64,000 bases of DNA from an uncultured Prevotella sp. Its GTDB lineage: Bacteria; Bacteroidota; Bacteroidia; Bacteroidales; Bacteroidaceae. Numbering within the stretch: the stretch's first letter is position 1; each line of letters starts with the position of its first letter. Made by a program: the position numbers and the translations under genes. The stretch covers positions 34,417 through 98,416 of the forward strand of contig CAKPZJ010000007.1 of assembly GCA_934204655.1 (NCBI GenBank), given 5' to 3'. This document shows positions 1 to 64,000 of the stretch, piece after piece. The notes below the pieces were generated by a model. It ran no database searches and was not told where the DNA came from. It worked only from the letters and a program-made list of their open reading frames with translations.

Positions 1-2475
1 GTAGCCATCCTCGTTGTGCTGCTGACCGCCATCGGCACCCACAGAGTAAGCAGCACTGGCATCCTCGCGTATCTTTTGCAGATAGATCATCGTGAGCACC
101 TGGCCTACCACATCAGCCTTGATAGTATTCTCCTGTGTCCACGGCATCTTGTCGTTGTACCACATGGTGATGTTCATAGCCTTAGGCGTCTCCATCTTGC
201 GGGTGAAGTTGTTAACCACCTCGCCACGGGCCAGGTCGCCTATGCGGTGGCCAGCCTTTACCTTCTTCTTGGCAGGCAGCGCGCCGAGATACTGGCAGAT
301 GAGTGTGCGCAGCTTAGCCTCGTCGAAGTTGCCCACGATGGTGTAGCTGAAGGCGGCAGGGTTGGCCGTTACCTCCTTGGCTATCTTCAGGATGCGGTCG
401 TAGTTTACTTCTTTTAGGTCGCTCTCCTTGATGGCGCGTAAGCGTGCGTCGTGGCCATACCAGGTGGCCGTCAGACTGTCAGAGTAGGCACTCATGGGAT
501 CCGAGGCACGGTTCTTCAGGCCCACGGCCATAGAGCTCATCAGGCTGTTGAACGCGTCCTGGTCCTTGTTGATGCTGGTCAGATAGAGGTATGTCATCTG
601 CAGCATGGTCTCCATGTCGGTAGGTGTAGAGGTGCCACTTACGTACACGCCGGTCTCGCTCAGCGAGAGGTCGGCATTGGCCACCTTGCCAGCCAGGGCC
701 TTGTCCAGCTCAGTGCTGCTGAAGTCGCCCAGGCCGCATACGCCTATCACTCGGTTAAACATCTGCAGGTTAGCCCAGTCGGCCTTGCCGTAGAGCGAGC
801 TGCCGCCCTTGCACTGGCCCCAGAGGCGTACCTCGTCCTTCTTGTAGTCGGTCTTCTTCAGGTACACCTTGATACCATTGCTCAGGGTAAGTTCCTTGTA
901 GCCCAGCACCTTGTTCTCTGTCTCCTTGACTATGCGGCCAGCCTTGGGCAGCTTCTTGATAAGCGGCTCGTTCTTCACGTTGTCCACATAGGGCTTGATG
1001 TCGGCCTTGCGAGCCTTGTCTATGGCAGCCAGCAGACCCTCCTTGGTGGGATAGGTGGCTCCGTCTTTCTCTACGTTGAAGCTCATTACCACCAGGTTAC
1101 TGTCCTTGAGCGTGGCGAGTTCCTTGAACATCTCATTGACCATCTTTACGTTGAGCGAAGGCAATATCTGCTTCAGGATGGAGTACTTGAAGTCGATGGA
1201 AGGCATGGGCTCGTTGCTGAGGAAGTGGTCTACTATCTGGCTGTACAGCTGGCTGTTGGTGCGCTTGTCGCGGTTGCTGTACCGCTTCTCGAGCGAGCTC
1301 AGGGCATCCTGGCGGGCGCGCTCAAACTCGGTGGCGGTGAAGCCATACTCGGTGGCGCGGCGCACCTCTTCCAGGGCGGCGGTCAGGGCCACCTCGGTCT
1401 GTCCCTCCTTGGGGGCTACGCCCACGGTGAAGGCATCCTTGGTCTTGGCGAAGATGTAGCTGCCGTCGCTGGCCGATGCTCCTATGTAGGGGCAACCGGC
1501 TTTCTGCACGGCCTCGTTAAACCGGGCGTTGAGCATACTCTCACCCAGTGCCTTGACGTACTCGCTTACCATGTACATCAGGGTCGAGCGCAGGCTGTCG
1601 GGTACAGCGTCGTGCTTCATCATCACTTGTACCACGTTGTTAGACTGCTCCTTGTCTTTCTCTATCACCACGATGGGCTGGGGAGTGTCGGGCACGGGCT
1701 CGTCTACCACCTTGCCGGCACCGGGAGTGGCTTTTATGTCACCGAAGAGCTTCTTAATCATCTGCTCGGTGTGGTCCACGTCTACGTCGCCCACCACGAT
1801 GATGCCCTGGTTCTCAGGGTTGTACCACTTCTCATAGTAGTCGCGCAGCTCCTGATACTTGAAGTTGTCTATTACGCTCATCAGGCCGATGGGCATGCGC
1901 TGTCCGTACTTGCTGCCAGGGTAGAGGGTGGGCAGCGAGCGCTCGAACATGCGCTGCGAGGCGCTCGAGCGCAGACGCCACTCTTCGTGTATCACGCCGC
2001 GCTCCTTGTCTATCTCCTTGGGGGCCAGGGTAAGGGCGTTGGCCCAGTCGTAGAGGATGAGCAGACAAGAGTCGAGCGCCGACTGACGCGTCGTAGGCAC
2101 GTTATCGATGTTGTACACCGTCTGGTCGATGCTGGTGTAAGCGTTGAGGTCGGCTCCGAAACGCACGCCGAGTGTTTCCAGATAGCGTATCACGTTGTTG
2201 TCGGCGAAATGTTCAGTTCCGTTGAAGCACATGTGCTCCAGGAAGTGGGCCAAGCCACGCTGGCTCTCGTCCTCCTGTAGGGAGCCAACTTTCTGGGCTA
2301 TGTAAAAGTTGGCGCGGTGCTCGGGCCACCCGTTGTGACGGATGTAGTAAGTAAGTCCGTTGGCCAATTTGCCCTGGCGGATGGCGGTATCGGCAGGTAT
2401 CACCATGTTGAGCTGGGCATGTGCCATGCCGACGATGGCCAGCATGAGCAGCAAAAGAAAATACTTCTTTCTCAT
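1..2475 (-). CDS. Secreted M16 family zinc peptidase (3' end outside window)
   Basis: An open frame of 825 codons runs off the left edge of the window. It begins with a signal peptide (MRKKYFLLLL then a hydrophobic stretch ending AHAQ, residues 1-21). The inverted zinc motif HFLEH is at residues 77-81, inside GLAHFLEHMCFNG, and the downstream KERGVIHEEW region supplies the third ligand, as in M16 (insulinase/PqqL-like) proteases. The second half looks like the usual catalytically silent M16 repeats. The protein is probably periplasmic or outer-membrane attached and degrades peptides. A TAnnTTTG box at 2525-2532 (minus strand) lies about 50 nt upstream of the ATG. The C-terminus is not visible; the family is usually about 940 residues, so roughly 110 residues are missing. 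Confidence 0.93.
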   Translation of the reverse strand, partial: MRKKYFLLLLMLAIVGMAHAQLNMVIPADTAIRQGKLANGLTYYIRHNGWPEHRANFYIAQKVGSLQEDESQRGLAHFLEHMCFNGTEHFADNNVIRYLETLGVRFGADLNAYTSIDQTVYNIDNVPTTRQSALDSCLLILYDWANALTLAPKEIDKERGVIHEEWRLRSSASQRMFERSLPTLYPGSKYGQRMPIGLMSVIDNFKYQELRDYYEKWYNPENQGIIVVGDVDVDHTEQMIKKLFGDIKATPGAGKVVDEPVPDTPQPIVVIEKDKEQSNNVVQVMMKHDAVPDSLRSTLMYMVSEYVKALGESMLNARFNEAVQKAGCPYIGASASDGSYIFAKTKDAFTVGVAPKEGQTEVALTAALEEVRRATEYGFTATEFERARQDALSSLEKRYSNRDKRTNSQLYSQIVDHFLSNEPMPSIDFKYSILKQILPSLNVKMVNEMFKELATLKDSNLVVMSFNVEKDGATYPTKEGLLAAIDKARKADIKPYVDNVKNEPLIKKLPKAGRIVKETENKVLGYKELTLSNGIKVYLKKTDYKKDEVRLWGQCKGGSSLYGKADWANLQMFNRVIGVCGLGDFSSTELDKALAGKVANADLSLSETGVYVSGTSTPTDMETMLQMTYLYLTSINKDQDAFNSLMSSMAVGLKNRASDPMSAYSDSLTATWYGHDARLRAIKESDLKEVNYDRILKIAKEVTANPAAFSYTIVGNFDEAKLRTLICQYLGALPAKKKVKAGHRIGDLARGEVVNNFTRKMETPKAMNITMWYNDKMPWTQENTIKADVVGQVLTMIYLQKIREDASAAYSVGADGGQQHNEDGY

Positions 2476-2524
2476 AGGGTCTATTTATGTGTTATATAAG
2501 TATGAAAATCATTCTACCAAGTTA

Positions 2525-2532
2525 CAAAGTTA
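2525..2532 (-). promoter_or_regulatory. Bacteroidetes -7 box for the M16 peptidase gene
   Basis: On the minus strand the sequence reads TAACTTTG, a perfect match to the Bacteroidetes -7 consensus TAnnTTTG, about 50 nt before the peptidase ATG. No clear TTTG -33 box is visible upstream. Confidence 0.5.
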
Positions 2533-2626
2533 CACATTATTTCCGATATGGTGGTGGCGAGTAGCTTAAAATGAATAAAAATGATAGAAAAAGTCAGTTT
2601 CCTATTGGCTGGCAGCCACCACGGGT

Positions 2627-2664
2627 GGAAAAGTAAAAAGGTAAAAGCGCAAAAAGGCAAAAAG
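2627..2664 (+). repeat. A/G-rich tract, copy A
   Basis: The tract carries the recurring core AAAAGTAAAAAGGTAAAAG followed by a run of AAAAAGG. A weaker relative follows at 2734-2773. Closely related tracts occur at 31661-31700 (minus), 44571-44610 (plus), 45263-45300 (minus) and 63529-63562 (plus), each in the same gap as a 78-bp repeat. Confidence 0.6.
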
Positions 2665-2797
2665 CCGTGGGGTAGAGGGGCCCTCCGGAAGCATGGAGGT
2701 TATCGCCCCTTCCGTGGAGACCTGTCTTTACGGAGAAATGTAAGGGAGTAAGAAGGTAAAAAGCAAAAAGAGCAGCCGAATGACCATTGGGCGAAAC

Positions 2798-2874
2798 GAG
2801 AAGACCGGCCTTTGCGTTTCTAATGACGGCTCCCAGCGCGCTAATGATGGCTCCGGGAAGTGGAGAGGTCGGCC
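2798..2874 (+). repeat. 78-bp inverted-terminus repeat, copy A
   Basis: The left terminus reads AGACCGGCCTTTGCG, and the right terminus (GAGAGGTCGG) is a degraded inverted copy of it. Between them are two direct copies of TAATGAyGGCTCC. This is the most diverged of the four copies at its right end. One frame stays open through the element (residues SNDGSQRANDGS), as also in copies B and D. Confidence 0.75.
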
Positions 2875-3033
2875 GCCACGATTTGGTGGATGGCCACCAG
2901 CCAGCGCGCGGAGCTCACACAAGATTACCCACGGCGTCATGGCATTGCCCCTCGCCATCTTCTCTGGTCCTGGGAGCGTGCTTTTAGCGCGCGTAGCCCA
3001 TACAGGGATGCCCGTGGCCTATCATGGGCAGCA

Positions 3034-3072
3034 GAATCCCCCCCTTTTGGGGGACTTAGGGGGGCTTCCACC
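3034..3072 (-). repeat. GC-rich stem-loop of the composite repeat, copy A
   Basis: On the minus strand it reads GGAAGCCCCCCTAAG, then CCCCC, AAAA, GGGGG, GATTC, a strong hairpin just after the RDD stop codon. Related sequences lie at 31712-31746 (minus), 44488-44516 (plus) and 63514-63530 (plus, partial). It could act as a terminator for the operon, but no U-run follows. Confidence 0.55.
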
Positions 3073-3073
3073 T

Positions 3074-3805
3074 TTATATCACTTGCAAAGCATAGTACTG
3101 GTAGTCGTGCAAGATAGTCTGGAGGAAGTCGGTGTCCGACGACTCATGGTGGCGGATGTCTAAGAGCTGCTCTACCTTCTGCACCAGACGGTGAACCTGC
3201 TCGTCGCTGTACACCTTGCGGTCGTTGAGCATACGGCTGATAACGTCGGCCTGGCCAAGCGACAGCTGCTGTACCTCGGGGTACACGGGGGTGTAGTCGG
3301 GGCTGGCATAGTAGAACTCGTCGAGCGACAGGTGCATCTGCTCCTTGCGCGGGGCGCGTATCACCATGGTTCCCGCGGCCAGGTCGCCCAGCCTCTGGTT
3401 GCGCCGCGTGCAGATAATGAAGATGATGCCGAAGCAGGAGAAGTACACGTCGACCACCATGAACACCCACCGCAGCAGGATGGCCCCTAAGGTGGGGGCC
3501 GCACCATCGACCATCACCACGCGGGTACGCATGATGCGCTTGCCCAGCGTCTGCCCATCCATGAAGTACTCACAGAGGGGCGAGTAGAACATCGCGGGGA
3601 GTTGGAGCAGCACGTACATGGTATAGCTGACTACGCCGTCATAGACATGGTCTACCCATTCCCATGGCCCAATCCTGTATAGGGTTACCAGATAGATGAA
3701 CAGTATCACCATGTCTATGAGCCGCGCCAGCACGCGCTCGCCCACGCCCGCCGGGGTCTGGGTGATGCTCACATTCTGGCTTGTCACGATGTCCGAGGTC
3801 TTCAT
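3074..3805 (-). CDS. RDD family membrane protein
   Basis: A 243-residue protein with the RDD signature: ARLIDMVILF at about residues 27-36, then further hydrophobic segments near 60-76 and 105-125, and GDLAAGTMVIR after the last one. The C-terminal 80 residues are soluble and rich in charged residues. The family is of unknown function, often linked to transport or envelope maintenance. It is the last gene of the SpoIIM-DUF4129-MoxR-DUF58 operon and begins one base after the DUF58 stop codon, so the two are probably translationally coupled. Confidence 0.88.
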   Translation of the reverse strand: MKTSDIVTSQNVSITQTPAGVGERVLARLIDMVILFIYLVTLYRIGPWEWVDHVYDGVVSYTMYVLLQLPAMFYSPLCEYFMDGQTLGKRIMRTRVVMVDGAAPTLGAILLRWVFMVVDVYFSCFGIIFIICTRRNQRLGDLAAGTMVIRAPRKEQMHLSLDEFYYASPDYTPVYPEVQQLSLGQADVISRMLNDRKVYSDEQVHRLVQKVEQLLDIRHHESSDTDFLQTILHDYQYYALQVI

Positions 3806-3806
3806 C

Positions 3807-5114
3807 TTACCACTCGTTTTGCTTAATTTCTAAATACTTGTTGATAACATCGACCGAGAGACGGTCGGGGGTGGTACGCAGACTGAGGATGCCGCGCTGG
3901 GCCAGTCGGCTCACGATGAGCTGCTGGCTGCGCTCCATCTGTTGAGCCACCACGTGGGTATAGTAGTCCTCGGTGCTGTGGGGGCGCGTGCCGAGGTAGT
4001 CGTGCAGGGCACTGTTCTCGAAGTAGACCACCAGCAGGCGGTGGCGGCGGGCCACCTGGCACAGGTAGGGCACCTGGCGGTCCAGGCTCTGACCGTCGGT
4101 GAAGTTGGTAAAGAGTATCAGCAGCGACCGCTTGCTTACGCGCTGCTCTACCCCCGCCACCAGCACCGAGTAGTCGGTCTCGCCGAAATCGGTGCGCACG
4201 GCATACAGGCTCTCCATGATACGCTCCATCTGGGCCGGGCGGCGCGAGGGCGCCAGCAGGGTGTCCATGCGCTCGTTAAAGGTGATGAGCCCAGCCTGGT
4301 CGGCCTTGTGTATGGCCACATACGACAGCACTAACGACGCGTTGACGGCATAGTCTAACAGCGTCATACCCCCGAAGGCGCGCTGCATGACCCGCCCCTT
4401 GTCTATCACGCAGAATACCTGCTGGGAGCGTTCGGCCTGATATACATTGACCATAAGTTGATGGCGGCGAGCCGACGCCTTCCAGTTGATGGTACGAAAC
4501 TCGTCGCCCTGGACGTACTCCTTAATCTGCTCAAACTCCGTGTTGTTGCCCGCGCGCCTGATGCGCTTGATGCCCATGTCCTGCAGGCGGTTGCTGATGG
4601 CCAGCAGTTCGTAGTGGCGCAGCTGCTGATAAGCCGGGTACACCCTGGCGTCCTGCGGAGCCCCACAGGTATAGCGGCGCTGTACCAATGAGATGGCGGT
4701 GGTGGCAAACACGCGTATATGTCCGAACCCGTAGACACCCCGCTGCACTGGCCGCAGGCTATAGGTAACCGTGGCACCACTCCTGGCCCCGAGGCGCAGG
4801 GCGAAGGCCACATCGCGCCGCTGGAAGACGAAGGGCAGTTCGTCAGTGATGGTTAGTCGCGTGCCAAAGGGGTAGGTACTCTCCACGCGGATGTCAATCT
4901 CGTTGTCATCACCGTTGGACAGCCGCTCCGGACACGTGCGCACGGCACTGATGGCCCGCCACCCATAGAGCGCCGCCGTCTCGGCCACGACAGCCACGAC
5001 CAGCAGGCACAGCAGGGCCTGCCCTACCGTGAGCAGGGGTGCCCAGGCATAGCCAGTCGCCATGATGGCCGCCACGGCCATGAGTACGAGATAAAAGCGA
5101 GGGGTAAGGTACAT
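3807..5114 (-). CDS. DUF58 domain protein (BatA/MoxR partner type)
   Basis: About 435 residues. Two transmembrane helices occupy roughly residues 7-55. A DUF58 core follows, with the hallmark region GDEFRTINWKASARR in the middle of the protein and a von Willebrand A-like fold after it. DUF58 proteins act beside MoxR ATPases in envelope complexes, and the MoxR gene is directly upstream. I chose the ATG at 5114 (MYLTPRFYL, typical for this family). An in-frame ATG at 5141 would add nine residues and overlap the MoxR gene by 17 nt. Confidence 0.88.
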   Translation of the reverse strand: MYLTPRFYLVLMAVAAIMATGYAWAPLLTVGQALLCLLVVAVVAETAALYGWRAISAVRTCPERLSNGDDNEIDIRVESTYPFGTRLTITDELPFVFQRRDVAFALRLGARSGATVTYSLRPVQRGVYGFGHIRVFATTAISLVQRRYTCGAPQDARVYPAYQQLRHYELLAISNRLQDMGIKRIRRAGNNTEFEQIKEYVQGDEFRTINWKASARRHQLMVNVYQAERSQQVFCVIDKGRVMQRAFGGMTLLDYAVNASLVLSYVAIHKADQAGLITFNERMDTLLAPSRRPAQMERIMESLYAVRTDFGETDYSVLVAGVEQRVSKRSLLILFTNFTDGQSLDRQVPYLCQVARRHRLLVVYFENSALHDYLGTRPHSTEDYYTHVVAQQMERSQQLIVSRLAQRGILSLRTTPDRLSVDVINKYLEIKQNEW

Positions 5115-5124
5115 GCCGGCAGCG

Positions 5125-6090
5125 TTACTTAGGAACCTCAACCTTGTCTATCAGGCGCTGGGCCACCTGCAGGGGCGTGTAGCCCTGCATCTCGGCCTCG
5201 GCGGTGAGTATCAGCCGGTGGTGCATCACGTAGGGGGCCACGGCCTTGATGTCGTCGGGCACCACAAAGGTGCGCTCCTGGATGAGGGCATAGGCCTGGG
5301 CGGCCATGAGTATGCACACCGAGGCACGGGGCGAGGCCCCCAGGTAGATCGCCTTGCTATGGCGTGTCTGGGCCACTATCTCGGCGATGTAGCGCACCAA
5401 CGAGGCTTCGACCCGCACGGCTCGGGCGGCGGCGCGCAGGGCCCGCAGGTCGGCCTGCGACAGCACGGGGGCCACCTGGTCTATCTGGGCAAAACTGTCG
5501 GCCGCCAGGTGGCGGGTCAGTATCTCTACCTCCTCGTCGGTGGTGGGATAGCCCATCGTAATCTTCATCAGGAAACGGTCCAACTGGGCCTCGGGCAACT
5601 TGTAGGTACCCTCCTGCTCTACCGGGTTCTGCGTGGCGATGATGGTAAACACGGGGCTCATCGGGTGGGTAACACCGTCGACGGTAACCTGGCCCTCCTG
5701 CATCACCTCGAACAGCGCGGCCTGGGTCTTGGCCGGCGCGCGGTTAATCTCGTCGGCCAGCACCACGTCGGCGAATACCGGCCCGGGGTGGAAGTCAAAG
5801 TCTGAGGTCTTCATGTTGTACACCGTGGTGCCCAAGACGTCGCTCGGCATGAGGTCGGGGGTAAACTGCACCCGCGAGAACGTCGCGTCGACCAGGCGGG
5901 CCATGAGCCGCGCCATCAGGGTTTTGGCCACGCCGGGCACGCCCTCTATCAGCACGTGGCCGCCGGCTACGAGGGTGGTAAGCAGCAGGTCGGTGGCCTG
6001 GGCCTGGCCTACTATAGTCTGGGCGATACTGGCGCGCAGGGCCTGTATCTTCTCGGCGCTGGGCGCCATGGTGTTGGATAGTTCTTCCAT
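5125..6090 (-). CDS. MoxR family AAA+ ATPase
   Basis: 321 residues. The Walker A motif GVPGVAKT is at residues 50-57 and Walker B LADEIN at 111-116. The sensor region NPVEQEGTYKLPEAQLDRF follows and the C-terminal lid domain ends at VPK. The family remodels or inserts partner proteins, commonly VWA/DUF58 proteins. It is gene five of the seven-gene operon, 33 nt after the DUF4350 gene and directly before DUF58. The substrate here is unknown; the fixed neighbourhood suggests the DUF58, DUF4129 and DUF4350 membrane proteins. Confidence 0.95.
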   Translation of the reverse strand: MEELSNTMAPSAEKIQALRASIAQTIVGQAQATDLLLTTLVAGGHVLIEGVPGVAKTLMARLMARLVDATFSRVQFTPDLMPSDVLGTTVYNMKTSDFDFHPGPVFADVVLADEINRAPAKTQAALFEVMQEGQVTVDGVTHPMSPVFTIIATQNPVEQEGTYKLPEAQLDRFLMKITMGYPTTDEEVEILTRHLAADSFAQIDQVAPVLSQADLRALRAAARAVRVEASLVRYIAEIVAQTRHSKAIYLGASPRASVCILMAAQAYALIQERTFVVPDDIKAVAPYVMHHRLILTAEAEMQGYTPLQVAQRLIDKVEVPK

Positions 6091-6123
6091 ATCTATTAGT
6101 TCTCCTTTAGCTTATCGTGGGGT

Positions 6124-7452
6124 TTATAGTCGCTGTGTCAGTTCGTCCATCTGCCGTACAAGCCTCATCATGGTGGCATCGTCTACCTGTAGCTGTTGGT
6201 CGCGCAGATTGCGTATCTCGGTCAACAGCCGGCGTATGTCGGCCACGGGCAGCCCGGTGAGCTGGGCCACCTCCTCTATGCTGGCCTCCAGCCTCCGGCG
6301 GTCGGTCAGGTCTATATCCTCGTCGGTGCGCAGCGTGTCGGTCAGGGCCGCGTAGCGCTTCAGCACCAGGTCGGCGTTGTCATGGCGTTCAAAGTAGAGA
6401 CGGCCGATGAGCTTTACAAACTCCAGGTCATTGTTGGCGGGAGCCGCGATGATGGGTATGACGCGCTGGCGGCGCTTGGCGGTGAAGACGAAGAACAGCA
6501 CAAGACCCACCAACAGCGTGTAGTAAGCCCAGCGCAGCGCGGGGTGCGCGGCGATGAATGACAGAGCCGTCTTGTTGTGCTTGTCGGCCTCAGTGCCTAT
6601 CACGGCTCCGCCAGCCATCGACGCGTCGAGCCTCACGGTGGCGCGGGCCGACAACAGGTTCATCAGCCTGAGCACGTAGGGTCTTGATGCAGAGTCCAGG
6701 ATGCCATAGTTGGTAAACAACAGTGGCGTACTCACCAGCACCAGCCGTCCGCGCCCGCGTGGATACAGGGCGGCTACCGTGAAGTGATGGCCAGGGGGCT
6801 GATCCATATAGCTGTGGCCCTTGGCCATGTAGGCTATGGCGCGCATCTTGCCACGGTGGGCGCGGGCCGTGTCGCTCTCAATATAGCTGCAGACGAGGTC
6901 GTCCAGCACGCGATACTCGGCATTGGCATAGCGAGGGCCGGCCTGTCGGCAACGGGTGTCGGCAGTCTGGACGCGGGGGCTATACCTATAATATATAGTG
7001 TCGTAGATGTAGGGGCTGTGCTTAGCGATACCGCGGGCTACGTACTGTAAGTCAAAGTGGTTGTAGGTAGTGGTGCCCATGTGGTAGACCGCGTAGGCCG
7101 AGTCGCCGGGCGGGATGTCTACACCCACCAGCATGACCGTGGCACCCCGACTGAGCAGACGGTTGATGTCGGCCACGTTGGCCGAGGTAAGGCGGGCCTC
7201 ATCGGTCACCACTAACACATTGCGCAGCACCGAGTCGTGGGCTACCTGTCGCAGCGTGGTGCCTTCGGCCTGGTAGCCCCGGGGCAGCGTCTGCGCCATC
7301 AGACTGTCAAAGACATAGCTTCCAAAGGGGTTCTTGTCGTCGTGGGCAAACGTGGGTGTCCAGTCAAACCGATGGGGCATGGCCATCTGAAATACGATGA
7401 CAGCAACCACTAATGCCACGATGAACAGGAGGTAACGGGTGGTGTTCTTCAT
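6124..7452 (-). CDS. DUF4350 domain membrane protein
   Basis: About 442 residues from MKNTTRYLLF. It has an N-terminal transmembrane helix (about 8-24), then a periplasmic part containing a DUF4350-type region (DDKNPFGSYVFDSLM near the start, VMLVGVDIPP later). A second helix (TLLVGLVLFFVFTA) is followed by a cytosolic tail of about 110 residues. The function of the family is unknown. Its ATG overlaps the TGA of the DUF4129 gene (ATGA at 7449-7452), which fixes this start over the longer upstream open frame. Confidence 0.8.
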   Translation of the reverse strand: MKNTTRYLLFIVALVVAVIVFQMAMPHRFDWTPTFAHDDKNPFGSYVFDSLMAQTLPRGYQAEGTTLRQVAHDSVLRNVLVVTDEARLTSANVADINRLLSRGATVMLVGVDIPPGDSAYAVYHMGTTTYNHFDLQYVARGIAKHSPYIYDTIYYRYSPRVQTADTRCRQAGPRYANAEYRVLDDLVCSYIESDTARAHRGKMRAIAYMAKGHSYMDQPPGHHFTVAALYPRGRGRLVLVSTPLLFTNYGILDSASRPYVLRLMNLLSARATVRLDASMAGGAVIGTEADKHNKTALSFIAAHPALRWAYYTLLVGLVLFFVFTAKRRQRVIPIIAAPANNDLEFVKLIGRLYFERHDNADLVLKRYAALTDTLRTDEDIDLTDRRRLEASIEEVAQLTGLPVADIRRLLTEIRNLRDQQLQVDDATMMRLVRQMDELTQRL

Positions 7453-8096
7453 GCCGGTCCTCCTTTCTCCTCGGTGGGCGGGCACACCGCCTGCTGCCAC
7501 CGCAGCATCTGGCTGACCTCGGCTTGCTGACAGGCGTATCCGCCATAGCGCACTTGCAGGAAGAGCAGGGTAAGCTGGCGGAAGCTGTCATCGCCCAGCT
7601 CGCGCACATACTGCATCGGGGCCTTGGACCTAATCCACTTGATACGGCCCGCGTCGCTCAGCCGGCGCAGGGTCTGCAGGTATATCAGCCTTACGGTGGC
7701 TGCGTAGTCGGCCCGACTCATGGCGCGTGCTATCAGGGCGTCAAAGTCTATGCCGTAGATGGTGTCCTCGGTCACGGTGTAGTCCAACTTGTCCTTAGCA
7801 GACCGCCGCATGAAGAGGGCGGGATGCCTGACGAGCAGGATGGCTACCACAGCACCCACGATGACCATCGTGGCGACAATCCAGAATATCAGCGTGCTGT
7901 CGGAGTCTATGTTCCAGTGGGTGGCGCTGGCCAACAGCGTCGTAAACCAGTCTGACAGCTGGTCCCATATCGACTTGGTGCTCTGCATCAGCTCACGACT
8001 GTAGTCGTAGGAGGCATCGGACTGCCACGGGGCGAGCACGATGCTGTCTACGGAGAGGGTATCTATGGGCATAGAGGTCATGGCTGGTACAGGCAT
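7449..8096 (-). CDS. DUF4129 domain membrane protein
   Basis: 215 residues with one clear transmembrane helix (about 68-88, IFWIVATMVIVGAVVAILL) and a C-terminal DUF4129 domain (YAATVRLIYLQTLRRL, then KAPMQYVRELG). DUF4129 proteins nearly always sit with MoxR, DUF58 and DUF4350 genes, as here. The role is unassigned and probably structural in an envelope complex. It starts 8 nt after the preceding membrane-protein gene and overlaps the next by 4 nt. Confidence 0.83.
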   Translation of the reverse strand: MPVPAMTSMPIDTLSVDSIVLAPWQSDASYDYSRELMQSTKSIWDQLSDWFTTLLASATHWNIDSDSTLIFWIVATMVIVGAVVAILLVRHPALFMRRSAKDKLDYTVTEDTIYGIDFDALIARAMSRADYAATVRLIYLQTLRRLSDAGRIKWIRSKAPMQYVRELGDDSFRQLTLLFLQVRYGGYACQQAEVSQMLRWQQAVCPPTEEKGGPA

Positions 8097-8104
8097 GAGG
8101 GGAT

Positions 8105-9181
8105 TCAGAGTTTGTCAAACTGGTCTATATCGCGCTCTAAAGCGGCATCGGCCGTAGGCGTGGTGTCGCCGGCCAGGCCCAAGTCATCCTCGGCTGGGCC
8201 CGATGGCTGCCCGTCGCCGAGGGCATCAAACTTGTCGACAGCCTCGTCCATCGATACGCCGTCAACCTTCTCGGCGGCATGACCATAGTAGAACCCTAAG
8301 CCCACCATCATAACCGCCATGGCCATATACATACCATAAAGAAACAGTACGCCGGTCAGGTAGTGGACCAAGACAAACCAGGTAGACGAGGTAAACGGCA
8401 GTGAACTCATGGACGAGTCTATCGTGGCCAGGGCAGACAGCATGGTGAGTCCCATGAACGGCATGCCCAACGCATAGCTTACCAGGGTAACGACCATGTA
8501 AAGCACGATGAGCATGCCCAGCAGTCCGCCCCACACGCGGAAGCCCAGGCGCACCGCCCGCTTGACCGATGGCCACAGGGCATCGGCCGTGAGGAGGTAG
8601 GAGGGCAGTATCAGCGTACAGGGGATGAACAGCACGGCGAGGGCCACGAAGAGCAGTACCACGAGGATGGATGCGCCTATTTGCAGGGAGCCATCGGTGG
8701 CGGCTATCAGCATGCCGCTGCCAACAAATGCAGCCACGAAGACTACCAGGCTTATGATGCCTACCAGCACGAGGGCCCCGGCCGACCTGCGGACATTGTG
8801 CCACAGCTGGGCCTTCATCTCTGTATAGCTGATGCCGTCTAAGCGGTTAGGGCGAGCCCAATATTGCTGCATCAGGGTATAGACCACGCCTGTAAGCAGG
8901 GCTGCCGCAAACAGCGAGACCGCCATCAGCAACAGATAGTTGGTGCCCAGTCCCACCAGGAAACTTATGTCTGACGAGGCATGGCTTGCCTCGCTGCTTA
9001 TCTGGCCCATGAGCGTGGTATAGCACACACCGCCCACGATACACAGGGGCAACAGGAAGACCGAGAGGTAACGGAAAAGTGGACGGATGTTCTCGCTGAT
9101 AAAGTCGAAGGTGGCCGATAGCTTCTCGGAGAAGCTGCGGCGCACATACAGGTCGATACGTGGACGGACGGTAGTTTTCAT
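8105..9181 (-). CDS. Polytopic membrane protein of the MoxR operon
   Basis: About 358 residues from MKTTVRPRIDLYVRRSFSEK. At least six hydrophobic segments are visible (for example LLLMAVSLFAAALLTGVVY and LVLVGIISLVVFVAAFVG), with an acidic C-terminal tail of about 70 residues. It resembles the DUF4013-like membrane proteins found in this gene cluster in other Bacteroidetes, but I cannot assign it firmly. The start was chosen because SpoIIM ends 4 nt upstream; the longer open frame overlaps SpoIIM. Confidence 0.75.
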   Translation of the reverse strand: MKTTVRPRIDLYVRRSFSEKLSATFDFISENIRPLFRYLSVFLLPLCIVGGVCYTTLMGQISSEASHASSDISFLVGLGTNYLLLMAVSLFAAALLTGVVYTLMQQYWARPNRLDGISYTEMKAQLWHNVRRSAGALVLVGIISLVVFVAAFVGSGMLIAATDGSLQIGASILVVLLFVALAVLFIPCTLILPSYLLTADALWPSVKRAVRLGFRVWGGLLGMLIVLYMVVTLVSYALGMPFMGLTMLSALATIDSSMSSLPFTSSTWFVLVHYLTGVLFLYGMYMAMAVMMVGLGFYYGHAAEKVDGVSMDEAVDKFDALGDGQPSGPAEDDLGLAGDTTPTADAALERDIDQFDKL

Positions 9182-9185
9182 CTGT

Positions 9186-10157
9186 TTATGAATTGGTTGT
9201 TGTATGGGTTTTGCGATATACTTGACGGGGGTAGACGATGTAGTAGAACACCACAAAGGCGGCCGAGAGCAACACGATGATGAGCCGTGGCAAGACGGGC
9301 AGGGCGGCATGGCCGGTGAGGAAACCCTCTATGAAGCCCGCCACCACGAATACGGGCACCGTGCCTACCACTATCTTGAGCCCGCGCTTGGCGCTGAACC
9401 TGAAGGAGGCTACCCGGCTGTAGGTGCCTGGAAAGAGCCAGCCATTGCCCATGCAGATGCCGGCCGCACCGGCCACCACGATGGCCGAGATTTCGAGTGT
9501 GCCGTGGAGGAACACCGTGAGCAGCGAGTCTATGAACAGCCCATGCTGGGCGAAGAACATCTCGAAACTGCCTAACATCACCCCGTTGCCAAAGAGCATC
9601 AGTCCGGTACAGAGGCTGGTGAACACACCCACCACAAACACTAAGAACGACACATAGATATTATTGGCCGTGATGCTGGCAAACATCTCGCTGCCCGGGG
9701 CTGAACAGTAAACATCGAAAGGTTTGCCCGCAGCAATGTTGCGCAGCGTCATGTCGACATACGAGTCGCCTAAGATGACACGGCAGTAATCGGGGTCGGC
9801 CCACTGACCTACCACGCCTACCAGCATACTGACTAAGAAGATGACAAGGGAGGCCAGCAGCAACTTGCGGGCATGATAAAGGGTAAGGGGAACCTCCTGG
9901 GCCCAGTAGGTGACGATGCGCAGACGGCGCTCGCGCTTGTTGCGGTAGATGGCATTGTGCAGTACCACCGCCAAGTTATTCAGGTAAAGTGTAATGCGCG
10001 ACGCGGGATAGTGGGTCTGGGCAAAGGCCAGGTCGGAGGTGACCCGTATGTACGCCGCCGATATGTCATCGGGCGTCTCGGTAAGCAGGTCGGCTGTCAT
10101 AAGCTCTATGCGCTGCCACTCCTTAATGTTCTGGCGTATAAATACTATCTCTTTCAC
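9186..10157 (-). CDS. SpoIIM/DUF95 family membrane protein
   Basis: About 323 residues with the stage II sporulation protein M fold: an N-terminal soluble part (VKEIVFIRQNIKEWQRIE), then several helices including the family-typical stretches FLVFVVGVFTSLCTGLML and HGTLEISAIVVAGAAG. The protein has no sporulation role in Bacteroidetes, where it heads this MoxR/DUF58 operon. I chose a GTG start at 10157. The only upstream ATG in frame (10226) lies on the upstream side of a perfect -7 box at 10214-10221, so it would not be transcribed from that promoter. Confidence 0.85.
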   Translation of the reverse strand: MKEIVFIRQNIKEWQRIELMTADLLTETPDDISAAYIRVTSDLAFAQTHYPASRITLYLNNLAVVLHNAIYRNKRERRLRIVTYWAQEVPLTLYHARKLLLASLVIFLVSMLVGVVGQWADPDYCRVILGDSYVDMTLRNIAAGKPFDVYCSAPGSEMFASITANNIYVSFLVFVVGVFTSLCTGLMLFGNGVMLGSFEMFFAQHGLFIDSLLTVFLHGTLEISAIVVAGAAGICMGNGWLFPGTYSRVASFRFSAKRGLKIVVGTVPVFVVAGFIEGFLTGHAALPVLPRLIIVLLSAAFVVFYYIVYPRQVYRKTHTTTNS

Positions 10158-10213
10158 TGCACAGGTGGTTAAGACGGTTGGGGCGATGTGCCCCGTAGTG
10201 GCCTTAATGGCTA

Positions 10214-10221
10214 CAAATATA
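10214..10221 (-). promoter_or_regulatory. -7 box for the SpoIIM-MoxR-DUF58-RDD operon
   Basis: The minus strand reads TATATTTG, matching TAnnTTTG, which gives an expected leader of about 50 nt before the GTG at 10157. No canonical -33 TTTG is seen at the usual spacing. Confidence 0.5.
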
Positions 10222-10313
10222 GACAAAATGGGCGAAACGACAGGGCACTAACAGCTATTTTTTTCGCCGAGCCCTCATTTTTCTTGTTACAGGCAGTCCC
10301 GGCACCGCCCCTG

Positions 10314-11639
10314 TCAGCCTTCAAAGAGATTGCGACGGGGCATGGCGGGGCCGAACTTCTTGCGCAGACGCTCAAAGAGAGCCATCGTGTCGCGCGAGAA
10401 GGCATGACCCTTCCAGGTGCTGGTGTTGGTGATAAATACCCAGCACTCGCCGTCGGGATAGCGTATCACCAAGGCGCTGGTGCCTACCAGCGAACCCGTG
10501 CGAACCCAGGGCTTGCCCTTGGGGGTGTAGTTCCATCCTAAGGAGAAGTCGTGATCGGGCATCTCGCGGGTCATGGCTTCTACCGAGCGCCTGCTGATGA
10601 TGTCGGGCACTACCGGGCAGCCGTCTATCGATGCCACTAAGCGGCACAACTCGGCCGCCGAGGCACACCAGGCACCGGCTCCAGCCAGACGGGGGATGTC
10701 GTTCTCGCCATAGCACTTCTCGACCAGGCGGCCGCTGTTGTTAAACTCGTATGTGGGCTTGCAGGTAAGGTGCATATAGTAACGGCTCTCGTTGGGCCGA
10801 CGGTCGCGATAGTAGTTGCCGGCGATGTGGAAATCGTAGCAGCCGGCAGGCTCGAGCACCTGGGTACGCATGAAGCGCTCGTAGGACATGCCCGAGCGGC
10901 GGGCAATAATCTCTGAGAGGAGCATATACCCCAAGTTGCTGTACCGGCGGGCTGTGCCAGGGGTGTAGCCGAGGCGGCGGCGCAGCACGATGCCGAGCAG
11001 GGTACGGTGGTCGGGGGCCTCGGTAAGTCGGTTCTGCATCATGATGTAGCGGGTAGAGAACATGGGGTCGCCCGCGTAGTTGGTAAAACCAGCCTTGTGG
11101 CGCAACAGCTGCTCGACGGTGATGTCCAGATAGCGCTTGTCGGTGATGGCGTGGGTATAGGCGGTGTCGTTGAGTATGCCGTGGGGCCCGAAGACGCGGT
11201 CGGACAGCCTTAGCCGACCCATGTCGCACAGCTTCATCACGCCCACGGCCGTTACCAACTTAGAGACCGATGCCATGCGCATGATATGGCTCGGCTGCAT
11301 CTCTACACCTTCGTCAGCCTTGCCGAAACCACGGGCATAGAGGAGCGAGTCGTTGCGGGAGATGGCCAGCTGGGCACCGTTAATCTCCCAGCGGCGCAGG
11401 TAGCGCTCCATAATGGAGTCCATGTCGTGTAGTTCAGGACTGCTGCCCACCTCGTTGCTGAGCGAGTCGTTAAGATGTACGCCCGTGGCGCGCAGGGTGT
11501 CGGCCCCGGTATGTGTGCCCGTACACGCGCACGAACAGCGGCTGATGGCCACGATGACCAGCACCACCACCGTAAGGCAGCCGGCGCACGACAGCCTGAC
11601 GCGGGTGCGGTATTGTTCTCTTATCCTATACTTCTTCAT
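10314..11639 (-). CDS. Serine beta-lactamase-fold hydrolase (class C / PBP4*-like)
   Basis: About 441 residues. An N-terminal hydrophobic anchor at about 21-33 is followed by a Cys cluster, so it may be a lipoprotein. The catalytic SxxK motif is SVSK at 124-127 (context MRMASVSKLVTAVG). The YxN motif is YSN at 233-235, and a KTG-like RTG lies near the C-terminus (WVRTGSLVGTSALV). The DD-peptidase/esterase-type hydrolase family is broad, and the substrate (peptidoglycan, D-peptides, esters or a beta-lactam) cannot be read from the sequence. It is a single gene on the minus strand. Confidence 0.88.
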   Translation of the reverse strand: MKKYRIREQYRTRVRLSCAGCLTVVVLVIVAISRCSCACTGTHTGADTLRATGVHLNDSLSNEVGSSPELHDMDSIMERYLRRWEINGAQLAISRNDSLLYARGFGKADEGVEMQPSHIMRMASVSKLVTAVGVMKLCDMGRLRLSDRVFGPHGILNDTAYTHAITDKRYLDITVEQLLRHKAGFTNYAGDPMFSTRYIMMQNRLTEAPDHRTLLGIVLRRRLGYTPGTARRYSNLGYMLLSEIIARRSGMSYERFMRTQVLEPAGCYDFHIAGNYYRDRRPNESRYYMHLTCKPTYEFNNSGRLVEKCYGENDIPRLAGAGAWCASAAELCRLVASIDGCPVVPDIISRRSVEAMTREMPDHDFSLGWNYTPKGKPWVRTGSLVGTSALVIRYPDGECWVFITNTSTWKGHAFSRDTMALFERLRKKFGPAMPRRNLFEG

Positions 11640-12117
11640 GTGTAATGCAAAATTAGCAAAATATACGCGATAATGAGCAGACATAGCCTAAAATCTTGCT
11701 GCGCCACCTCCCTCATTATCAACATACCAGCATCGGTATCCCGATATCCCACCATGACCTCGGCGGCCTACATTATTATATTAAGGATACCATCTCTTCA
11801 TAGCTTAACTATAGAAGTAGTCATCGTTGCTCTCTCCACCCTCAAAATCTACAAATTACTGAATAAATCGTCTACAAATTACTGAATAAGACACCCACAA
11901 ATTACTGAATAATTCCAAAATGGCAGTAAAACACCTTGCGATTGTGGCTGCCTCTGCGGCGCGTATTCGCCTTATATCGGTGTAGGTTACTGCCGTGCCA
12001 GCTTTTGATGTCTCTATGAGAACAATTGGACTTCTCTACGTTCCTGATAACGAGGCTGGAAGACTGGCGTAGTGGCTCACGTGGCCATAGCCGACGCACC
12101 CACCCCTATAGCCATTA
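11640..12117. other. AT-rich intergenic region with a 23-bp tandem repeat
   Basis: About 480 bp between the hydrolase and the response regulator gene. Short frames on both strands have no recognisable features. The only structure seen is three tandem repeats at 11849-11913. Confidence 0.6.
11849..11913 (+). repeat. Three tandem copies of ACAAATTACTGAATAA at exact 23-bp spacing
   Basis: The identical 16-bp core ACAAATTACTGAATAA starts at 11851, 11874 and 11897. Copies 1 and 2 also share the preceding CT. The 7-bp spacers differ. It could be an iteron-like or operator array, or simple tandem expansion. It is far too short for a CRISPR array. Confidence 0.8.
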
Positions 12118-12837
12118 CTATGTGTTCGCCCTCTGGTTTTTCGGGGGAAGCATTTTTTGTCTTTCATCCTCGCCCGGCAACGATTCGGCGGACGGACAGC
12201 GCAACAGGCCCTCGCGGGTGGCCTGTTGCACCATGTCGACCATGTTGCGGGCGTGGAAACGGCGCATGAGGCGCTTACGGTAGTACTCGATGGTATTCTC
12301 ACTAAGGCACAGACGGGTAGCTATCTCCCTGCTGGGCAGTCCCTGGGCCAACAGTTCTAATACCGAGGTCTCGCGGACGCTCAGACCACAGGTCAGGGCC
12401 TGGTCGGCAATGGCCTGGAAACGCGGACTGAGATACACGCCGCCCTCGCGCACACTGGCCACCGCGGCCAACAGCAGCGCGGGGGGCTCGCTCTTGAGCA
12501 CCACACCAGCCATGGGGGCGTGCTGGAGCTGGCGGGCCACCCATAGCTCCTCGTGCATGGTGTAGACGATGACGCGGGTGTGCGGACTCTGAGCCGCGAT
12601 GGCGGCCAGCAGACTGATGCCGTCGGCGCCGGGCAAATCCAGGTCTATTACAGCCGCCGAGTAGCTATAGGGACTGGCGGTGAGGGTGCGCAGCACGCCA
12701 TCGGCCGTGGTGGCGGTATCTATCAGCACCCCGGGCAGGGTCGACAGCAACGTGCGGATGCCCTGGAGCACGATACGGTGGTCGTCGGCCACCAAGAGGT
12801 GGGTAGTTATCGGCGTAGTGTCAGTATCTGTCGGCAT
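12118..12837 (-). CDS. Two-component response regulator, NarL/LuxR type
   Basis: About 239 residues from MPTDTDTTPI. The receiver domain has acidic residues D18-D19 in VADDHRIVLQG, the phospho-acceptor D65 in VIDLDLPG, and the conserved Lys in VVLKSEPP. A LuxR/GerE helix-turn-helix follows (LSVRETSVLELLAQGLPSREIATRL). It overlaps the histidine kinase gene by about 31 nt, so the pair is co-translated and forms one signalling system. The targets are unknown. The tail after the HTH (about 30 residues, basic and proline-containing) is longer than usual. Confidence 0.92.
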   Translation of the reverse strand: MPTDTDTTPITTHLLVADDHRIVLQGIRTLLSTLPGVLIDTATTADGVLRTLTASPYSYSAAVIDLDLPGADGISLLAAIAAQSPHTRVIVYTMHEELWVARQLQHAPMAGVVLKSEPPALLLAAVASVREGGVYLSPRFQAIADQALTCGLSVRETSVLELLAQGLPSREIATRLCLSENTIEYYRKRLMRRFHARNMVDMVQQATREGLLRCPSAESLPGEDERQKMLPPKNQRANT

Positions 12838-14459
12838 ATATCGTCGTGGTATTGGTAAGTAAGGGTGGCGTGGATGGCACGGACGCGCTCGGAGAGCGAC
12901 TGGCTGCCAGCGCCGTCGCCCTGGTGGCCGAGGTAGCCATCGTTCTCGATGACCAGCTGGTGGGCCGAGAGTTCTACGTGGATATAGGTGGCGTGGGCAT
13001 GGCGACGGATATTGGTAACCGTCTCCTGGAGCACGCGGTAAAGCTGAAAGGCCACATGGGGAGCCACTACCACGCCGGGGGTGCTGCTGAAGGTGGCACC
13101 GGCAACGGTCTGCAAGTAGGCGCGGGCACACTCCTGAAACGAGGTATGGGCAAACCGGGGCGGCATAAGTTCGTGACTGATGCGCCGCACGTCCTGATGC
13201 AGGTCGCGGAGCATCTGGGCCGACTCCTCGACGGGCTGCGAGCTGAGGCAGAGCGACAGCCCGAGTAAGTCGCCGGCAATGCCGTCGTGGAGTTCATGGC
13301 CCAGGCGGTCGCGCTCTTGCTCCATACCCTCGATATAACGGCGGGCACTCCTGAGGCGGGCACCGCGGCGTACGAGCCACACGACGGCCCCGAGCACCAC
13401 GCAGGCCACGGCCACCACAGCCAGAATGGCTAACAACCGGTTCTGGCGTGCTGAGAGACGGGCTATCTCCAACTCCTTCTGCGCGGTGTCAAACCGGGCC
13501 GTAAACTCGCTCAACTGGCTGTCTATGGCCGTCTGGGCCATCGAGTCCTTCGCGGCCAGGGCCTGCTCGTAGCACTTGGCGGCCAGGGTGGGCTGGTGCA
13601 GGTCGGCATAGTTGCGCGCCATGATGGTATAGAGGCGGTCGGGCGGTGTAATCAGCCCCTTGGGGCGCAGGCTGAGCATCAGCTGCTGCACGGCGATACT
13701 CTCGCGGTAGCGGCCCAACTGCCGCAGCACCAGAAACTTCTCCTCTAAATAGCCCTGGCCCTCGGGCGAGGCGGGGCTGACCCTTCGGAAGAGTGTATCG
13801 CATACGGCTATGTAATGGTCGATGGAGTCGGCCAAGACCGCAGACCGCTTGTGGGCGGGGGCGGTGGTCTTCATCTTCAGGAAGTAGTCTATGATGGCCG
13901 TATAGCCTTTGAGCATATAGTTGGGACGGTGCTGGCGGCGGGCCTCGGCGGCCATGGTGCGCAGGGTGGCTATGGCCTCGGCATAGCGGGCCCTCAGGGT
14001 GAGTATGCTGCCATACGTGTAGTCGCAGTACATAATCATGTCGATGTCGCGGCTGGCATGGGCGGTCCGGGTGGCCCACCGGGCATAACGCTCGGCCTCG
14101 GCTACCCTGCTGGTGTTGGCATACAGGATGGCTATGCTACACAGCACGTGCGAGAGTTCTGACTTATCGCCTGACTGCTGTGCCAATGCCAGCGCCTGCT
14201 GATAACAATAGAGGGCCGAGTCGGCATGCTCGGTAATGCGGTAGGCCACGCCCTGGTTGGTGAGGGCTACAGCCTCGGCCACGCGGTCGCCCCGGCGATG
14301 GGCCAGGTGCTGGGCACGTCGGTAGGAACTGAGGGCGCGGTCGTACTGACCCGCCTGAAGCAGCGAGTCGCCCTGCTCGTTGTACTGCTCACAGGCATCG
14401 GTCTGTGCCCAGAGCGTGGGGCCACACAGGACCATGATGAGGACTAAGATATACTTCAT
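12807..14459 (-). CDS. TPR sensor histidine kinase (HisKA_3 / NarX type)
   Basis: 550 residues: a signal peptide (1-18, ending LWAQ), then a periplasmic run of tetratricopeptide-like helices (about 20-310). One transmembrane helix lies at about 343-363. A HisKA_3 dimerisation motif follows, with phospho-acceptor His391 in GHELHDGIAGD. The C-terminal ATPase has an N-box (LQETVTNIRRHA) and a G-box (VIENDG). This is a common Bacteroidetes sensor layout in which the TPR part reads a periplasmic cue. It is transcribed with the response regulator, which starts inside its last codons. Confidence 0.92.
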   Translation of the reverse strand: MKYILVLIMVLCGPTLWAQTDACEQYNEQGDSLLQAGQYDRALSSYRRAQHLAHRRGDRVAEAVALTNQGVAYRITEHADSALYCYQQALALAQQSGDKSELSHVLCSIAILYANTSRVAEAERYARWATRTAHASRDIDMIMYCDYTYGSILTLRARYAEAIATLRTMAAEARRQHRPNYMLKGYTAIIDYFLKMKTTAPAHKRSAVLADSIDHYIAVCDTLFRRVSPASPEGQGYLEEKFLVLRQLGRYRESIAVQQLMLSLRPKGLITPPDRLYTIMARNYADLHQPTLAAKCYEQALAAKDSMAQTAIDSQLSEFTARFDTAQKELEIARLSARQNRLLAILAVVAVACVVLGAVVWLVRRGARLRSARRYIEGMEQERDRLGHELHDGIAGDLLGLSLCLSSQPVEESAQMLRDLHQDVRRISHELMPPRFAHTSFQECARAYLQTVAGATFSSTPGVVVAPHVAFQLYRVLQETVTNIRRHAHATYIHVELSAHQLVIENDGYLGHQGDGAGSQSLSERVRAIHATLTYQYHDDICRQILTLRR

Positions 14460-14578
14460 ACGTATAATATAATTAAGGTATAAGGGCCGACACCCTGACA
14501 GCGGCGGCTGATTGACGGGACTAAGTTACAAATAAATTGACAGAAAGCAGACGTGTGGCGACGATTATTTTCCATCCC

Positions 14579-14821
14579 TCAGTCTATCGCGGTTCGGGCC
14601 GCGGTGACCAACAGCCCGCTACGGTAAGCCTTGCCCACCAGGTGGGCGGCATTGCGCACGCCTAATTTGGCAAAGAGGCTCTTGCGGTGGTACTCTATGG
14701 TATTCTCGGACACAAAGAGGCGGCCAGCAATCTCGACAGAGGTCAAACCATACGATATAAGCTCGAGAACTTGGTGTTCCCGAGCTGACAGGTGTATCTC
14801 CAAATCGTGGCCTTGCTGCAT
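14579..14821 (-). CDS. Orphan LuxR-type helix-turn-helix protein
   Basis: 80 residues consisting almost only of a GerE/LuxR DNA-binding domain (LSAREHQVLELISYGLTSVE, then SENTIEYHRKSLFAKLGVRN). No receiver domain precedes it. The HTH is clearly related to that of the response regulator at 12118-12837, which also has SENTIEY. It may bind as a stand-alone regulator or compete with that regulator for sites. A perfect TAnnTTTG box lies 23 nt upstream. Short palindromes in the upstream gap are candidate operators. Confidence 0.8.
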   Translation of the reverse strand: MQQGHDLEIHLSAREHQVLELISYGLTSVEIAGRLFVSENTIEYHRKSLFAKLGVRNAAHLVGKAYRSGLLVTAARTAID

Positions 14822-14844
14822 CCCTTATCGTACAAATGGTCTAA

Positions 14845-14852
14845 CAAATTTA
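14845..14852 (-). promoter_or_regulatory. -7 box for the orphan HTH gene
   Basis: The minus strand reads TAAATTTG, matching TAnnTTTG, 23 nt before the ATG at 14821. Confidence 0.5.
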
Positions 14853-14913
14853 GGCATTTATCGCTGTACGCACCATGGTTTGCAGCCACAATCCATCTGA
14901 CATCAAGACAAAA

Positions 14914-15060
14914 CTACGGGCACCCGTAGGCTCGCCGCCAACGGCATTACGGAAAACCGTAGTCATAAAGAGCCGCCCCGGCATGGTATTCCGAATTTTT
15001 CTTACTACCACTGGCTCTCTGGAGGTCATCTCCACGGTTTGGGAGACCGATAAATATCGG
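14914..15060. promoter_or_regulatory. Three dyads between divergent genes (candidate operators)
   Basis: The gap between the orphan HTH gene and the gene at 15117 holds three inverted repeats: CTACGGG-CA-CCCGTAG (14914-14929), TACGG-AAAA-CCGTA (14948-14961) and CCGATA-AA-TATCGG (15047-15060). The first two share the half-site ACGG and lie about one to three helical turns apart; the third sits just upstream of the -7 box at 15091. They may bind the neighbouring HTH protein, but this is inferred from position only. Confidence 0.45.
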
Positions 15061-15090
15061 ACCGACATTCATATTTGGCAAAAAAATGAC

Positions 15091-15098
15091 TACTTTTG
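15091..15098 (+). promoter_or_regulatory. -7 box for the gene at 15117
   Basis: TACTTTTG matches TAnnTTTG. A TTTGG lies at 15074-15078, 13 nt upstream, closer than the usual -33 spacing. The ATG follows 18 nt downstream, so the leader is very short. Confidence 0.5.
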
Positions 15099-15116
15099 CA
15101 GACAAAATAGTAAACT

Positions 15117-15662
15117 ATGGGATTTTTTCAGTCTACCAAAAATCAAGTCGGAAGGGACTTTGGAAAAGTTATCAGCAACGCCGTCTTTGGCGATAAGCAT
15201 GCCTCGGTGTATCGGCGGGCTCAGGCAGAGGCTCGTCAGGCGCAACGGGAAGAGCAGCGACAGCAAGACCGTCTGAGCAATCTGGACAGGGCGGTACTCG
15301 GCAACGTAGACAAAGTGCTGGCCACGACCGTACCTACCGATGTGAACGCCATCTGCAACGCTCTGGATCTGTTTCACTCGCAGATGACCATCAATGGCTG
15401 GAAACCCATCGTGCTGAGCGAACAGGCGGCCGAGAACAAAATCAACAACAAATATCCCGAAGCCTGCTACTGCAAGTTTCAGCAGCTCCTGTTCAGACTA
15501 AAAACCACCCGCTGCCCTCAAGATATATACAGCCACTACGCTGCCATCCTGAAAACGATACAGCGAAAAAGGCTGTGGGGCAGATTCTGCCATCTATTCA
15601 TCCTCCTCTCTACCTGCGTAGCCCTCACCCTCTTCTTCCTCATCCTATCGGCACTCGGGTAG
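15117..15662 (+). CDS. Uncharacterised protein with one C-terminal membrane helix
   Basis: 181 residues. The N-terminal half is rich in Gln, Arg and Ala with a probable coiled coil (AQAEARQAQREEQRQQDRL, about 34-52). A charged, Cys-containing middle part follows, and one hydrophobic helix is near the C-terminus (LFILLSTCVALTLFFLILSA, about 159-178). This is a tail-anchored topology. I recognise no family. It has its own promoter and is not tightly coupled to neighbours. Confidence 0.7.
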   Translation: MGFFQSTKNQVGRDFGKVISNAVFGDKHASVYRRAQAEARQAQREEQRQQDRLSNLDRAVLGNVDKVLATTVPTDVNAICNALDLFHSQMTINGWKPIVLSEQAAENKINNKYPEACYCKFQQLLFRLKTTRCPQDIYSHYAAILKTIQRKRLWGRFCHLFILLSTCVALTLFFLILSALG

Positions 15663-15800
15663 GCCATCGCCCCATTCCGCGAGCCCCCCACCCCACCAGC
15701 CGGAGCCCTCTTTATCAGCCTACCCGATCATCTGGCAAGGCAATTAGTGTCGTTTATAAGCCTTTTGCGCTGCTGATAAAGGATAAAAAGACGAAAATGC

Positions 15801-15831
15801 TTGCAGGGATGCAAAATAATACGTAACTTTG
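15801..15831 (+). promoter_or_regulatory. Promoter of the rimP-nusA-infB operon
   Basis: TTG at 15801-15803 and the perfect -7 box TAACTTTG at 15824-15831 are separated by 20 nt, the spacing expected of Bacteroidetes housekeeping promoters. Transcription would start near 15838, giving a leader of about 55 nt before rimP. Confidence 0.65.
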
Positions 15832-15843
15832 CACCATTCAGAG

Positions 15844-15881
15844 GAATGAGGGGCCCTGCAAGGGTTCCTCATTTTGTATTA
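15844..15881 (+). promoter_or_regulatory. Leader hairpin followed by a T-rich stretch before rimP
   Basis: AATGAGG pairs with CCTCATT around a GC-rich interior (GGGCCC and CAAGGG) and is followed by TTTGTATT, so the rimP leader can form a terminator-like hairpin right after the predicted transcription start. It could attenuate the operon, which encodes the termination factor NusA. This is inferred from the sequence only. Confidence 0.4.
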
Positions 15882-15892
15882 ATAAAAACTGT

Positions 15893-16360
15893 ATGATAGA
15901 CAAAAACGTTGTAAAGAGTGTAGTAGAAGAGTGGCTCAAGGACAAGGACTATTTCCTGGTAGACATTGAGATTAGCCCAGATAACCGCATCGTGGTAGAG
16001 ATAGACCATGCCGACGGCGTGTGGATAGAGGACTGCGTGGAGCTGAGCCGCTATGTCGAGGAGCATATCAGCCGAGACACAGAGGACTACGAACTCGAGG
16101 TAGGCTCGGCCGGTCTGGGACAGCCGTTCAAGGTGGCGCAGCAGTACATCAACTTTATCGGTGAGAACGTAGAGGTTATGGACGCCGAGGGTAAAAAGGT
16201 GAAAGGCGTGCTGAAGAGCGTAGACGGCAACGACTTCGTGGTGACCACCACGGAGAAGGTTAAGGTGGAAGGAAAGAAGCGCCCGCAGATGCAAGAGGTG
16301 GACCACCACTATCAGATGGACAAAGTGAAATATACTAAATACTTAATAAGTTTCAAATAA
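15893..16360 (+). CDS. rimP: Ribosome maturation factor RimP
   Basis: 155 residues, normal for RimP. The N-terminal domain has the family-typical VDIEISPDNRIVVEIDH and DCVELSRYVEEH. The segment YELEVGSAGLGQPF matches the conserved region that reads VSSPGL in other bacteria. RimP binds the 30S subunit and assists its assembly. It heads the rimP-nusA-infB operon, with nusA starting 5 nt after its stop. Confidence 0.95.
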   Translation: MIDKNVVKSVVEEWLKDKDYFLVDIEISPDNRIVVEIDHADGVWIEDCVELSRYVEEHISRDTEDYELEVGSAGLGQPFKVAQQYINFIGENVEVMDAEGKKVKGVLKSVDGNDFVVTTTEKVKVEGKKRPQMQEVDHHYQMDKVKYTKYLISFK

Positions 16361-16364
16361 GGCT

Positions 16365-17630
16365 ATGGCAGCAAAGAAAGCAAGCGAAGAGACAATCAGC
16401 ATGATTGATACCTTCAAGGAGTTTAAGGATACCAAGAATATAGACCGCACTACGCTGGTAAGCGTGCTCGAAGAGAGTTTTCGCAACGTACTGGCCAAGA
16501 TATATGGTAGCGACGAAAACTTTGACGTAATCGTCAACCCTGATAAAGGCGACTTCGAGATATACCGCAACCGCGTCGTGGTCGAGGATGGCAAGGTCGA
16601 GGACGAAAATAAGGAGATAAGCCTGACTGATGCACGCAAGATAGAGCCTGACTACGAAGTCGGCGAGGATGTCTCCGAGAGTGTCGACTTTGCTAAGTTC
16701 GGCCGCCGCGCTATCTTAACCCTCCGCCAGACCCTGGCTTCTAAAATACTGGAGCTGGAGCACGACTCCTTATATAATAAGTACAAGGACCGCGAGGGCC
16801 AGGTCATCTCGGCCGAGGTTTACCAGATATGGAAGCGCGAAGTGCTGCTCGTAGACGACGAGAACAATGAGCTGATACTGCCCAAGTCTGAGCAGATACC
16901 CTCTGACGTGTACCGCAAGGGCGAAACTATCCGCGCCGTGATAGAACGTGTGGACAACGAGAACAACAACCCCAAGATAATCCTGAGCCGTACCAGTCCT
17001 AAGTTCCTGGAGCGCCTGCTCGAGGCCGAGGTGCCCGAGATAGCCGACGGACTCATCGTCATCAAGAAGATAGCCCGTATGCCCGGAGAGCGCGCCAAGG
17101 TGGCCGTAGAGAGTTTTGACGACCGCATAGACCCGGTAGGTGCCTGCGTGGGTGTCAAGGGTAGCCGTGTACACGGTATCGTACGCGAACTGGGCAACGA
17201 GAACATCGATGTCATCAACTGGACAGCCAATACCAAGCTCTATATACAGCGCGCACTGAGCCCCGCACGCATCAACAGCATCAACGTGAACGAAGAGGAG
17301 CACAAGGCCGAGGTATATCTGCAGCCAGAGGAGGTGAGCCTGGCCATAGGACGTGGCGGTATGAACATCAAGCTGGCTTCGATGCTCACCGAGTACACCA
17401 TTGACGTATTCCGCGATGTAACCGACAACGAGGCCGAGGAAGACATCTACCTGGACGAGTTCTCTGACGAGATAGACCAGTGGGTTATCGACGCCGTGAA
17501 GGCTCTGGGTCTGGATACGGCCAAGCAGGTGCTCAACGCGCCCCGCGAGATGCTGATAGAGAAGGCCGACCTGGAAGAGGAGACCGTAGACCACATGCTG
17601 GAGGTACTGCGTGAAGAATTTGAACAATAA
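16365..17630 (+). CDS. nusA: Transcription termination/antitermination factor NusA
   Basis: 421 residues: an N-terminal RNA polymerase-binding domain (about 1-125), an S1 domain (about 130-205), and tandem KH domains with VGACVGVKGSRVHGIVREL and LAIGRGGMNIKLAS at about 255-350. A helical C-terminal part follows. NusA modulates pausing, termination and antitermination. It lies between rimP and infB, the classical order. Confidence 0.97.
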   Translation: MAAKKASEETISMIDTFKEFKDTKNIDRTTLVSVLEESFRNVLAKIYGSDENFDVIVNPDKGDFEIYRNRVVVEDGKVEDENKEISLTDARKIEPDYEVGEDVSESVDFAKFGRRAILTLRQTLASKILELEHDSLYNKYKDREGQVISAEVYQIWKREVLLVDDENNELILPKSEQIPSDVYRKGETIRAVIERVDNENNNPKIILSRTSPKFLERLLEAEVPEIADGLIVIKKIARMPGERAKVAVESFDDRIDPVGACVGVKGSRVHGIVRELGNENIDVINWTANTKLYIQRALSPARINSINVNEEEHKAEVYLQPEEVSLAIGRGGMNIKLASMLTEYTIDVFRDVTDNEAEEDIYLDEFSDEIDQWVIDAVKALGLDTAKQVLNAPREMLIEKADLEEETVDHMLEVLREEFEQ

Positions 17631-17656
17631 ACTACAATAATAAAGAGGTATAATTG

Positions 17657-20497
17657 ATGAGTATCAGATTAAATAAAGCATTAAGAGAACTGAATATAGG
17701 ACTCCAAACGGCAGTGGAGTTCCTGGAGAAACGGAAAGAACTGGGCGAAGTGAAGTCGGAGCCCAGTTTCAAGCTGAACGACGCTCAGTACGCAGCCCTC
17801 CTGGAAGCATTCAAGCAGGACGCTGACGTACGCAACAAGGCCGAGCTGCTCACACAGAAGAAGACGCAGGTCAAGAAGCAAGTCAGCAGCGAGAAAGCAA
17901 AGTCGGCTGACGAGCTGCTGAAACGCCAGACGCAGAAATTCACCATGGTGGGCAAGATAGACCTGGACAATCTGGGTAAGAAGCCTAAGGCCACCGCATC
18001 TGCTGCTCCTGCCTCTGAAAAACCGGAAGCGAAGACTGCTGCCGTGAGTCAAGCGCCGGAAAAGAAAACCGCTCCTGCCAAGGCCGAGGCCAAGCCGGCC
18101 GAGAAGCCGAAAGCTACCCCGGAGCCTAAGGTGGTGGCCGAGAAGCCCAAGGCCACCGAGGCTGAGAAGAAGACCGCCGAGCCTGCCAAGGTAGTGGCCG
18201 AGAAAACTCCAGCAGCCGTCACGGAGAAGCCAGAGGCCGTCGCCAGCAAGCCCGCGACCAATGTTTTCAAACTGAAGACTGAAACCAAGATAAGCAACGC
18301 ACCTAAGGTGAACGTACTGGGCAAGATAGATTTGGATGCCATCAACCAGAGCACTCGTCCGAAGAAGAAGACCAAGGAGGAGAAGCGCAAGGAGCGCGAG
18401 GAGAAGGCTCAGCAGAAGAACGGCGAGAAGAAGAAGCGCCAGCGCATAGGCAAGGAGCGCGTAGACATTAACGCCGAGGCAGAGAACAGCCGTAAGAAGA
18501 AGGCCAACGGCAACAATGGCAACAACAATAATAACGGTAACAACAATAAGAATAATGGTAAGAACCGCAAGCGCAACCAGAAGCCGTTGGAAGTAGACGA
18601 CGAGGCTGTAGCACGTCAGGTTAAGGAGACCCTGGCACGTCTTACCAACAAGAACCAGAACAAGAAGGGTGCCAAGTACCGTAAGGAAAAGCGCGAGGCA
18701 GTACAGGAAAAACTCTCTGCTGAGGCTAAGGCCGAGCGCAAGGAGAGCAAGACGCTGAAGCTGACCGAATTTGTAACCGTAAGTGAGCTGGCCACGATGA
18801 TGGACATAAGCGTCACCCAGGTTATATCGACCCTTATGGGCGTGGGCATCATGGTGTCTATCAACCAGCGCCTCGATGCCGAGACCATCAACCTGGTGGC
18901 CGAGGAGTTCGGGTTCAAGACCGAGTACGTGAGCGCCGAGGTACAGGAAGCAGTAAGCGTGGAGGAAGACGATGAGGCCGACCTGGTGCCCAGAGCACCT
19001 ATCGTAACCGTGATGGGCCATGTAGACCATGGTAAGACATCGCTGCTGGACCACATACGCAATACCAACGTCATAGCCGGCGAGGCTGGTGGCATCACCC
19101 AGCATATCGGTGCCTACGGCGTCACGCTGAAGAACGGCCGCAAGGTGACCTTCCTCGACACCCCTGGTCACGAGGCATTTACCGCCATGCGTGCCCGTGG
19201 TGCCCAGGTTACCGATATAGCCATTATCATTATCGCTGCCGATGACTCTGTGATGCCCACCACCAAGGAGGCCATCGCCCATGCTCAGGCAGCTGGCGTG
19301 CCTATGGTGTTTGCCATCAACAAGATAGACAAACCGGGTGCCAACCCCGACAAGATACGTGAGGACCTGGCCAACATGAACTTGTTGGTTGAGGAGTGGG
19401 GCGGCAAGTACCAGTGCCAGGAGATTAGCGCCAAGAAAGGTATCGGCGTAGACGAGCTCATGGAGAAAGTGCTGCTCGAGGCCGACATGCTGGATCTGAA
19501 AGCCAACCCCAACCGCAAGGCCGTGGGTACCATCATCGAGTCGTCGCTCGACAAGGGTCGCGGCTACGTGAGCACCGTACTGGTGAGCAACGGTACCCTC
19601 AAGGTGGGCGACTACGTGATAGCCGGAACCAGCTGGGGCCGTATCAAGGCCATGTTCAATGAGCGCAACCAGCGCATAGAGTGTGCCAAGCCCGCCGAGC
19701 CAGCCATCATACTGGGCCTGAACGGAGCGCCCACGGCTGGCGACGCGTTCCATGTACTCGACTCGGAGCAGGAGGTACGCGAGATAGCCAACAAGCGCGA
19801 GCAGCTGCAGCGCGAACAGGGTCTGCGTACTCAGAAGCGCCTCTCGCTCGACGACATCTCGCACCGTATTGCCCTTGGCTCGTTCAAGGAGCTTAATATC
19901 ATCGTCAAGGGCGACACCGACGGTAGTATCGAGGCCCTGAGTGACTCGTTTATCAAACTCTCGACAGAGAAGGTTAACGTCAACGTGATACACAAGGCCG
20001 TGGGCCAGATATCAGAGAGCGATGTAACCCTGGCCGACGCATCCGACGCCATCATCGTGGGCTTCCAGGTGCGTCCCTCGGCAGCCGCCCGCAAGCAGGC
20101 TGACCAGGAGGGAGTAGAGATTAACACCTACTCGGTTATCTACGATGCCATAGACGATGTCAAGTCGGCTATGCAGGGTATGCTCGACAAGGTAAAGAAG
20201 GAGATTGTAACCGGCCAGGTAGAGGTTAAGCAGGTATATAAGATCTCCAAAGTGGGCGTAGTGGCCGGCTGTCTGGTAACAGAGGGCAAGGTACACAGCA
20301 AGGACAAGGCCCGCGTGATACGCGACGGCATTGTGGTGAAGACGGCGCCTATCGACTCGCTGAAGCGTTACAAGGACGATGTCAAGGAAGTGCCCACGGG
20401 TATGGAGTGTGGTATCAGCCTGGTTAACTACAGCGACATCCAGGAGGGCGACATCCTCGAGACCTTTACCGAAATCGAGGTGGAGCAGAAACTCTAA
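17657..20497 (+). CDS. infB: Translation initiation factor IF-2
   Basis: About 946 residues. An IF2-N helix-turn motif at the start ([18 protein letters not shown]) is followed by a very long Lys/Ala/Pro/Glu-rich linker with an Asn-rich tract near residues 285-305. A second IF2-N motif near 370 leads into the GTPase domain: G1 GHVDHGKT at about 454, G3 DTPGHE, G4 NKID. Domains II-IV follow. It loads fMet-tRNA onto the 30S subunit. The ATG at 17657 is preferred over an in-frame TTG one codon upstream. A hairpin (20508-20536) follows the gene. Confidence 0.97.
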
Positions 20498-20507
20498 CAC
20501 GGGCAGG

Positions 20508-20536
20508 ATAGCCATCCCTCTGACGGATAAGGCTAT
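20508..20536 (+). terminator. Hairpin after infB
   Basis: ATAGCC-ATCC pairs with GGAT-(AA bulge)-GGCTAT around a 7-nt loop, 11 nt after the infB stop codon. No run of T follows, so it may be an mRNA-end or processing hairpin rather than a classic intrinsic terminator. Confidence 0.35.
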
Positions 20537-20664
20537 ATGCAATAATATAGGTAGTGGCATCCTGTTCGATGAAGAGGGTGTCACTATCATGGTTATAAAT
20601 AGTTCCCGCATGACCGATGAGGTCAGACTGGGATTTACCAAGTGTCACGGACACACACAGACAA

Positions 20665-22110
20665 ATGGCAGAAAAAGTAAAGAACGAGTTTGTCAAGCAG
20701 GTAGCCGATCAGAAATACGAGTTCGGCTTTACCACCAATGTGCAGACAGACATTATTGATAAGGGCCTCAACGAGCAGGTGGTTCGCCTCATCTCGCAGA
20801 AGAAGGGCGAGCCCGAGTGGCTGCTCGACTTCAGGCTCCGGGCTTTCCGTCACTGGCTCACGCTCGAACAGCCCACATGGGGGCATGTACATGTGCCAGA
20901 GATAGACTATCAGGCCATATCCTACTATGCCGACCCGATGGCCAAGAAGCCCAAGAACGATAAGATAGACCCCGAGCTGGAAAAGACTTTCGACAAGTTG
21001 GGTATCCCCCTGGAGGAGCGGCTGGCTCTGAGCGGCACGGCCGTGGACGCCATCATGGACTCGGTATCCGTGAAGACCACATTCAAGGACCAGCTGCGCG
21101 CCAAGGGTGTCATCTTCAGCAGCATAGGCGAGGCCGTGAAAGAGCACCCTGACCTGGTGCGCGAGTACCTTGGCTCGGTGGTTCCCTATCGTGACAATTT
21201 CTTCGCGGCCCTTAACAGCGCCGTGTTCAGCGATGGTTCCTTCGTCTATATCCCTAAGGGCGTAAGGTGCCCGATGGAGCTCAGCAGTTACTTCCGTATC
21301 AACGCGCGCAATACGGGCCAGTTCGAGCGCACGCTCATTGTGGCCGAGGACGACAGCTACGTCTCCTACCTGGAGGGCTGTACCGCCCCGATGCGCGATG
21401 AGAACCAGCTGCACGCTGCCATCGTCGAGATAATAGTCAAGGACAATGCCGAGGTAAAATACTCTACCGTACAGAACTGGTACCCGGGCGACGAGCACGG
21501 CAAAGGTGGCGTGCTCAACCTGGTTACTAAGCGCGGCGACCTGCGGGGTGTCAACTCCAAGCTCAGTTGGACCCAGGTCGAGACGGGCTCGGCCATTACG
21601 TGGAAATACCCTTCTTGCGTGCTACGCGGCGACAACTCGCAGGCCGAGTTCTATTCTGTTGCCGTAACCAACCATTATCAGGAGGCCGACACGGGTACCA
21701 AGATGATACACATCGGCAAGAACACCAAGAGCACCATCATCTCCAAAGGTATCTCGGCTGGTCACAGCCAGAACTCTTACCGTGGACTGGTGCGTGCCAC
21801 CAGTAACGCCGACAACGCCCGCAACTATAGTTCGTGCGACTCGTTGCTGTTAGGTTCCGACTGTGGTGCCCACACCTTCCCCTACATGGACATACACAAC
21901 GACAGTGCCATCGTGGAGCACGAGGCAACCACCTCCAAGATATCCGAGGACCAGTTGTTCTACTGCAATCAGCGCGGCATACCCACCGAGCAGGCCGTGG
22001 GCCTCATCGTGAACGGCTACGCCAAGGAGGTACTCAACAAGCTGCCCATGGAGTTTGCCGTAGAGGCACAGAAGCTGCTCAGTGTATCACTCGAAGGAAC
22101 TGTAGGATAA
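20665..22110 (+). CDS. sufB: Fe-S cluster assembly scaffold protein SufB
   Basis: About 481 residues, normal SufB length, starting [20 protein letters not shown]. Conserved segments include [21 protein letters not shown], cut here by function: the Cys in this stretch, SYLEGCTAP, and [21 protein letters not shown] near the C-terminus. It forms the SufBCD complex that builds Fe-S clusters. The final 60 bp (22051-22110), coding for [19 protein letters not shown] and the stop codon, are repeated exactly at 23820-23879. A restriction-modification cassette lies between the two copies, so sufB itself remains complete. Confidence 0.97.
22051..22110 (+). repeat. 60-bp direct repeat, left copy (sufB 3' end)
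   Basis: This 60-bp stretch is identical, base for base, to 23820-23879. It comprises 19 sense codons and the TAA of sufB. The bases flanking the two copies differ, so the duplication is exactly 60 bp. It is the left boundary of the restriction-modification cassette. Confidence 0.97.
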
Positions 22111-22143
22111 ATCTGGGTTATCTAAAATCTCAATATAAGGGCT

Positions 22144-23247
22144 ATGAGTTATCAATCAATAGACACTTTACAAAACACGCTTAAAGATACCGTCTTCGCG
22201 CATACCAAAGATGCCAAGAAAGCTGCTGGTAGAGCGCTGGGGACTATCGTAGAGCTAATAACTTATTATTTGCTCAGAGAGTGGGGGGTGTCCGATAATA
22301 TAGCTATTGAGAGAGGGCTTCCCGAATTTGGTGACAAGGAAATTCTACACCATGTCGAATTTACTTTGCATCCAGTTCTAAGACTTTCAAAAGTAACTGC
22401 GGATAGTCTCCCTATAACCTCTTCCAAAATAATAAAGTGCCTGAGTGAAGATATGGTTGCTCCCTTTGAACGGAAGAAAAGCAATAGACTTTTAGACACC
22501 AACCATATTTTACGAAACTCATGCCTTTTGGCCGAAAATCAGGATGAGTTGTTAGTTGCCAACCTGTATGAAGATGGTATTCATGTTGCCCTGCAACGAA
22601 ACACTCCATTTGCCATGGTCGAATGTAAGCGAGTAGGCGTAGAGGAAGGTCTCAAGAAGGGGCCGCAGACCATAGAAAAGGCAAAGCAAGGTGCCTATGT
22701 AGCTCAAATGACCTCTTCCTTACAGAAGATATGGGTAGACGGTCAACGGTATGGTCTTGTCTACCAAAATAATGTCCCTCTGATAAAACCCTATCAGCAG
22801 CTCCTGGAGGAAGTAATAGCCAGCGACACTCCACTGCGCGACTTCATCCTGTCCATCGGAGTTGTCAGCAATCATGGTAATTGGTTTTCCGCGGAGAATA
22901 AGAATAAAGAGATGAAAGTGCTGGCCAACTCATACGATTGGCTTCTGTTCCTAACAGATGCAGGGCTGGCCGAGTTTGTCACCTCCCTGCTTCTTGCTCC
23001 AGAGCCACAGTACCAAGCAGTAAGAGAATCCTTTATCGCAAGCTATCAAGAAGGGAAAAAGGAGAATGTCTTCACAAAGACTAAAATAAATATAGACGCT
23101 CATAGTGCCTTGTGCGATTTCTTCCACAGGCACAGGGAACAGATAGAAAATTGGTTTAATGTGATAACACCAGACCAGCAAGATATAACAAATCTTAGAA
23201 CGTCACTGATTAGATTGACTAACAAGAACTGGGAGGAAAATGTATGA
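22144..23247 (+). CDS. Probable type II restriction endonuclease
   Basis: 367 residues. I do not recognise the exact family, but several features fit an endonuclease of a type II system. An ExK-like catalytic triplet ECK is at 160-162, at the end of a beta-strand-like stretch (PFAMVECKRVG), followed by KKGPQTIEKAKQGAYVA, a pattern seen in restriction enzymes. A possible acidic partner is in DELLVANLYEDG about 20 residues upstream. The gene overlaps the methyltransferase by 4 nt (ATGA), the usual coupling of an R-M pair. Base composition is AT-richer than the suf genes. The recognition site cannot be deduced. Confidence 0.72.
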   Translation: MSYQSIDTLQNTLKDTVFAHTKDAKKAAGRALGTIVELITYYLLREWGVSDNIAIERGLPEFGDKEILHHVEFTLHPVLRLSKVTADSLPITSSKIIKCLSEDMVAPFERKKSNRLLDTNHILRNSCLLAENQDELLVANLYEDGIHVALQRNTPFAMVECKRVGVEEGLKKGPQTIEKAKQGAYVAQMTSSLQKIWVDGQRYGLVYQNNVPLIKPYQQLLEEVIASDTPLRDFILSIGVVSNHGNWFSAENKNKEMKVLANSYDWLLFLTDAGLAEFVTSLLLAPEPQYQAVRESFIASYQEGKKENVFTKTKINIDAHSALCDFFHRHREQIENWFNVITPDQQDITNLRTSLIRLTNKNWEENV

Positions 23248-23879
23248 CAGCAGGAAGACATGTTAACACTATGAGTCAAAGTTGGGGTACTCCTCCTAAA
23301 TATGTCAATGCCATAAAGCGATTTTGGCATGGGCACATCGGGCTGGATCCCTGCTCCAATGAATATTCTATCGTCCATGCAGACACTGAATTTCTGCTTC
23401 CACTGAACGATGGGTTGAAAGAGATATGGAACTACAAGACAATTTATGTAAACCCACCGTATGGAGCAGACCGGCAGAGAGGGACAACGATTAAAGACTG
23501 GTTGGCAAAATGCGTGGAAAGTCACATCAAGTATGATGCCGAGGTCATCGCCTTGGTGCCCGTAGCACCCAATACTGGGCACTGGAAGAACTACGTGTTC
23601 GGGCAAGCCACTGCTATATGTTTTCTGTACGACACCAGGCTCCGTTTCCTAGAGAATGGGCAAGATACTGGCAAGGGTGCGCCCATGGCTTGCTGCTTAA
23701 TCTATTGGGGAAGAGAGAAGAAACGTTTTTTGGAGCACTTTTTAGAATATGGAGCAACGGTAGATATATCTACTTTGCATGACAAAAAAATAGGTATTAA
23801 CAAGAAAGAGCCGGCTTTAGAGTTTGCCGTAGAGGCACAGAAGCTGCTCAGTGTATCACTCGAAGGAACTGTAGGATAA
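23244..23879 (+). CDS. Dam-type DNA N6-adenine methyltransferase with SufB-derived tail
   Basis: 211 residues. It matches the phage Dam-like family (PF05869 type): WGTPP at 14-18, LDPCSNE at about 34-40, and the catalytic NPPY at 70-73. It should protect the sites cut by the neighbouring endonuclease. The start overlaps the endonuclease stop (ATGA); a second ATG nine codons in is possible. The last 19 residues ([19 protein letters not shown]) and stop codon are supplied by the duplicated sufB end, read in the sufB frame. The original C-terminus was therefore either lost or designed to use a host stop. Confidence 0.85.
   Translation: MTAGRHVNTMSQSWGTPPKYVNAIKRFWHGHIGLDPCSNEYSIVHADTEFLLPLNDGLKEIWNYKTIYVNPPYGADRQRGTTIKDWLAKCVESHIKYDAEVIALVPVAPNTGHWKNYVFGQATAICFLYDTRLRFLENGQDTGKGAPMACCLIYWGREKKRFLEHFLEYGATVDISTLHDKKIGINKKEPALEFAVEAQKLLSVSLEGTVG
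23820..23879 (+). repeat. 60-bp direct repeat, right copy (duplicated sufB 3' end)
   Basis: Identical to 22051-22110. It provides the last 19 codons and stop of the methyltransferase, and it restores the original sequence upstream of the outer membrane protein gene, whose ATG is 2 nt after the repeat. Confidence 0.97.
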
Positions 23880-23880
23880 T

Positions 23881-24651
23881 ATGTATCGACTCATACTGAC
23901 AATACTGATGGTCACGGTGACGTTAGGACAGGTGGCCGCACAGGACATATACCGCTACAAGCGCAACGGCGAGTACAAGGACGACTCGCAGGCACGCTGG
24001 TCTATCGATGCGCACATCGGCGGCAACGCCACCATCAGCGCCCACCGCTCGGATGGCAACGCCCCTCTGTACCGCATAGGCTCTACCAACCAGACAGGCA
24101 TGCTCACCAGTCTTCATGCCGAGTACTATGTGCCCAACAGCCAGTGGAGCGTCAAGGCTGGTTATGAGCACGAGGAGATAAGCTATCTCAAGGGCGATGC
24201 CAACTATGACCTGAACCAGCTGATGGTCGGCGGCCGATGGCGCCCTGCCCCCGGTGACTGGTGGGTACAGCCCTATGTGGGCGCCGACGTACTCTGGGCG
24301 ATAGACGCTGAGCACGACAACCTGGACGGCGATGTCACGATGACCCAGGAGCGCTACCAGTATCACATCGGTGGTCAGATGCGTATGCCCCGCTTCAGCG
24401 CCGCCCCCGTAGTGGGTGCCGATGTCTACATCTTCAGTCATATAGCCCTTCAGGTTCAGTATGGCTTCCGTCTCGGGTTCGGCTCTCACTGCCATGCTGC
24501 CTATACCGACAACAGAGGGGAAGGCAGTACCATCTATCATGGTCAGATACACCGCCATGTTTTCTCCGTGGGACTTAAAGTGGACTTCCCCTTCCACTTT
24601 ACCGAGGGCGACGGCCGCAGACTACTCCAGGGAATACTCGATTCGTATTAA
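23881..24651 (+). CDS. Predicted outer membrane beta-barrel protein within the suf operon
   Basis: 256 residues with a signal peptide (MYRLILTILMVTVTLGQVAA). Alternating aromatic/hydrophobic strands follow (WSVKAGYEHEEISYL, WWVQPYVGADVLWAI, IALQVQYGFRLGFG), ending with strands and a Phe-rich segment (VGLKVDFPFHF). It resembles OmpW/OprF-like small barrels. No function is known to me. It lies between sufB and sufC, where no outer membrane protein is expected. Before the cassette insertion it must have started one base after the sufB stop codon. Co-transcription with suf genes is likely, but no functional link is proven. Confidence 0.75.
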   Translation: MYRLILTILMVTVTLGQVAAQDIYRYKRNGEYKDDSQARWSIDAHIGGNATISAHRSDGNAPLYRIGSTNQTGMLTSLHAEYYVPNSQWSVKAGYEHEEISYLKGDANYDLNQLMVGGRWRPAPGDWWVQPYVGADVLWAIDAEHDNLDGDVTMTQERYQYHIGGQMRMPRFSAAPVVGADVYIFSHIALQVQYGFRLGFGSHCHAAYTDNRGEGSTIYHGQIHRHVFSVGLKVDFPFHFTEGDGRRLLQGILDSY

Positions 24652-24677
24652 TAATCATATAGATATAATTACAAGAT

Positions 24678-25436
24678 ATGTTAGAGGTAAGAAATCTGCA
24701 TGCCACCATTGCAGGAAAAGAAATACTGAGAGGCATTAACCTCACCATAGCCGACGGTGAGATACACGCCATCATGGGTCCCAACGGCTCGGGCAAGTCT
24801 ACGCTGAGCGCAGTGCTCACGGGCAATCCGCTCTACACCGTTACCGAGGGCGAGGCCATCTTCAACGGCAAGGACCTGCTCGCCATGAAGCCCGAGGACC
24901 GCGCCCGCGAGGGGCTGTTCCTCTCCTTCCAGTATCCGGTAGAGATTCCGGGCGTTTCGATGACCAACTTTATGAAGGCAGCCGTCAATGCTAAGCGCGA
25001 GTACCAGGGCCTGGAGCCACTCAACGCCAGCGAGTTTATCAAGCTGATGCGCGAGAAACGCAAGATAGTAGAGCTGGACAGCAAGTTGGCTCACAGAAGT
25101 GTAAACGAGGGCTTCTCGGGCGGAGAGAAGAAGCGCAACGAGATATTCCAGATGGCTATGCTCGAGCCTAAGCTCAGCATACTCGACGAGACCGACTCGG
25201 GGCTGGATGTGGATGCCATGCGCATCGTGGCCGACGGTGTCAACAAGATGCACACCCCTGAGACATCGGCCATTGTCATCACCCACTACGAGCGACTGCT
25301 CGACATGATACGCCCCAACGTGGTACACGTACTTTACAAGGGCCGCATCGTCAAGACTGCCGGTCCTGAGCTGGCCAAGGAGATAGAACAGCGCGGCTAC
25401 GACTGGATCAAGGCCGAGGCCGATAACGAAGACTAA
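24678..25436 (+). CDS. sufC: Fe-S assembly ATPase SufC
   Basis: 252 residues, standard for SufC. Walker A GPNGSGKST is at 34-42. The ABC signature is FSGGEKKRNEIFQMA and the Walker B/D-loop is SILDETDSGLDVDA, typical of SufC. It powers the SufBCD scaffold. The leader before it is AT-rich (AATCATATAGATATAATTAC). Confidence 0.97.
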   Translation: MLEVRNLHATIAGKEILRGINLTIADGEIHAIMGPNGSGKSTLSAVLTGNPLYTVTEGEAIFNGKDLLAMKPEDRAREGLFLSFQYPVEIPGVSMTNFMKAAVNAKREYQGLEPLNASEFIKLMREKRKIVELDSKLAHRSVNEGFSGGEKKRNEIFQMAMLEPKLSILDETDSGLDVDAMRIVADGVNKMHTPETSAIVITHYERLLDMIRPNVVHVLYKGRIVKTAGPELAKEIEQRGYDWIKAEADNED

Positions 25437-25456
25437 GCCCGTAATACCCCTTAATT

Positions 25457-26800
25457 ATGAAAAGCGAACAACAGTATATAGATCTGTACACAGCGTGTGC
25501 CGAGATGATTAACACCCACTCGGCCCCCGTGATGAACCGCCTGCGCGAGGCGGCCTTTGCCGACTTCAAGCGGCTCGGCTTTCCCACGCGCAAGGTAGAG
25601 CGCTACAGATATACCGACATTGCCAAGCTGTTTGAACCCAACTACGGGCTAAACCTTAACCGCCTGGACATACCGGTAGACCCCTACGACGTATTCAGGT
25701 GCGATGTGCCCAACCTGAGTACTTCCCTCTATTTTGTCATCAACGATAGCTTCTATTCCAAGCAGTTGCCACAGGCACACCTGCCCGAGGGTGTCGTCAT
25801 CGACTCTCTGAGCCGCGTGGCTGCCACCCGCCCCGAACTGGTAGAACCCTACTACGGACACATAGCCCCCACGGCTACCGACGCGCTTACCGCCCTCAAT
25901 ACCATGCTGGCCCAGGACGGCCTGTTTATCTACGTGCCTAAGAACGTGAGGATGGAGCGCACCGTACAGATCATCAACATCCTGCGCTCCGACGTCGATC
26001 TGATGGTCAACCGCCGTGTCCTCATGGTCATCGAGCAGGGCGCTGAGGCCCGCTTCCTCTTCTGCGACCATGCTGCCGACGACCGCCGTTTCTTAGCTAC
26101 CCAGGTGATAGAGGCTTACGTGGGCGACAACGCCAGCCTGGACCTCTACTGCCTGGAAGAGACCCACATACGCAACACCCGTACCAGCAACGTGTATATA
26201 GAGCAGCAGGCCAACAGCCGCGTCAACCACAATGTGATAACTCTGCACAACGGCGTTACCTGCAACCACCTGGACCTGACCTTCAAGGGCGAGGGGGCCG
26301 AGTGCCGCTGCAACGGCTGCGTGATAGCCGACAAGACACAGCATGTAGATAACAACACGCTCATAGACCACCAGGTGGGCCACTGTACCAGCAACGAACT
26401 GTACAAATATGTCCTCGACGGCGAGGCTGTGGGTGCCTTCGCCGGTCGTGTCCTGGTGCGCCACGGTGCCCAGAAGACCACCTCGCAGGAGACTAACCAG
26501 AACCTTTGCGCCACCCGTACTGCCCGCATGTTTACCCAGCCCATGCTTGAGATTTACGCCGATGACGTGAAGTGTGCCCACGGCAGTACGGTGGGCCAGC
26601 TCAACGATGCCGCCCTCTTCTACATGCGCCAGCGCGGCATCAGCCTTGAGGAGGCCCGTCTCTTGCTCGAATTTGCCTTTATCAACGAGGTTGTCGACAC
26701 TATCCAGCTCGAACCGCTCAAGGACCGCCTCCACTATCTTGTCGAGAAGCGTTTCCGCGGCGAGCTCAACAAGTGCGAGGGTTGTAAACTATGTAAGTAA
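25457..26800 (+). CDS. sufD: Fe-S cluster assembly protein SufD
   Basis: 447 residues. It contains the SufB/SufD beta-helix core with LDLTFKGEGAECRCNGCVIA, and QNLCATRTARMFTQPMLEIY near the end. The catalytically important motif CAHGSTVGQLNDAALFYMRQ follows. It ends with CEGCKLCK, a Cys-rich tail common in Bacteroidetes SufD. It forms the SufBC2D complex. sufS begins 4 nt after its stop. Confidence 0.96.
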   Translation: MKSEQQYIDLYTACAEMINTHSAPVMNRLREAAFADFKRLGFPTRKVERYRYTDIAKLFEPNYGLNLNRLDIPVDPYDVFRCDVPNLSTSLYFVINDSFYSKQLPQAHLPEGVVIDSLSRVAATRPELVEPYYGHIAPTATDALTALNTMLAQDGLFIYVPKNVRMERTVQIINILRSDVDLMVNRRVLMVIEQGAEARFLFCDHAADDRRFLATQVIEAYVGDNASLDLYCLEETHIRNTRTSNVYIEQQANSRVNHNVITLHNGVTCNHLDLTFKGEGAECRCNGCVIADKTQHVDNNTLIDHQVGHCTSNELYKYVLDGEAVGAFAGRVLVRHGAQKTTSQETNQNLCATRTARMFTQPMLEIYADDVKCAHGSTVGQLNDAALFYMRQRGISLEEARLLLEFAFINEVVDTIQLEPLKDRLHYLVEKRFRGELNKCEGCKLCK

Positions 26801-26804
26801 GCCT

Positions 26805-28019
26805 ATGTATGATATTAATAAGGTGCGGGCCGACTTCCCCATCCTCGGCCGCACCATCTACAATAAGCCGTTGGTGTACTTAGACAACGGTGCCACCACC
26901 CAGAAACCCCTGTGTGTACTCGATGCCATGCGCGATGAGTACCTTAATGTCAACTCCAACGTACACCGCGGCGTACACTGGATGTCGCAGCAGGCCACCG
27001 AGCTACACGAGGCCGCCCGCGAGACGGTGCGCAGCTTTATCCATGCCGCCTCGACTACTGAGATAGTGTTCACCCGCGGCACCACCGAGGGCCTCAACCT
27101 CGTGGCATCGTCCTTTACCGATGCCTTCATGCACGAGGGCGACGAGGTCATAGTCTCGGTCATGGAGCACCACTCCAATATAGTGCCCTGGCAGCTCCAG
27201 GCACAGAAGCGGGGCATCAAGCTGCGCGTAATCCCCATGAACGACCGTGGCGAGCTGCTCATGGACGAGTACGAGCGCCTCTTTACGCCCCGTACGCGCA
27301 TCGTCAGCGTGTGCCATGTCAGCAATGTGCTGGGCACGGTAAACCCCATGAAGCAGATTATCAGCATAGCCCATGCCCACGGCGTGCCCGTGATGGTCGA
27401 CGGGGCCCAGAGCGCGCCCCACATGCCCATCGACGTACAGCAGATGGACTGCGACTTCTTTGCTTTCAGCGGCCACAAGATGTATGGCCCCACCGGCGTG
27501 GGTGTGCTCTATGGCAAGGAGGACTGGCTGGACCGCCTGCCTCCCTATCAGGGCGGCGGCGAGATGATAGAGAACGTCAGCTTCGACCACACTACCTTCG
27601 AGCGACCTCCCCTCAAGTTCGAGGCCGGTACTCCTGACTATATTGCCACCAACGGACTGGCCAAGGCCATCAACTACATGGAGCAGTTAGGCATGGACAA
27701 CATCTACCAGCACGAACACGACCTTACGCGCTACGCCATGGACCGCCTGGGTGCTATCCCTGGCATGCGCATCTTCGGCTGCGCCCCCGACAAGGATGCC
27801 GTTATCAGTTTCCTGGTGGGCCAGATACACCACATGGACATGGGTACCCTCCTGGACCGCCTGGGCATCGCCGTGCGCACTGGTCACCATTGTGCCCAGC
27901 CCCTCATAGACCGTCTGGGCATCCTTGGCACCGTGCGTGCCTCTTTCGGCTTGTACAACACCCGTGCCGAGGTCGACGTGCTGGCCGAGGGCATCGAGCG
28001 CGTAGCCCGCATGTTCTGA
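26805..28019 (+). CDS. sufS: Cysteine desulfurase SufS
   Basis: About 404 residues from MYDINKVRADFPIL. The PLP-binding lysine is K225 in FSGHKMYGPTG. The active-site cysteine is C363 in RTGHHCAQPL, the group II (SufS/CsdA) pattern. It supplies sulfane sulfur to the SufBCD scaffold. No sufE or sufU gene is present in the window. The ATG at 26805 is chosen over longer open frames, which overlap sufD. Confidence 0.96.
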   Translation: MYDINKVRADFPILGRTIYNKPLVYLDNGATTQKPLCVLDAMRDEYLNVNSNVHRGVHWMSQQATELHEAARETVRSFIHAASTTEIVFTRGTTEGLNLVASSFTDAFMHEGDEVIVSVMEHHSNIVPWQLQAQKRGIKLRVIPMNDRGELLMDEYERLFTPRTRIVSVCHVSNVLGTVNPMKQIISIAHAHGVPVMVDGAQSAPHMPIDVQQMDCDFFAFSGHKMYGPTGVGVLYGKEDWLDRLPPYQGGGEMIENVSFDHTTFERPPLKFEAGTPDYIATNGLAKAINYMEQLGMDNIYQHEHDLTRYAMDRLGAIPGMRIFGCAPDKDAVISFLVGQIHHMDMGTLLDRLGIAVRTGHHCAQPLIDRLGILGTVRASFGLYNTRAEVDVLAEGIERVARMF

Positions 28020-28068
28020 CAGCCGCCCAGACACCCTCAGCACACATCTACCCGACACTATATCCACT

Positions 28069-30387
28069 ATGAAACAAGTCAACCGATTAGCGGGATTCCT
28101 GTTCCTGCTCTGCGCGGTGCCCACCCTGATGGTGGCGCGCCCCTCGCTCATCCAGTATGTCAACACCCACATAGGCACAGGCGCCTTTAAAGGGCGCTGG
28201 AGCCCTGGCAACGAGGCCAAGGGCCAGTGTATGCCCGCCGTGCTGGTGCCCAACGGCATGAACGCCTGGACACCGCAGACCGAGGCCACCGAGCGCCACG
28301 GTGTATGCCCGTTCTATGCGCCCCATGACAACGGGGGCGATGCCAAAGGTGGCTCCCAGCAGCAGGGCGAGGTCGTGGGCCAGCTACAGGGTTTCCGCTG
28401 CTCACACTGGATGAACGGCAGTAACACTCAGGACTTCGGTTCGCTCACCATCATGCCCATGATAGACTCGGTGCCGTCGTCGCCCGCCCGCCGCACTTCG
28501 GCCTTCACCATGGCCGGCATGACCCACCGGCCCGACTACCTGGCCATGGACCTCTACGGAGGTACCATCAAGGTAGAGCTGACGGCCACGGCCCGCACGG
28601 GCATCTTCCGCCTCACTTTTAACAAGAGCGGCCGGGCCTACATCCTCGTCACCCCCAACAGCGACTACAACGATGCCGCCATCGAGGGCTACGGCCAGAT
28701 GGCCCAGGGCAAGCAGCGCTACACCGAAGTATCGGCCATCAGCCAGGTACACCGTCTGTACCAGGGCCGCGGCCAGCGCGCCGGATTTGCCGCCCACTAC
28801 CTCGTGCTGGTCAACAAGACCGAGGGGGTGAGCCACGTCAGAAAGACCGAGGGCAACCGCCAGCTCTACTACATGTCGTTCACCGTCAAGGCTGGCGAGC
28901 AGGTGCTCGTCAAGGTGGGCAACTCGTACTGCGACCTGCGCGGTGCCCAGCGCAATATAGAGCAGGAGTGCCCCCACTGGAACTTCGACCAGGTACACCG
29001 CGACCTCACCCGTATCTGGGAGAAGCGCCTGGCCGCCATCACCGTTAGCGGTGCCACCGACCGCGATAAGGTCAAGTTCTACACCTCACTCTACCACGCT
29101 TCCTTCTTGCCCAGTATGTTCAACGATGTTGACGGCCGCTACCCCTCCTTTGGTGGCGGCAAGCATATCATGCACACCGATGGGGTGTACTACGACGGCT
29201 ATAGCCTGTGGGACACTTTCCGTGCCCTGCATCCGCTGCTGAGCATACTCTACCCGCAGCAGTCGGGCCACATGATGCAGTCGCTGGTAGACAAGTACAG
29301 GCAGGGGGGATGGCTGCCCATCTTCCCGGCATGGAACAGCTATACCTCTGAGATGATAGGCGACCCCTGCGCGTCGCTCTTTGCCGACGCCTATATCAAG
29401 GGGATACGCAACTTTGACGTGCAGACAGCTTACGAGGCGCTGCTCAAGAACGCCTATCAGCAGCCGGCCTCATTTGCTGATTACAAAGACGGCAAGGGCC
29501 GTCGCGCCCTTGTGTCATACATGAAATATGGGTACATCCCGTTAGAAGATCCGGTGCGCGAGGCTTTCCACCAGCGCGAACAGGTGAGCCGGACACTGGA
29601 GTATGCCTATGCCGACTACTGCGTGGCGCGGCTGGCCGAAGCCTTGGGACACCAGGCGGTGGCCGACAGCCTGTACGCACGGTCTAAGAACTATCGCAAT
29701 GTGTTCGACCCGCGTATAGGCTACGTCATGGGGCGCCACGCCGACGGCTCGTTCATCACGGGCAAGCGTCCCGACCAGGGCCAGTCGTTCATCACCGAGG
29801 GCAACCCATGCCAGTACAGCTGGTTTGTGCCCCACGATGTGTACGGCCTGTTCGACTGCATGGGTGGCCGCCATGAGTACCTGCTCCGCCTCGACTCCAT
29901 GTTTACCGCCCACCGCATGTGGCACGGCAATGAGCCCAGCCACCACATAGCTTACCTCTACAACTACGTGGGCAAGCCCTGGCTGTCGGCCCAGCGTGTG
30001 CGCCACCTGATGGACACTGAGTACGGCCTGGGCCCCGACGGCCTGTCGGGCAATGACGATGCCGGCCAGATGGCTGCGTGGTACGTCTTCTCGGCCTTGG
30101 GCTTCTACCCCGTATGTCCGGGTAGCGGCTACTACGTCTTGGCCAGTCCCTCGTTTGGCAGCGCCACCCTGCACATGGCCAGCGGCAAGCGCTTCACCAT
30201 TGTGGCCCATGGCGCGTCGGACCAGAACATCTATATACAGAGCGCCCGCCTCAACGGTCGCCCATACGACCTCAACTACCTCAGCCATGCCGACATAGCC
30301 GCCGGGGGCACACTGGTATTCGAGATGGGAAGCCGTCCCAACGAGCACTGGGGCAGCGCCCAGGCCAGCTGTCCGCCTGCCCGCTAA
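28069..30387 (+). CDS. GH92 family alpha-mannosidase, secreted
   Basis: 772 residues with a signal peptide (MKQVNRLAGFLFLLCAVPTL). GH92 hallmarks include YVNTHIGTG at the mature N-terminus, YDGYSLWDTFRALHPL in the middle, NEPSHHIAYLYNYVGKPW, and the catalytic GNDDAGQMAAWYVFSALGFY beginning at about residue 661. The family consists of calcium-dependent inverting exo-alpha-mannosidases acting on N-glycans or fungal mannan. There are no SusC/SusD genes beside it, so it is not in a polysaccharide utilisation locus here. Confidence 0.95.
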   Translation: MKQVNRLAGFLFLLCAVPTLMVARPSLIQYVNTHIGTGAFKGRWSPGNEAKGQCMPAVLVPNGMNAWTPQTEATERHGVCPFYAPHDNGGDAKGGSQQQGEVVGQLQGFRCSHWMNGSNTQDFGSLTIMPMIDSVPSSPARRTSAFTMAGMTHRPDYLAMDLYGGTIKVELTATARTGIFRLTFNKSGRAYILVTPNSDYNDAAIEGYGQMAQGKQRYTEVSAISQVHRLYQGRGQRAGFAAHYLVLVNKTEGVSHVRKTEGNRQLYYMSFTVKAGEQVLVKVGNSYCDLRGAQRNIEQECPHWNFDQVHRDLTRIWEKRLAAITVSGATDRDKVKFYTSLYHASFLPSMFNDVDGRYPSFGGGKHIMHTDGVYYDGYSLWDTFRALHPLLSILYPQQSGHMMQSLVDKYRQGGWLPIFPAWNSYTSEMIGDPCASLFADAYIKGIRNFDVQTAYEALLKNAYQQPASFADYKDGKGRRALVSYMKYGYIPLEDPVREAFHQREQVSRTLEYAYADYCVARLAEALGHQAVADSLYARSKNYRNVFDPRIGYVMGRHADGSFITGKRPDQGQSFITEGNPCQYSWFVPHDVYGLFDCMGGRHEYLLRLDSMFTAHRMWHGNEPSHHIAYLYNYVGKPWLSAQRVRHLMDTEYGLGPDGLSGNDDAGQMAAWYVFSALGFYPVCPGSGYYVLASPSFGSATLHMASGKRFTIVAHGASDQNIYIQSARLNGRPYDLNYLSHADIAAGGTLVFEMGSRPNEHWGSAQASCPPAR

Positions 30388-30403
30388 GTGGCAGACCAGC
30401 GGC

Positions 30404-30694
30404 TTAGAGGGTCGCGCGGCACTTCAGCACGGCATGGAGCAGCCAGGCCACACACAGAGCCCGCAGGACTAACGGCCCGCTAACCGGAAACGCGGCAAAG
30501 AGGAAGGCCGTCTGGGCATTGAGCAACAGCAGTGTCTGCCTGATGCCTACGGGCCGCTCCAGCACCGCCGTATAATAGCGGCTCAGGGCCACGAGGGGCC
30601 ACCGGAGTGCGGCGGCTGTCTGCCTCAGTATGGGGCCTATCTGGGTGGTACTCGGTGTGTAGGCTGTGGGGGTCATTGTTATGTCTCTCTTCAT
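30404..30694 (-). CDS. Small uncharacterised membrane protein
   Basis: About 96 residues from MKRDITMTPTAYTPSTTQIG, with two hydrophobic segments (RQTLLLLNAQTAFLFAAF and GPLVLRALCVAWLLHAVL). I recognise no family. A TAGCTTTG box (TAnnTTTG) at 30727-30734 on the minus strand lies about 33 nt upstream of this ATG, which favours it over an ATG upstream of the box. It is convergent with the GH92 gene, 16 nt away. Confidence 0.55.
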   Translation of the reverse strand: MKRDITMTPTAYTPSTTQIGPILRQTAAALRWPLVALSRYYTAVLERPVGIRQTLLLLNAQTAFLFAAFPVSGPLVLRALCVAWLLHAVLKCRATL

Positions 30695-30726
30695 ATCGGT
30701 AATGTTTTTAGTTCTCTTTACAAGGG

Positions 30727-30734
30727 CAAAGCTA
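30727..30734 (-). promoter_or_regulatory. -7 box for the small membrane protein gene
   Basis: The minus strand reads TAGCTTTG, matching TAnnTTTG, about 33 nt before the ATG at 30694. Confidence 0.45.
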
Positions 30735-30813
30735 CCCATATAGTGCGCACAAATGGTTCAACGTTCCGATTTTATTAGTTAAAAAATTCCTATTTATAAC
30801 ATACGTTAACATA

Positions 30814-31434
30814 ATGACACCCAAAACACCATTAAAGAGCCACTTCTACACCGGCCTTACCGAGGCCGGGTGCGACGAGGCAGGCCGCGGCTGCCTGGCT
30901 GGCAGCGTGTATGCGGCTGCCGTCATCCTGCCCGACGGCTACGACAACCCCGGCCTCAACGACTCTAAGCAGATGAGTGAGCGGCAGCGCTATTCGCTAC
31001 GCGAGCAGGTGATGCGCGATGCCGTGGCGTGGGCCGTGGGGGTAGTTACGCCCGACGAGATAGACCATATCAACATCCTCAACGCCAGTATCCTGGCCAT
31101 GCACCGCGCCCTGGACCAGCTCAGCGTTCGCCCCCAGGCCGTCATCGTCGACGGCAACCGCTTCAAGCCCTATGGCGACCTGCCCTACACCACCATCGTC
31201 AAGGGCGACGGCAAGTATCAGGCCATCGCCGCTGCCAGCATCCTGGCCAAGACTTTCCGCGACGACTACATGGCCCGTCTGGATGCCGAATATCCCATGT
31301 ATGGCTGGCGCAAGAACAAGGGCTACCCCACCCGCGAGCACCGCGAGGCCATACGCCAGCATGGCATCAGCCCCTACCATCGCCGTAGCTACAATCTGTT
31401 AGGCAGCGAGCTCAGCCTCAACTTCGAGCCATAG
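30814..31434 (+). CDS. rnhB: Ribonuclease HII
   Basis: 206 residues. The catalytic motif DEAGRG is at 21-26, then [18 protein letters not shown] and [13 protein letters not shown], all typical of RNase HII. It removes RNA from RNA-DNA hybrids and misincorporated ribonucleotides. It is a single gene preceded by an AT-rich leader. Confidence 0.97.
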
Positions 31435-31530
31435 CAAGGCCAATGGCCATGATGACCGCGCGCTGCTTGCAGGAGCGTCTCCACCATGACTGAGGTGACT
31501 GGTGGCGGTTCCGAGGCAGTAGCAGAAAAA

Positions 31531-31610
31531 GAGAAGACCGGCCTTTACGTTTCTAATGACGGCTCCCAGCACGCTAAAGAGGGCTCCGGGAAATGTAAAG
31601 GTCGGTCTCT
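31531..31610 (+). repeat. 78-bp inverted-terminus repeat, copy B
   Basis: It has a left terminus AGACCGGCCTTTACG and right terminus TGTAAAGGTCGGTCT (inverted), with two internal direct repeats (TAATGACGGCTCCCAGC and a diverged AAAGAGGGCTCC). It lies in the 400-bp gap between rnhB and the GLUG-protein gene. The gap also holds an A/G tract (31661-31700, minus) and a GC stem-loop (31712-31746, minus). Confidence 0.85.
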
Positions 31611-31660
31611 ACGAATGGAATGATAGTTCCCGTTGCCGTGGAGCACCCCTCCGCCCCCGT

Positions 31661-31700
31661 ACCTTTTACCTTTTTGCTTTTTTACCTTTTTACTTTTCAA
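31661..31700 (-). repeat. A/G-rich tract, copy B
   Basis: On the minus strand it reads GAAAAGTAAAAAGGTAAAA, then a run of AAGCAAAAAGG, nearly the same as 2627-2664. Confidence 0.7.
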
Positions 31701-31711
31701 TTATTAGTCGT

Positions 31712-31746
31712 GAATCCCTCCTTGGGGAAACTCAGGGCCTTTCCAC
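31712..31746 (-). repeat. GC-rich stem-loop of the composite repeat, copy B
   Basis: On the minus strand: GTGGAAAGGCCCTGAG, then TTTCCCCAAGGAGGGATTC. It matches the stem-loops at 3034-3072 and 44488-44516 and lies directly before the A/G tract. Confidence 0.6.
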
Positions 31747-31756
31747 AAATAACCGA

Positions 31757-31797
31757 AAAAAGGGCCGGACTTCCATTGGGAAATCCAGCCCTTATTA
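31757..31797 (-). terminator. Intrinsic terminator of the GLUG-repeat surface protein gene
   Basis: On the minus strand AAGGGCTGGATTTCC pairs with GGAAGTCCGGCCCTT around a CAAT loop and is followed by TTTT. This is a strong intrinsic terminator about 40 nt after the stop codon at 31837. Confidence 0.8.
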
Positions 31798-31836
31798 TTA
31801 GGTCCGCAAAGGATGAGCGGACTGCTGTAGGAGCGG

Positions 31837-34800
31837 TTAGAGAACTACCTTCTCGCTCTTCTTAGAACCGTCCTTGTAGGTCTTTACCACTACATATACA
31901 GCCTTCTCGCCAGCCTTAGGAGCGGCGACCTTCACACCAGAGGTGGTGAAGTACTCTTTCTTGACTACGCCAGCCTCAGACTCAACGGTGGTGACACCGT
32001 TGACAACGCTTGTTACCTTGCAGTCAACTTCCAGCTCGGCAGTGCTCTCGCCGGCAGTCAGGGTAAGGGTCAGCGTACCTGTGAAAGGCTTGTTGAAGTG
32101 TACCTTGTTGCCGTCTACCACTACATCGGCATTGTCGGTGGTGATGGTTACACCCTCGGGATGTCCGATGAAGAAGTCCTTGGTGGCCACCTGGGCAGCC
32201 ATGTCGGCAGCGTCAAGCAGTATGGCGGCAGCGTTGACCTTGGCATCGTCCGTGTCGCAGAATCCCTGCAGAACGGGCATCGTGTAGTCGTCATAGCTCT
32301 TCCAGGCATCGCCCATGTCTAACTTGAGCAGGTCGGCGTATGCCAGTGCGGTGCCAGCAGTGTTGACGCCCTCAGAGGCGAGCTCCTTTACATAGTACAC
32401 GTTCTTCACGTAGTTGTAGTCAGGGTTCCAGGTCTTGGGGTTGTCGGTCATCTTGACACCAATGATCATGGCGCAAGTGTCGGCAGGGGCCTCTACTGTA
32501 CCTGCGAAGTAGCTGTCCTCGATGCGGGTGCCTATTACGACACCATTGCGCTCTGAGCCAACCACAGAGTAGCCTATAAGGCCACCCACACGGGCCACGC
32601 CCTTGACAGTACCATAGCTATACACATTCTTATAGTGACCGCCACCCTGACCGGCGACACCGCCAATACCGTAGCAGGTCTTGGCATCGGTACCCGAGCA
32701 GGTTACGTCACCCAGGTTGTAGCAGTTGGTGATGGTGGTGCCGCCATAGGCGTTGTAACCTATCAGACCACCAGCACGGTTGCTGGTAGTAGTGATGTCG
32801 CCAGAGTTCCAGCAGTTAGACATCACCGTGTTGTTACCGGTAAGGGCAGCAACAATACCGCCGAGGCCGAAACCGCCCTCGATGTCGCCTGTGTTGTAAC
32901 AGCTGTCGACAACGCTGTAGTTGGCAGCATAAGCTACAATACCGGCGCCCTGGTTACCAGAGGCGAAAATGTCGCCCTCGTTGTGACAGCCAATGAAGCG
33001 AACCGGATTCTGTTCAGAGAATGAACCCTTATAGTAGCATGCTATACCAGCAGCGTAAACCGGCTTCTGCGAGAGGATGGTTCCGCTGTTCCAGCAGTTC
33101 TTAAAGGTAGAGCCTGCAGTGTACACGCCAATGATACCGGCGGTATAGGTGCTCGAGGCGGTGCTGTTGATGGTCGACGAGATGTCGCCCGTGTTGTAGC
33201 AGCCTTCCATATAGTACTTAGAGTGACCAGATGAGCTACCCTCGACGATCAGTCCGGCGTTGTTGGTAGCCGAAGAGATGCTGGCCGTGTTGTAGCAGTC
33301 CTTCAAGTAGTAAGGCTCAGAGCCCTTAGAGGCTGTGGCCATACCGATGAGACCAGCCAGCGTACATACGGTGGCAGGACTGGTAGCCACTACCTCGCCC
33401 GTGTTGTAGCAACCTATGAGCGTATCGGGATAGCAGGTTCCGATCAGTCCGGCAAGGTAACACTTGTTGAGTTTAGAGGTGGTTCCCGAACCGGTGTACG
33501 ACACCTTGCCCTTGTTACCACAGTTAACGTACTTCACGCCAGTGTTGCTATAACCTACCAGACCGGCAGTGTAAGCACCGGCAGAGGCAACCTCGCCCTC
33601 GTTGACACAGTCGGTGAGCTGAGCACCGGTCTGGGCAATACCTACGAGGCCACCCAGGTAGCTCTTAGTACCGCCTTTGACCTTGGCGCGGTTGATAACG
33701 TTCTTGAGTTTACCTGACAGGCTACCTACCACAGCACCGTTCTTGGAATAGGTTGTGGTGAGCGAGCCCTTTACAGTCAGGTCGTGTACATAAGCGTTCT
33801 TGCCCAAAGCCTTGAATAGGATACCCTCTTCATCGGCCCTAGCGGTGTAATTGGCAGTTACTGTCATGCCGTTGCCATCGAGCTCGCCATCGAATATGGT
33901 TACATTGTCTGACGAGAAGGGATGGATGAGCAGGTTGAAGGTAAGGTTGGCGGTGAGCTTCACTACCTTGCCAGTCATAGGCTCGCCACAAGTGGCCATA
34001 TAGGTGGCAAATGAGTTCCACTCGTTGCTACTCTTAATCAGATAAGGATCGGTGGCGGTACCGGCACCTGTCAGAGGGATAGCCGGACGGCTTTCTACAA
34101 CGAAGGGCTTGGTGTAGCCACTCTTGTAGGTAGCTGTAAGCGTATCAATGACAAGCGTGGTTACCGAGGCGGGAGCCACGAGTGTGTTGCCATTAATCTT
34201 GAATACCGAACCATCCTTCAGCGACCATGTGCAGTCGGCATCGGTGCTGAGGTTGACATCCTTCTTCAGGTCGGCCACGGTATGGCCGGCCGGCACGCTG
34301 ATGATGATGCTACGGGTTACCTTGACAGAAGGCTCATCGGCAAACTGCTTCAGTACCGGGTATTTTCCGGCTTCGAACGACCACAGCTCGGTAGAGTAGT
34401 TGGCCAGGGCCTTGCCGCTGGTCAGTACACTGGTCTCTACGGCCTTGGTGCCCTCGAGTGTAGTGTTACCATTGGCCTTGTGCAGGGTTATCTGTCCGTC
34501 GTAGTAGTTGTCCTGGCATACACCATTGGTACCAGTCTGGCCGCCAATAGCGCCTACCTCAATCTTGCTTGTCGACAGCGAAGTACCGTAGTTGATACAG
34601 TTGATAACGTCGTTGTGGTAATCGTAAGTAGTAGAGGCTGCCTCGTTGAGCGAACCAGAGATACCGGCCACACGGCCGTAGCCATAAGTGGTACCCGAGT
34701 TAACGCAGTTGATAACGCGGCCACCAGTCTGTCCACCGCAGATACCGCCAACGCCGTTGAGCTTGTTAACCTTAGAGCCCGAGATAAAGGTAGAGATGAC

Positions 34801-37800
34801 CTTGCACTCGATGGTACCGGTGTTCTCACAGTTTTCTATCAGTCCATAGTTCGTACCGCTGATACCACCTACGTTCATGTAGCCGCTGGTGATGTTACCG
34901 GCGTTGAAGCAGTTGCGGATTACGGCACCTTTCTGGTTCTGTCCGGCAATACCACCTATCCAGCAGCTGTAGCCCCGGACTTTGGCGTAGTTGCGGCAGT
35001 TCTCGATGGTACCATAGTTGTAACCTACCAGGGCACCCGAAGTAGCCCACAGTTCAGTAAGGTCGCAGTCGGCGGCGATGTTCAGGTTCTTCAGGCTACC
35101 ATTGGAACCCATACGGCCGACGAAGCCCTTGTAGCCAATACACTTACCGACAGTAGGCGTACCCATCTTATTGGCAGTAGGAGCGGTAGTCCAGGTCATG
35201 GAGTTCTTGATAACCATGTTGTGGATGGTATGTCCGTCGCCGTCGATATGTCCGGCAAACTGTACGTGAGCATCCGATGAGCCAGTGATGATGCAGGCGC
35301 AGATACCTAAGAACTCGGGATCCTTCTGCAGGTCTATATCGTTGGTAATCTTAAAGTATGTATCGGGGAAGAGCTGCTGCTTAACGGTGGTAACCTTAGA
35401 CAGGGTTACCAGGTCAGCCTTGGTCTTCAGCAGATAGGGCTTCTCGGCAGTTCCCTCGCCTTCGAAGGGGATAGGAGATACCTTCAGAGCCAGCATACGG
35501 GCACCTACGCCCTGGTTAACGAAGTAAATGGTATCGGTGCCAAACTCTTCCTTGAGCTTCAGGGTCGTTCCGCTGATGGCAGAGTAGGCTCCCTCGTCTA
35601 CCAACTTGCCTTCCTTGTAGTATTTCACGGCAGTGGCACCCAGCAGAGTGAGCTTGGCGTCGCGGGTCACCTTGTCGAGCGAGCTGCCGTCAGCCAGATT
35701 TAATGCGCTGGCACTGAACTTAGCAGCCTCGGTGTCGTCCATACCTTTCAGACGAGGATAAGCACCCTCGGTAAAGGTCCATACCGAAGCATCGAAGCCC
35801 TTAACACCAGAACCGGCAGTAAGCTCGGCTGTGGTGGCACTAAAGGCAGTAGAACCGAAGTTGGTTATCTGCTTGTCAAAGTAGATGTTCTCCAGTGTGG
35901 GGTTAGCTCCGTCCATCACGGTACCCAGTATCTCGCGGCGCTCGGTCTCGGGCTTGTACTGGTAGGTCTCTGCCTCTACGTTGCCTGCGGCATAGCTGCT
36001 CTTGATAGAGCTCTCGCAGAGTGTTCCTGCTGCGTTCTTCCAGTTGCGTACATAACCGGTAATACCGCCGGCATAACGAGAAGCGGAACTTACAACCTCT
36101 ACGTTGCTGTAACTATTGGTTATAGAACCATAGAGATTACCTACCACACCGCCTACGGCTGCCTGGTTACCATAACCATAGACAGTACCGGTGGCATAAC
36201 ACTTATCGATAGTGCCCTGGTAGCAGACACCGGCCACGCCACCCAGACTCAGGTCAGAGGTATAGCGGCCGTCGAGCGTACCAGAGAAGTAGCACTTCTC
36301 GGCATGGCCCATATAAAGCGAACCGACTACACCACCCGAAGGATAGGTAGCTGTAACGCCACCAGCCTTGATGCTTACGTTCACGGCGTAACAGTTGCTG
36401 ATGGTACTGTTAATCTGTCCGGCTACACCGCCGGCATATCCGAAGGCACCCGTAATGTTAGAGGTAGTAACGTTACAATCGGTTATGTTGCGGGCAATGG
36501 CGGCGATACCGGCAGCACCTGTCTGACCCGTATTGCTTACCACGGAGTTGGTAACCTGGCAGTTCTGTATGTCGCCCAGCGTCCATGCAGCCACTACACC
36601 AGCATAGTAATTGGCGGCCTGAACCTCGGCCTTGTCAAACTTGACGTTCTTGATAACACTGAGAGTGTCAGCCTTACCGAAGAGACCGGCATAGCCATTG
36701 GCACCGGTGTTTACGGTAAGACCCTTGATGGTGTGTCCGTTACCGTCGAATGTTCCGGCAAACTGGTGCGACCAGTCGGCACCGATAGGCTGGAAGCGGT
36801 AGCCCGACATATCAATGTCGTTCTCCATGCGGAAGTACTTGCCTAAGAAGGGACGTGCGTAGAGCGACTTGCCATAGGCTATGGTAGGCTCCTCGCTGTT
36901 AACTTTGTCAGAAAGCAGCACCAAGTCGTCGAGAGTCTTCAGCTTATAGGGATTGGCCTCGGTACCCTCGCCTTCAAAGTTGGTTACCGAGAGTTTCGGA
37001 TAAGTAATGTCGAAAGTAGTCTCAATCTTTCCGTTAATCATGGCGCCCAGATAATATTTTGAGGCAAGCAGCGTCCAGCCGCCCCAGGTTATCTGGCGAT
37101 TGTTGGTAGACTTGTCGCAGTTGATTACGGCAGCGTAAGAGGAGAGCCCGCTGTAGTTGTCCTTGAAGGTAGCGGCCACAGTAGACCAGTCGCCATTGGT
37201 GGCGTCCTTGCGCGCAATCTGTTGGGCTATCTTGCCAGTAAGGTCGCGCTGCAGTTCTATCTCTACGGTTTGTCCGTAGTTGGCAAAGTTGCGTATAGAG
37301 AGTACATTGGCCGACTGCTGCACGGCATATACACCGAAGGACACGTCCTGCAGCTTCGACTCCTTAGAGTTCCACACACGATAAGACATCGTGGCATTGG
37401 CCTTGACGAACTCTGTGCCGTACATGGCGCAGAAGAACTTGTCAGCATTGGTGCCGCTCTTGATAAAGAGGCCCCACCATGAGTCGAGGGTTATCGTTCC
37501 GTCATCGTTGAGTTTACCAGTAATCTGTGACTTACGGTCGGGCTTGCCCTCATTGGTACACACAGCCAGGTCGAAGTCGCCATAAGTAGCGTTCTTGCCT
37601 ACCACCTGGTTAGGGATGGTAATGGTCTTGGCCTGTGTGTCAATCTTGGCACTCACCACGATACCTGCCTCATAGAAGTTGGTAATGGTAATAGAATCGG
37701 CGTAGCCCGCCTTGGGGGCGATGACTACGGCATGACCACCATCGTTGCCCGATGAGATAAGGGTCTTGTAGGTCATCACGCAGTCGGTAGCCTTGGTCAG

Positions 37801-38064
37801 GTCCATAGGTGCTGCCGCAGCAGCCCTCTTCGCCTTGGCTACTTGTCTTTTGGCTGATGGCGAAGCCGCTGCCGTCTTCAGTTTCGTTCCGGCGCCGTAT
37901 AGCTGAGATACAGCATTGTCAGACAGTAGCCGTTGGGTTACTGGCCCCCCTGAATGTTCAGGGTTCTGAACCGAATTGACGAGCTTGACATCATCTGCCA
38001 TCATAGACACTGGAAGCCACAGTAACACGAGCAGCATTCCAAATACAGATAAAAATCTTCTCAT
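31837..38064 (-). CDS. Very large secreted GLUG-repeat surface protein
   Basis: 2075 residues with a signal peptide (MRRFLSVFGMLLVLLWLPVSMMA). It consists largely of GLUG-type repeats, such as GGIAGQNQKGAVIRNCFNAG, GGISGTNYGLIENCENTG and AGLIGTCYPDTLIGCYNTG. They form three long blocks separated by Ig-like and 'GEGTAEKPYLLKT' type linkers. Such repeats build a right-handed beta-helix. The C-terminus (EYFTTSGVKVAAPKAGEKAV, then KKSEKVVL) looks like a type 9 secretion sorting tail. It is probably a surface adhesin or matrix protein. It is downstream of an M6 protease gene on the same strand, and a strong terminator follows. Confidence 0.85.
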   Translation of the reverse strand: MRRFLSVFGMLLVLLWLPVSMMADDVKLVNSVQNPEHSGGPVTQRLLSDNAVSQLYGAGTKLKTAAASPSAKRQVAKAKRAAAAAPMDLTKATDCVMTYKTLISSGNDGGHAVVIAPKAGYADSITITNFYEAGIVVSAKIDTQAKTITIPNQVVGKNATYGDFDLAVCTNEGKPDRKSQITGKLNDDGTITLDSWWGLFIKSGTNADKFFCAMYGTEFVKANATMSYRVWNSKESKLQDVSFGVYAVQQSANVLSIRNFANYGQTVEIELQRDLTGKIAQQIARKDATNGDWSTVAATFKDNYSGLSSYAAVINCDKSTNNRQITWGGWTLLASKYYLGAMINGKIETTFDITYPKLSVTNFEGEGTEANPYKLKTLDDLVLLSDKVNSEEPTIAYGKSLYARPFLGKYFRMENDIDMSGYRFQPIGADWSHQFAGTFDGNGHTIKGLTVNTGANGYAGLFGKADTLSVIKNVKFDKAEVQAANYYAGVVAAWTLGDIQNCQVTNSVVSNTGQTGAAGIAAIARNITDCNVTTSNITGAFGYAGGVAGQINSTISNCYAVNVSIKAGGVTATYPSGGVVGSLYMGHAEKCYFSGTLDGRYTSDLSLGGVAGVCYQGTIDKCYATGTVYGYGNQAAVGGVVGNLYGSITNSYSNVEVVSSASRYAGGITGYVRNWKNAAGTLCESSIKSSYAAGNVEAETYQYKPETERREILGTVMDGANPTLENIYFDKQITNFGSTAFSATTAELTAGSGVKGFDASVWTFTEGAYPRLKGMDDTEAAKFSASALNLADGSSLDKVTRDAKLTLLGATAVKYYKEGKLVDEGAYSAISGTTLKLKEEFGTDTIYFVNQGVGARMLALKVSPIPFEGEGTAEKPYLLKTKADLVTLSKVTTVKQQLFPDTYFKITNDIDLQKDPEFLGICACIITGSSDAHVQFAGHIDGDGHTIHNMVIKNSMTWTTAPTANKMGTPTVGKCIGYKGFVGRMGSNGSLKNLNIAADCDLTELWATSGALVGYNYGTIENCRNYAKVRGYSCWIGGIAGQNQKGAVIRNCFNAGNITSGYMNVGGISGTNYGLIENCENTGTIECKVISTFISGSKVNKLNGVGGICGGQTGGRVINCVNSGTTYGYGRVAGISGSLNEAASTTYDYHNDVINCINYGTSLSTSKIEVGAIGGQTGTNGVCQDNYYDGQITLHKANGNTTLEGTKAVETSVLTSGKALANYSTELWSFEAGKYPVLKQFADEPSVKVTRSIIISVPAGHTVADLKKDVNLSTDADCTWSLKDGSVFKINGNTLVAPASVTTLVIDTLTATYKSGYTKPFVVESRPAIPLTGAGTATDPYLIKSSNEWNSFATYMATCGEPMTGKVVKLTANLTFNLLIHPFSSDNVTIFDGELDGNGMTVTANYTARADEEGILFKALGKNAYVHDLTVKGSLTTTYSKNGAVVGSLSGKLKNVINRAKVKGGTKSYLGGLVGIAQTGAQLTDCVNEGEVASAGAYTAGLVGYSNTGVKYVNCGNKGKVSYTGSGTTSKLNKCYLAGLIGTCYPDTLIGCYNTGEVVATSPATVCTLAGLIGMATASKGSEPYYLKDCYNTASISSATNNAGLIVEGSSSGHSKYYMEGCYNTGDISSTINSTASSTYTAGIIGVYTAGSTFKNCWNSGTILSQKPVYAAGIACYYKGSFSEQNPVRFIGCHNEGDIFASGNQGAGIVAYAANYSVVDSCYNTGDIEGGFGLGGIVAALTGNNTVMSNCWNSGDITTTSNRAGGLIGYNAYGGTTITNCYNLGDVTCSGTDAKTCYGIGGVAGQGGGHYKNVYSYGTVKGVARVGGLIGYSVVGSERNGVVIGTRIEDSYFAGTVEAPADTCAMIIGVKMTDNPKTWNPDYNYVKNVYYVKELASEGVNTAGTALAYADLLKLDMGDAWKSYDDYTMPVLQGFCDTDDAKVNAAAILLDAADMAAQVATKDFFIGHPEGVTITTDNADVVVDGNKVHFNKPFTGTLTLTLTAGESTAELEVDCKVTSVVNGVTTVESEAGVVKKEYFTTSGVKVAAPKAGEKAVYVVVKTYKDGSKKSEKVVL

Positions 38065-38110
38065 ATATTAATACATGATTTTTAGGGGGACGTTAAAACA
38101 CTCTCATTAA

Positions 38111-38158
38111 CCGGAAAGTGAGCCAGTGCAGTCCCCTTTTTCACACTGGCTCGTCCGG
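38111..38158 (-). promoter_or_regulatory. Hairpin between the M6 protease and GLUG-protein genes
   Basis: GAGCCAGTG (38120-38128) pairs perfectly with CACTGGCTC (38144-38152), with an outer CCGG/CCGG pair. No T-run follows on the minus strand. It may end the protease mRNA or act as a leader structure for the GLUG gene. Confidence 0.45.
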
Positions 38159-38180
38159 CATCTTTCATTTTTACAATTAG

Positions 38181-40484
38181 TTAATAAGCTATCTTGTATC
38201 GCTCGCTGCCTATGGCTACGATATATACCCCGTGGCCCGGCAGTTGCAGGGTAGCCACTCCGCCGGCCATGGTGGTCTGCGCCACCAGTGTGCCGCCTAC
38301 CTCGTAGAGTGCCACCCGGCTCTGCTTGCTGCCCGAGCTGACGGTCAGCGTGTTGCCCGCTATCGACAGATGGCTCAAGCCGCTCTCGGTGGCCACCGTG
38401 CTGAGGTCTATGCCCGCGGCTACATCCTCGTAAGCTATCGTAAAGTCGTCTATGTAGCAGTAGGCAGTCTTGCTACCGATAGTCTCGGTTATCTTGAAGC
38501 AAGGGTTCACGGCGTCTATATTATATATAAGGTGTGCCGAGCCCTGGGTGGGTACGGAGGTGTTTTCTACCCCGTCTACATCTTTCATACCTACCCACGA
38601 GGCGCCATTGTCGGTCGAGTAGTAGCAGCGCATAATGGCGAGTGAGTTAGTGGGGTTGTAGGCCATGAAGGATACCGACGTTACCTTGCGGTTGATGGGC
38701 GATGTAACTATCTCGGCCTTCTTCTTCAGTCCCAGGACGCGTTCACCGTTGCCGTAGCCCTCGGCGGGAGCCACCACGGAGGCCAAGGCGTCCAGGCTCC
38801 AGTCGCAGAACTTGCCCTTGACCACTGCCTTACCGGCAGTAGTAGTCTCCATCTCCTCGAAGTCTTCTACCAACTCCGAGATGCTGGCATTGGCCACGCT
38901 AAACGAGATGACCCCATCGGCATTCTCGGCTATATCTTTCAGCTCTAACGGTGTTGGGGCTTGCGTCCACGACCGTATCGAGGGCGTAGTCTGGTTAGTT
39001 AGCGCCGTCACGTTGCCGCTACCGGGGAAAGGGTCGCCCTGCGAGTCGGTCACAGTGGTCGTTTTGCCCGATGTTTTAGTCTGTGGCTTAGCCCGTAGCA
39101 CCTCCAGGTAGTTGTGGGCAGGGTTACAGTTGATAGTATTGTTCTCCCAGACATCTACATTGGTAGAGTCTACTCTCGTAACAATCATACCATGTCCGGC
39201 CAGATAGGCGTCCCAGCGTGTCTGCTGCCTGTTTTCAAGAAGAAAGAACTCGTTGGGGATACTCGAATTGATGCGGTAACCTGTGTTAGAGGTGTTCAGC
39301 GCATCCAGGGTGAACTGCCCCGGCGCCTCTATCAGTTGCGGGTTGGCAAATCCTAACGCGTAGCGCTCGTAAAGGGTATAGCCTACCGGCGTGCGCGACT
39401 TGTTGCGGTAACTGCCGCCGGCCATGATAGACCACGTGGCGGGGTTAACGCTCTGGCCGCCGCTCGAAGCGTAGTCGGTGTCGTACTCGTCGGGCAAGCC
39501 CAGTACATGGCTGAACTCGTGGCAGATGGTGCCGATACCGTCGAGCACCCCCGAACCTTCGCGACCGTACATCTCGGTAGAGCAGGCATAACGGCCCAAT
39601 GACACGCCGTCAAGGCGGACACCGAACATCTTAGAGGCGTGGGGCCAGACGAGGTCAGAGTTGTTACCCGAGAAGTTGGCACCGTAGCCGGCATAGATGA
39701 AAAAGACCATATCGGCCGTCCCGTCGCCATCGCGGTCGTACTGTGAGAAGTCTACCTGGCTGTCGGCGGCCTTGCTGGCTGCTGCAGCCAACGCCAGACC
39801 ATTAGTCGAACCACCGGCATCGTACTTAGAATAATTTATCTTGACTGGCCCGACGATGTCGAACTGCGGATCAAAGGCTCCCATGGAGTTGTCGTAATAA
39901 TAGTCGCGCACACTACCGGTACAGTCTATCTTCTCAGGAATGAGCGAGGAAGACATGTATCCGTCATAGTTTTTCTGGTTGACCATATTGTTGACTATAT
40001 CGTGAATATCGGTACGGGAGAAACTGCAGTCATTAAATTCGACGAGGATAATAAGGCCGCGAAACTTGCTGATGTCGTACTTGCCGTTTCCGCGGAGGTT
40101 CCGGCGCATGCCGGTCATGCTTTTCATGGTTTTCTTCATCTCCTTGGCAGTCGGAGAGAGTGCAGGGGTGAGGTTTTTCTGTAGTGTCTGTAGGAAGGCG
40201 TTGTCGCCCGTACTGCGTTCGGAGATGTTGCGCGCTATGCGCTGGGTGGCTACCAGTCGGCCATCGGTTATCTCGGCGTACACATAGTAACCAGTTGGCG
40301 ACTTCAGCACGGTATAGCCATCCTCGGTGGTGGCGTGGTGTTGGTATTCGTCGCCTACGAGGCGCACCGTAAGGTACGTGCCATCTGGTTGAAGTAACTT
40401 GGCTGGGGTGGGATTGGCCGGAATACCTTGCGCGGTGGTTATTCCTAATAAAGAGGATAAAACTAATAAGTAAATTTTCTTCAT
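38181..40484 (-). CDS. Secreted M6 family metalloprotease with C-terminal sorting domain
   Basis: About 767 residues from MKKIYLLVLSSLLGITTAQG (signal peptide). The zinc motif is HEFSHVLGLPDEYD (HExxHxxGxxD type) in the middle of the protein, within an M6 (immune inhibitor A-like) catalytic domain. A lectin-like beta-sandwich follows, and the C-terminal part (LSIAGNTLTVSSG, then GVYIVAIGSERYKIAY) is typical of type 9 secretion cargo. The start was chosen at the signal peptide; the longer frame adds 11 residues upstream. A -7 box lies at 40515-40522. Confidence 0.92.
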   Translation of the reverse strand: MKKIYLLVLSSLLGITTAQGIPANPTPAKLLQPDGTYLTVRLVGDEYQHHATTEDGYTVLKSPTGYYVYAEITDGRLVATQRIARNISERSTGDNAFLQTLQKNLTPALSPTAKEMKKTMKSMTGMRRNLRGNGKYDISKFRGLIILVEFNDCSFSRTDIHDIVNNMVNQKNYDGYMSSSLIPEKIDCTGSVRDYYYDNSMGAFDPQFDIVGPVKINYSKYDAGGSTNGLALAAAASKAADSQVDFSQYDRDGDGTADMVFFIYAGYGANFSGNNSDLVWPHASKMFGVRLDGVSLGRYACSTEMYGREGSGVLDGIGTICHEFSHVLGLPDEYDTDYASSGGQSVNPATWSIMAGGSYRNKSRTPVGYTLYERYALGFANPQLIEAPGQFTLDALNTSNTGYRINSSIPNEFFLLENRQQTRWDAYLAGHGMIVTRVDSTNVDVWENNTINCNPAHNYLEVLRAKPQTKTSGKTTTVTDSQGDPFPGSGNVTALTNQTTPSIRSWTQAPTPLELKDIAENADGVISFSVANASISELVEDFEEMETTTAGKAVVKGKFCDWSLDALASVVAPAEGYGNGERVLGLKKKAEIVTSPINRKVTSVSFMAYNPTNSLAIMRCYYSTDNGASWVGMKDVDGVENTSVPTQGSAHLIYNIDAVNPCFKITETIGSKTAYCYIDDFTIAYEDVAAGIDLSTVATESGLSHLSIAGNTLTVSSGSKQSRVALYEVGGTLVAQTTMAGGVATLQLPGHGVYIVAIGSERYKIAY

Positions 40485-40514
40485 TCGTAAATAATTAATG
40501 GCGTTATCACGCGA

Positions 40515-40522
40515 CAAAAGTA
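40515..40522 (-). promoter_or_regulatory. -7 box for the M6 protease gene
   Basis: The minus strand reads TACTTTTG, matching TAnnTTTG, 31 nt before the ATG. A TTTTG lies 12 nt upstream of it. Confidence 0.5.
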
Positions 40523-40570
40523 ATAATTATCAGTCAAAAGAGCAATAATCTGACAGAAAAAATTGCTTTT

Positions 40571-40777
40571 TTATATCAAAATCATATTTTCTGTATAAAC
40601 ACACAGGGCATATACACGGCTGTCAGCCAGTGCCATGGACACATGGGTGCCTATGGTCAGGGGGCTGATGGCTAAAAACATGGTCGTCCTATCACCGAGA
40701 CCCACCGCAACGGTCGTGGTGCTGGCTCTCACAGCCCCCTGGTATTTATTTTCCTTCTTTTTCTTGGCAGCCATCAT
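40571..40777 (-). CDS. Possible 68-residue small protein
   Basis: The frame begins MMAAKKKKENKYQGAVRAST after the A-rich leader TTACAAAATTAA, and ends with TAA plus an A-rich run. It is the only sizeable frame in the 340-bp gap between the M6 protease and the FGE-like gene. It has a Lys-rich start and a mildly hydrophobic middle (TTMFLAISPLTIGTHVSMAL). I know no homologue. It may equally be non-coding, since the FGE-like gene's promoter lies right at its 5' end. Confidence 0.3.
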   Translation of the reverse strand: MMAAKKKKENKYQGAVRASTTTVAVGLGDRTTMFLAISPLTIGTHVSMALADSRVYALCVYTENMILI

Positions 40778-40786
40778 TTAATTTTG
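40764..40786 (+). promoter_or_regulatory. Promoter of the FGE-like gene
   Basis: The -7 box TAATTTTG is at 40779-40786, with TTG at 40764-40766, 12 nt upstream. The ATG follows at 40824. Confidence 0.5.
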
Positions 40787-40823
40787 TAATTTTACAGCCA
40801 TAACATACTAAACGACAACTGAT

Positions 40824-41657
40824 ATGACATTTATCAGAACCTCTCTTGTTATCCTGGGCCTCGCCATCGCCACCACCACGATGGGTCAAGGCATCATCCG
40901 CCACAATGCGCCCGCCCCCAAGGCCACGGTCAAAAAGCCAGCTACCACGGCTGCCTCGCCTGCCAAGCAGCGGGCCGTAGCCCAGCTGGTTAAAAACATG
41001 GTCTACGTTCAGGGCGGCACCTTTACCATGGGCCGTACCAGCAGCAAGGCTTACTGGAACGATAGCGGAGACAAGCCGGCACACCAAGTTACCGTTGGCA
41101 GCTTCTATATATGTAAGTACGAGGTTACGCAGCAGCTCTGGAAAGCGTTTATGGGTACCAACCCATCGTGGACCAAGGCCGACAATATGCCCGTGGAGTG
41201 GGTTAACTGGGTAACGGCCCAGAAGTTTATCCAGAAGCTCAACGCCTATAGTGGCAAGAGGTTCCGCCTGCCCACCGAGGCCGAATGGGAGTTTGCCGCA
41301 CGGGGCGGCACCCGCTCGCACAACTACCTATACAGCGGCAGCGACGACATCAACGAGGTAGCTTGGTGGCATGACAACAGCGGGGGCAAACTGCACGCCG
41401 TGGGAACAAAGCACCCCAACGAGCTGGGCCTCTACGACATGACGGGCAATGCCTACGAGTGGTGCTCAGACTGGCAGGCGCCCTACCAGGCGGCAGCCCA
41501 GACCAATCCCAAGGGCCCACAGAGCGGCCGGTGGAGGGTCATGCGTGGCGGAAACTGTAACAGCTCGGATTCTGAGACTGGTGTGATGACCCGCAGTCAG
41601 TGCCTGCCCGACATAGCTACCTGTTGCGGCATCCGCCTGGTATGCGACAGATTATAG
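40824..41657 (+). CDS. Formylglycine-generating enzyme (SUMF1)-domain secreted protein
   Basis: 277 residues with a signal peptide (MTFIRTSLVILGLAIATTTMG), an Ala/Pro/Lys linker, and an FGE-sulfatase domain from about residue 58: MVYVQGGTFTMG, YEVTQQLWKAFMG, RLPTEAEWEFAARGG, ELGLYDMTGNAYEWCSDW and GIRLVCDRL. Many Bacteroidetes proteins with this fold are not sulfatase activators but act in gliding, secretion or carbohydrate recognition. The two active-site cysteines of true FGE are not obvious here. It is a single gene convergent with the MetE-like gene. Confidence 0.85.
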   Translation: MTFIRTSLVILGLAIATTTMGQGIIRHNAPAPKATVKKPATTAASPAKQRAVAQLVKNMVYVQGGTFTMGRTSSKAYWNDSGDKPAHQVTVGSFYICKYEVTQQLWKAFMGTNPSWTKADNMPVEWVNWVTAQKFIQKLNAYSGKRFRLPTEAEWEFAARGGTRSHNYLYSGSDDINEVAWWHDNSGGKLHAVGTKHPNELGLYDMTGNAYEWCSDWQAPYQAAAQTNPKGPQSGRWRVMRGGNCNSSDSETGVMTRSQCLPDIATCCGIRLVCDRL

Positions 41658-41690
41658 CCACGCCCCCTCGGTAGTAGGGGGCATGGCTAT
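41654..41690. terminator. Bidirectional terminator hairpin between convergent genes
   Basis: ATAGCCA-C-GCCCCCT pairs with AGGGGGC-A-TGGCTAT around a 7-nt loop, with one C/A mismatch. It begins inside the last codons of the FGE-like gene and lies 22 nt beyond the end of the MetE-like gene. Only short T/A stretches flank it. Confidence 0.65.
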
Positions 41691-41711
41691 GGCCACCGTA
41701 CAGATGGCTGC

Positions 41712-42827
41712 CTACCGTCCCCAGACCTCCCCGGCTATCTGGCGTACCAGGTCTATCTTGGCCCACTGCTCCTCCTCGGTCAGCTTGTTGCCTATCTCGC
41801 ACGAGGCAAAACCACACTGGGGACTCAGGTTCAGGCGCTCCAAGGGTACATACTTGGCCGCCTCGTGTACACGGGCTATCACCGTGGCCCGGTCCTCTAA
41901 CACGGGCGACTTGGTGGTAATAAGTCCCAGTACCACCTGCTTACTGGGCGACACGTACCGCAGTGGCTCAAAGGTACCCGAGCGCTCATCATCGTACTCC
42001 AGATAGTAGGCAGACACGTTCTCCTTAGCAAAGAGATACGGGGCGATAGGGTCGTAAGCGCCCTTGGTAGCGTAGCACGAGTGGTAGTTGCCACGGCACA
42101 CGTGGGTGTTAACGGTAAGACCCTTAGGGGCTGCGGCAATGGCCAGGTTGTTAACCGTAAGATACTGCAGAGCCTCGTGCTCCAGCGTGAAGCCTGTTCC
42201 AGCCATCGATTTCCAGAAGTCGTCGTCTACAATCATACCCCATGTGCAGTCATCGAGCTGCACGGTACGGCAGCCGGCGGCATATAGTTCCTGAAAAAAC
42301 GTGCCATAAGCCTTGGCTATGTCCTCGATAAGCTCCTGGGTGTTAGGATAGAAGAGACGGGTGTTCTTAGTATTGTCGCCACGGAACAGTTCGGCCAGGA
42401 ACTGAGCAGGGGCAGGAACGGTCTGCTTAGCAGTAACGCCGCCCTCTTCGTATTGCTTCACGAAGAGGAAATCCTGGACGAAGGGGTGGTTGTCGCCCGA
42501 GATTTTGCCGGTAAGGCGGAGCGAGCCGTGGGTGGTTTCCTCGCCATGGAACTGGTAGCCATGGTCGAGCTCGATATGCTCTACGCCCTGGAAGCCCCAC
42601 ATGAAGTCCAGGTGCCAGTAGCTGCGCCGATACTCGCCATCGGTAATGTAGTGCAGTCCATGGGCTTTCTGCTTCTGGATTAGCTGGGCGATAAGCCGGT
42701 TCTCTACACTGCGCAGCTGCGCGGCTGTTATCTGGCCCGCGGCATGCTTGGCCCTTGCTTCTTTTAACTCGGCGGGGCGCAGGTAGCTGCCCACCACATC
42801 AAAGTGTACACGGTTACTGGTACTCAT
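41712..42827 (-). CDS. MetE-like methionine synthase family protein (YxjG/YxjH type)
   Basis: 371 residues, matching the C-terminal catalytic half of cobalamin-independent methionine synthase as found in YxjG/YxjH-like proteins: FDVVGSYLRPAELKEAR, VQLDDCTWGMIVDD, the zinc-ligand pair in NTHVCRGN and the third Cys in SPQCGFASCE. It probably transfers a methyl group to homocysteine or a related thiol. It is divergent from an Lrp-family regulator, which may control it. It has a TACCTTTG -7 box at 42879-42886. Confidence 0.85.
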   Translation of the reverse strand: MSTSNRVHFDVVGSYLRPAELKEARAKHAAGQITAAQLRSVENRLIAQLIQKQKAHGLHYITDGEYRRSYWHLDFMWGFQGVEHIELDHGYQFHGEETTHGSLRLTGKISGDNHPFVQDFLFVKQYEEGGVTAKQTVPAPAQFLAELFRGDNTKNTRLFYPNTQELIEDIAKAYGTFFQELYAAGCRTVQLDDCTWGMIVDDDFWKSMAGTGFTLEHEALQYLTVNNLAIAAAPKGLTVNTHVCRGNYHSCYATKGAYDPIAPYLFAKENVSAYYLEYDDERSGTFEPLRYVSPSKQVVLGLITTKSPVLEDRATVIARVHEAAKYVPLERLNLSPQCGFASCEIGNKLTEEEQWAKIDLVRQIAGEVWGR

Positions 42828-42859
42828 AGTCGTTAATCCTTTCTATTGTTATGTTTGTT

Positions 42860-42945
42860 ATTTTCCCGATTACGGCGACAAAGGTACGGGTAATCAAAAA
42901 AACTACAAAATTATTCCTTAAATACGGGAAAATATCCTACTTTTG
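42860..42945. promoter_or_regulatory. Divergent promoter region with repeated TACGGG half-sites
   Basis: Two -7 boxes face away from each other: TACCTTTG (42879-42886, minus) for the MetE-like gene and TACTTTTG (42938-42945, plus) for the Lrp-type gene. Between and beside them lie TACGGG-TAA (42884-42892) and TACGGG-AAA (42923-42931). A TTTTCCCG (about 42861-42868) is the inverted partner of the second. This arrangement suits an Lrp-type regulator, but that is inference. Confidence 0.45.
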
Positions 42946-43016
42946 TATCCGTAACCATAGTTATGGCAGAATAGTATTCTGCAAGAACGATACTCACCAT
43001 CACTATACACCTACCA

Positions 43017-43514
43017 ATGGCAACCCTGGACAATACAGATATCAAGCTGCTCAGGCTACTGCAGCAGAACGCGCGGCTCACCGTCAAGGAGATGGCCGCG
43101 AGGGTACACCTGTCGCCCTCGCCTACCTTTGAACGGCAGAAGAGGCTGGAGCGCGAGGGATACATAACCCACTACGCGGCCGTAACCGACTACAGCAAGC
43201 TGGGCAACAACGTGATAGTGCTATGCAATATCCGCCTGAAGCAACACACCCACGACCTGATACAGCAGTTCATGGATGCGGTGCAGGAGATAGACCGTAT
43301 CACCGAGTGTTACAACACTACGGGTGACTACGACTTCCTTATCAAGGTCTACGCCCATGATATGAAGGATTATCAGGACTTCATGCTCAACACCCTTGGC
43401 AATATAGAGTGTATAGGCAGCCTGCACAGCATCATCGTTATCGGCGAGGTGAAGAACTCGCATTGCATACCCGTGAGCCTGGGCTCCGACGAGGGCGCGG
43501 GCCACGGCCTATAA
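43017..43514 (+). CDS. Lrp/AsnC family transcriptional regulator
   Basis: 165 residues. The N-terminal winged HTH begins LDNTDIKLLRLLQQNARLTVKE and continues to about residue 60. The C-terminal ligand-binding (RAM) domain includes VIVLCNIRLKQHTHD and ITECYNTTGDYDFLIKVYAHDMKDYQDF. Such regulators sense amino acids. The divergent MetE-like gene is the natural candidate target. A WYL regulator gene follows after 36 nt. Confidence 0.93.
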   Translation: MATLDNTDIKLLRLLQQNARLTVKEMAARVHLSPSPTFERQKRLEREGYITHYAAVTDYSKLGNNVIVLCNIRLKQHTHDLIQQFMDAVQEIDRITECYNTTGDYDFLIKVYAHDMKDYQDFMLNTLGNIECIGSLHSIIVIGEVKNSHCIPVSLGSDEGAGHGL

Positions 43515-43528
43515 TATAATAAGGTGTA
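43510..43528 (+). repeat. Recurrent intergenic motif TATAATATAATAAGGTGTA
   Basis: The motif separates the Lrp and WYL genes. Near-identical copies occur at 14463-14482, 50959-50977, 55021-55042 (looser) and 58738-58756 (looser), mostly preceded by GGCC-containing sequence. Its role is unknown; it could be a promoter, leader or processing element. Confidence 0.5.
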
Positions 43529-43550
43529 ACGACAACAGCCACTACCCACC

Positions 43551-44519
43551 ATGCGACACGACAAGCTACAACGCGAACTGGACTTGTTGCTCCTGATGAC
43601 CGAGAACAAGAACTATACGGCCGCCCAGCTGTGCGACCGCATAGGCATATCGCGCCGCAACCTGTACTACTACCTCGACTTCTTCCGCGATGCGGGCTTC
43701 CGCCTCATCAAGTCGGGCAACTACTACAGGCTGGACCGCCACTCGCCTTTCTTCCGCCGTCTGCACGAGAGCATAGACTTCACCGAACAAGAGGCCGTGG
43801 TGCTCCGCCGCCTGATAAGCGGTGGCGACGAGGCTAACCCGCTCATAGAGAGCATACGCCATAAGCTCGACAAGTTTTACGACCTGCGTATCCTTACCGA
43901 CGTCAATGTGCAGCAGCGCCTGTCGCACAATATAGACCGGCTATACGAGGCCATCAAGTTTCGGCAGATGGTCAAGATATGCCAGTACTCGTCGCCCCAC
44001 AGTCAGACGGTTACCGACCGCATCGTGGAGCCTTATCTCTTTATGAACGACAATATGGACGTGCGTTGCTACGAGCTCAGTTCGGGACTGAACAAGACCT
44101 TCAAGATAGCCCGCATGGGCGACGTGGAGCTGATAGACATGCTGTGGAGCCACGAAGACCGTCACCGTCAGGTGTTTACCGATGCGTTCATGTTTAGCGG
44201 TGAGGAGCGCCACACGGTGAGCCTCATCCTCGGTCAGCTCTCGGCCAACCTGCTGCGCGAAGAGATGCCCCGCGCGGCCACGGGCCTGGAGCCCTACGAC
44301 AACCATCGCTACCGGCTACAGCTCGACGTGTGCAGCTATGTGGGCATAGGCCGATTTGTCCTGGGCCTGTACGATGACATCCTGGTAGAGGGCGACGACG
44401 GCCTGCGCCAGTACCTGGCCGAGCGCATAGCGCGCATGCAGGCGGGCCGTAACAGCCAGGGGGCGGGCCGCAACCATCAGGGAACAGCCCCCAAGCCCCC
44501 CAAGGGGGATGTGGAATAG
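43551..44519 (+). CDS. WYL-domain transcriptional regulator
   Basis: 322 residues. An N-terminal helix-turn-helix (YTAAQLCDRIGISRRNLYYYL, cut: TAAQLCDRIGISRRNLYYY) is followed by a WYL domain around 135-195 (VKICQYSSPHSQTVTDRIV, and CYELSSGLNKTFKIARMGDV), then a C-terminal extension (WCX-like). WYL proteins sense nucleotides or ligands and often regulate defence or DNA repair genes. The last residues (PPKPP-type tail ending KGDVE) are encoded by the GC-rich stem-loop of the composite repeat at 44488-44516, so the native C-terminus was probably shorter. Confidence 0.85.
   Translation: MRHDKLQRELDLLLLMTENKNYTAAQLCDRIGISRRNLYYYLDFFRDAGFRLIKSGNYYRLDRHSPFFRRLHESIDFTEQEAVVLRRLISGGDEANPLIESIRHKLDKFYDLRILTDVNVQQRLSHNIDRLYEAIKFRQMVKICQYSSPHSQTVTDRIVEPYLFMNDNMDVRCYELSSGLNKTFKIARMGDVELIDMLWSHEDRHRQVFTDAFMFSGEERHTVSLILGQLSANLLREEMPRAATGLEPYDNHRYRLQLDVCSYVGIGRFVLGLYDDILVEGDDGLRQYLAERIARMQAGRNSQGAGRNHQGTAPKPPKGDVE
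44488..44516 (+). repeat. GC-rich stem-loop of the composite repeat, copy C, overlapping the WYL gene end
   Basis: It reads CCCCCAAGCCCCCC, then AAGGGGGATGTGGAA, the same module as 3034-3072 and 31712-31746 (both minus). Here it forms the last codons and stop of the WYL gene. An A/G tract follows at 44571. Confidence 0.6.
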
Positions 44520-44570
44520 CCTATGTGCGAAACATGTTCGCCTCGAATTCAGCAGAAACAATCACCGATG

Positions 44571-44610
44571 AGGAAAAGTAAAAACTTAAAAAGGTAAAAG
44601 AGCAAAAAAG
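44571..44610 (+). repeat. A/G-rich tract, copy C (left)
   Basis: It contains AAAAGTAAAAACTTAAAAAG and GTAAAAGAGCAAAAAAG. An inverted partner lies at 45263-45300 (minus: AAAGGTAAAAAGGTAAAAG), so the two tracts bracket the whole 700-bp repeat region. Confidence 0.65.
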
Positions 44611-44660
44611 ACCGCCCGAGGATTGCACTTACCAAGCCAGCGACCATCACTCGAAATGAA

Positions 44661-44760
44661 AAGACCGACCTCTACGTTCAGAAAGACCGGCCTTTAGCTT
44701 TCTAAAGACGGCTCCCAGCTCGCTAATGACGGCTCCCAGCATCGTAAAGGTCGGTCTTTT
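44661..44760 (+). repeat. 78-bp inverted-terminus repeat, copy C, with an extra left terminus
   Basis: The core element runs 44681-44760: AGACCGGCCTTTAGC, two direct repeats (TAAAGACGGCTCCCAGC and TAATGACGGCTCCCAGC), and the right terminus CGTAAAGGTCGGTCTTTT. An additional left terminus (AAGACCGACCTCTACG, 44661-44676) precedes it, suggesting a nested or partly duplicated copy. The frame open in the other copies is interrupted here. Confidence 0.85.
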
Positions 44761-44811
44761 CATTCACCAACGACCTTCTTGGGGGAAATATAGACATCAC
44801 GACCATGGAGG

Positions 44812-45190
44812 AGATACCCCCGCAAGCAGCGTGCGCTGTAAGCGCAGCAGTATAGAGCCTGGGGCAACGCCCCAGGTATCGTCATCACACACGCAATGCG
44901 CGCTGTAGGCGCAAAAGAAGTACAAGATGAGTGCCATGAGATTGCTCGGATGGCCGAGGCGCAGCCTGTTTACTACTAAAGTAGCCGTAGGCGTTACAAC
45001 AGGGGATAATGCCAATAGCCCCATTATACTAACGAGTATTGCCTCGTCCATGGGGCTGTTTGCTACGGTAACGCCTACGGCTACTTTTGCGCCTGTAGCG
45101 CGACAACATACTGACTACCAGATTACCTGGGGCGTTGCCCCAGGCTCTATACTGCTGCGCTTACAGCGCGCACTGCCCGCACGGGGTTAC
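44812..45190. repeat. Nested long inverted repeat (about 380 bp)
   Basis: The left arm (44829-44879) and right arm (45122-45172) are nearly perfect inverted copies, each containing CTGTAAGCGCAGCAGTATAG and the palindrome CCTGGGGC-AAC-GCCCCAGG. Inside are further inverted pairs: GCGCGCTGTAGGCGCAAAA (44897-44915) with TTTTGCGCCTGTAGCGCG (45085-45102), and AAAGTAGCCGTAGGCGTTAC (44978-44997) with GTAACGCCTACGGCTACTTT (45068-45087). No gene is visible. The sequence could extrude a large cruciform or form a structured RNA. Confidence 0.85.
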
Positions 45191-45262
45191 TTATGGAAAT
45201 CATTGAAAATGTGGGAGCCACCATTAGCGTGCAGGAAAACATCACTGGCACGCAGGGAGCGC

Positions 45263-45300
45263 TTTTTACATTTTTACTCTTTTACCTTTTTACCTTTCAA
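45263..45300 (-). repeat. A/G-rich tract, copy C (right, inverted)
   Basis: On the minus strand: TTGAAAGGTAAAAAGGTAAA then AGAGTAAAAATG. It is inverted relative to 44571-44610 and closes the repeat region. Confidence 0.6.
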
Positions 45301-45386
45301 AGGCAGCGCGGCAATCACTAAACAAACCTTAAAAAACGCCGTTGTAATGACTAATTTACATAATAAAAGCGCAAAAGTACGCGCTA

Positions 45387-45410
45387 TTTGAATTATTCTG
45401 CTTAAATTTG
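45387..45410 (+). promoter_or_regulatory. Promoter of the DUF6242 lipoprotein gene
   Basis: The -7 box TAAATTTG is at 45403-45410, with TTTG at 45387-45390, 12 nt upstream. The ATG is at 45438. Confidence 0.5.
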
Positions 45411-45437
45411 CATCTAAAATATTTAACATAGAGTGTA

Positions 45438-46835
45438 ATGAAAAGAAAGCTCATACCTTTTATCTTATTGGTATCGACTATATTTGTCATGGCTTCTTGC
45501 TTCGGCGACGATGATACAGAAGTGACTTTTTCTAACGAGACGGGCATCACCGCGTTCTCCTTGGGAACTCAGAAGATAGTAAAGGACACCGTGGGAAAGT
45601 CGGGCAAGGACAGCACGTACCAGACTACGATTGACTGCAGTAAGTATATCTTCTACATAGACCAGATTAACCACGAAATATACAACCCTGACTCGCTGCC
45701 GGTAGGCATTGACAGCGCCAAGATAATCTGTGAGGCCACATCTAAGAGCAGCGCTACCATACTGGTAAAGAGTATGACCAGCGACACGCTCAAGGTGTTC
45801 AGCAGTTCGGACTCTATCAGTTTCTACAAGCCCCGCACATTCAGGGTGCTGAGCCTGTCGGGACTGGCCACGGTAGACTATACCGTCAAGGTTAACATAC
45901 ACCGCGAGAAGCCCAACGTATTCAAGTGGCAGTTAGCCAATAACAGTGCCGCGATAGCCGACCTGACCGCCATGAGGGCCCTGGCACTCAACGGGCGGGT
46001 CTACGTGATGGGCCGCGACATAGACAGCCCCCGCATCTACGTGGCCGATGAGGGCAACACGGTGCAGTGGAACGAGGTGAGGCCCAACATAGACTTGGGC
46101 ACCGACTTCTACAAGAACGTGGCCGTCATGGGCGGCCGCTTCTACACCTATGCCAAGGACGGGGCCGTATATACATCGGCCGATGCCGAAACCTGGACCC
46201 GGGTGGCCGAGGTGAGCCTGAGCCGCATACTGGGCGCCAGCGACAAGATGCTCTATGCGCTGGGCGCAGACCGCAGCCTGATGGCCTCGGCCGACGGCGC
46301 TACCTGGCAGCATCAGGATATGGACACGCCTGCCGACTCGCTGCCCACAGATAACTACAGTATCATGGTGCGTAAGCTGCTCACCAACCAGAAGATAAAC
46401 CGCGTGGTACTCACAGGTACCGCGGCCTACATCAGTCAGATATGGTCGCGCATCGAGGAGACCGACAGCCACAGCGAACCACAGCCCTGGACCTATATGG
46501 ACGTGGCTGGCGACAACCGGTTCAGTCTGCCTAACATGGAGAACCTCCAGGTGGTAAACTACGGCGACTTCATGCTGGCCTTAGGCGGCCGGGGAATGGG
46601 CAACAGCCACGAGGAGGCGTTCAGCGGACTCTACGCCAGCACCGACGGTGGCTTGACGTGGCGTATCAACACGCTGTACAACCTGCCAGAGGGCTTCAGC
46701 TCGGAAAGTGGCAAGTTTGCCTTCACCCGCGACAGCCAGAACTATCTGTGGGTTATCGCCAGCAACGGCGATGTATGGCGCGGCCGGCTGAACAGGTTAG
46801 GTTGGAAGACCGACGATACCTATTTTGGCGAATAA
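45438..46835 (+). CDS. DUF6242 family lipoprotein
   Basis: 465 residues. A lipoprotein signal peptide with lipobox MASC is at about residues 18-21, followed by an acidic stretch (FGDDD), typical of surface-exposed Bacteroidetes lipoproteins. An Ig-like N-terminal part follows. From about 150 a set of blades resembling a beta-propeller/sortilin-like fold has repeated segments such as GGRFYTYAKDGAVYTSADAETW. The function is unknown. It is first in the run leading to DUF6089, uppS and bamA, which suggests an envelope role. Confidence 0.8.
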   Translation: MKRKLIPFILLVSTIFVMASCFGDDDTEVTFSNETGITAFSLGTQKIVKDTVGKSGKDSTYQTTIDCSKYIFYIDQINHEIYNPDSLPVGIDSAKIICEATSKSSATILVKSMTSDTLKVFSSSDSISFYKPRTFRVLSLSGLATVDYTVKVNIHREKPNVFKWQLANNSAAIADLTAMRALALNGRVYVMGRDIDSPRIYVADEGNTVQWNEVRPNIDLGTDFYKNVAVMGGRFYTYAKDGAVYTSADAETWTRVAEVSLSRILGASDKMLYALGADRSLMASADGATWQHQDMDTPADSLPTDNYSIMVRKLLTNQKINRVVLTGTAAYISQIWSRIEETDSHSEPQPWTYMDVAGDNRFSLPNMENLQVVNYGDFMLALGGRGMGNSHEEAFSGLYASTDGGLTWRINTLYNLPEGFSSESGKFAFTRDSQNYLWVIASNGDVWRGRLNRLGWKTDDTYFGE

Positions 46836-46848
46836 ACGCCCCACTGCG

Positions 46849-47526
46849 ATGAGAAAAGCCCTGCTTGCCACGCTGCTCCTGTTGTCGGCGCTGAGCCTGA
46901 GAGCCCAGCAAGACGATGAATACCTGATGGAGATAGGTGGCGGAGTGGGCATGGTGTCGTACGAGGGCGACTTCAACGGCAACGTGCTGAAGAATATGCA
47001 GCCCATGGGGGCGGTGGTGCTCAGGCGCATACTCAACCCGTATATGGGGTTGCGCCTGACGGGCTCATTCGGCAAGCTCAAGGGAGCAGCGGCCGACGTG
47101 AAGACCTATTATCCCGACGAAGCCACGCGCGGCTACGCTTTCAGCCACTCGCTGGTAGACGTGGGGGTGACCTATGAGTACAACTTCTGGCCCTATGGCA
47201 CTGGACGCGACTACCGGGGCGCCAAGCGTCTCACGCCTTTCATCTTCGGTGGTATCGGAGCCACCTACGTGTCGGGCGACAACAGCGTATTTACCGCCAA
47301 TGTCCCCTTGGGACTGGGCGTAAAGTATAAACTCAGGGAACGCCTTAACCTCGGCGTGGAGTGGCGTGTACACTTCTCGCTCAGCGACAAGCTGGACGGC
47401 ATGGCCGACCCCTACGGCATCAGGAGCAGCGGCCTGTTCAAGAACACCGACTGCTATAGTGCCTTGCAGCTTACCCTTACCTACAGTTTTATGAGCAAAT
47501 GTAGAACCTGTAACAACGACGACTAA
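46849..47526 (+). CDS. DUF6089 family outer membrane protein
   Basis: About 225 residues from [20 protein letters not shown] (signal peptide). The beta-barrel-like pattern includes [38 protein letters not shown] and [17 protein letters not shown]; it ends with a Cys-containing tail ([13 protein letters not shown]). Genes of this family often lie directly before uppS and bamA in Bacteroidetes. The last base of its stop codon is the first base of the uppS start codon. Confidence 0.85.
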
Positions 47527-48281
47527 TGGCAAACGATATAGATATGAACCGTATACCGCAGCACGTGGCCATCATCATGGACGGCAACGGGCGCTGGGCT
47601 GCCGAACGCGGCAAGCCCCGTAGCTATGGCCACCAGGCAGGCGTAGATACGGTACGCAAGATAACCTCTGAATGTACCCGGCTCGGTGTCAAATATCTTA
47701 CACTCTATACTTTTTCGACCGAGAACTGGAACCGTCCGGCTGATGAGATATCAGCGCTGATGGGATTGGTACTGACCTCGCTTGAGGACGAAATCTTTAT
47801 GAAGAACAACGTACGCTTCAGGGTGATAGGCGACATAGCCCGGCTGCCCGAGGCCGTACAGGTCAAACTACAGGAGGTGATGGAGCACACGGCACACAAC
47901 GATGCCATGACCATGGTAGTGGCGCTGAGCTACTCGTCGCGCTGGGAGATAACCCGCGCCGTACGGCAGATAGTAGACGAGACCCTGAGGCAGTCGCCAC
48001 AGGCCACGCCCGATGAGATAGCCCGCAGTATCACCGAGCAGACGGTAAGCGACCATCTGGACACGGCTTTCATGCCCGACCCCGACCTGCTGATACGCAC
48101 GGGCGGCGAGTTGCGTATATCCAACTACCTGCTGTGGCAGATAGCTTACTCCGAACTGTACTTTACCGACACCTACTGGCCCGACTTTGACGAGCACTGC
48201 CTGCACGAAGCTATCCGCAGCTATCAGCGCCGGCAGCGCCGCTTTGGCAAGACCGAGGAACAAGTGGAAAATGAAAAATAG
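47526..48281 (+). CDS. uppS: Isoprenyl (undecaprenyl) diphosphate synthase
   Basis: 251 residues. The catalytic DGNGRW is at 19-24, then [18 protein letters not shown], and [19 protein letters not shown]. It makes the C55 lipid carrier for peptidoglycan and surface glycans. It overlaps the DUF6089 gene by one base and is followed immediately by bamA. A six-base run of E/K residues closes the protein. Confidence 0.96.
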
Positions 48282-48282
48282 G

Positions 48283-50901
48283 ATGAAAATGAAGATAATC
48301 AATAAGGTATTTCTGATGGCCATCGCCCTGATGGCTGGCACAACCATGTACGCTCAGGACAAGATAGTACATCCCGAGATAAGCTATGCGGGCACGCCGC
48401 GCACGGTGACTATCGCCGGCATCAACGTGTCGGGCGTAGAGGGTTATGAGGACTATGTGCTCACGGGTATATCTGAGCTGGCCGTGGGTCAGCAGATAGA
48501 GCTCCCTGGCTCGCGGATAACTGATGCAGTGAAGCGCTACTGGAAACACGGGCTTTTCTCACAGGTAAAGATATACGTAGACTCGCTCATAGCCGACAAG
48601 GTGTATCTGCACATAGCCCTGAAGGTCAGGCCGCGTGTCTCTGCCATCAACTACGTGGGCCTGAAGAAGTCAGAGCGTGAGGATATGGAGACCAAGTTAG
48701 GCTTGCTCAAGGGAATACCGGTAACGCTAAACGCCATAGACCGCGCCAAGATTCTGGCGAAAAAGTATTTTGACGACAAGGGTTACAAGAACGCTGAGAT
48801 AGAGATAAACCAGCGTGAGGACGTGGCTGGCAAGAACGAGGTGATACTCGATGTGGTGGTAGACAAGAAGGAGAAGATGAAGATACACCGTATCATCATC
48901 GAGGGCAACAGTCAGCTCAAGGACAGCAAGATTAAGGGCGGTTTCCTGAAGAAGGGCGCCTTTGCCAAGACACACGAGGCGGGCAAGCTTGGTAGCTTCC
49001 TCAAGGCTAAGAAGTTCACCCCCGAGCGCTGGGCTACTGATAAGAAGAACCTGATAGACAAGTACAACGAGTATGGCTATCGCGATGCCGAGATAGTGGC
49101 CGACAGCGTGTGGAACTACGACAACAAGCACGTGGACATATACGTCAAGGTAGACGAAGGTAAGAAGTACTATCTGCGCAACGTGTCGTGGGTGGGCAAC
49201 ACGGTCTACACGACCGACTACCTGAGCCGCGTGTTAGGTATGCACAAGGGCGACGTGTACAACCAGAAGCTGCTCAACAAGCGCCTTACCGAGGACGAGG
49301 ATGCTGTGGGCAACAACTACTGGAACACGGGCTACCTGTTCTACAACTTGGTTCCCGCCGAGGTTAATGTGGTGGGCGACAGCATTGACCTGGAGATGCG
49401 TATCCAGGAAGGCCCTCAGGCCCACATCAACCATGTACGTATCAATGGTAACGACCGTCTGTACGAGAACGTAATACGTCGTGAGCTGCGCACCAAGCCT
49501 GGCGACCTGTTCTCTAAGGAGTCGCTGCAGCGCTCTCAGCGTGAGCTGGCCTCGATGGGCCACTTCGAGCCTGAGAAGGTGCTCCCCGACGTACACCCCA
49601 ACGTGGAGGACGGTACGGTAGACATCAACTGGAACCTGGAACAGAAGAGCAACGACCAGATAGAGTTCTCGCTGGGATGGGGCCAGACTGGCGTGATAGG
49701 CCGCATCGGCTTGAAGCTGAATAACTTCTCTATGCGCAACCTGTTTAACAAGAACCGCGAGCACCGCGGCATCCTGCCCATCGGTGACGGCGAGGTTCTG
49801 CAGATTGGCGCACAGACCAACGGTACCTACTACCAGAGTTACAACGCCAGCTACTCTACCAACTGGTTTGGCGGCAAGCGCCCTGTTCAGCTCACGGTCG
49901 GCGCCTTCTTCTCTAAGCAGACCGACGTGTCGAGCACTTACTACAATAGTGCTGCGATGAACAACTACTATAACTACTTATATGGTTATGGCAGCAGTTA
50001 CTACAATAACTACGAGAACTACTATGACCCTGACACCTTTGTAAAGATGTTCGGTCTCTCTCTGGGCTGGGGCAAGCGCCTTCGCTGGCCCGACGATTAC
50101 TTCCAGCTCTCCGTGTCGCTGGCTTACACCCGCTACATGCTCAAGAACTGGCGCTACTTCCTGATGACTAACGGTAACGCCAACAACCTGAACCTGAGCC
50201 TCTCGCTGAGCCGTACCTCGACCGACAACCAGCTCTTCCCACGCCGTGGTTCAGAGTTCTTGGCATCGGTAACACTTACTCCGCCATGGTCTAAGTGGGA
50301 TAAGAAGGACTACAAGAACCTGGCCAACAACTACCAGGCGGCCACCTACTCGCAGGAGCAGCAGGAGAAGTACCGCTGGGTAGAGTACCACAAGTGGAAG
50401 TTCAAGGCCAAGACCTACAGCGCCCTTACCAACGGACAGAAGTGTCTGGTACTGATGACGCGCGTAGAAATGGGTCTGTTAGGAAGCTACAACAAGTACA
50501 AGAAGTCGCCCTTTGAGACTTACTACATGGGTGGCGACGGTATGAGTGGCTATTCTTCGGGCTATGCAGAGGAGACTATCGGTCTGCGTGGTTATGAGAA
50601 TGGTTCGCTGGCTTACAACGGCTACGCTTACGACCGGTTTACCATGGAGCTGCGCTACCCGTTCATGCTGGGCAATACCACCATCTACGGACTGGGATTT
50701 GCCGAGGCTGGTAACGCGTGGACCGATACAGGCAAGTTCAATCCCTTTGACATGAAGCGGTCGGCCGGTATCGGCGTGCGTATCTTCCTCCCCATGGTGG
50801 GCTTGATGGGTATCGACTGGGCCTACGGTTTCGACAAGGATAATGTGAACTTCAAGAAGGGTGGCTCTAACTTCCACTTCATCCTGGGTCAGGAGTTCTA
50901 A
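48283..50901 (+). CDS. bamA: Outer membrane protein assembly factor BamA
   Basis: About 872 residues. A signal peptide ends TTMYAQ. Five POTRA domains lie at about 30-430, including YVGLKKSEREDMETKLGL and WVGNTVYTTDYLSRVLGM. The Omp85 barrel has the conserved GLRGYENGSLAYNG region (VRGF/Y counterpart) and ends FILGQEF, with a C-terminal Phe for Bam recognition. An unusual Tyr/Asn-rich loop lies at about 547-585. Two Met codons upstream (48271) or downstream (48289) are alternative starts; I chose the first after the uppS stop. Confidence 0.95.
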   Translation: MKMKIINKVFLMAIALMAGTTMYAQDKIVHPEISYAGTPRTVTIAGINVSGVEGYEDYVLTGISELAVGQQIELPGSRITDAVKRYWKHGLFSQVKIYVDSLIADKVYLHIALKVRPRVSAINYVGLKKSEREDMETKLGLLKGIPVTLNAIDRAKILAKKYFDDKGYKNAEIEINQREDVAGKNEVILDVVVDKKEKMKIHRIIIEGNSQLKDSKIKGGFLKKGAFAKTHEAGKLGSFLKAKKFTPERWATDKKNLIDKYNEYGYRDAEIVADSVWNYDNKHVDIYVKVDEGKKYYLRNVSWVGNTVYTTDYLSRVLGMHKGDVYNQKLLNKRLTEDEDAVGNNYWNTGYLFYNLVPAEVNVVGDSIDLEMRIQEGPQAHINHVRINGNDRLYENVIRRELRTKPGDLFSKESLQRSQRELASMGHFEPEKVLPDVHPNVEDGTVDINWNLEQKSNDQIEFSLGWGQTGVIGRIGLKLNNFSMRNLFNKNREHRGILPIGDGEVLQIGAQTNGTYYQSYNASYSTNWFGGKRPVQLTVGAFFSKQTDVSSTYYNSAAMNNYYNYLYGYGSSYYNNYENYYDPDTFVKMFGLSLGWGKRLRWPDDYFQLSVSLAYTRYMLKNWRYFLMTNGNANNLNLSLSLSRTSTDNQLFPRRGSEFLASVTLTPPWSKWDKKDYKNLANNYQAATYSQEQQEKYRWVEYHKWKFKAKTYSALTNGQKCLVLMTRVEMGLLGSYNKYKKSPFETYYMGGDGMSGYSSGYAEETIGLRGYENGSLAYNGYAYDRFTMELRYPFMLGNTTIYGLGFAEAGNAWTDTGKFNPFDMKRSAGIGVRIFLPMVGLMGIDWAYGFDKDNVNFKKGGSNFHFILGQEF

Positions 50902-50958
50902 CAGTGTGATACACGACAGGGGCCCCGCGGGTACCACCGGCACAGCCGCGGCCGTCCC

Positions 50959-50977
50959 TATAATATAATAAGGTATA
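50959..50977 (+). repeat. Recurrent intergenic motif TATAATATAATAAGGTATA
   Basis: The copy between bamA and the first ompH gene, directly 5' of the ompH ATG at 50981. It is the best match to the copies at 14463-14482 and 43510-43528. Confidence 0.5.
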
Positions 50978-50980
50978 GAT

Positions 50981-51499
50981 ATGAAAAAGATACTGACTAT
51001 ATGCCTTCTGGTTATGATGGCGGCAACCGCCCACGCGCAGAAGTTTGCCCTGATGGATATGGAGTATATTCTCAAGAATATCCCCGCCTACGAGCGAGCC
51101 AACGAGCAGCTCAACCAGGTAAGCAAGAAATGGCAGGCCGAGGTCGAGGCTCTCAACACGCAGGCTGCCACCATGTACAAGAACTACCAGAACGAGGTGG
51201 TGTTTCTCTCCAAGGAACAGAAGGCTGCCAAGCAGGAAGAGATAATGAAGAAGGAGAAGGAGGCTGCCGACTTGAAGAAAAAATACTTTGGCCCGGAAGG
51301 TGAGCTGTTCAAGAAGCGCGAGAGTCTGATGTCTCCCATCCAGGAAGAGATATACAATGTGGTCAAGGAGATATCCGAGGCGCGCGGCTACAGCCTGGTA
51401 TTGGACCGTGCCAGCGACAACGGTATCATCTTCGGCTCTCCCAAGATAGACATCTCTAACGAGGTGCTCCAGAAACTGGGTTACTCGAATAATAACTAA
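50981..51499 (+). CDS. OmpH/Skp family periplasmic chaperone (first copy)
   Basis: 172 residues: a signal peptide (MKKILTICLLVMMAATAHA), then the OmpH pattern FALMDMEYILKNIPAYERA and a long coiled coil (about 40-125, rich in K, E, Q). The C-terminal part is VVKEISEARGYSLVLDRAS. Skp-like proteins hold unfolded outer membrane proteins for BamA, encoded just upstream. It is the first of three tandem paralogues. Confidence 0.93.
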   Translation: MKKILTICLLVMMAATAHAQKFALMDMEYILKNIPAYERANEQLNQVSKKWQAEVEALNTQAATMYKNYQNEVVFLSKEQKAAKQEEIMKKEKEAADLKKKYFGPEGELFKKRESLMSPIQEEIYNVVKEISEARGYSLVLDRASDNGIIFGSPKIDISNEVLQKLGYSNNN

Positions 51500-51524
51500 T
51501 AACATTTTAAATAGAACAAGAACA

Positions 51525-52019
51525 ATGAAGAAAATTATTTTGATGTTGATGCTTTGCGCACCAATGGCCGTATTCGCCCAGAAGTTCGGCAAAGTTAACA
51601 CGCAGGAAGTTGTACAGTCACTGCCCGACTTTGCAAAGGCACAGGGTGAGATGGCTGCTCTCCAGAAGCAGAAGGAAAACGAAATGAAGGGCATGCAGGA
51701 TGAGCTGACCCGCAAGAACCAGGAGTACGAGAAGTCTAAGAGCTCTATGAACCCCTCTAAGCAGAAGGAGACCGAAGAGGAACTGCAGGGACTTTATCAG
51801 AAAATGCAGCAGGCTTACCAGGACGCTCAGAAAGAGCTTCAGAAGAAGAGCGAGGAGCTCATGGAGCCTATCAGCACCAAGGTTCGCAACGCCATCAACG
51901 CTGTTGGCAAGGCTGGTGCCTACACCTTCATCTTCGAGGGTGCCACCGACGCTCTCGTGTACGTTGGCGACAACGTAAAGGACATCACCGCCGAGGTGAA
52001 GACCAAGGTTGGCAAATAA
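51525..52019 (+). CDS. OmpH/Skp family periplasmic chaperone (second copy)
   Basis: 164 residues with a signal peptide (MKKIILMLMLCAPMAVFA), the start of the mature protein KFGKVNTQEVVQSLPDFAKA, a coiled coil at about 40-115, and an ending AGAYTFIFEGATDALVYVG. It is shorter than the first copy and about equally diverged from the other two. An intrinsic terminator follows at 52046-52073. Confidence 0.93.
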   Translation: MKKIILMLMLCAPMAVFAQKFGKVNTQEVVQSLPDFAKAQGEMAALQKQKENEMKGMQDELTRKNQEYEKSKSSMNPSKQKETEEELQGLYQKMQQAYQDAQKELQKKSEELMEPISTKVRNAINAVGKAGAYTFIFEGATDALVYVGDNVKDITAEVKTKVGK

Positions 52020-52045
52020 CGAAGCCGCTATTTATCAGATAGACA

Positions 52046-52073
52046 GGGCAGGCCGTAGTGCCTGTCCTTTTTT
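52046..52073 (+). terminator. Intrinsic terminator between the second and third OmpH genes
   Basis: GGGCAGGC pairs with GCCTGTCC (one G-U) around a 6-nt loop and is followed by six T. It lies 27 nt after the second OmpH stop codon and 24 nt before the third start. It would uncouple the upstream run (DUF6242 to OmpH2) from OmpH3-murI-rbfA. Confidence 0.8.
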
Positions 52074-52096
52074 CTCAACCATAAATGATTATCGAT

Positions 52097-52603
52097 ATGA
52101 GAAAATTGCTTTTTTCCTTAGTTTTACTGATGCTTCCGTTCATGGCCCAGGCCCAGACGGCTGTCAAGTTTGGCTACCTGAGCTACCAGCAGGCGCTCAA
52201 GTCGATGCCTGAGTATGCTACGGCCCAGACCAAGTTGGCAACCCTAAAGACCAAGTACGACAACGAGATGAAACGCGTCGAGGACGAGTTCAACAAGAAG
52301 TATGAGCAGTTCTTAGAAGGTCAGAAAGATTTTGCACCGTCGATACTCCAGAAACGCCAGGCCGAACTTCAGGAACTGATAGCCAAGAACATCGCTTTTA
52401 AGGAAGAGGCCAAGCAGCTGCTCCAGCAGGCCGAGGCCGAAGCCTATGCCCCTCTTAAAGCCAAGTTGGCCGAGGTGCTGCGCGGTATCGGTGAGGCGCG
52501 CGGTTTTCTCTTCGTGCTCAATACTGATAATGACAATCTGCCCTATGTCAATGCCACTGCCGGCGAGGACATCTCGGGCTTGGTAAAGGATTGTCTGCAA
52601 TGA
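52097..52603 (+). CDS. OmpH/Skp family periplasmic chaperone (third copy)
   Basis: About 168 residues from MRKLLFSLVLLMLPFMAQAQ (signal peptide), then VKFGYLSYQQALKSMPEYAT, a coiled coil, and GEARGFLFVLNTDNDNLPYV. Its stop overlaps the murI start (ATGA). It is set apart from the first two copies by a terminator, so it is probably expressed differently and with murI. Confidence 0.92.
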   Translation: MRKLLFSLVLLMLPFMAQAQTAVKFGYLSYQQALKSMPEYATAQTKLATLKTKYDNEMKRVEDEFNKKYEQFLEGQKDFAPSILQKRQAELQELIAKNIAFKEEAKQLLQQAEAEAYAPLKAKLAEVLRGIGEARGFLFVLNTDNDNLPYVNATAGEDISGLVKDCLQ

Positions 52604-53442
52604 ACACCCCGCTCCCTCAGGCTCCGGGGCCCATCGGAGTATTCGACTCGGGTTACGGCGGGCTCACCATCCTGCATGGCATCCGTCAGCTGTTGCCCCA
52701 GTACGACTACGTCTTTTTAGGCGACAACGCGCGGGCTCCCTATGGCCCCCGCTCGTTCGATGTTGTGTACGAGTTTACCCGCCAGGCAGTACTCAAACTT
52801 TTCCGCATGGGGTGCCAACTGGTCATATTGGGCTGCAACACGGCCTCGGCCAAGGCTCTGCGCACCATACAGGAGAACGACCTGCCCCAATGGGACCCTG
52901 CGCGACGTGTGCTGGGCGTGATACGGCCCACCGTAGAGGTCATTGGCCAGCTCACCAGGAGCGGCCATGTCGGCCTGCTGGCCACCGAGGGCACCGTGAA
53001 GAGCCACAGCTATGATATGGAAATCAAGAAACTCTGGCCAGACCTCACCATCTCGGGCGTGGCCTGTCCCTTTTGGGTGCCGCTGGTAGAATACAACGAG
53101 GCAGACAGCCCTGGTGCCGACTACTTTGTCAAGAAACGGCTCGACGAACTGATGGCCAAAGACCCCAAGATAGATGCCATCATCCTGGGCTGCACCCACT
53201 ATCCCATCTTGCTTCCCAAGATACTCAAGTACACCCCCCGCGGTGTACGCATAGTCCCCCAGGGCGAGTATGTGGCCAGCAGTCTCAGGGAGTACTTCGT
53301 ACGCCACCCCGAGATAGAGCAGAAATGTACCCGCCACGCCTCCTGCCGTTACCTCACTACTGAGAACGCCGACAAGTTCAGTGACGGCGCCCGCATGTTT
53401 CTCCACGAGAACGTCAATGTCGAACATATAGATTTAGAATAA
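52600..53442 (+). CDS. murI: Glutamate racemase
   Basis: About 280 residues. The N-terminal IGVFDSGYGGLT is followed by catalytic cysteines C79 in ILGCNTAS and C198 in ILGCTHYP. It supplies D-glutamate for peptidoglycan. The ATG at 52600 overlaps the TGA of OmpH3. rbfA starts immediately after its stop. Confidence 0.96.
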   Translation: MNTPLPQAPGPIGVFDSGYGGLTILHGIRQLLPQYDYVFLGDNARAPYGPRSFDVVYEFTRQAVLKLFRMGCQLVILGCNTASAKALRTIQENDLPQWDPARRVLGVIRPTVEVIGQLTRSGHVGLLATEGTVKSHSYDMEIKKLWPDLTISGVACPFWVPLVEYNEADSPGADYFVKKRLDELMAKDPKIDAIILGCTHYPILLPKILKYTPRGVRIVPQGEYVASSLREYFVRHPEIEQKCTRHASCRYLTTENADKFSDGARMFLHENVNVEHIDLE

Positions 53443-53781
53443 ATGCAAGAAACAAGACAGAACCGTATTTCACGACTTCTTCAGAAAGAGCTGTCGTCTA
53501 TCTTCCAGTCCCAGACCCGTAAGATGCACGGCGTGCTGGTCAGCGTTACCCGCGTGCGCATCAGCCCTGACCTCAGCATCTGTACAGCATACCTCAGCAT
53601 CTTCCCCTCTGACCGCGGTGACGAGATTCTCCGCAATATCAATGCCAGTGAGAAGACTATCCGCTACGAACTGGGCACCCGTGTGCGTAATCAGCTGCGC
53701 ATCATCCCCGAACTGCGCTTCTTCATCGACGACTCACTCGATTATCTCGAACATATAGACCAACTGCTCAAGAAGGGATAG
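53443..53781 (+). CDS. rbfA: Ribosome-binding factor RbfA
   Basis: 112 residues, normal size: RISRLLQKELSSIFQSQ at the start, VSVTRVRISPDLSICTAYLS in the middle (KH-like fold), and PELRFFIDDSLDYLEHIDQL at the end. It matures the 16S rRNA 5' end. It directly follows murI and overlaps the next gene by one base. Confidence 0.95.
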   Translation: MQETRQNRISRLLQKELSSIFQSQTRKMHGVLVSVTRVRISPDLSICTAYLSIFPSDRGDEILRNINASEKTIRYELGTRVRNQLRIIPELRFFIDDSLDYLEHIDQLLKKG

Positions 53782-55010
53782 TGAACTTTCCATTATTCAT
53801 AGCCCGGCGCTATCTGTTCTCCAAGAAGAGTACACACGCCATCAACGTTATCAGCCTCATCTCGGTCATCGGGGTAGCAGTGGCCACCATGGCTCTGGTC
53901 ATAGTACTGAGTGCTTTCAACGGGTTCCACGACCTGGTAGCCACGCTGTTCACCAGCTTTGACCCGCAGGTAGAGGTGACACCCGCAATGGGCAAGTCGG
54001 CCCCCGCTGACGACCCCATACTCACCCGGATACGCCAGATGCCCGAGGTGGCCGTGGCCACCGAGTGCGTAGAAGACAATGCCCTGGCCGTGTTCCTGGA
54101 CAAGCAGGCCATGGTTACCATCAAGGGTGTGGACGACAACTTCAAGGACCTTACCCACATCACCGGCATACTATATGGCGATGGCGAGTTCTGTCTGCAT
54201 GCTGCCAACCTCAACTATGGCATCCTGGGCATACAGCTGGCTCAACAGTTAGGCACGGGAACACGCTGGACAGACCCTCTGCGTATCTACGCACCCGTCC
54301 GCGAAGGGCAGCTGGACATGGCCGACCCTACCCAGGGCTTTGTGGTCGACTCTCTTGACTCGCCGGGAGTACTCTTTCAGGTCATGCAGACCAAGTATGA
54401 CGCCAAGTATATCGTGGTGCCCATCGCATGGGCCCGCAACCTGTTCGGGCAGCAGGGCATGATAACCTCGCTCGAACTGAGGCTGAAGCCCGGAGCCGAC
54501 TTGGCAGCTGTAAAGCGACACATGGCCGACATAGCGGGAACCAAGTACCATGTCAAGGACCGCTATGAACAGCAGGACGACACCTTCAAGATTATGAAGA
54601 TAGAGAAGCTGTTTGCCTATGTCTTCCTTACGTTCATACTTATCGTGGCCTGTTTCAACATCGTAGGTTCGCTCTCCATGCTCATTATTGATAAGAAGAA
54701 CGATGTGCTCACCCTGCGCAACTTAGGGGCCACCGACCGCCAGATAGCCCGTGTCTTCCTCTTCGAGGGACGCATGATTTCGGTAGCCGGTGCCATCATC
54801 GGCATCGTGATAGGTCTGGTACTCTGCCTGATACAGCAGCAGTACGGGCTGGTACGCCTGGGCGACAGCGACGCCTCGTTTATCGTCGACGCGTACCCCA
54901 TCAGCGTACACTATCAGGACATTGCCGTGATATTCGTCACCGTGGTGGCTGTGGGATGGCTGGCTGTATGGTACCCGGTACACTATCTGAGTCGCCGACT
55001 GCTCAGCTAA
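53781..55010 (+). CDS. LolE/FtsX-type ABC transporter permease
   Basis: 409 residues from a GTG whose G is the last base of the rbfA stop codon. The N-terminal motif NFPLFIARRYLFSKKSTHAINVIS is abbreviated here to ARRYLFSKKSTHAI and is typical of Bacteroidetes LolC/LolE-like permeases. A transmembrane helix at about 23-45 is followed by a large periplasmic domain, and three helices lie in the C-terminal FtsX domain (about 275-400). It probably exports lipoproteins to the outer membrane with an ATPase encoded elsewhere. Confidence 0.9.
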   Translation: MNFPLFIARRYLFSKKSTHAINVISLISVIGVAVATMALVIVLSAFNGFHDLVATLFTSFDPQVEVTPAMGKSAPADDPILTRIRQMPEVAVATECVEDNALAVFLDKQAMVTIKGVDDNFKDLTHITGILYGDGEFCLHAANLNYGILGIQLAQQLGTGTRWTDPLRIYAPVREGQLDMADPTQGFVVDSLDSPGVLFQVMQTKYDAKYIVVPIAWARNLFGQQGMITSLELRLKPGADLAAVKRHMADIAGTKYHVKDRYEQQDDTFKIMKIEKLFAYVFLTFILIVACFNIVGSLSMLIIDKKNDVLTLRNLGATDRQIARVFLFEGRMISVAGAIIGIVIGLVLCLIQQQYGLVRLGDSDASFIVDAYPISVHYQDIAVIFVTVVAVGWLAVWYPVHYLSRRLLS

Positions 55011-55057
55011 GGCCCCGAGTTATATAATATAAATAGGTATAACCCTAACGGTATATC

Positions 55058-55098
55058 CCGAAAGGATGCCAGAGTACATTCTGGCTCCTTTCGGGATG
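55058..55098 (+). terminator. Strong hairpin after the Lol-type permease gene
   Basis: TCCCGAAAGGA-TGCCAGA pairs with TCTGGC-TCCTTTCGGGA around a short loop, then TGTTCTTTATT. It is 48 nt after the permease stop. It marks the left edge of the AT-richer region. Confidence 0.75.
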
Positions 55099-55200
55099 TT
55101 CTTTATTATCTCGAAAAACCTACGGAGAAACTATGAGGAGCTAAAAAGTAGATGATATTCTGCCATTAGTCAGCAAAGAGCGGTTCTGCCATAATCGCTC

Positions 55201-55506
55201 TTAGGAGTTCCAAAGTGTGAGGGACGACTGTTTGAAGTGATAGCATCGGTAATTGCTTTTTTCAGTGTCTGAGATAGTACAAATAACCGAGAGGCAGACA
55301 GGGGCAAGCATGCGCAGGCCCTTGCAGACTACAACAATCTTATCCATGCCATAATAGAAGAGGGTGATTTCCCAGTCGTTGATACGCACGTACTCCAGCA
55401 CACGCTGAATAATCTGCGAAAGATGGGTATCCATATCTACCTGAGAAAAGTCTATATCCCAAAACAGGTTCTTTGAGAACTGCGATATACACTCTCCACT
55501 GCTCAT
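55201..55506 (-). CDS. DUF6922 family protein
   Basis: 101 residues. FSKNLFWDIDFSQVDMDTHL followed by IIQRVLEYVRINDWE is the conserved N-terminal block of DUF6922 proteins, and a YYG-containing segment with LR follows. The family is widespread in Bacteroidetes and is often near toxin-antitoxin or mobile genes; its function is unknown. No partner gene is next to it. A TATCTTTG -7 box lies at 55526-55533, 20 nt upstream. Confidence 0.7.
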   Translation of the reverse strand: MSSGECISQFSKNLFWDIDFSQVDMDTHLSQIIQRVLEYVRINDWEITLFYYGMDKIVVVCKGLRMLAPVCLSVICTISDTEKSNYRCYHFKQSSLTLWNS

Positions 55507-55525
55507 TTCATCTCTCTTTTAGTTA

Positions 55526-55533
55526 CAAAGATA
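55526..55533 (-). promoter_or_regulatory. -7 box for the DUF6922 gene
   Basis: The minus strand reads TATCTTTG, matching TAnnTTTG, 20 nt before the ATG at 55506. Confidence 0.5.
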
Positions 55534-55598
55534 GAGATTCTTTTAGCCTCCACCTTATATATTTCCTATTTCTTCATACCGATATTATTTTTTTTCCC

Positions 55599-55973
55599 TA
55601 ACTTTGCCATTGCAAACCTTGCCCAAGCTCAAACAAGCAACTACCATCATAGCGGAAGTCTACAAAGAGGGCTGAAAGACTTGCCTATAAAAAAGCGAGG
55701 TGGCAACGGAGAGCATATATGATTAAGGCGTTTATCTAACGCTTTGTTCTTGATGTTCTGAAATCCGGAAAATTTCAACTATAGTCAAGAATAGAGTAGC
55801 GATAGATGCCCATGAGTGTGTATTCACCAATCCTGTTGGACATGGCAACCATGTCCAAAAAGGAGTGTATACATACGGGCGTGGGCTTCTGAGTTGCTTG
55901 TTCGGTTATAGTGGGCAATTCCGGAGCCTCAGGACGTAGGACAAGTAACAAAAAGGAATCCTACGCCTTTTTT
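55599..55973 (+). ncRNA. Putative structured leader or small RNA (copy 1) ahead of the GT-C gene
   Basis: A perfect -7 box TAACTTTG (55599-55606) starts a 370-nt stretch without a convincing frame. It contains the hairpin box AAGGCGTT-tatct-AACGCTTT followed by GTTCTTGATGTTCTGAAA (55725-55763), a perfect 9-bp hairpin TGGACATGG-CAA-CCATGTCCA (55837-55857), and an intrinsic terminator (CGTAGGA/TCCTACG then CCTTTTTT, 55935-55973). The box recurs at 63836-63874 in the same promoter-box-terminator order. It is either an attenuated leader of the genes from 56105 or an independent RNA. Confidence 0.65.
55935..55973 (+). terminator. Intrinsic terminator at the end of the copy 1 leader
   Basis: CGTAGGA (55935-55941) pairs with TCCTACG (55959-55965), followed by CC and six T. 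It lies about 130 nt before the GT-C gene, so transcription must read through it or restart. Confidence 0.75.
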
Positions 55974-56104
55974 CATATACATACCATTCAACAGCAACAA
56001 TTGTGAACATTAGGGTTATTCGGATTAGGCTATCACAAAATTTTCCTATGACTCTGCAAAGAACGGATGAATAATTATCTTTCATAAAAACAAAGTAAAT
56101 GTAT

Positions 56105-57715
56105 ATGAAACCGACACTATTTCATTGGGCCATTGTCGGCCTTTTTGTCTTGGGATTTACTTATCACATATTCCTTGGGCTACAAGGAATTGACACAGTT
56201 GACGTAGGATTCTGCAATACTTTCTACGACAATATTTTTTCTCTGCCAGATACCAACATTTTCAATTTCATCTACTATCTCACCGGGATAATCGGCGGAA
56301 GCTGGCAGATGATATTCAATAAAGTAGGACTGCTGGGATTTCGTGTTTTGGAGGTGTTCACCCTGTCTACCGCCATTGGTCTTCTTATGTTCATCTTCCG
56401 CCAAACAAATCACAGATGGTTATTAGTTGCCATCAGTGTAAGTTTCCTTTTTCCTATGCACAATATAACCTTCCATTATGACACCCTGACCTACCTATTA
56501 CTTTCACTATCAGCATTTTTCTTTTCGACATATAGTCGTAAAGGATTCTTCATGTCAGGTGTAATGATAGGGCTTTCATTTTTTGCAAGGATTGTCAACA
56601 TCTCATTTCTTGCTTTGCTTCTAATACCCACTATGACTAAGATAAAAGACACATCTAAGAATACACTCCTGATGCTCTTTGGAGTCATGGTTGGTATCAA
56701 CTGTATGTTTGTCATCATGTTAGCCTTTGGACATACTGGCTACTGGTTTTCAGCCATTGAAGAGGGGCTATCAACGTTATCTCGGGCCGATGCCACCCAT
56801 TCAAAAATGAGCATACTGAGTGTCTACTTTCATAGTATTTTCAACATCGTCGGCCAGGGAATGGTTTTGCTGACCTTATTTTTCTTCGTAAAGATGCTGT
56901 CAACGAAATTCAGCCATAAGCAACAGAACTCTGCTGTCATGGTCATTTATACCATCGGTTTTATAATCACCTGCATCTTTGCCTATGCCAGCCTCCCTTA
57001 CCTCACGCTTTTAGCGGGATGCCTGCTAATTATAATTATAAATCTTACAGAACACAAAGAAGAGAAAAAAGCACCCATTATCCTATTCCTTCTTGTCACC
57101 GCACTATTATTTCCACTCGGTAGTGACATCGGGATACAAGGTATTTTTCATTGGAGTGCCGGCTTGCTCGTATTCCCCTGCATTTGGTTTGCCCAACATA
57201 AAACAAGAGCCACCAAGATAGTGTTGTCTTTATTCTTCATGGCCATCTCAACTGCGACATTGCTGCGCGTGGCCATATCCAGCCCATATGGTGCCTCAAA
57301 GCCACGCTCACAATGCACAAGCCTCATCAAAGGCGTAGCAGGAGAACGATTGAACGTGATGACAGACAGTACCCATGCCAGCCGAATAACAGATGCAGCC
57401 AATGCCATTATGCTCTATAAGGAAAAAGACAACAATCTGCTTCTATTAGCCAACCAAGAATCCGAATTGTATTATGCCACATCCTCAGCTCCTTTCCTCG
57501 GGCATACCCAAACAGTAATCTATCTTGGCGATAGGCTACGCAAGAGATTAGACGAACGCCTTCGCTATTTCAGGAGATACCCTCTTGTTGTATTCCTGAA
57601 CTGGGCCCCAACCAAGTATGAAGATGCTAATAAAAGCATCATAAATCTATGGCTACGTGAACATCATTACAAACAGATATATTGCAACAATGGTATAACT
57701 ATCTACAAGCATTAA
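56105..57715 (+). CDS. Polytopic membrane protein, probable GT-C glycosyltransferase
   Basis: About 536 residues with some ten to twelve hydrophobic helices (for example HWAIVGLFVLGFTYHIFLGL and WLLVAISVSFLFPMHNITFH) and a soluble C-terminal part of about 130 residues. An acidic patch (GIDTVDVGF) after the first helix resembles the catalytic loop of GT-C enzymes (ArnT/PMT type), but the assignment rests on topology only. It is AT-richer than neighbours. The UbiA-type gene follows by 46 nt, so the two probably work together in polyprenyl-linked sugar transfer. Confidence 0.6.
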   Translation: MKPTLFHWAIVGLFVLGFTYHIFLGLQGIDTVDVGFCNTFYDNIFSLPDTNIFNFIYYLTGIIGGSWQMIFNKVGLLGFRVLEVFTLSTAIGLLMFIFRQTNHRWLLVAISVSFLFPMHNITFHYDTLTYLLLSLSAFFFSTYSRKGFFMSGVMIGLSFFARIVNISFLALLLIPTMTKIKDTSKNTLLMLFGVMVGINCMFVIMLAFGHTGYWFSAIEEGLSTLSRADATHSKMSILSVYFHSIFNIVGQGMVLLTLFFFVKMLSTKFSHKQQNSAVMVIYTIGFIITCIFAYASLPYLTLLAGCLLIIIINLTEHKEEKKAPIILFLLVTALLFPLGSDIGIQGIFHWSAGLLVFPCIWFAQHKTRATKIVLSLFFMAISTATLLRVAISSPYGASKPRSQCTSLIKGVAGERLNVMTDSTHASRITDAANAIMLYKEKDNNLLLLANQESELYYATSSAPFLGHTQTVIYLGDRLRKRLDERLRYFRRYPLVVFLNWAPTKYEDANKSIINLWLREHHYKQIYCNNGITIYKH

Positions 57716-57761
57716 TATATCAGCAAAACCTTTAGGACTTCAACTTATCAACAACCAAATT

Positions 57762-58649
57762 ATGTTTCGCCCTATCATCCTTATTCTCCGTCCACAGCAA
57801 TGGGTGAAGAACCTGTTTATCTTCCTTCCCTTATTCTTCGACGGAAAATTACTTGAAGTATCTTACTTACTACCTGCCTTTGCCACATTCCTTGCCTATT
57901 GCTTTGCGGCAAGCGGCATCTATTGCCTGAACGACATCCTTGATACGGAGGCCGACCGCAAGCACCCCCTAAAATGCAAACGCCCCATAGCCAGTGGTGC
58001 CATTAGGAAATCGCAAGGCTATCTACTTATGCTTTGTTGCTTTGGAACATCATTTTCTATCATAACCTTACCTCTTTGGAATATCGACAACCCAAAGGGA
58101 CTTGCAGCAGTCATAGGTTTCTATATCATTATGAATATAGCCAATTGCGTCAAACTCAAGAAAATTGCCATTATTGATATCTTTACTATTGCCACCGGCT
58201 TTGTACTTCGCCTGTTGGCAGGAGGACTAGCAACCAGTATCAAACTATCCCAATGGATTGTGCTGATGGTATTCCTACTGGCCCTGTTCTTGGCCTTTGC
58301 CAAGCGGCGCGATGATGTGAGAATATATGAAGAAAACGGAGTGCTCGTTAGGAACACCGCCAAATACTATACTCTGCCTTTTATGGACCAGGTTATCATG
58401 ATGACAGCCAGCATTGTCATGGTATGCTACATTCTCTATACAGTGTCGCCCGATGTTACAGCACGTTTCCATAACCACTATCTCTATATTACTTCTATAT
58501 TCGTGTTAGCTGCCCTCATCCGCTATTTGCAAATCACCGCCAACGCAAAGAGTGGCAGTCCCACCAAGATACTCCTCAAAGACCGTTTCATTCAAGTCTG
58601 CATTATCGCCTGGACAATATCCTTTACACTGATTATTTACCAGTATTAA
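57762..58649 (+). CDS. UbiA-type prenyltransferase (decaprenyl-phosphate phosphoribosyltransferase-like)
   Basis: 295 residues. The N-terminus RPIILILRPQQWVKNLFIFL is typical of the polyprenyl-phosphate phosphoribosyltransferase branch. The first metal-binding motif is NDILDTEAD at 57-65. The second region has FAKRRDDV. Helices are spaced as in UbiA proteins. It probably attaches phosphoribose to a polyprenyl phosphate. With the adjacent GT-C protein it could decorate a surface polymer. It ends at a long hairpin (58738-58809). Confidence 0.85.
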   Translation: MFRPIILILRPQQWVKNLFIFLPLFFDGKLLEVSYLLPAFATFLAYCFAASGIYCLNDILDTEADRKHPLKCKRPIASGAIRKSQGYLLMLCCFGTSFSIITLPLWNIDNPKGLAAVIGFYIIMNIANCVKLKKIAIIDIFTIATGFVLRLLAGGLATSIKLSQWIVLMVFLLALFLAFAKRRDDVRIYEENGVLVRNTAKYYTLPFMDQVIMMTASIVMVCYILYTVSPDVTARFHNHYLYITSIFVLAALIRYLQITANAKSGSPTKILLKDRFIQVCIIAWTISFTLIIYQY

Positions 58650-58739
58650 TTTAACAGCACCAACTATTAACATACCCATCACGGACATAGTCGTTAACAG
58701 GGCCCAGTAATATCCATGAAAACGGTTCCGGCCCTTCTA

Positions 58740-58809
58740 TATATAATAAAGTGTATCCCAGTTCATGGCTTTCTTATGGTCCATGAACCGGGATACACCT
58801 TATTATATA
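58740..58809. terminator. Long bidirectional terminator hairpin
   Basis: TATATAATAA, GTGTATCCC and GTTCATGG pair with CCATGAAC, GGGATACAC and TTATTATATA, with only two mismatches and a 12-nt loop. It lies between the convergent UbiA-type and DUF3137-like genes. The outer arm contains the recurrent TATAATAA motif. Confidence 0.8.
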
Positions 58810-58821
58810 GTCAGCCCGAGG

Positions 58822-60552
58822 CTATGCCTTAGAGCTGATGTGGCGGCGATACACATCCATGCCGGCCTGGTCGAGCACATGGGCTATGTGGTCTATGCGC
58901 TGACGCTGGGTGACGTCAGTATCGTCAAAACCATTGTCTTCCTTCATACGCAGGGTGCCCTGGCCCGTTACGGGCAGATACTCGTCCCAGTACACGGGCA
59001 CCTGGTGCGTACGGCCGTCGCCACCCCACTTGCTGATGTACGTCAGGCGACGCTCCGAACGGTAGCCGTGAGCGAAGACCGTGATAAGGGTATCGCCATC
59101 GGTCCCTGCCTTTTCCTGGGTCTTCAGTATGCAGTCGGTTACACACGAAGGATGCTTAAACCTGTCCTGTCCCCAGAAGTTGGCCAGTGCCTCGTGCTCC
59201 CAGAAAGCACTCTTGCGCTGCATGTCGTGCCCGTAAATGTCTTGCTGCGACCGTATCTGCTGGTACATGGGCACGCAGAGCAGCGGCGCCAGACAGAAAT
59301 AGATAGCGCGGAAGTAGCGGGCATTGATGCTGTAGAAGTCTTTCTCGGCCTTCTCGTAGTCGAAGTTCTGGTACTGACGTGGATTCATGTCCAGGTCGAG
59401 TTTCTGGATGTGCTCGGGGATGATGGTATTGATCATGTGGTCCTTGCCAAAGTCGAAATCATCGCCATAACCCACCTCGTGGTCCCTGAGTAACCGGAGC
59501 ATGCTGTTCTGAGCCAGCGGCGTGAAGAGCAGGGCAAACTGCTGGTTGTCATTACGGTTGCTGGTGTCAAAGGCTACCTCAAACTCCTCATTGGTCATCA
59601 TGGCGAAGTCGTTGTTGTCCAGGTCGCGGGCCTTGCCACGCAGACGATGGCGCTTCCACTTGTACGACAGCGAGCCCTCCTTGTCGGCCAGGCCGCTCTG
59701 CTTACGGTAGAACACCAAGTCCGGGGCGGCCGTGTTACCATAGATGAGCCTGGTCTTCTCATAATAGCCCGGGTAAGGGGCCGTAACGCTGGCCGTGAGC
59801 GTCTCCGAGTGGCTCACCGTGTGCATCTTGCCGTCGCTGCCCCGCTCGCGCGTGGTCCAGTGTATGGTCTTGGTGCCATAGTAGGTCTTGGTGCCCATTA
59901 TCATCTTCCGTGTGCGGCACAACACGAACGGGTTGCCGTTGATGAGCCCCGAGTGCGAGTATATGACCGACCGCTCCTTGTTAAACGACCCGTCCCAGCC
60001 GTATATCTGCTGCAAGTCGGCCAGCCGCTGCGTTGTGAAGTAGGGGTCGAACTCTAACCGCGGCACTGTCTGCGTCATCATGCGCGTCAGCACATCCCAG
60101 TCGTACAGCCGGTTGAGCGGCGCCATCTGCTGCCACGCCTTCTGGCGATGCGCGTCAGCCGTCTGCTGCAGCTGGTCGCGCTGGCCCTTGAGCCGCCGCA
60201 GCCGGGGGTGTACCCAGGCTAACAGCTGTACCAGCGCCAGCACCATCCCTATGACAATAAGTCCGCAAGCCGCCGACTCCAGGTCGGCATACGAGGTAAA
60301 GAGGGCCATGCCCCCGCCTATAACGACGGCCCACAGGGCGACGCAGAGGAAGGTGGTCCAGCCGATGGTAGACTTAACCGAACTGAGCTGCGCCTCTGTG
60401 GCATAGAGCTGACGGCAGGTATCCCGATTAGCCTGTACATCCACATGGGCCTCGGCCGCCAGCTGGGCAAAGGTGTCTTTGGCTACGGTCGCGAACTTAT
60501 CGCGAAACACGTTAGCATACTCGTCCAGAGGGTCATAGATATCCTCTATCAT
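58822..60552 (-). CDS. DUF3137-like membrane protein
   Basis: 576 residues. Two transmembrane helices lie at about 64-86 and 94-114. The rest is cytosolic and includes FNKERSVIYSHSGLINGNPF and FEVAFDTSNRNDNQQFALLF, which resemble the DUF3137 pattern. DUF3137 proteins are commonly paired with LemA, as here (lemA ends 12 nt upstream of its start). Function unknown. The match is by eye and the protein is longer than many members. Confidence 0.6.
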   Translation of the reverse strand: MIEDIYDPLDEYANVFRDKFATVAKDTFAQLAAEAHVDVQANRDTCRQLYATEAQLSSVKSTIGWTTFLCVALWAVVIGGGMALFTSYADLESAACGLIVIGMVLALVQLLAWVHPRLRRLKGQRDQLQQTADAHRQKAWQQMAPLNRLYDWDVLTRMMTQTVPRLEFDPYFTTQRLADLQQIYGWDGSFNKERSVIYSHSGLINGNPFVLCRTRKMIMGTKTYYGTKTIHWTTRERGSDGKMHTVSHSETLTASVTAPYPGYYEKTRLIYGNTAAPDLVFYRKQSGLADKEGSLSYKWKRHRLRGKARDLDNNDFAMMTNEEFEVAFDTSNRNDNQQFALLFTPLAQNSMLRLLRDHEVGYGDDFDFGKDHMINTIIPEHIQKLDLDMNPRQYQNFDYEKAEKDFYSINARYFRAIYFCLAPLLCVPMYQQIRSQQDIYGHDMQRKSAFWEHEALANFWGQDRFKHPSCVTDCILKTQEKAGTDGDTLITVFAHGYRSERRLTYISKWGGDGRTHQVPVYWDEYLPVTGQGTLRMKEDNGFDDTDVTQRQRIDHIAHVLDQAGMDVYRRHISSKA

Positions 60553-60564
60553 GGCGATGGCGGC

Positions 60565-61314
60565 TTAGAAGAACTTGCCGCGGGCCATCTCGCGGGTCTC
60601 GGCCGATGCCGTGAAGGGTATGCGTGTGGTATAGCCCTGGCGGGCAGCCACTATCATCTTAGTGGGCCACGAGAAGATGTCCGTGTTCCACTGGGTTACA
60701 CGGCTGTTATACACCGTGCGCGCGGCCGTTATCTCGCGCTGCAGATAGTTGTTCTGCTGCATGGCATCGGCTATGGCCTGATGGGCTTTCAGCTCTGGAT
60801 AAGCCTCTACCTGAGGGAAGAGGCGACCACAGGCAGCGTCAAGCTGACTGCTAACATCGCTACGGTTCTGCTCGTTGACCTTGCCGCTGCGTAGGGCGGC
60901 CACCGCGGTCATTACATCCTTGTCCAGCTCCACGGCGCGGTTCACCAGTCCCACCACGTTTTGCAGTATCTGTACACGCTGTTCCAGGTAGTTGTCTATA
61001 TTGGAAGCCTCGGCCTGTATGCGCTGTTCGAGTTTGAGGAAGTAGTTGCGGGCCGATATCTTCATAAAGATAAAGACCACGCCCGGCAGCACGCCTACCA
61101 GGCACCCCACGACAGCCGTCTGCACGGGGTTGGCCAGCGTGTGGCCCATCAGTGCCACGTAGAGCAGTACCAGCACGGGCACCGTTACCCACAGAGCTAT
61201 CTCGAAGAGGGTGGAGCGGAACGTTACGGTTACCGGCAGCTGCCGGTCTATAACATGTACATCACGGCCACGGTCGTTAACAGGGCCCGTGGTTTCGTCT
61301 AATAAGTTTGCCAT
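60565..61314 (-). CDS. LemA family protein
   Basis: 249 residues. Two N-terminal helices (about 35-75, including ALWVTVPVLVLLYVALMGHT) are followed by a four-helix LemA domain: SNIDNYLEQRVQILQNVVGL, then NRAVELD, SQLDAACGRLFPQVEAYPEL, YNSRVTQWN and a C-terminal FTASAETREM. It is inner-membrane anchored with an unknown role. It forms an operon with the DUF3137-like gene. Confidence 0.9.
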   Translation of the reverse strand: MANLLDETTGPVNDRGRDVHVIDRQLPVTVTFRSTLFEIALWVTVPVLVLLYVALMGHTLANPVQTAVVGCLVGVLPGVVFIFMKISARNYFLKLEQRIQAEASNIDNYLEQRVQILQNVVGLVNRAVELDKDVMTAVAALRSGKVNEQNRSDVSSQLDAACGRLFPQVEAYPELKAHQAIADAMQQNNYLQREITAARTVYNSRVTQWNTDIFSWPTKMIVAARQGYTTRIPFTASAETREMARGKFF

Positions 61315-61346
61315 AATCTGATAATAGTTTAGTTAATGGGTTAATG

Positions 61347-61973
61347 TTATCGTTTGCGGATGATGGTGAGCCCGTCGCGGATGGGCAGTATCACTTTCTC
61401 CACCCGGTCATCGTTGGCTATGTAGTCGTTGAATGTCTCTATGCCGCGGGTCTGGCTGTCGTGGTCGTAGGCAGGGTCTACCACGTGGCCGTCCCACAGT
61501 GTGTTGTCGGCGATGATGTAACCGCCGCTGCGGATGATGGGCAGCAGGGTGTCGTAGGTCTGCCGGTAGGTGCGCTTGTCGCCGTCTACGAAGGCCATGT
61601 CAAACTCTATGCCCAGGCGGGGAGCCTCTACATTGGCATCGCCTATGCGGAACTCGATGCGGTCGGCCACGGGCGAGCCCTCTATCCACGGCCGGGTAAA
61701 GTCCTCCATCTCGTCGTTTATCTCGTAGGTCCACACCCGTCCACCGGGTGCCAGCCCCTCGGCCATGCAGATGGCGCTGTAGCCACTGAAGGTTCCCACC
61801 TCCAGGATGTTCTTCGGGCGTATCATCTGGACCAGCATCTTGAGTAGCCGCCCTTGCAGATGGCCCGACGCCATGCGGCCATGTACGGTGTGCAGGTTAG
61901 TGGCGCGCCACAGGCGATACAGGTAGTCGCCCTCGGGGTCTATGTGACTGTCTATGTACTCGTCGATAGTCAT
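61347..61973 (-). CDS. Class I SAM-dependent O-methyltransferase (CCoAOMT-like)
   Basis: About 208 residues from MTIDEYIDSHIDPEGDYLYR. The SAM-binding motif is ILEVGTFSGYSAICMAEG. MAFVDGDKRTY and GGYIIADNTLWDGHVVDP provide the metal-binding and catalytic residues. The substrate in bacteria of this kind is generally unknown. Its ATG overlaps the TGA of aroQ (ATGA), so the two are translationally coupled. Confidence 0.92.
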   Translation of the reverse strand: MTIDEYIDSHIDPEGDYLYRLWRATNLHTVHGRMASGHLQGRLLKMLVQMIRPKNILEVGTFSGYSAICMAEGLAPGGRVWTYEINDEMEDFTRPWIEGSPVADRIEFRIGDANVEAPRLGIEFDMAFVDGDKRTYRQTYDTLLPIIRSGGYIIADNTLWDGHVVDPAYDHDSQTRGIETFNDYIANDDRVEKVILPIRDGLTIIRKR

Positions 61974-62389
61974 TGGGCGATAATCGCTTCGATGGCCAAG
62001 CGGTACGAGTCGAGCCCGAAGCCGGCTATTACGCCCCGGCAAGCGGCCGATATCATCGAGTGGTGGCGAAACTCCTCGCGCGCGTGTACATTACTGATAT
62101 GAACCTCTATCACGGGCGTTGTCAGGCTACGTATGCAGTCGTGCAGAGCTATGCTGGTGTGCGTGTAGGCCCCTGCGTTGAGCACTATACCGTCGTACTC
62201 GAACCCCACTTGCTGCATCCGGTCTATCAGTTCGCCCTCGATGTTGCTCTGGTAGTAGTCTATCTGCACATCGGGATAACGCTGGCGCAGCGTGGGCAGG
62301 TAGCTCTCGAACGAGCTGCTGCCATAGATGCCCGGTTCCCTCACCCCGAGCAGGTTCAGGTTGGGCCCGTTAATTATCTGTATCTTCAT
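61970..62389 (-). CDS. aroQ: Type II 3-dehydroquinate dehydratase
   Basis: 139 residues, standard type II size: INGPNLNLLGVREPGIYG at the start, QSNIEGELIDRMQQ, VLNAGAYTHTSIALHDCI, and EVHISNVHAREEFRHHS near the end. It performs the third step of the shikimate pathway. It lies divergent from the xerD-type gene. Confidence 0.96.
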   Translation of the reverse strand: MKIQIINGPNLNLLGVREPGIYGSSSFESYLPTLRQRYPDVQIDYYQSNIEGELIDRMQQVGFEYDGIVLNAGAYTHTSIALHDCIRSLTTPVIEVHISNVHAREEFRHHSMISAACRGVIAGFGLDSYRLAIEAIIAQ

Positions 62390-62440
62390 GAGCTATAAGT
62401 TTATAGTTAGGGCGAGGGCCAAAAAAATCTCCGTATTTGC

Positions 62441-62471
62441 TTTGACACCCCCGCAAATCGTATTACATTTG
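62441..62471 (+). promoter_or_regulatory. Promoter for the xerD-type recombinase gene
   Basis: TTTG at 62441-62444, then 19 nt, then TACATTTG at 62464-62471. This is the best canonical Bacteroidetes promoter in the window. It implies a leader of about 120 nt before the ATG at 62599. Confidence 0.65.
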
Positions 62472-62598
62472 TACGCGTGTTAGGCCACGGCTCCCACGGA
62501 GGGGCTACTGTGTTGTTGCAAAATTAGTGCAAATCGGGCTAAGTACAAAATAAATCTTTCCCTTTTTGCCGTGGCCCTCATCACATTTATATACAGCC

Positions 62599-63534
62599 AT
62601 GACCCATACCGGACATACCCACAGCACGGCCGCTATCATCAAGACTTACGGGCGGTACCTCAAGTTAGAGAAGAACTACTCGCCCAACACCGTGGCGGCC
62701 TACCTTACCGACGTGGCCCACCTCATCAGCTTCTGCGCGGAGCAGGGGGTGGAGCCCTTAGAGGTCAGACTGCCCCAGCTGGAGCAGTTTGCCGCCACCC
62801 TGCACGACCTGGGCATAGGGGCGGCCTCTCAGGCGCGCATACTCAGCGGTGTGCGCTCATTTTACCGTTACTTAGTGCTCGACGGGTATGTCGACGACGA
62901 CCCCACCGAGCTGCTCGAGTCGCCCCAGCTGGGCGAGCGGCTGCCTGAAGTGCTCACCACCGACGAGGTAGACCGCATGGAGGCGGCCATAGACCTGAGC
63001 CGGGCCGAGGGCCAGCGCAACAGGGCCATCATAGAGGTGCTCTTCGCCTGCGGGCTGCGTGTGAGCGAGCTGGTCAACCTGCGCCTGTCGTCCATCTACC
63101 GCGAGGGTCACTTCGTGCGCATCCTCGGCAAGGGCAGCAAGGAGCGGCTGGTGCCCATCTCTGACAGTGCCCTGCACGAACTGGACCTGTGGTATGCCGA
63201 CCGCTGCCATATCGACGTCAAACCGGGCGAGGAGGACTATGTCTTCATCAGCCGCCGCGGCCGCCGCCTCACCCGCATGATGGTCTTCTACATCGTGAAG
63301 CGCTTCGCAGCCCTCGCCGGCATCCGCAAGCCCATATCGCCCCACACCCTGCGTCACAGCTTTGCCACAGCCCTGCTCCAGGGCGGTGCCGACCTGCGCG
63401 CCATCCAGGCCATGCTGGGCCACGAGAGCATAGGCACCACTGAGATATACATGCACATAGACACCACCACCCTGCGCGACCAGATACTCAACCACCACCC
63501 CCGCAACATGAACAGGGACAAGGGGGAAGTGTAA
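62599..63534 (+). CDS. xerD: Tyrosine recombinase XerD-like
   Basis: 311 residues. The SAM-like N-terminal domain ends near residue 105. The catalytic residues are R154 (CGLRVSEL), K178 (GKGSKE), H249/R252 (PHTLRHSF), H275 (LGHES) and Y284 (TTEIYMH), giving a complete set. It resolves chromosome dimers at dif in most bacteria. The adjacent aroQ gene is divergent and nothing suggests a mobile element. The last residues (DKGEV) are encoded by a piece of the composite repeat (63514-63530), as in the WYL gene. Confidence 0.93.
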   Translation: MTHTGHTHSTAAIIKTYGRYLKLEKNYSPNTVAAYLTDVAHLISFCAEQGVEPLEVRLPQLEQFAATLHDLGIGAASQARILSGVRSFYRYLVLDGYVDDDPTELLESPQLGERLPEVLTTDEVDRMEAAIDLSRAEGQRNRAIIEVLFACGLRVSELVNLRLSSIYREGHFVRILGKGSKERLVPISDSALHELDLWYADRCHIDVKPGEEDYVFISRRGRRLTRMMVFYIVKRFAALAGIRKPISPHTLRHSFATALLQGGADLRAIQAMLGHESIGTTEIYMHIDTTTLRDQILNHHPRNMNRDKGEV

Positions 63535-63562
63535 AAAGGTAAAGGGTAAAGGAGTAAAAAGC
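63529..63562 (+). repeat. A/G-rich tract, copy D
   Basis: It reads GTGTAAAAAGGTAAAGGGTA then AAGGAGTAAAAAGCG and begins at the xerD stop. It belongs to the same class as 2627-2664, 31661-31700 and 44571-44610. Confidence 0.65.
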
Positions 63563-63618
63563 GTTCGCTGCACGCTGACGATGATTTTCTGCACGCCAAT
63601 GGCAGTCGCAGAAAACGT

Positions 63619-63697
63619 AGAGACCGACCTTTGCGATGCTGGGAGCCGTCTTTGGCGCGTTGGGAGCCGTCATTAGAAGCGTAAAGGTCGGTCTTTT
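63619..63697 (-). repeat. 78-bp inverted-terminus repeat, copy D
   Basis: Reverse orientation. On the minus strand: AGACCGACCTTTACGCTTC, two direct copies of GACGGCTCCCA, and a right terminus CGCAAAGGTCGGTCT. It is the most complete copy, with near-perfect inverted termini. On the plus strand it ends with a T-run (GTCTTTTTAAAA), so it may also act as a terminator for xerD. Confidence 0.85.
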
Positions 63698-63727
63698 TAA
63701 AAATAAAGGACAAAAACTTGCAGCGTA

Positions 63728-63978
63728 TCAGATATTTTCATACTTTTGCAAGTGATACCGGCCCCTCTGCCGGATGCGTCCATGCTGGCCATGGGTGCGG
63801 GCGTGGGGGCAGCAGGTATCGCGACATGATATAAAAAGGCGTTTACCAGACGCTTTGTTCTTGACGGATTGAAACTTCGCAACTTCCAATGCATTGTCAT
63901 GAGCATCGCAACTTGTAGATGTCCGGATCAAATAATATTGTTGTGTTTTTAACAATCCAATATTATTTTTTATCTTTG
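63728..63978 (+). ncRNA. Putative structured leader (copy 2) at the window end
   Basis: TTG (63731-63733), 20 nt, then TACTTTTG (63741-63748) forms a promoter. A hairpin CCGGC/GCCGG (63758-63773) follows, then the box AAGGCGTT-tacc-AGACGCTTTG-TTCTTGA (63836-63874), matching 55725-55763. A long AT hairpin AATAATATTG/CAATATTATT followed by T (63931-63970) lies just before an ATG at 63983. The order promoter, box, terminator, gene is the same as at 55.6 kb. Confidence 0.6.
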
Positions 63979-63982
63979 CGTC

Positions 63983-64000
63983 ATGAATAGAACTCAGCCC
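63983..64000 (+). CDS. Start of a gene cut by the window edge
   Basis: Only the six codons MNRTQP are visible, directly after the AT hairpin of the copy 2 leader. An UpxY/NusG-like antiterminator or another surface-polysaccharide gene would suit this setting, but nothing in the visible residues shows it. Confidence 0.3.

Follow-up and report, generated by a model that had tools for sequence, protein, structure and literature searches.

Restriction-modification (R-M) units are described to insert into genomes with long target duplications of variable length (Nobusato 2000, Furuta 2010; via PMC3031569, PMC3874152, PMC4978471), and in type II systems such as EcoRI and Eco29I the R gene precedes the M gene in one operon (PMC3874152). 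An open question is how R-M units that lack a recombinase relocate, become established and remain expressed. The locus described here lies behind sufB in the window, i.e. the whole 64,000-nucleotide stretch of DNA that was analysed. It resembles the known insertions in carrying R-M genes, no transposase and a direct repeat in the range of tens to about 100 bp, which, as a target sequence would be, is built from a host gene (60 bp of sufB). It differs from them in that relatives occupy the same site without a repeat, the repeat forms the 3' end of the methyltransferase gene, the two copies seem homogenised and the unit has no promoter box of its own. With EcoRI and Eco29I it shares two adjacent co-directional genes in the order R before M, whereas no common sequence family was found, the genes overlap by 4 nt and the unit sits inside a housekeeping operon. 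Its methyltransferase belongs to the Pfam family of Dam N6-adenine methyltransferases (PF05869); what sets it apart is its partnership, in the loci examined, with an endonuclease that has no family name. A literature search, with most subscription papers outside its range, returned no description of an operon-embedded set of R-M units without a promoter box, nor of a methyltransferase with a borrowed SufB tail or of a homogenised repeat.

Anatomy of the window locus

The features of the locus, all on the plus strand, are as follows.

20665..22110, +: sufB, SUF scaffold subunit (Pfam SUFBD_core, 7.2e-78); host gene with duplicated 3' end
22051..22110, +: direct repeat copy 1, made of the final 19 codons of sufB and its stop; agrees with copy 2 at 60/60 bases
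22111..22143, +: 33-nt spacer from the sufB stop to the endonuclease start, without a TAnnTTTG box
22144..23247, +: putative restriction endonuclease (RE), 367 aa, without a Pfam or NCBIfam family; conserved E-C-K motif
23244..23879, +: Dam-type N6-adenine methyltransferase (MTase), 211 aa (Pfam PF05869, 2.6e-11); the sufB copy supplies its final 19 codons and its stop
23820..23879, +: direct repeat copy 2, in frame with the MTase ORF and forming its end
23820..23828, +: GAGTTTGCC, likely microhomology (Glu-Phe-Ala) between the native MTase end and sufB, from the comparison of MTase ends
23881..24651, +: outer membrane beta-barrel protein gene (omp; Pfam PF13505, 1e-06), one base past copy 2
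24678..25436, +: presumably sufC, next gene of the suf operon (ABC_tran, 2.6e-22); named from its position

A sequence-only reading had described a perfect 60-bp repeat of the sufB end, enclosing an AT-richer segment with an endonuclease-like gene and a Dam-type MTase gene that overlap by 4 nt, and all of this is borne out. The copies are identical at 60 of 60 bases with a spacing of 1769, while the longest exact match in 40 shuffles was 15 nt, and GC content falls to 0.44 between 22111 and 23819, as compared to 0.56 in sufB, 0.58 in omp and 0.57 in sufC. The single-base gap between copy 2 and omp (TAA-t-ATG) was likewise read correctly, as was the lack of a transposase and of inverted termini: neither was found in the R-M unit or at its termini by ORF, repeat and Pfam analysis, and the sole inverted pair found in 21500-24500 (14 nt, 86 %) lies away from the ends. 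The same arrangement is present in the nearest genome, G001, which we take as our locus L036 (Prevotella sp. SUG78, JALEKD010000032), showing that the repeat is not an artefact of one assembly.

Identity and spread of the pair

In all 90 loci of the family that were examined the MTase gene follows the RE gene, with an overlap of exactly 4 nt in 78 of them. These loci comprise the window, 84 from genome and viral scans (the genome scan taking the best 80 of 229 relatives) and five from whole-genome searches; some are near-identical, so that not all are independent. Even where the RE frame is broken (L085), the MTase remains paired. Homologues of the RE are numerous (3535 at E ≤ 0.001). The members of the family belong to Bacteroidota, Chloroflexota, Planctomycetota, Spirochaetota, a bin named Methanophagales and others. 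The pair is carried by 7 of 398 genomes from the genus of the nearest genome, and both its patchy occurrence and the first reading's identification of it as an R-M unit are supported. Searches of 72,556 plasmid records and 50,697 phage records turned up no counterpart of the RE. Four contigs of a viral collection (L116, L117, L118 and L119, three of them alike) do carry the pair, which can thus occasionally form part of sequence assigned to viruses.

While the RE falls into no Pfam or NCBIfam family in profile searches, its homologues share an invariant E-C-K, and a PD-(D/E)XK fold is possible. In PADLOC the RE weakly matched a model of type II restriction enzymes (0.0059), and the best matches in the structural comparison, weak as well, were to nucleases such as BsmI and Bax1. 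The MTase scores above the PF05869 cut-off and contains VNPPYG, the NPPY motif being a mark of amino-methyltransferases. The pair is best explained as a chromosomal R-M unit, compact and type II-like, with the RE gene first, from a large family that has no name in Pfam or NCBIfam; it is presumably active in restriction. That an orphan methyltransferase merely stands beside an unrelated conserved partner, with no restriction system at all, is very improbable, for although the PADLOC model matching the MTase is titled 'orphan methyltransferase' and the RE belongs to no named family, this reading conflicts with the constant pairing across phyla, the invariant E-C-K and the weak RE matches to the type II model and to nucleases such as BsmI and Bax1.

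MTases of the family are sometimes longer, as in P0227 (320 aa) and L039 (2227-3171, 314 aa). The C-terminal part of P0227 is a piece of an MjaI-type endonuclease (PF09568, 2.6e-07), while the L039 tail has no Pfam match, and the MTase end of the family seems open to fusions.

Units embedded behind sufB and prfA

Seventeen members of the family lie directly past a housekeeping gene, five past sufB (window, L036, L037, L038 and L045) and twelve past prfA (L039, L040, L041, L042, L043, L044, L046, L050, L052, L055, L066 and L097). As relatives are likewise found past sufB or prfA, the location of the window unit looks like a family habit and not like a one-off jump. The prfA-site units start 7-36 nt past the stop codon of prfA (release factor 1), in records of which eleven are named Bacteroidota and one (L039) is a bin named Gastranaerophilales. 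The next gene is pyrF in ten of the twelve, overlapping by 4 nt in four, while the other two contigs end first; the pyrF of L039 is assigned to Pfam OMPdecase. In 27 of 29 same-genus comparison loci, prfA and pyrF are separated by a gap of 9-404 nt.

The -7 promoter element of Bacteroidota has the form TAnnTTTG. Within the 52 nt scanned upstream of the RE start (-60 to -9), this box was present in none of the 17 embedded units (0.13 expected from shuffles), in 24 of 40 other Bacteroidota units (0.98 expected) and in 1 of 32 units from other phyla (0.57 expected); the embedded unit L055 does have a box, but at -13 it falls too close to the start to be included. The absence from embedded units is unremarkable alone, and it is the contrast with the other Bacteroidota units that constitutes the finding. 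By this contrast the embedded units probably depend on the host gene for their expression, most plausibly through read-through from sufB or prfA, which agrees with the dependence on the suf operon proposed in the sequence-only reading. Its further suggestion, that expression from this operon would make the unit hard to silence, follows by inference.

The family offers a comparative set, comprising units with their own promoter box, units past prfA, units past sufB without a repeat and units past sufB with a seemingly homogenised repeat, and makes it possible to test whether an R-M unit is stabilised by being expressed from an essential operon. A wider proposal, which we put forward tentatively and hold to be somewhat less than evenly likely, is that of a promoterless R-M branch specialised in housekeeping operons, past sufB and between prfA and pyrF, with its expression tied to genes that cannot be switched off; the sufB end would have been rebuilt as a homogenised repeat allowing clean removal and re-acquisition, and the MTase would borrow a host C-terminus.

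The sufB junction and its origin

Three of the five sufB-site units, L037 (Prevotella sp. 885), L038 (SUG386) and L045 (Prevotella), carry the pair 15, 29 and 25 nt past the sufB stop, respectively, with their own MTase end and no repeat. The 60-bp repeat is therefore present in two of five, a count that fits independent or older arrivals too. In a tree of 92 RE rows (short search, without bootstrap), window, G001, L037 and L038 form one clade with an SH-aLRT of 100, and L045 falls outside it, weakly supported. A further 34 or so REs (P0002-P0035; 67-85 % identity) are not placed on any genome, and the clade may thus hold units elsewhere. A free-standing side branch (L123, L124, L125 and L034) of the same clade of REs has, unlike the embedded relatives, its TAnnTTTG box 35-37 nt upstream of the start of the RE gene.

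Among same-genus sufB loci of the first search, 15 of 16 have no unit past sufB, and none is close enough to give the exact junction. The empty-site comparison proposed in the first reading thus yields empty sites, but the predicted one-base sufB-omp junction was not found among the relatives; in L127, whose omp is the closest among the empty relatives (48 %), the gap is 17 nt. What lies between sufB and sufC varies across the genus, being a beta-barrel gene, genes for short proteins or nothing. In a SufB+SufC tree, empty lineages are nested among occupied ones and the starred branches force at least three changes, indicating that units have arrived at this site, left it or been handed on with it more than once.

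The MTase end itself records the junction. The closest seven MTases past the window's own cluster have 197 aa and end in ...LEF(A/V)xC, e.g. ...TLEFASC, whereas the window MTase reads ...ALEF followed by 17 residues of the SufB end, and copy 2 occupies the place of the MTase's own 3' end in close relatives. Where the repeat starts, the native ends read E-F in 7/7 and E-F-A in 6/7 of these homologues, so that the repeat begins where both genes read alike over a short homology; at the DNA level the shared stretch is seen to span only TTTGC, which the MTase ends of L037 and L038 also contain. The SufB model matches MTase residues 191-211 weakly (E 0.0034, below the model's cut-off). The two neighbours, sufB and omp, are indeed spared, as the first reading had it, but the R-M unit itself seems altered, with a SufB tail on its MTase.

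Window and G001 differ at one base within the repeat, an A-to-G change present in both G001 copies. A rough calculation from the sufB synonymous rate (39 of 428 codons), resting on this one variable site, gives about 0.001 for independent change in both copies and about 0.1 for one change copied over. Recombination therefore probably keeps the copies alike, and as they seem to evolve together, their perfect identity need not mean a recent insertion: a perfect repeat does not date the event. Window and G001 may also represent two separate insertions with the same junctions.

The explanation that we favour, with modest confidence, combines a branch of R-M units without a promoter, sustained by read-through from housekeeping genes, with a sufB junction rebuilt by microhomology-joined duplication. 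One Bacteroidales set of units lacks a recognisable promoter and probably relies on read-through from the gene directly upstream, sufB here and prfA elsewhere. In the common ancestor of G001 and the window strain, the unit's right side would have been joined to the sufB end through a brief stretch in which sufB and the 3' end of the MTase gene agree (Glu-Phe-Ala, up to GAGTTTGCC), which would have duplicated 60 bp of sufB and added the SufB tail to the MTase while leaving the operon intact. The most likely occasion would be the uptake of the unit from a strain already carrying it past sufB, the left side being joined by homology and the right side by microhomology. Homology-facilitated illegitimate recombination, which combines one homologous arm with one microhomology junction, could give such a structure. 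Later recombination between the copies would keep them identical and could also remove the unit cleanly.

The mobile unit with a target duplication that the sequence-only reading had proposed is partly supported, by cases elsewhere in the family. With one flank setting for all, exact direct repeats of at least 37 bp surround 6 of 75 cassettes: window (60 bp), L100 (95), L101 (42), L065 (41), L048 (39) and L096 (37). Control spans of equal size, 1002 in all, were drawn from 71 of the loci and overlap one another; none of them reached 20 bp, and among loci also giving controls the repeat-flanked units are 5 of 68. Allowing mismatches, the repeats extend to 172 columns (151 identical) in L100, 111 (91) in L065, 67 (60) in L048, 57 (55) in L101 and 40 (39) in L096. 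These five units lie at unrelated sites, which supports the mechanism for the family, and their repeats are possible target duplications. As the L101 repeat has a third copy within its contig, the clean cases besides the window number four, and no empty-site counterpart was obtained for the repeats of L100, L065, L048 and L096. For the window, de novo insertion at sufB of a unit from another site in the ancestor shared with G001, duplicating 60 bp, would agree with the absence of transposase and inverted termini and with the close REs not placed on genomes, and we nevertheless consider it rather unlikely: the RE clade of four lies entirely at sufB, so that a new insertion at this very place would have to be coincidental if the site is not a favoured one; no repeat is present in L037, L038 and L045; and the one-base empty site was not found among relatives such as L127.

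Alternatively, the unit already resided past sufB and the repeat arose later, when the sufB end was copied onto the MTase end by template switch or conversion. The first reading had set its insertion against R-M genes standing at this site as ancestral suf-operon members, and in part this is what L037, L038 and L045 display, with the pair past sufB and their own MTase ends; the sufB-bound RE clade of four points the same way. On the other hand, plain inheritance would need losses or transfers to account for the empty lineages nested among occupied ones, with their at least three forced changes, and no intermediate was seen. We judge this course of events equally doubtful for the window, and retain the microhomology-joined duplication as the preferred reading.

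The left junction of the L038 unit shows, just past the sufB stop, a tandem arrangement of about 12 nt from the end of sufB (AGTGGGATAATT), perhaps a small duplication of its own. Window and G001 are less alike in omp (0.885) than in the neighbouring genes (about 0.96).
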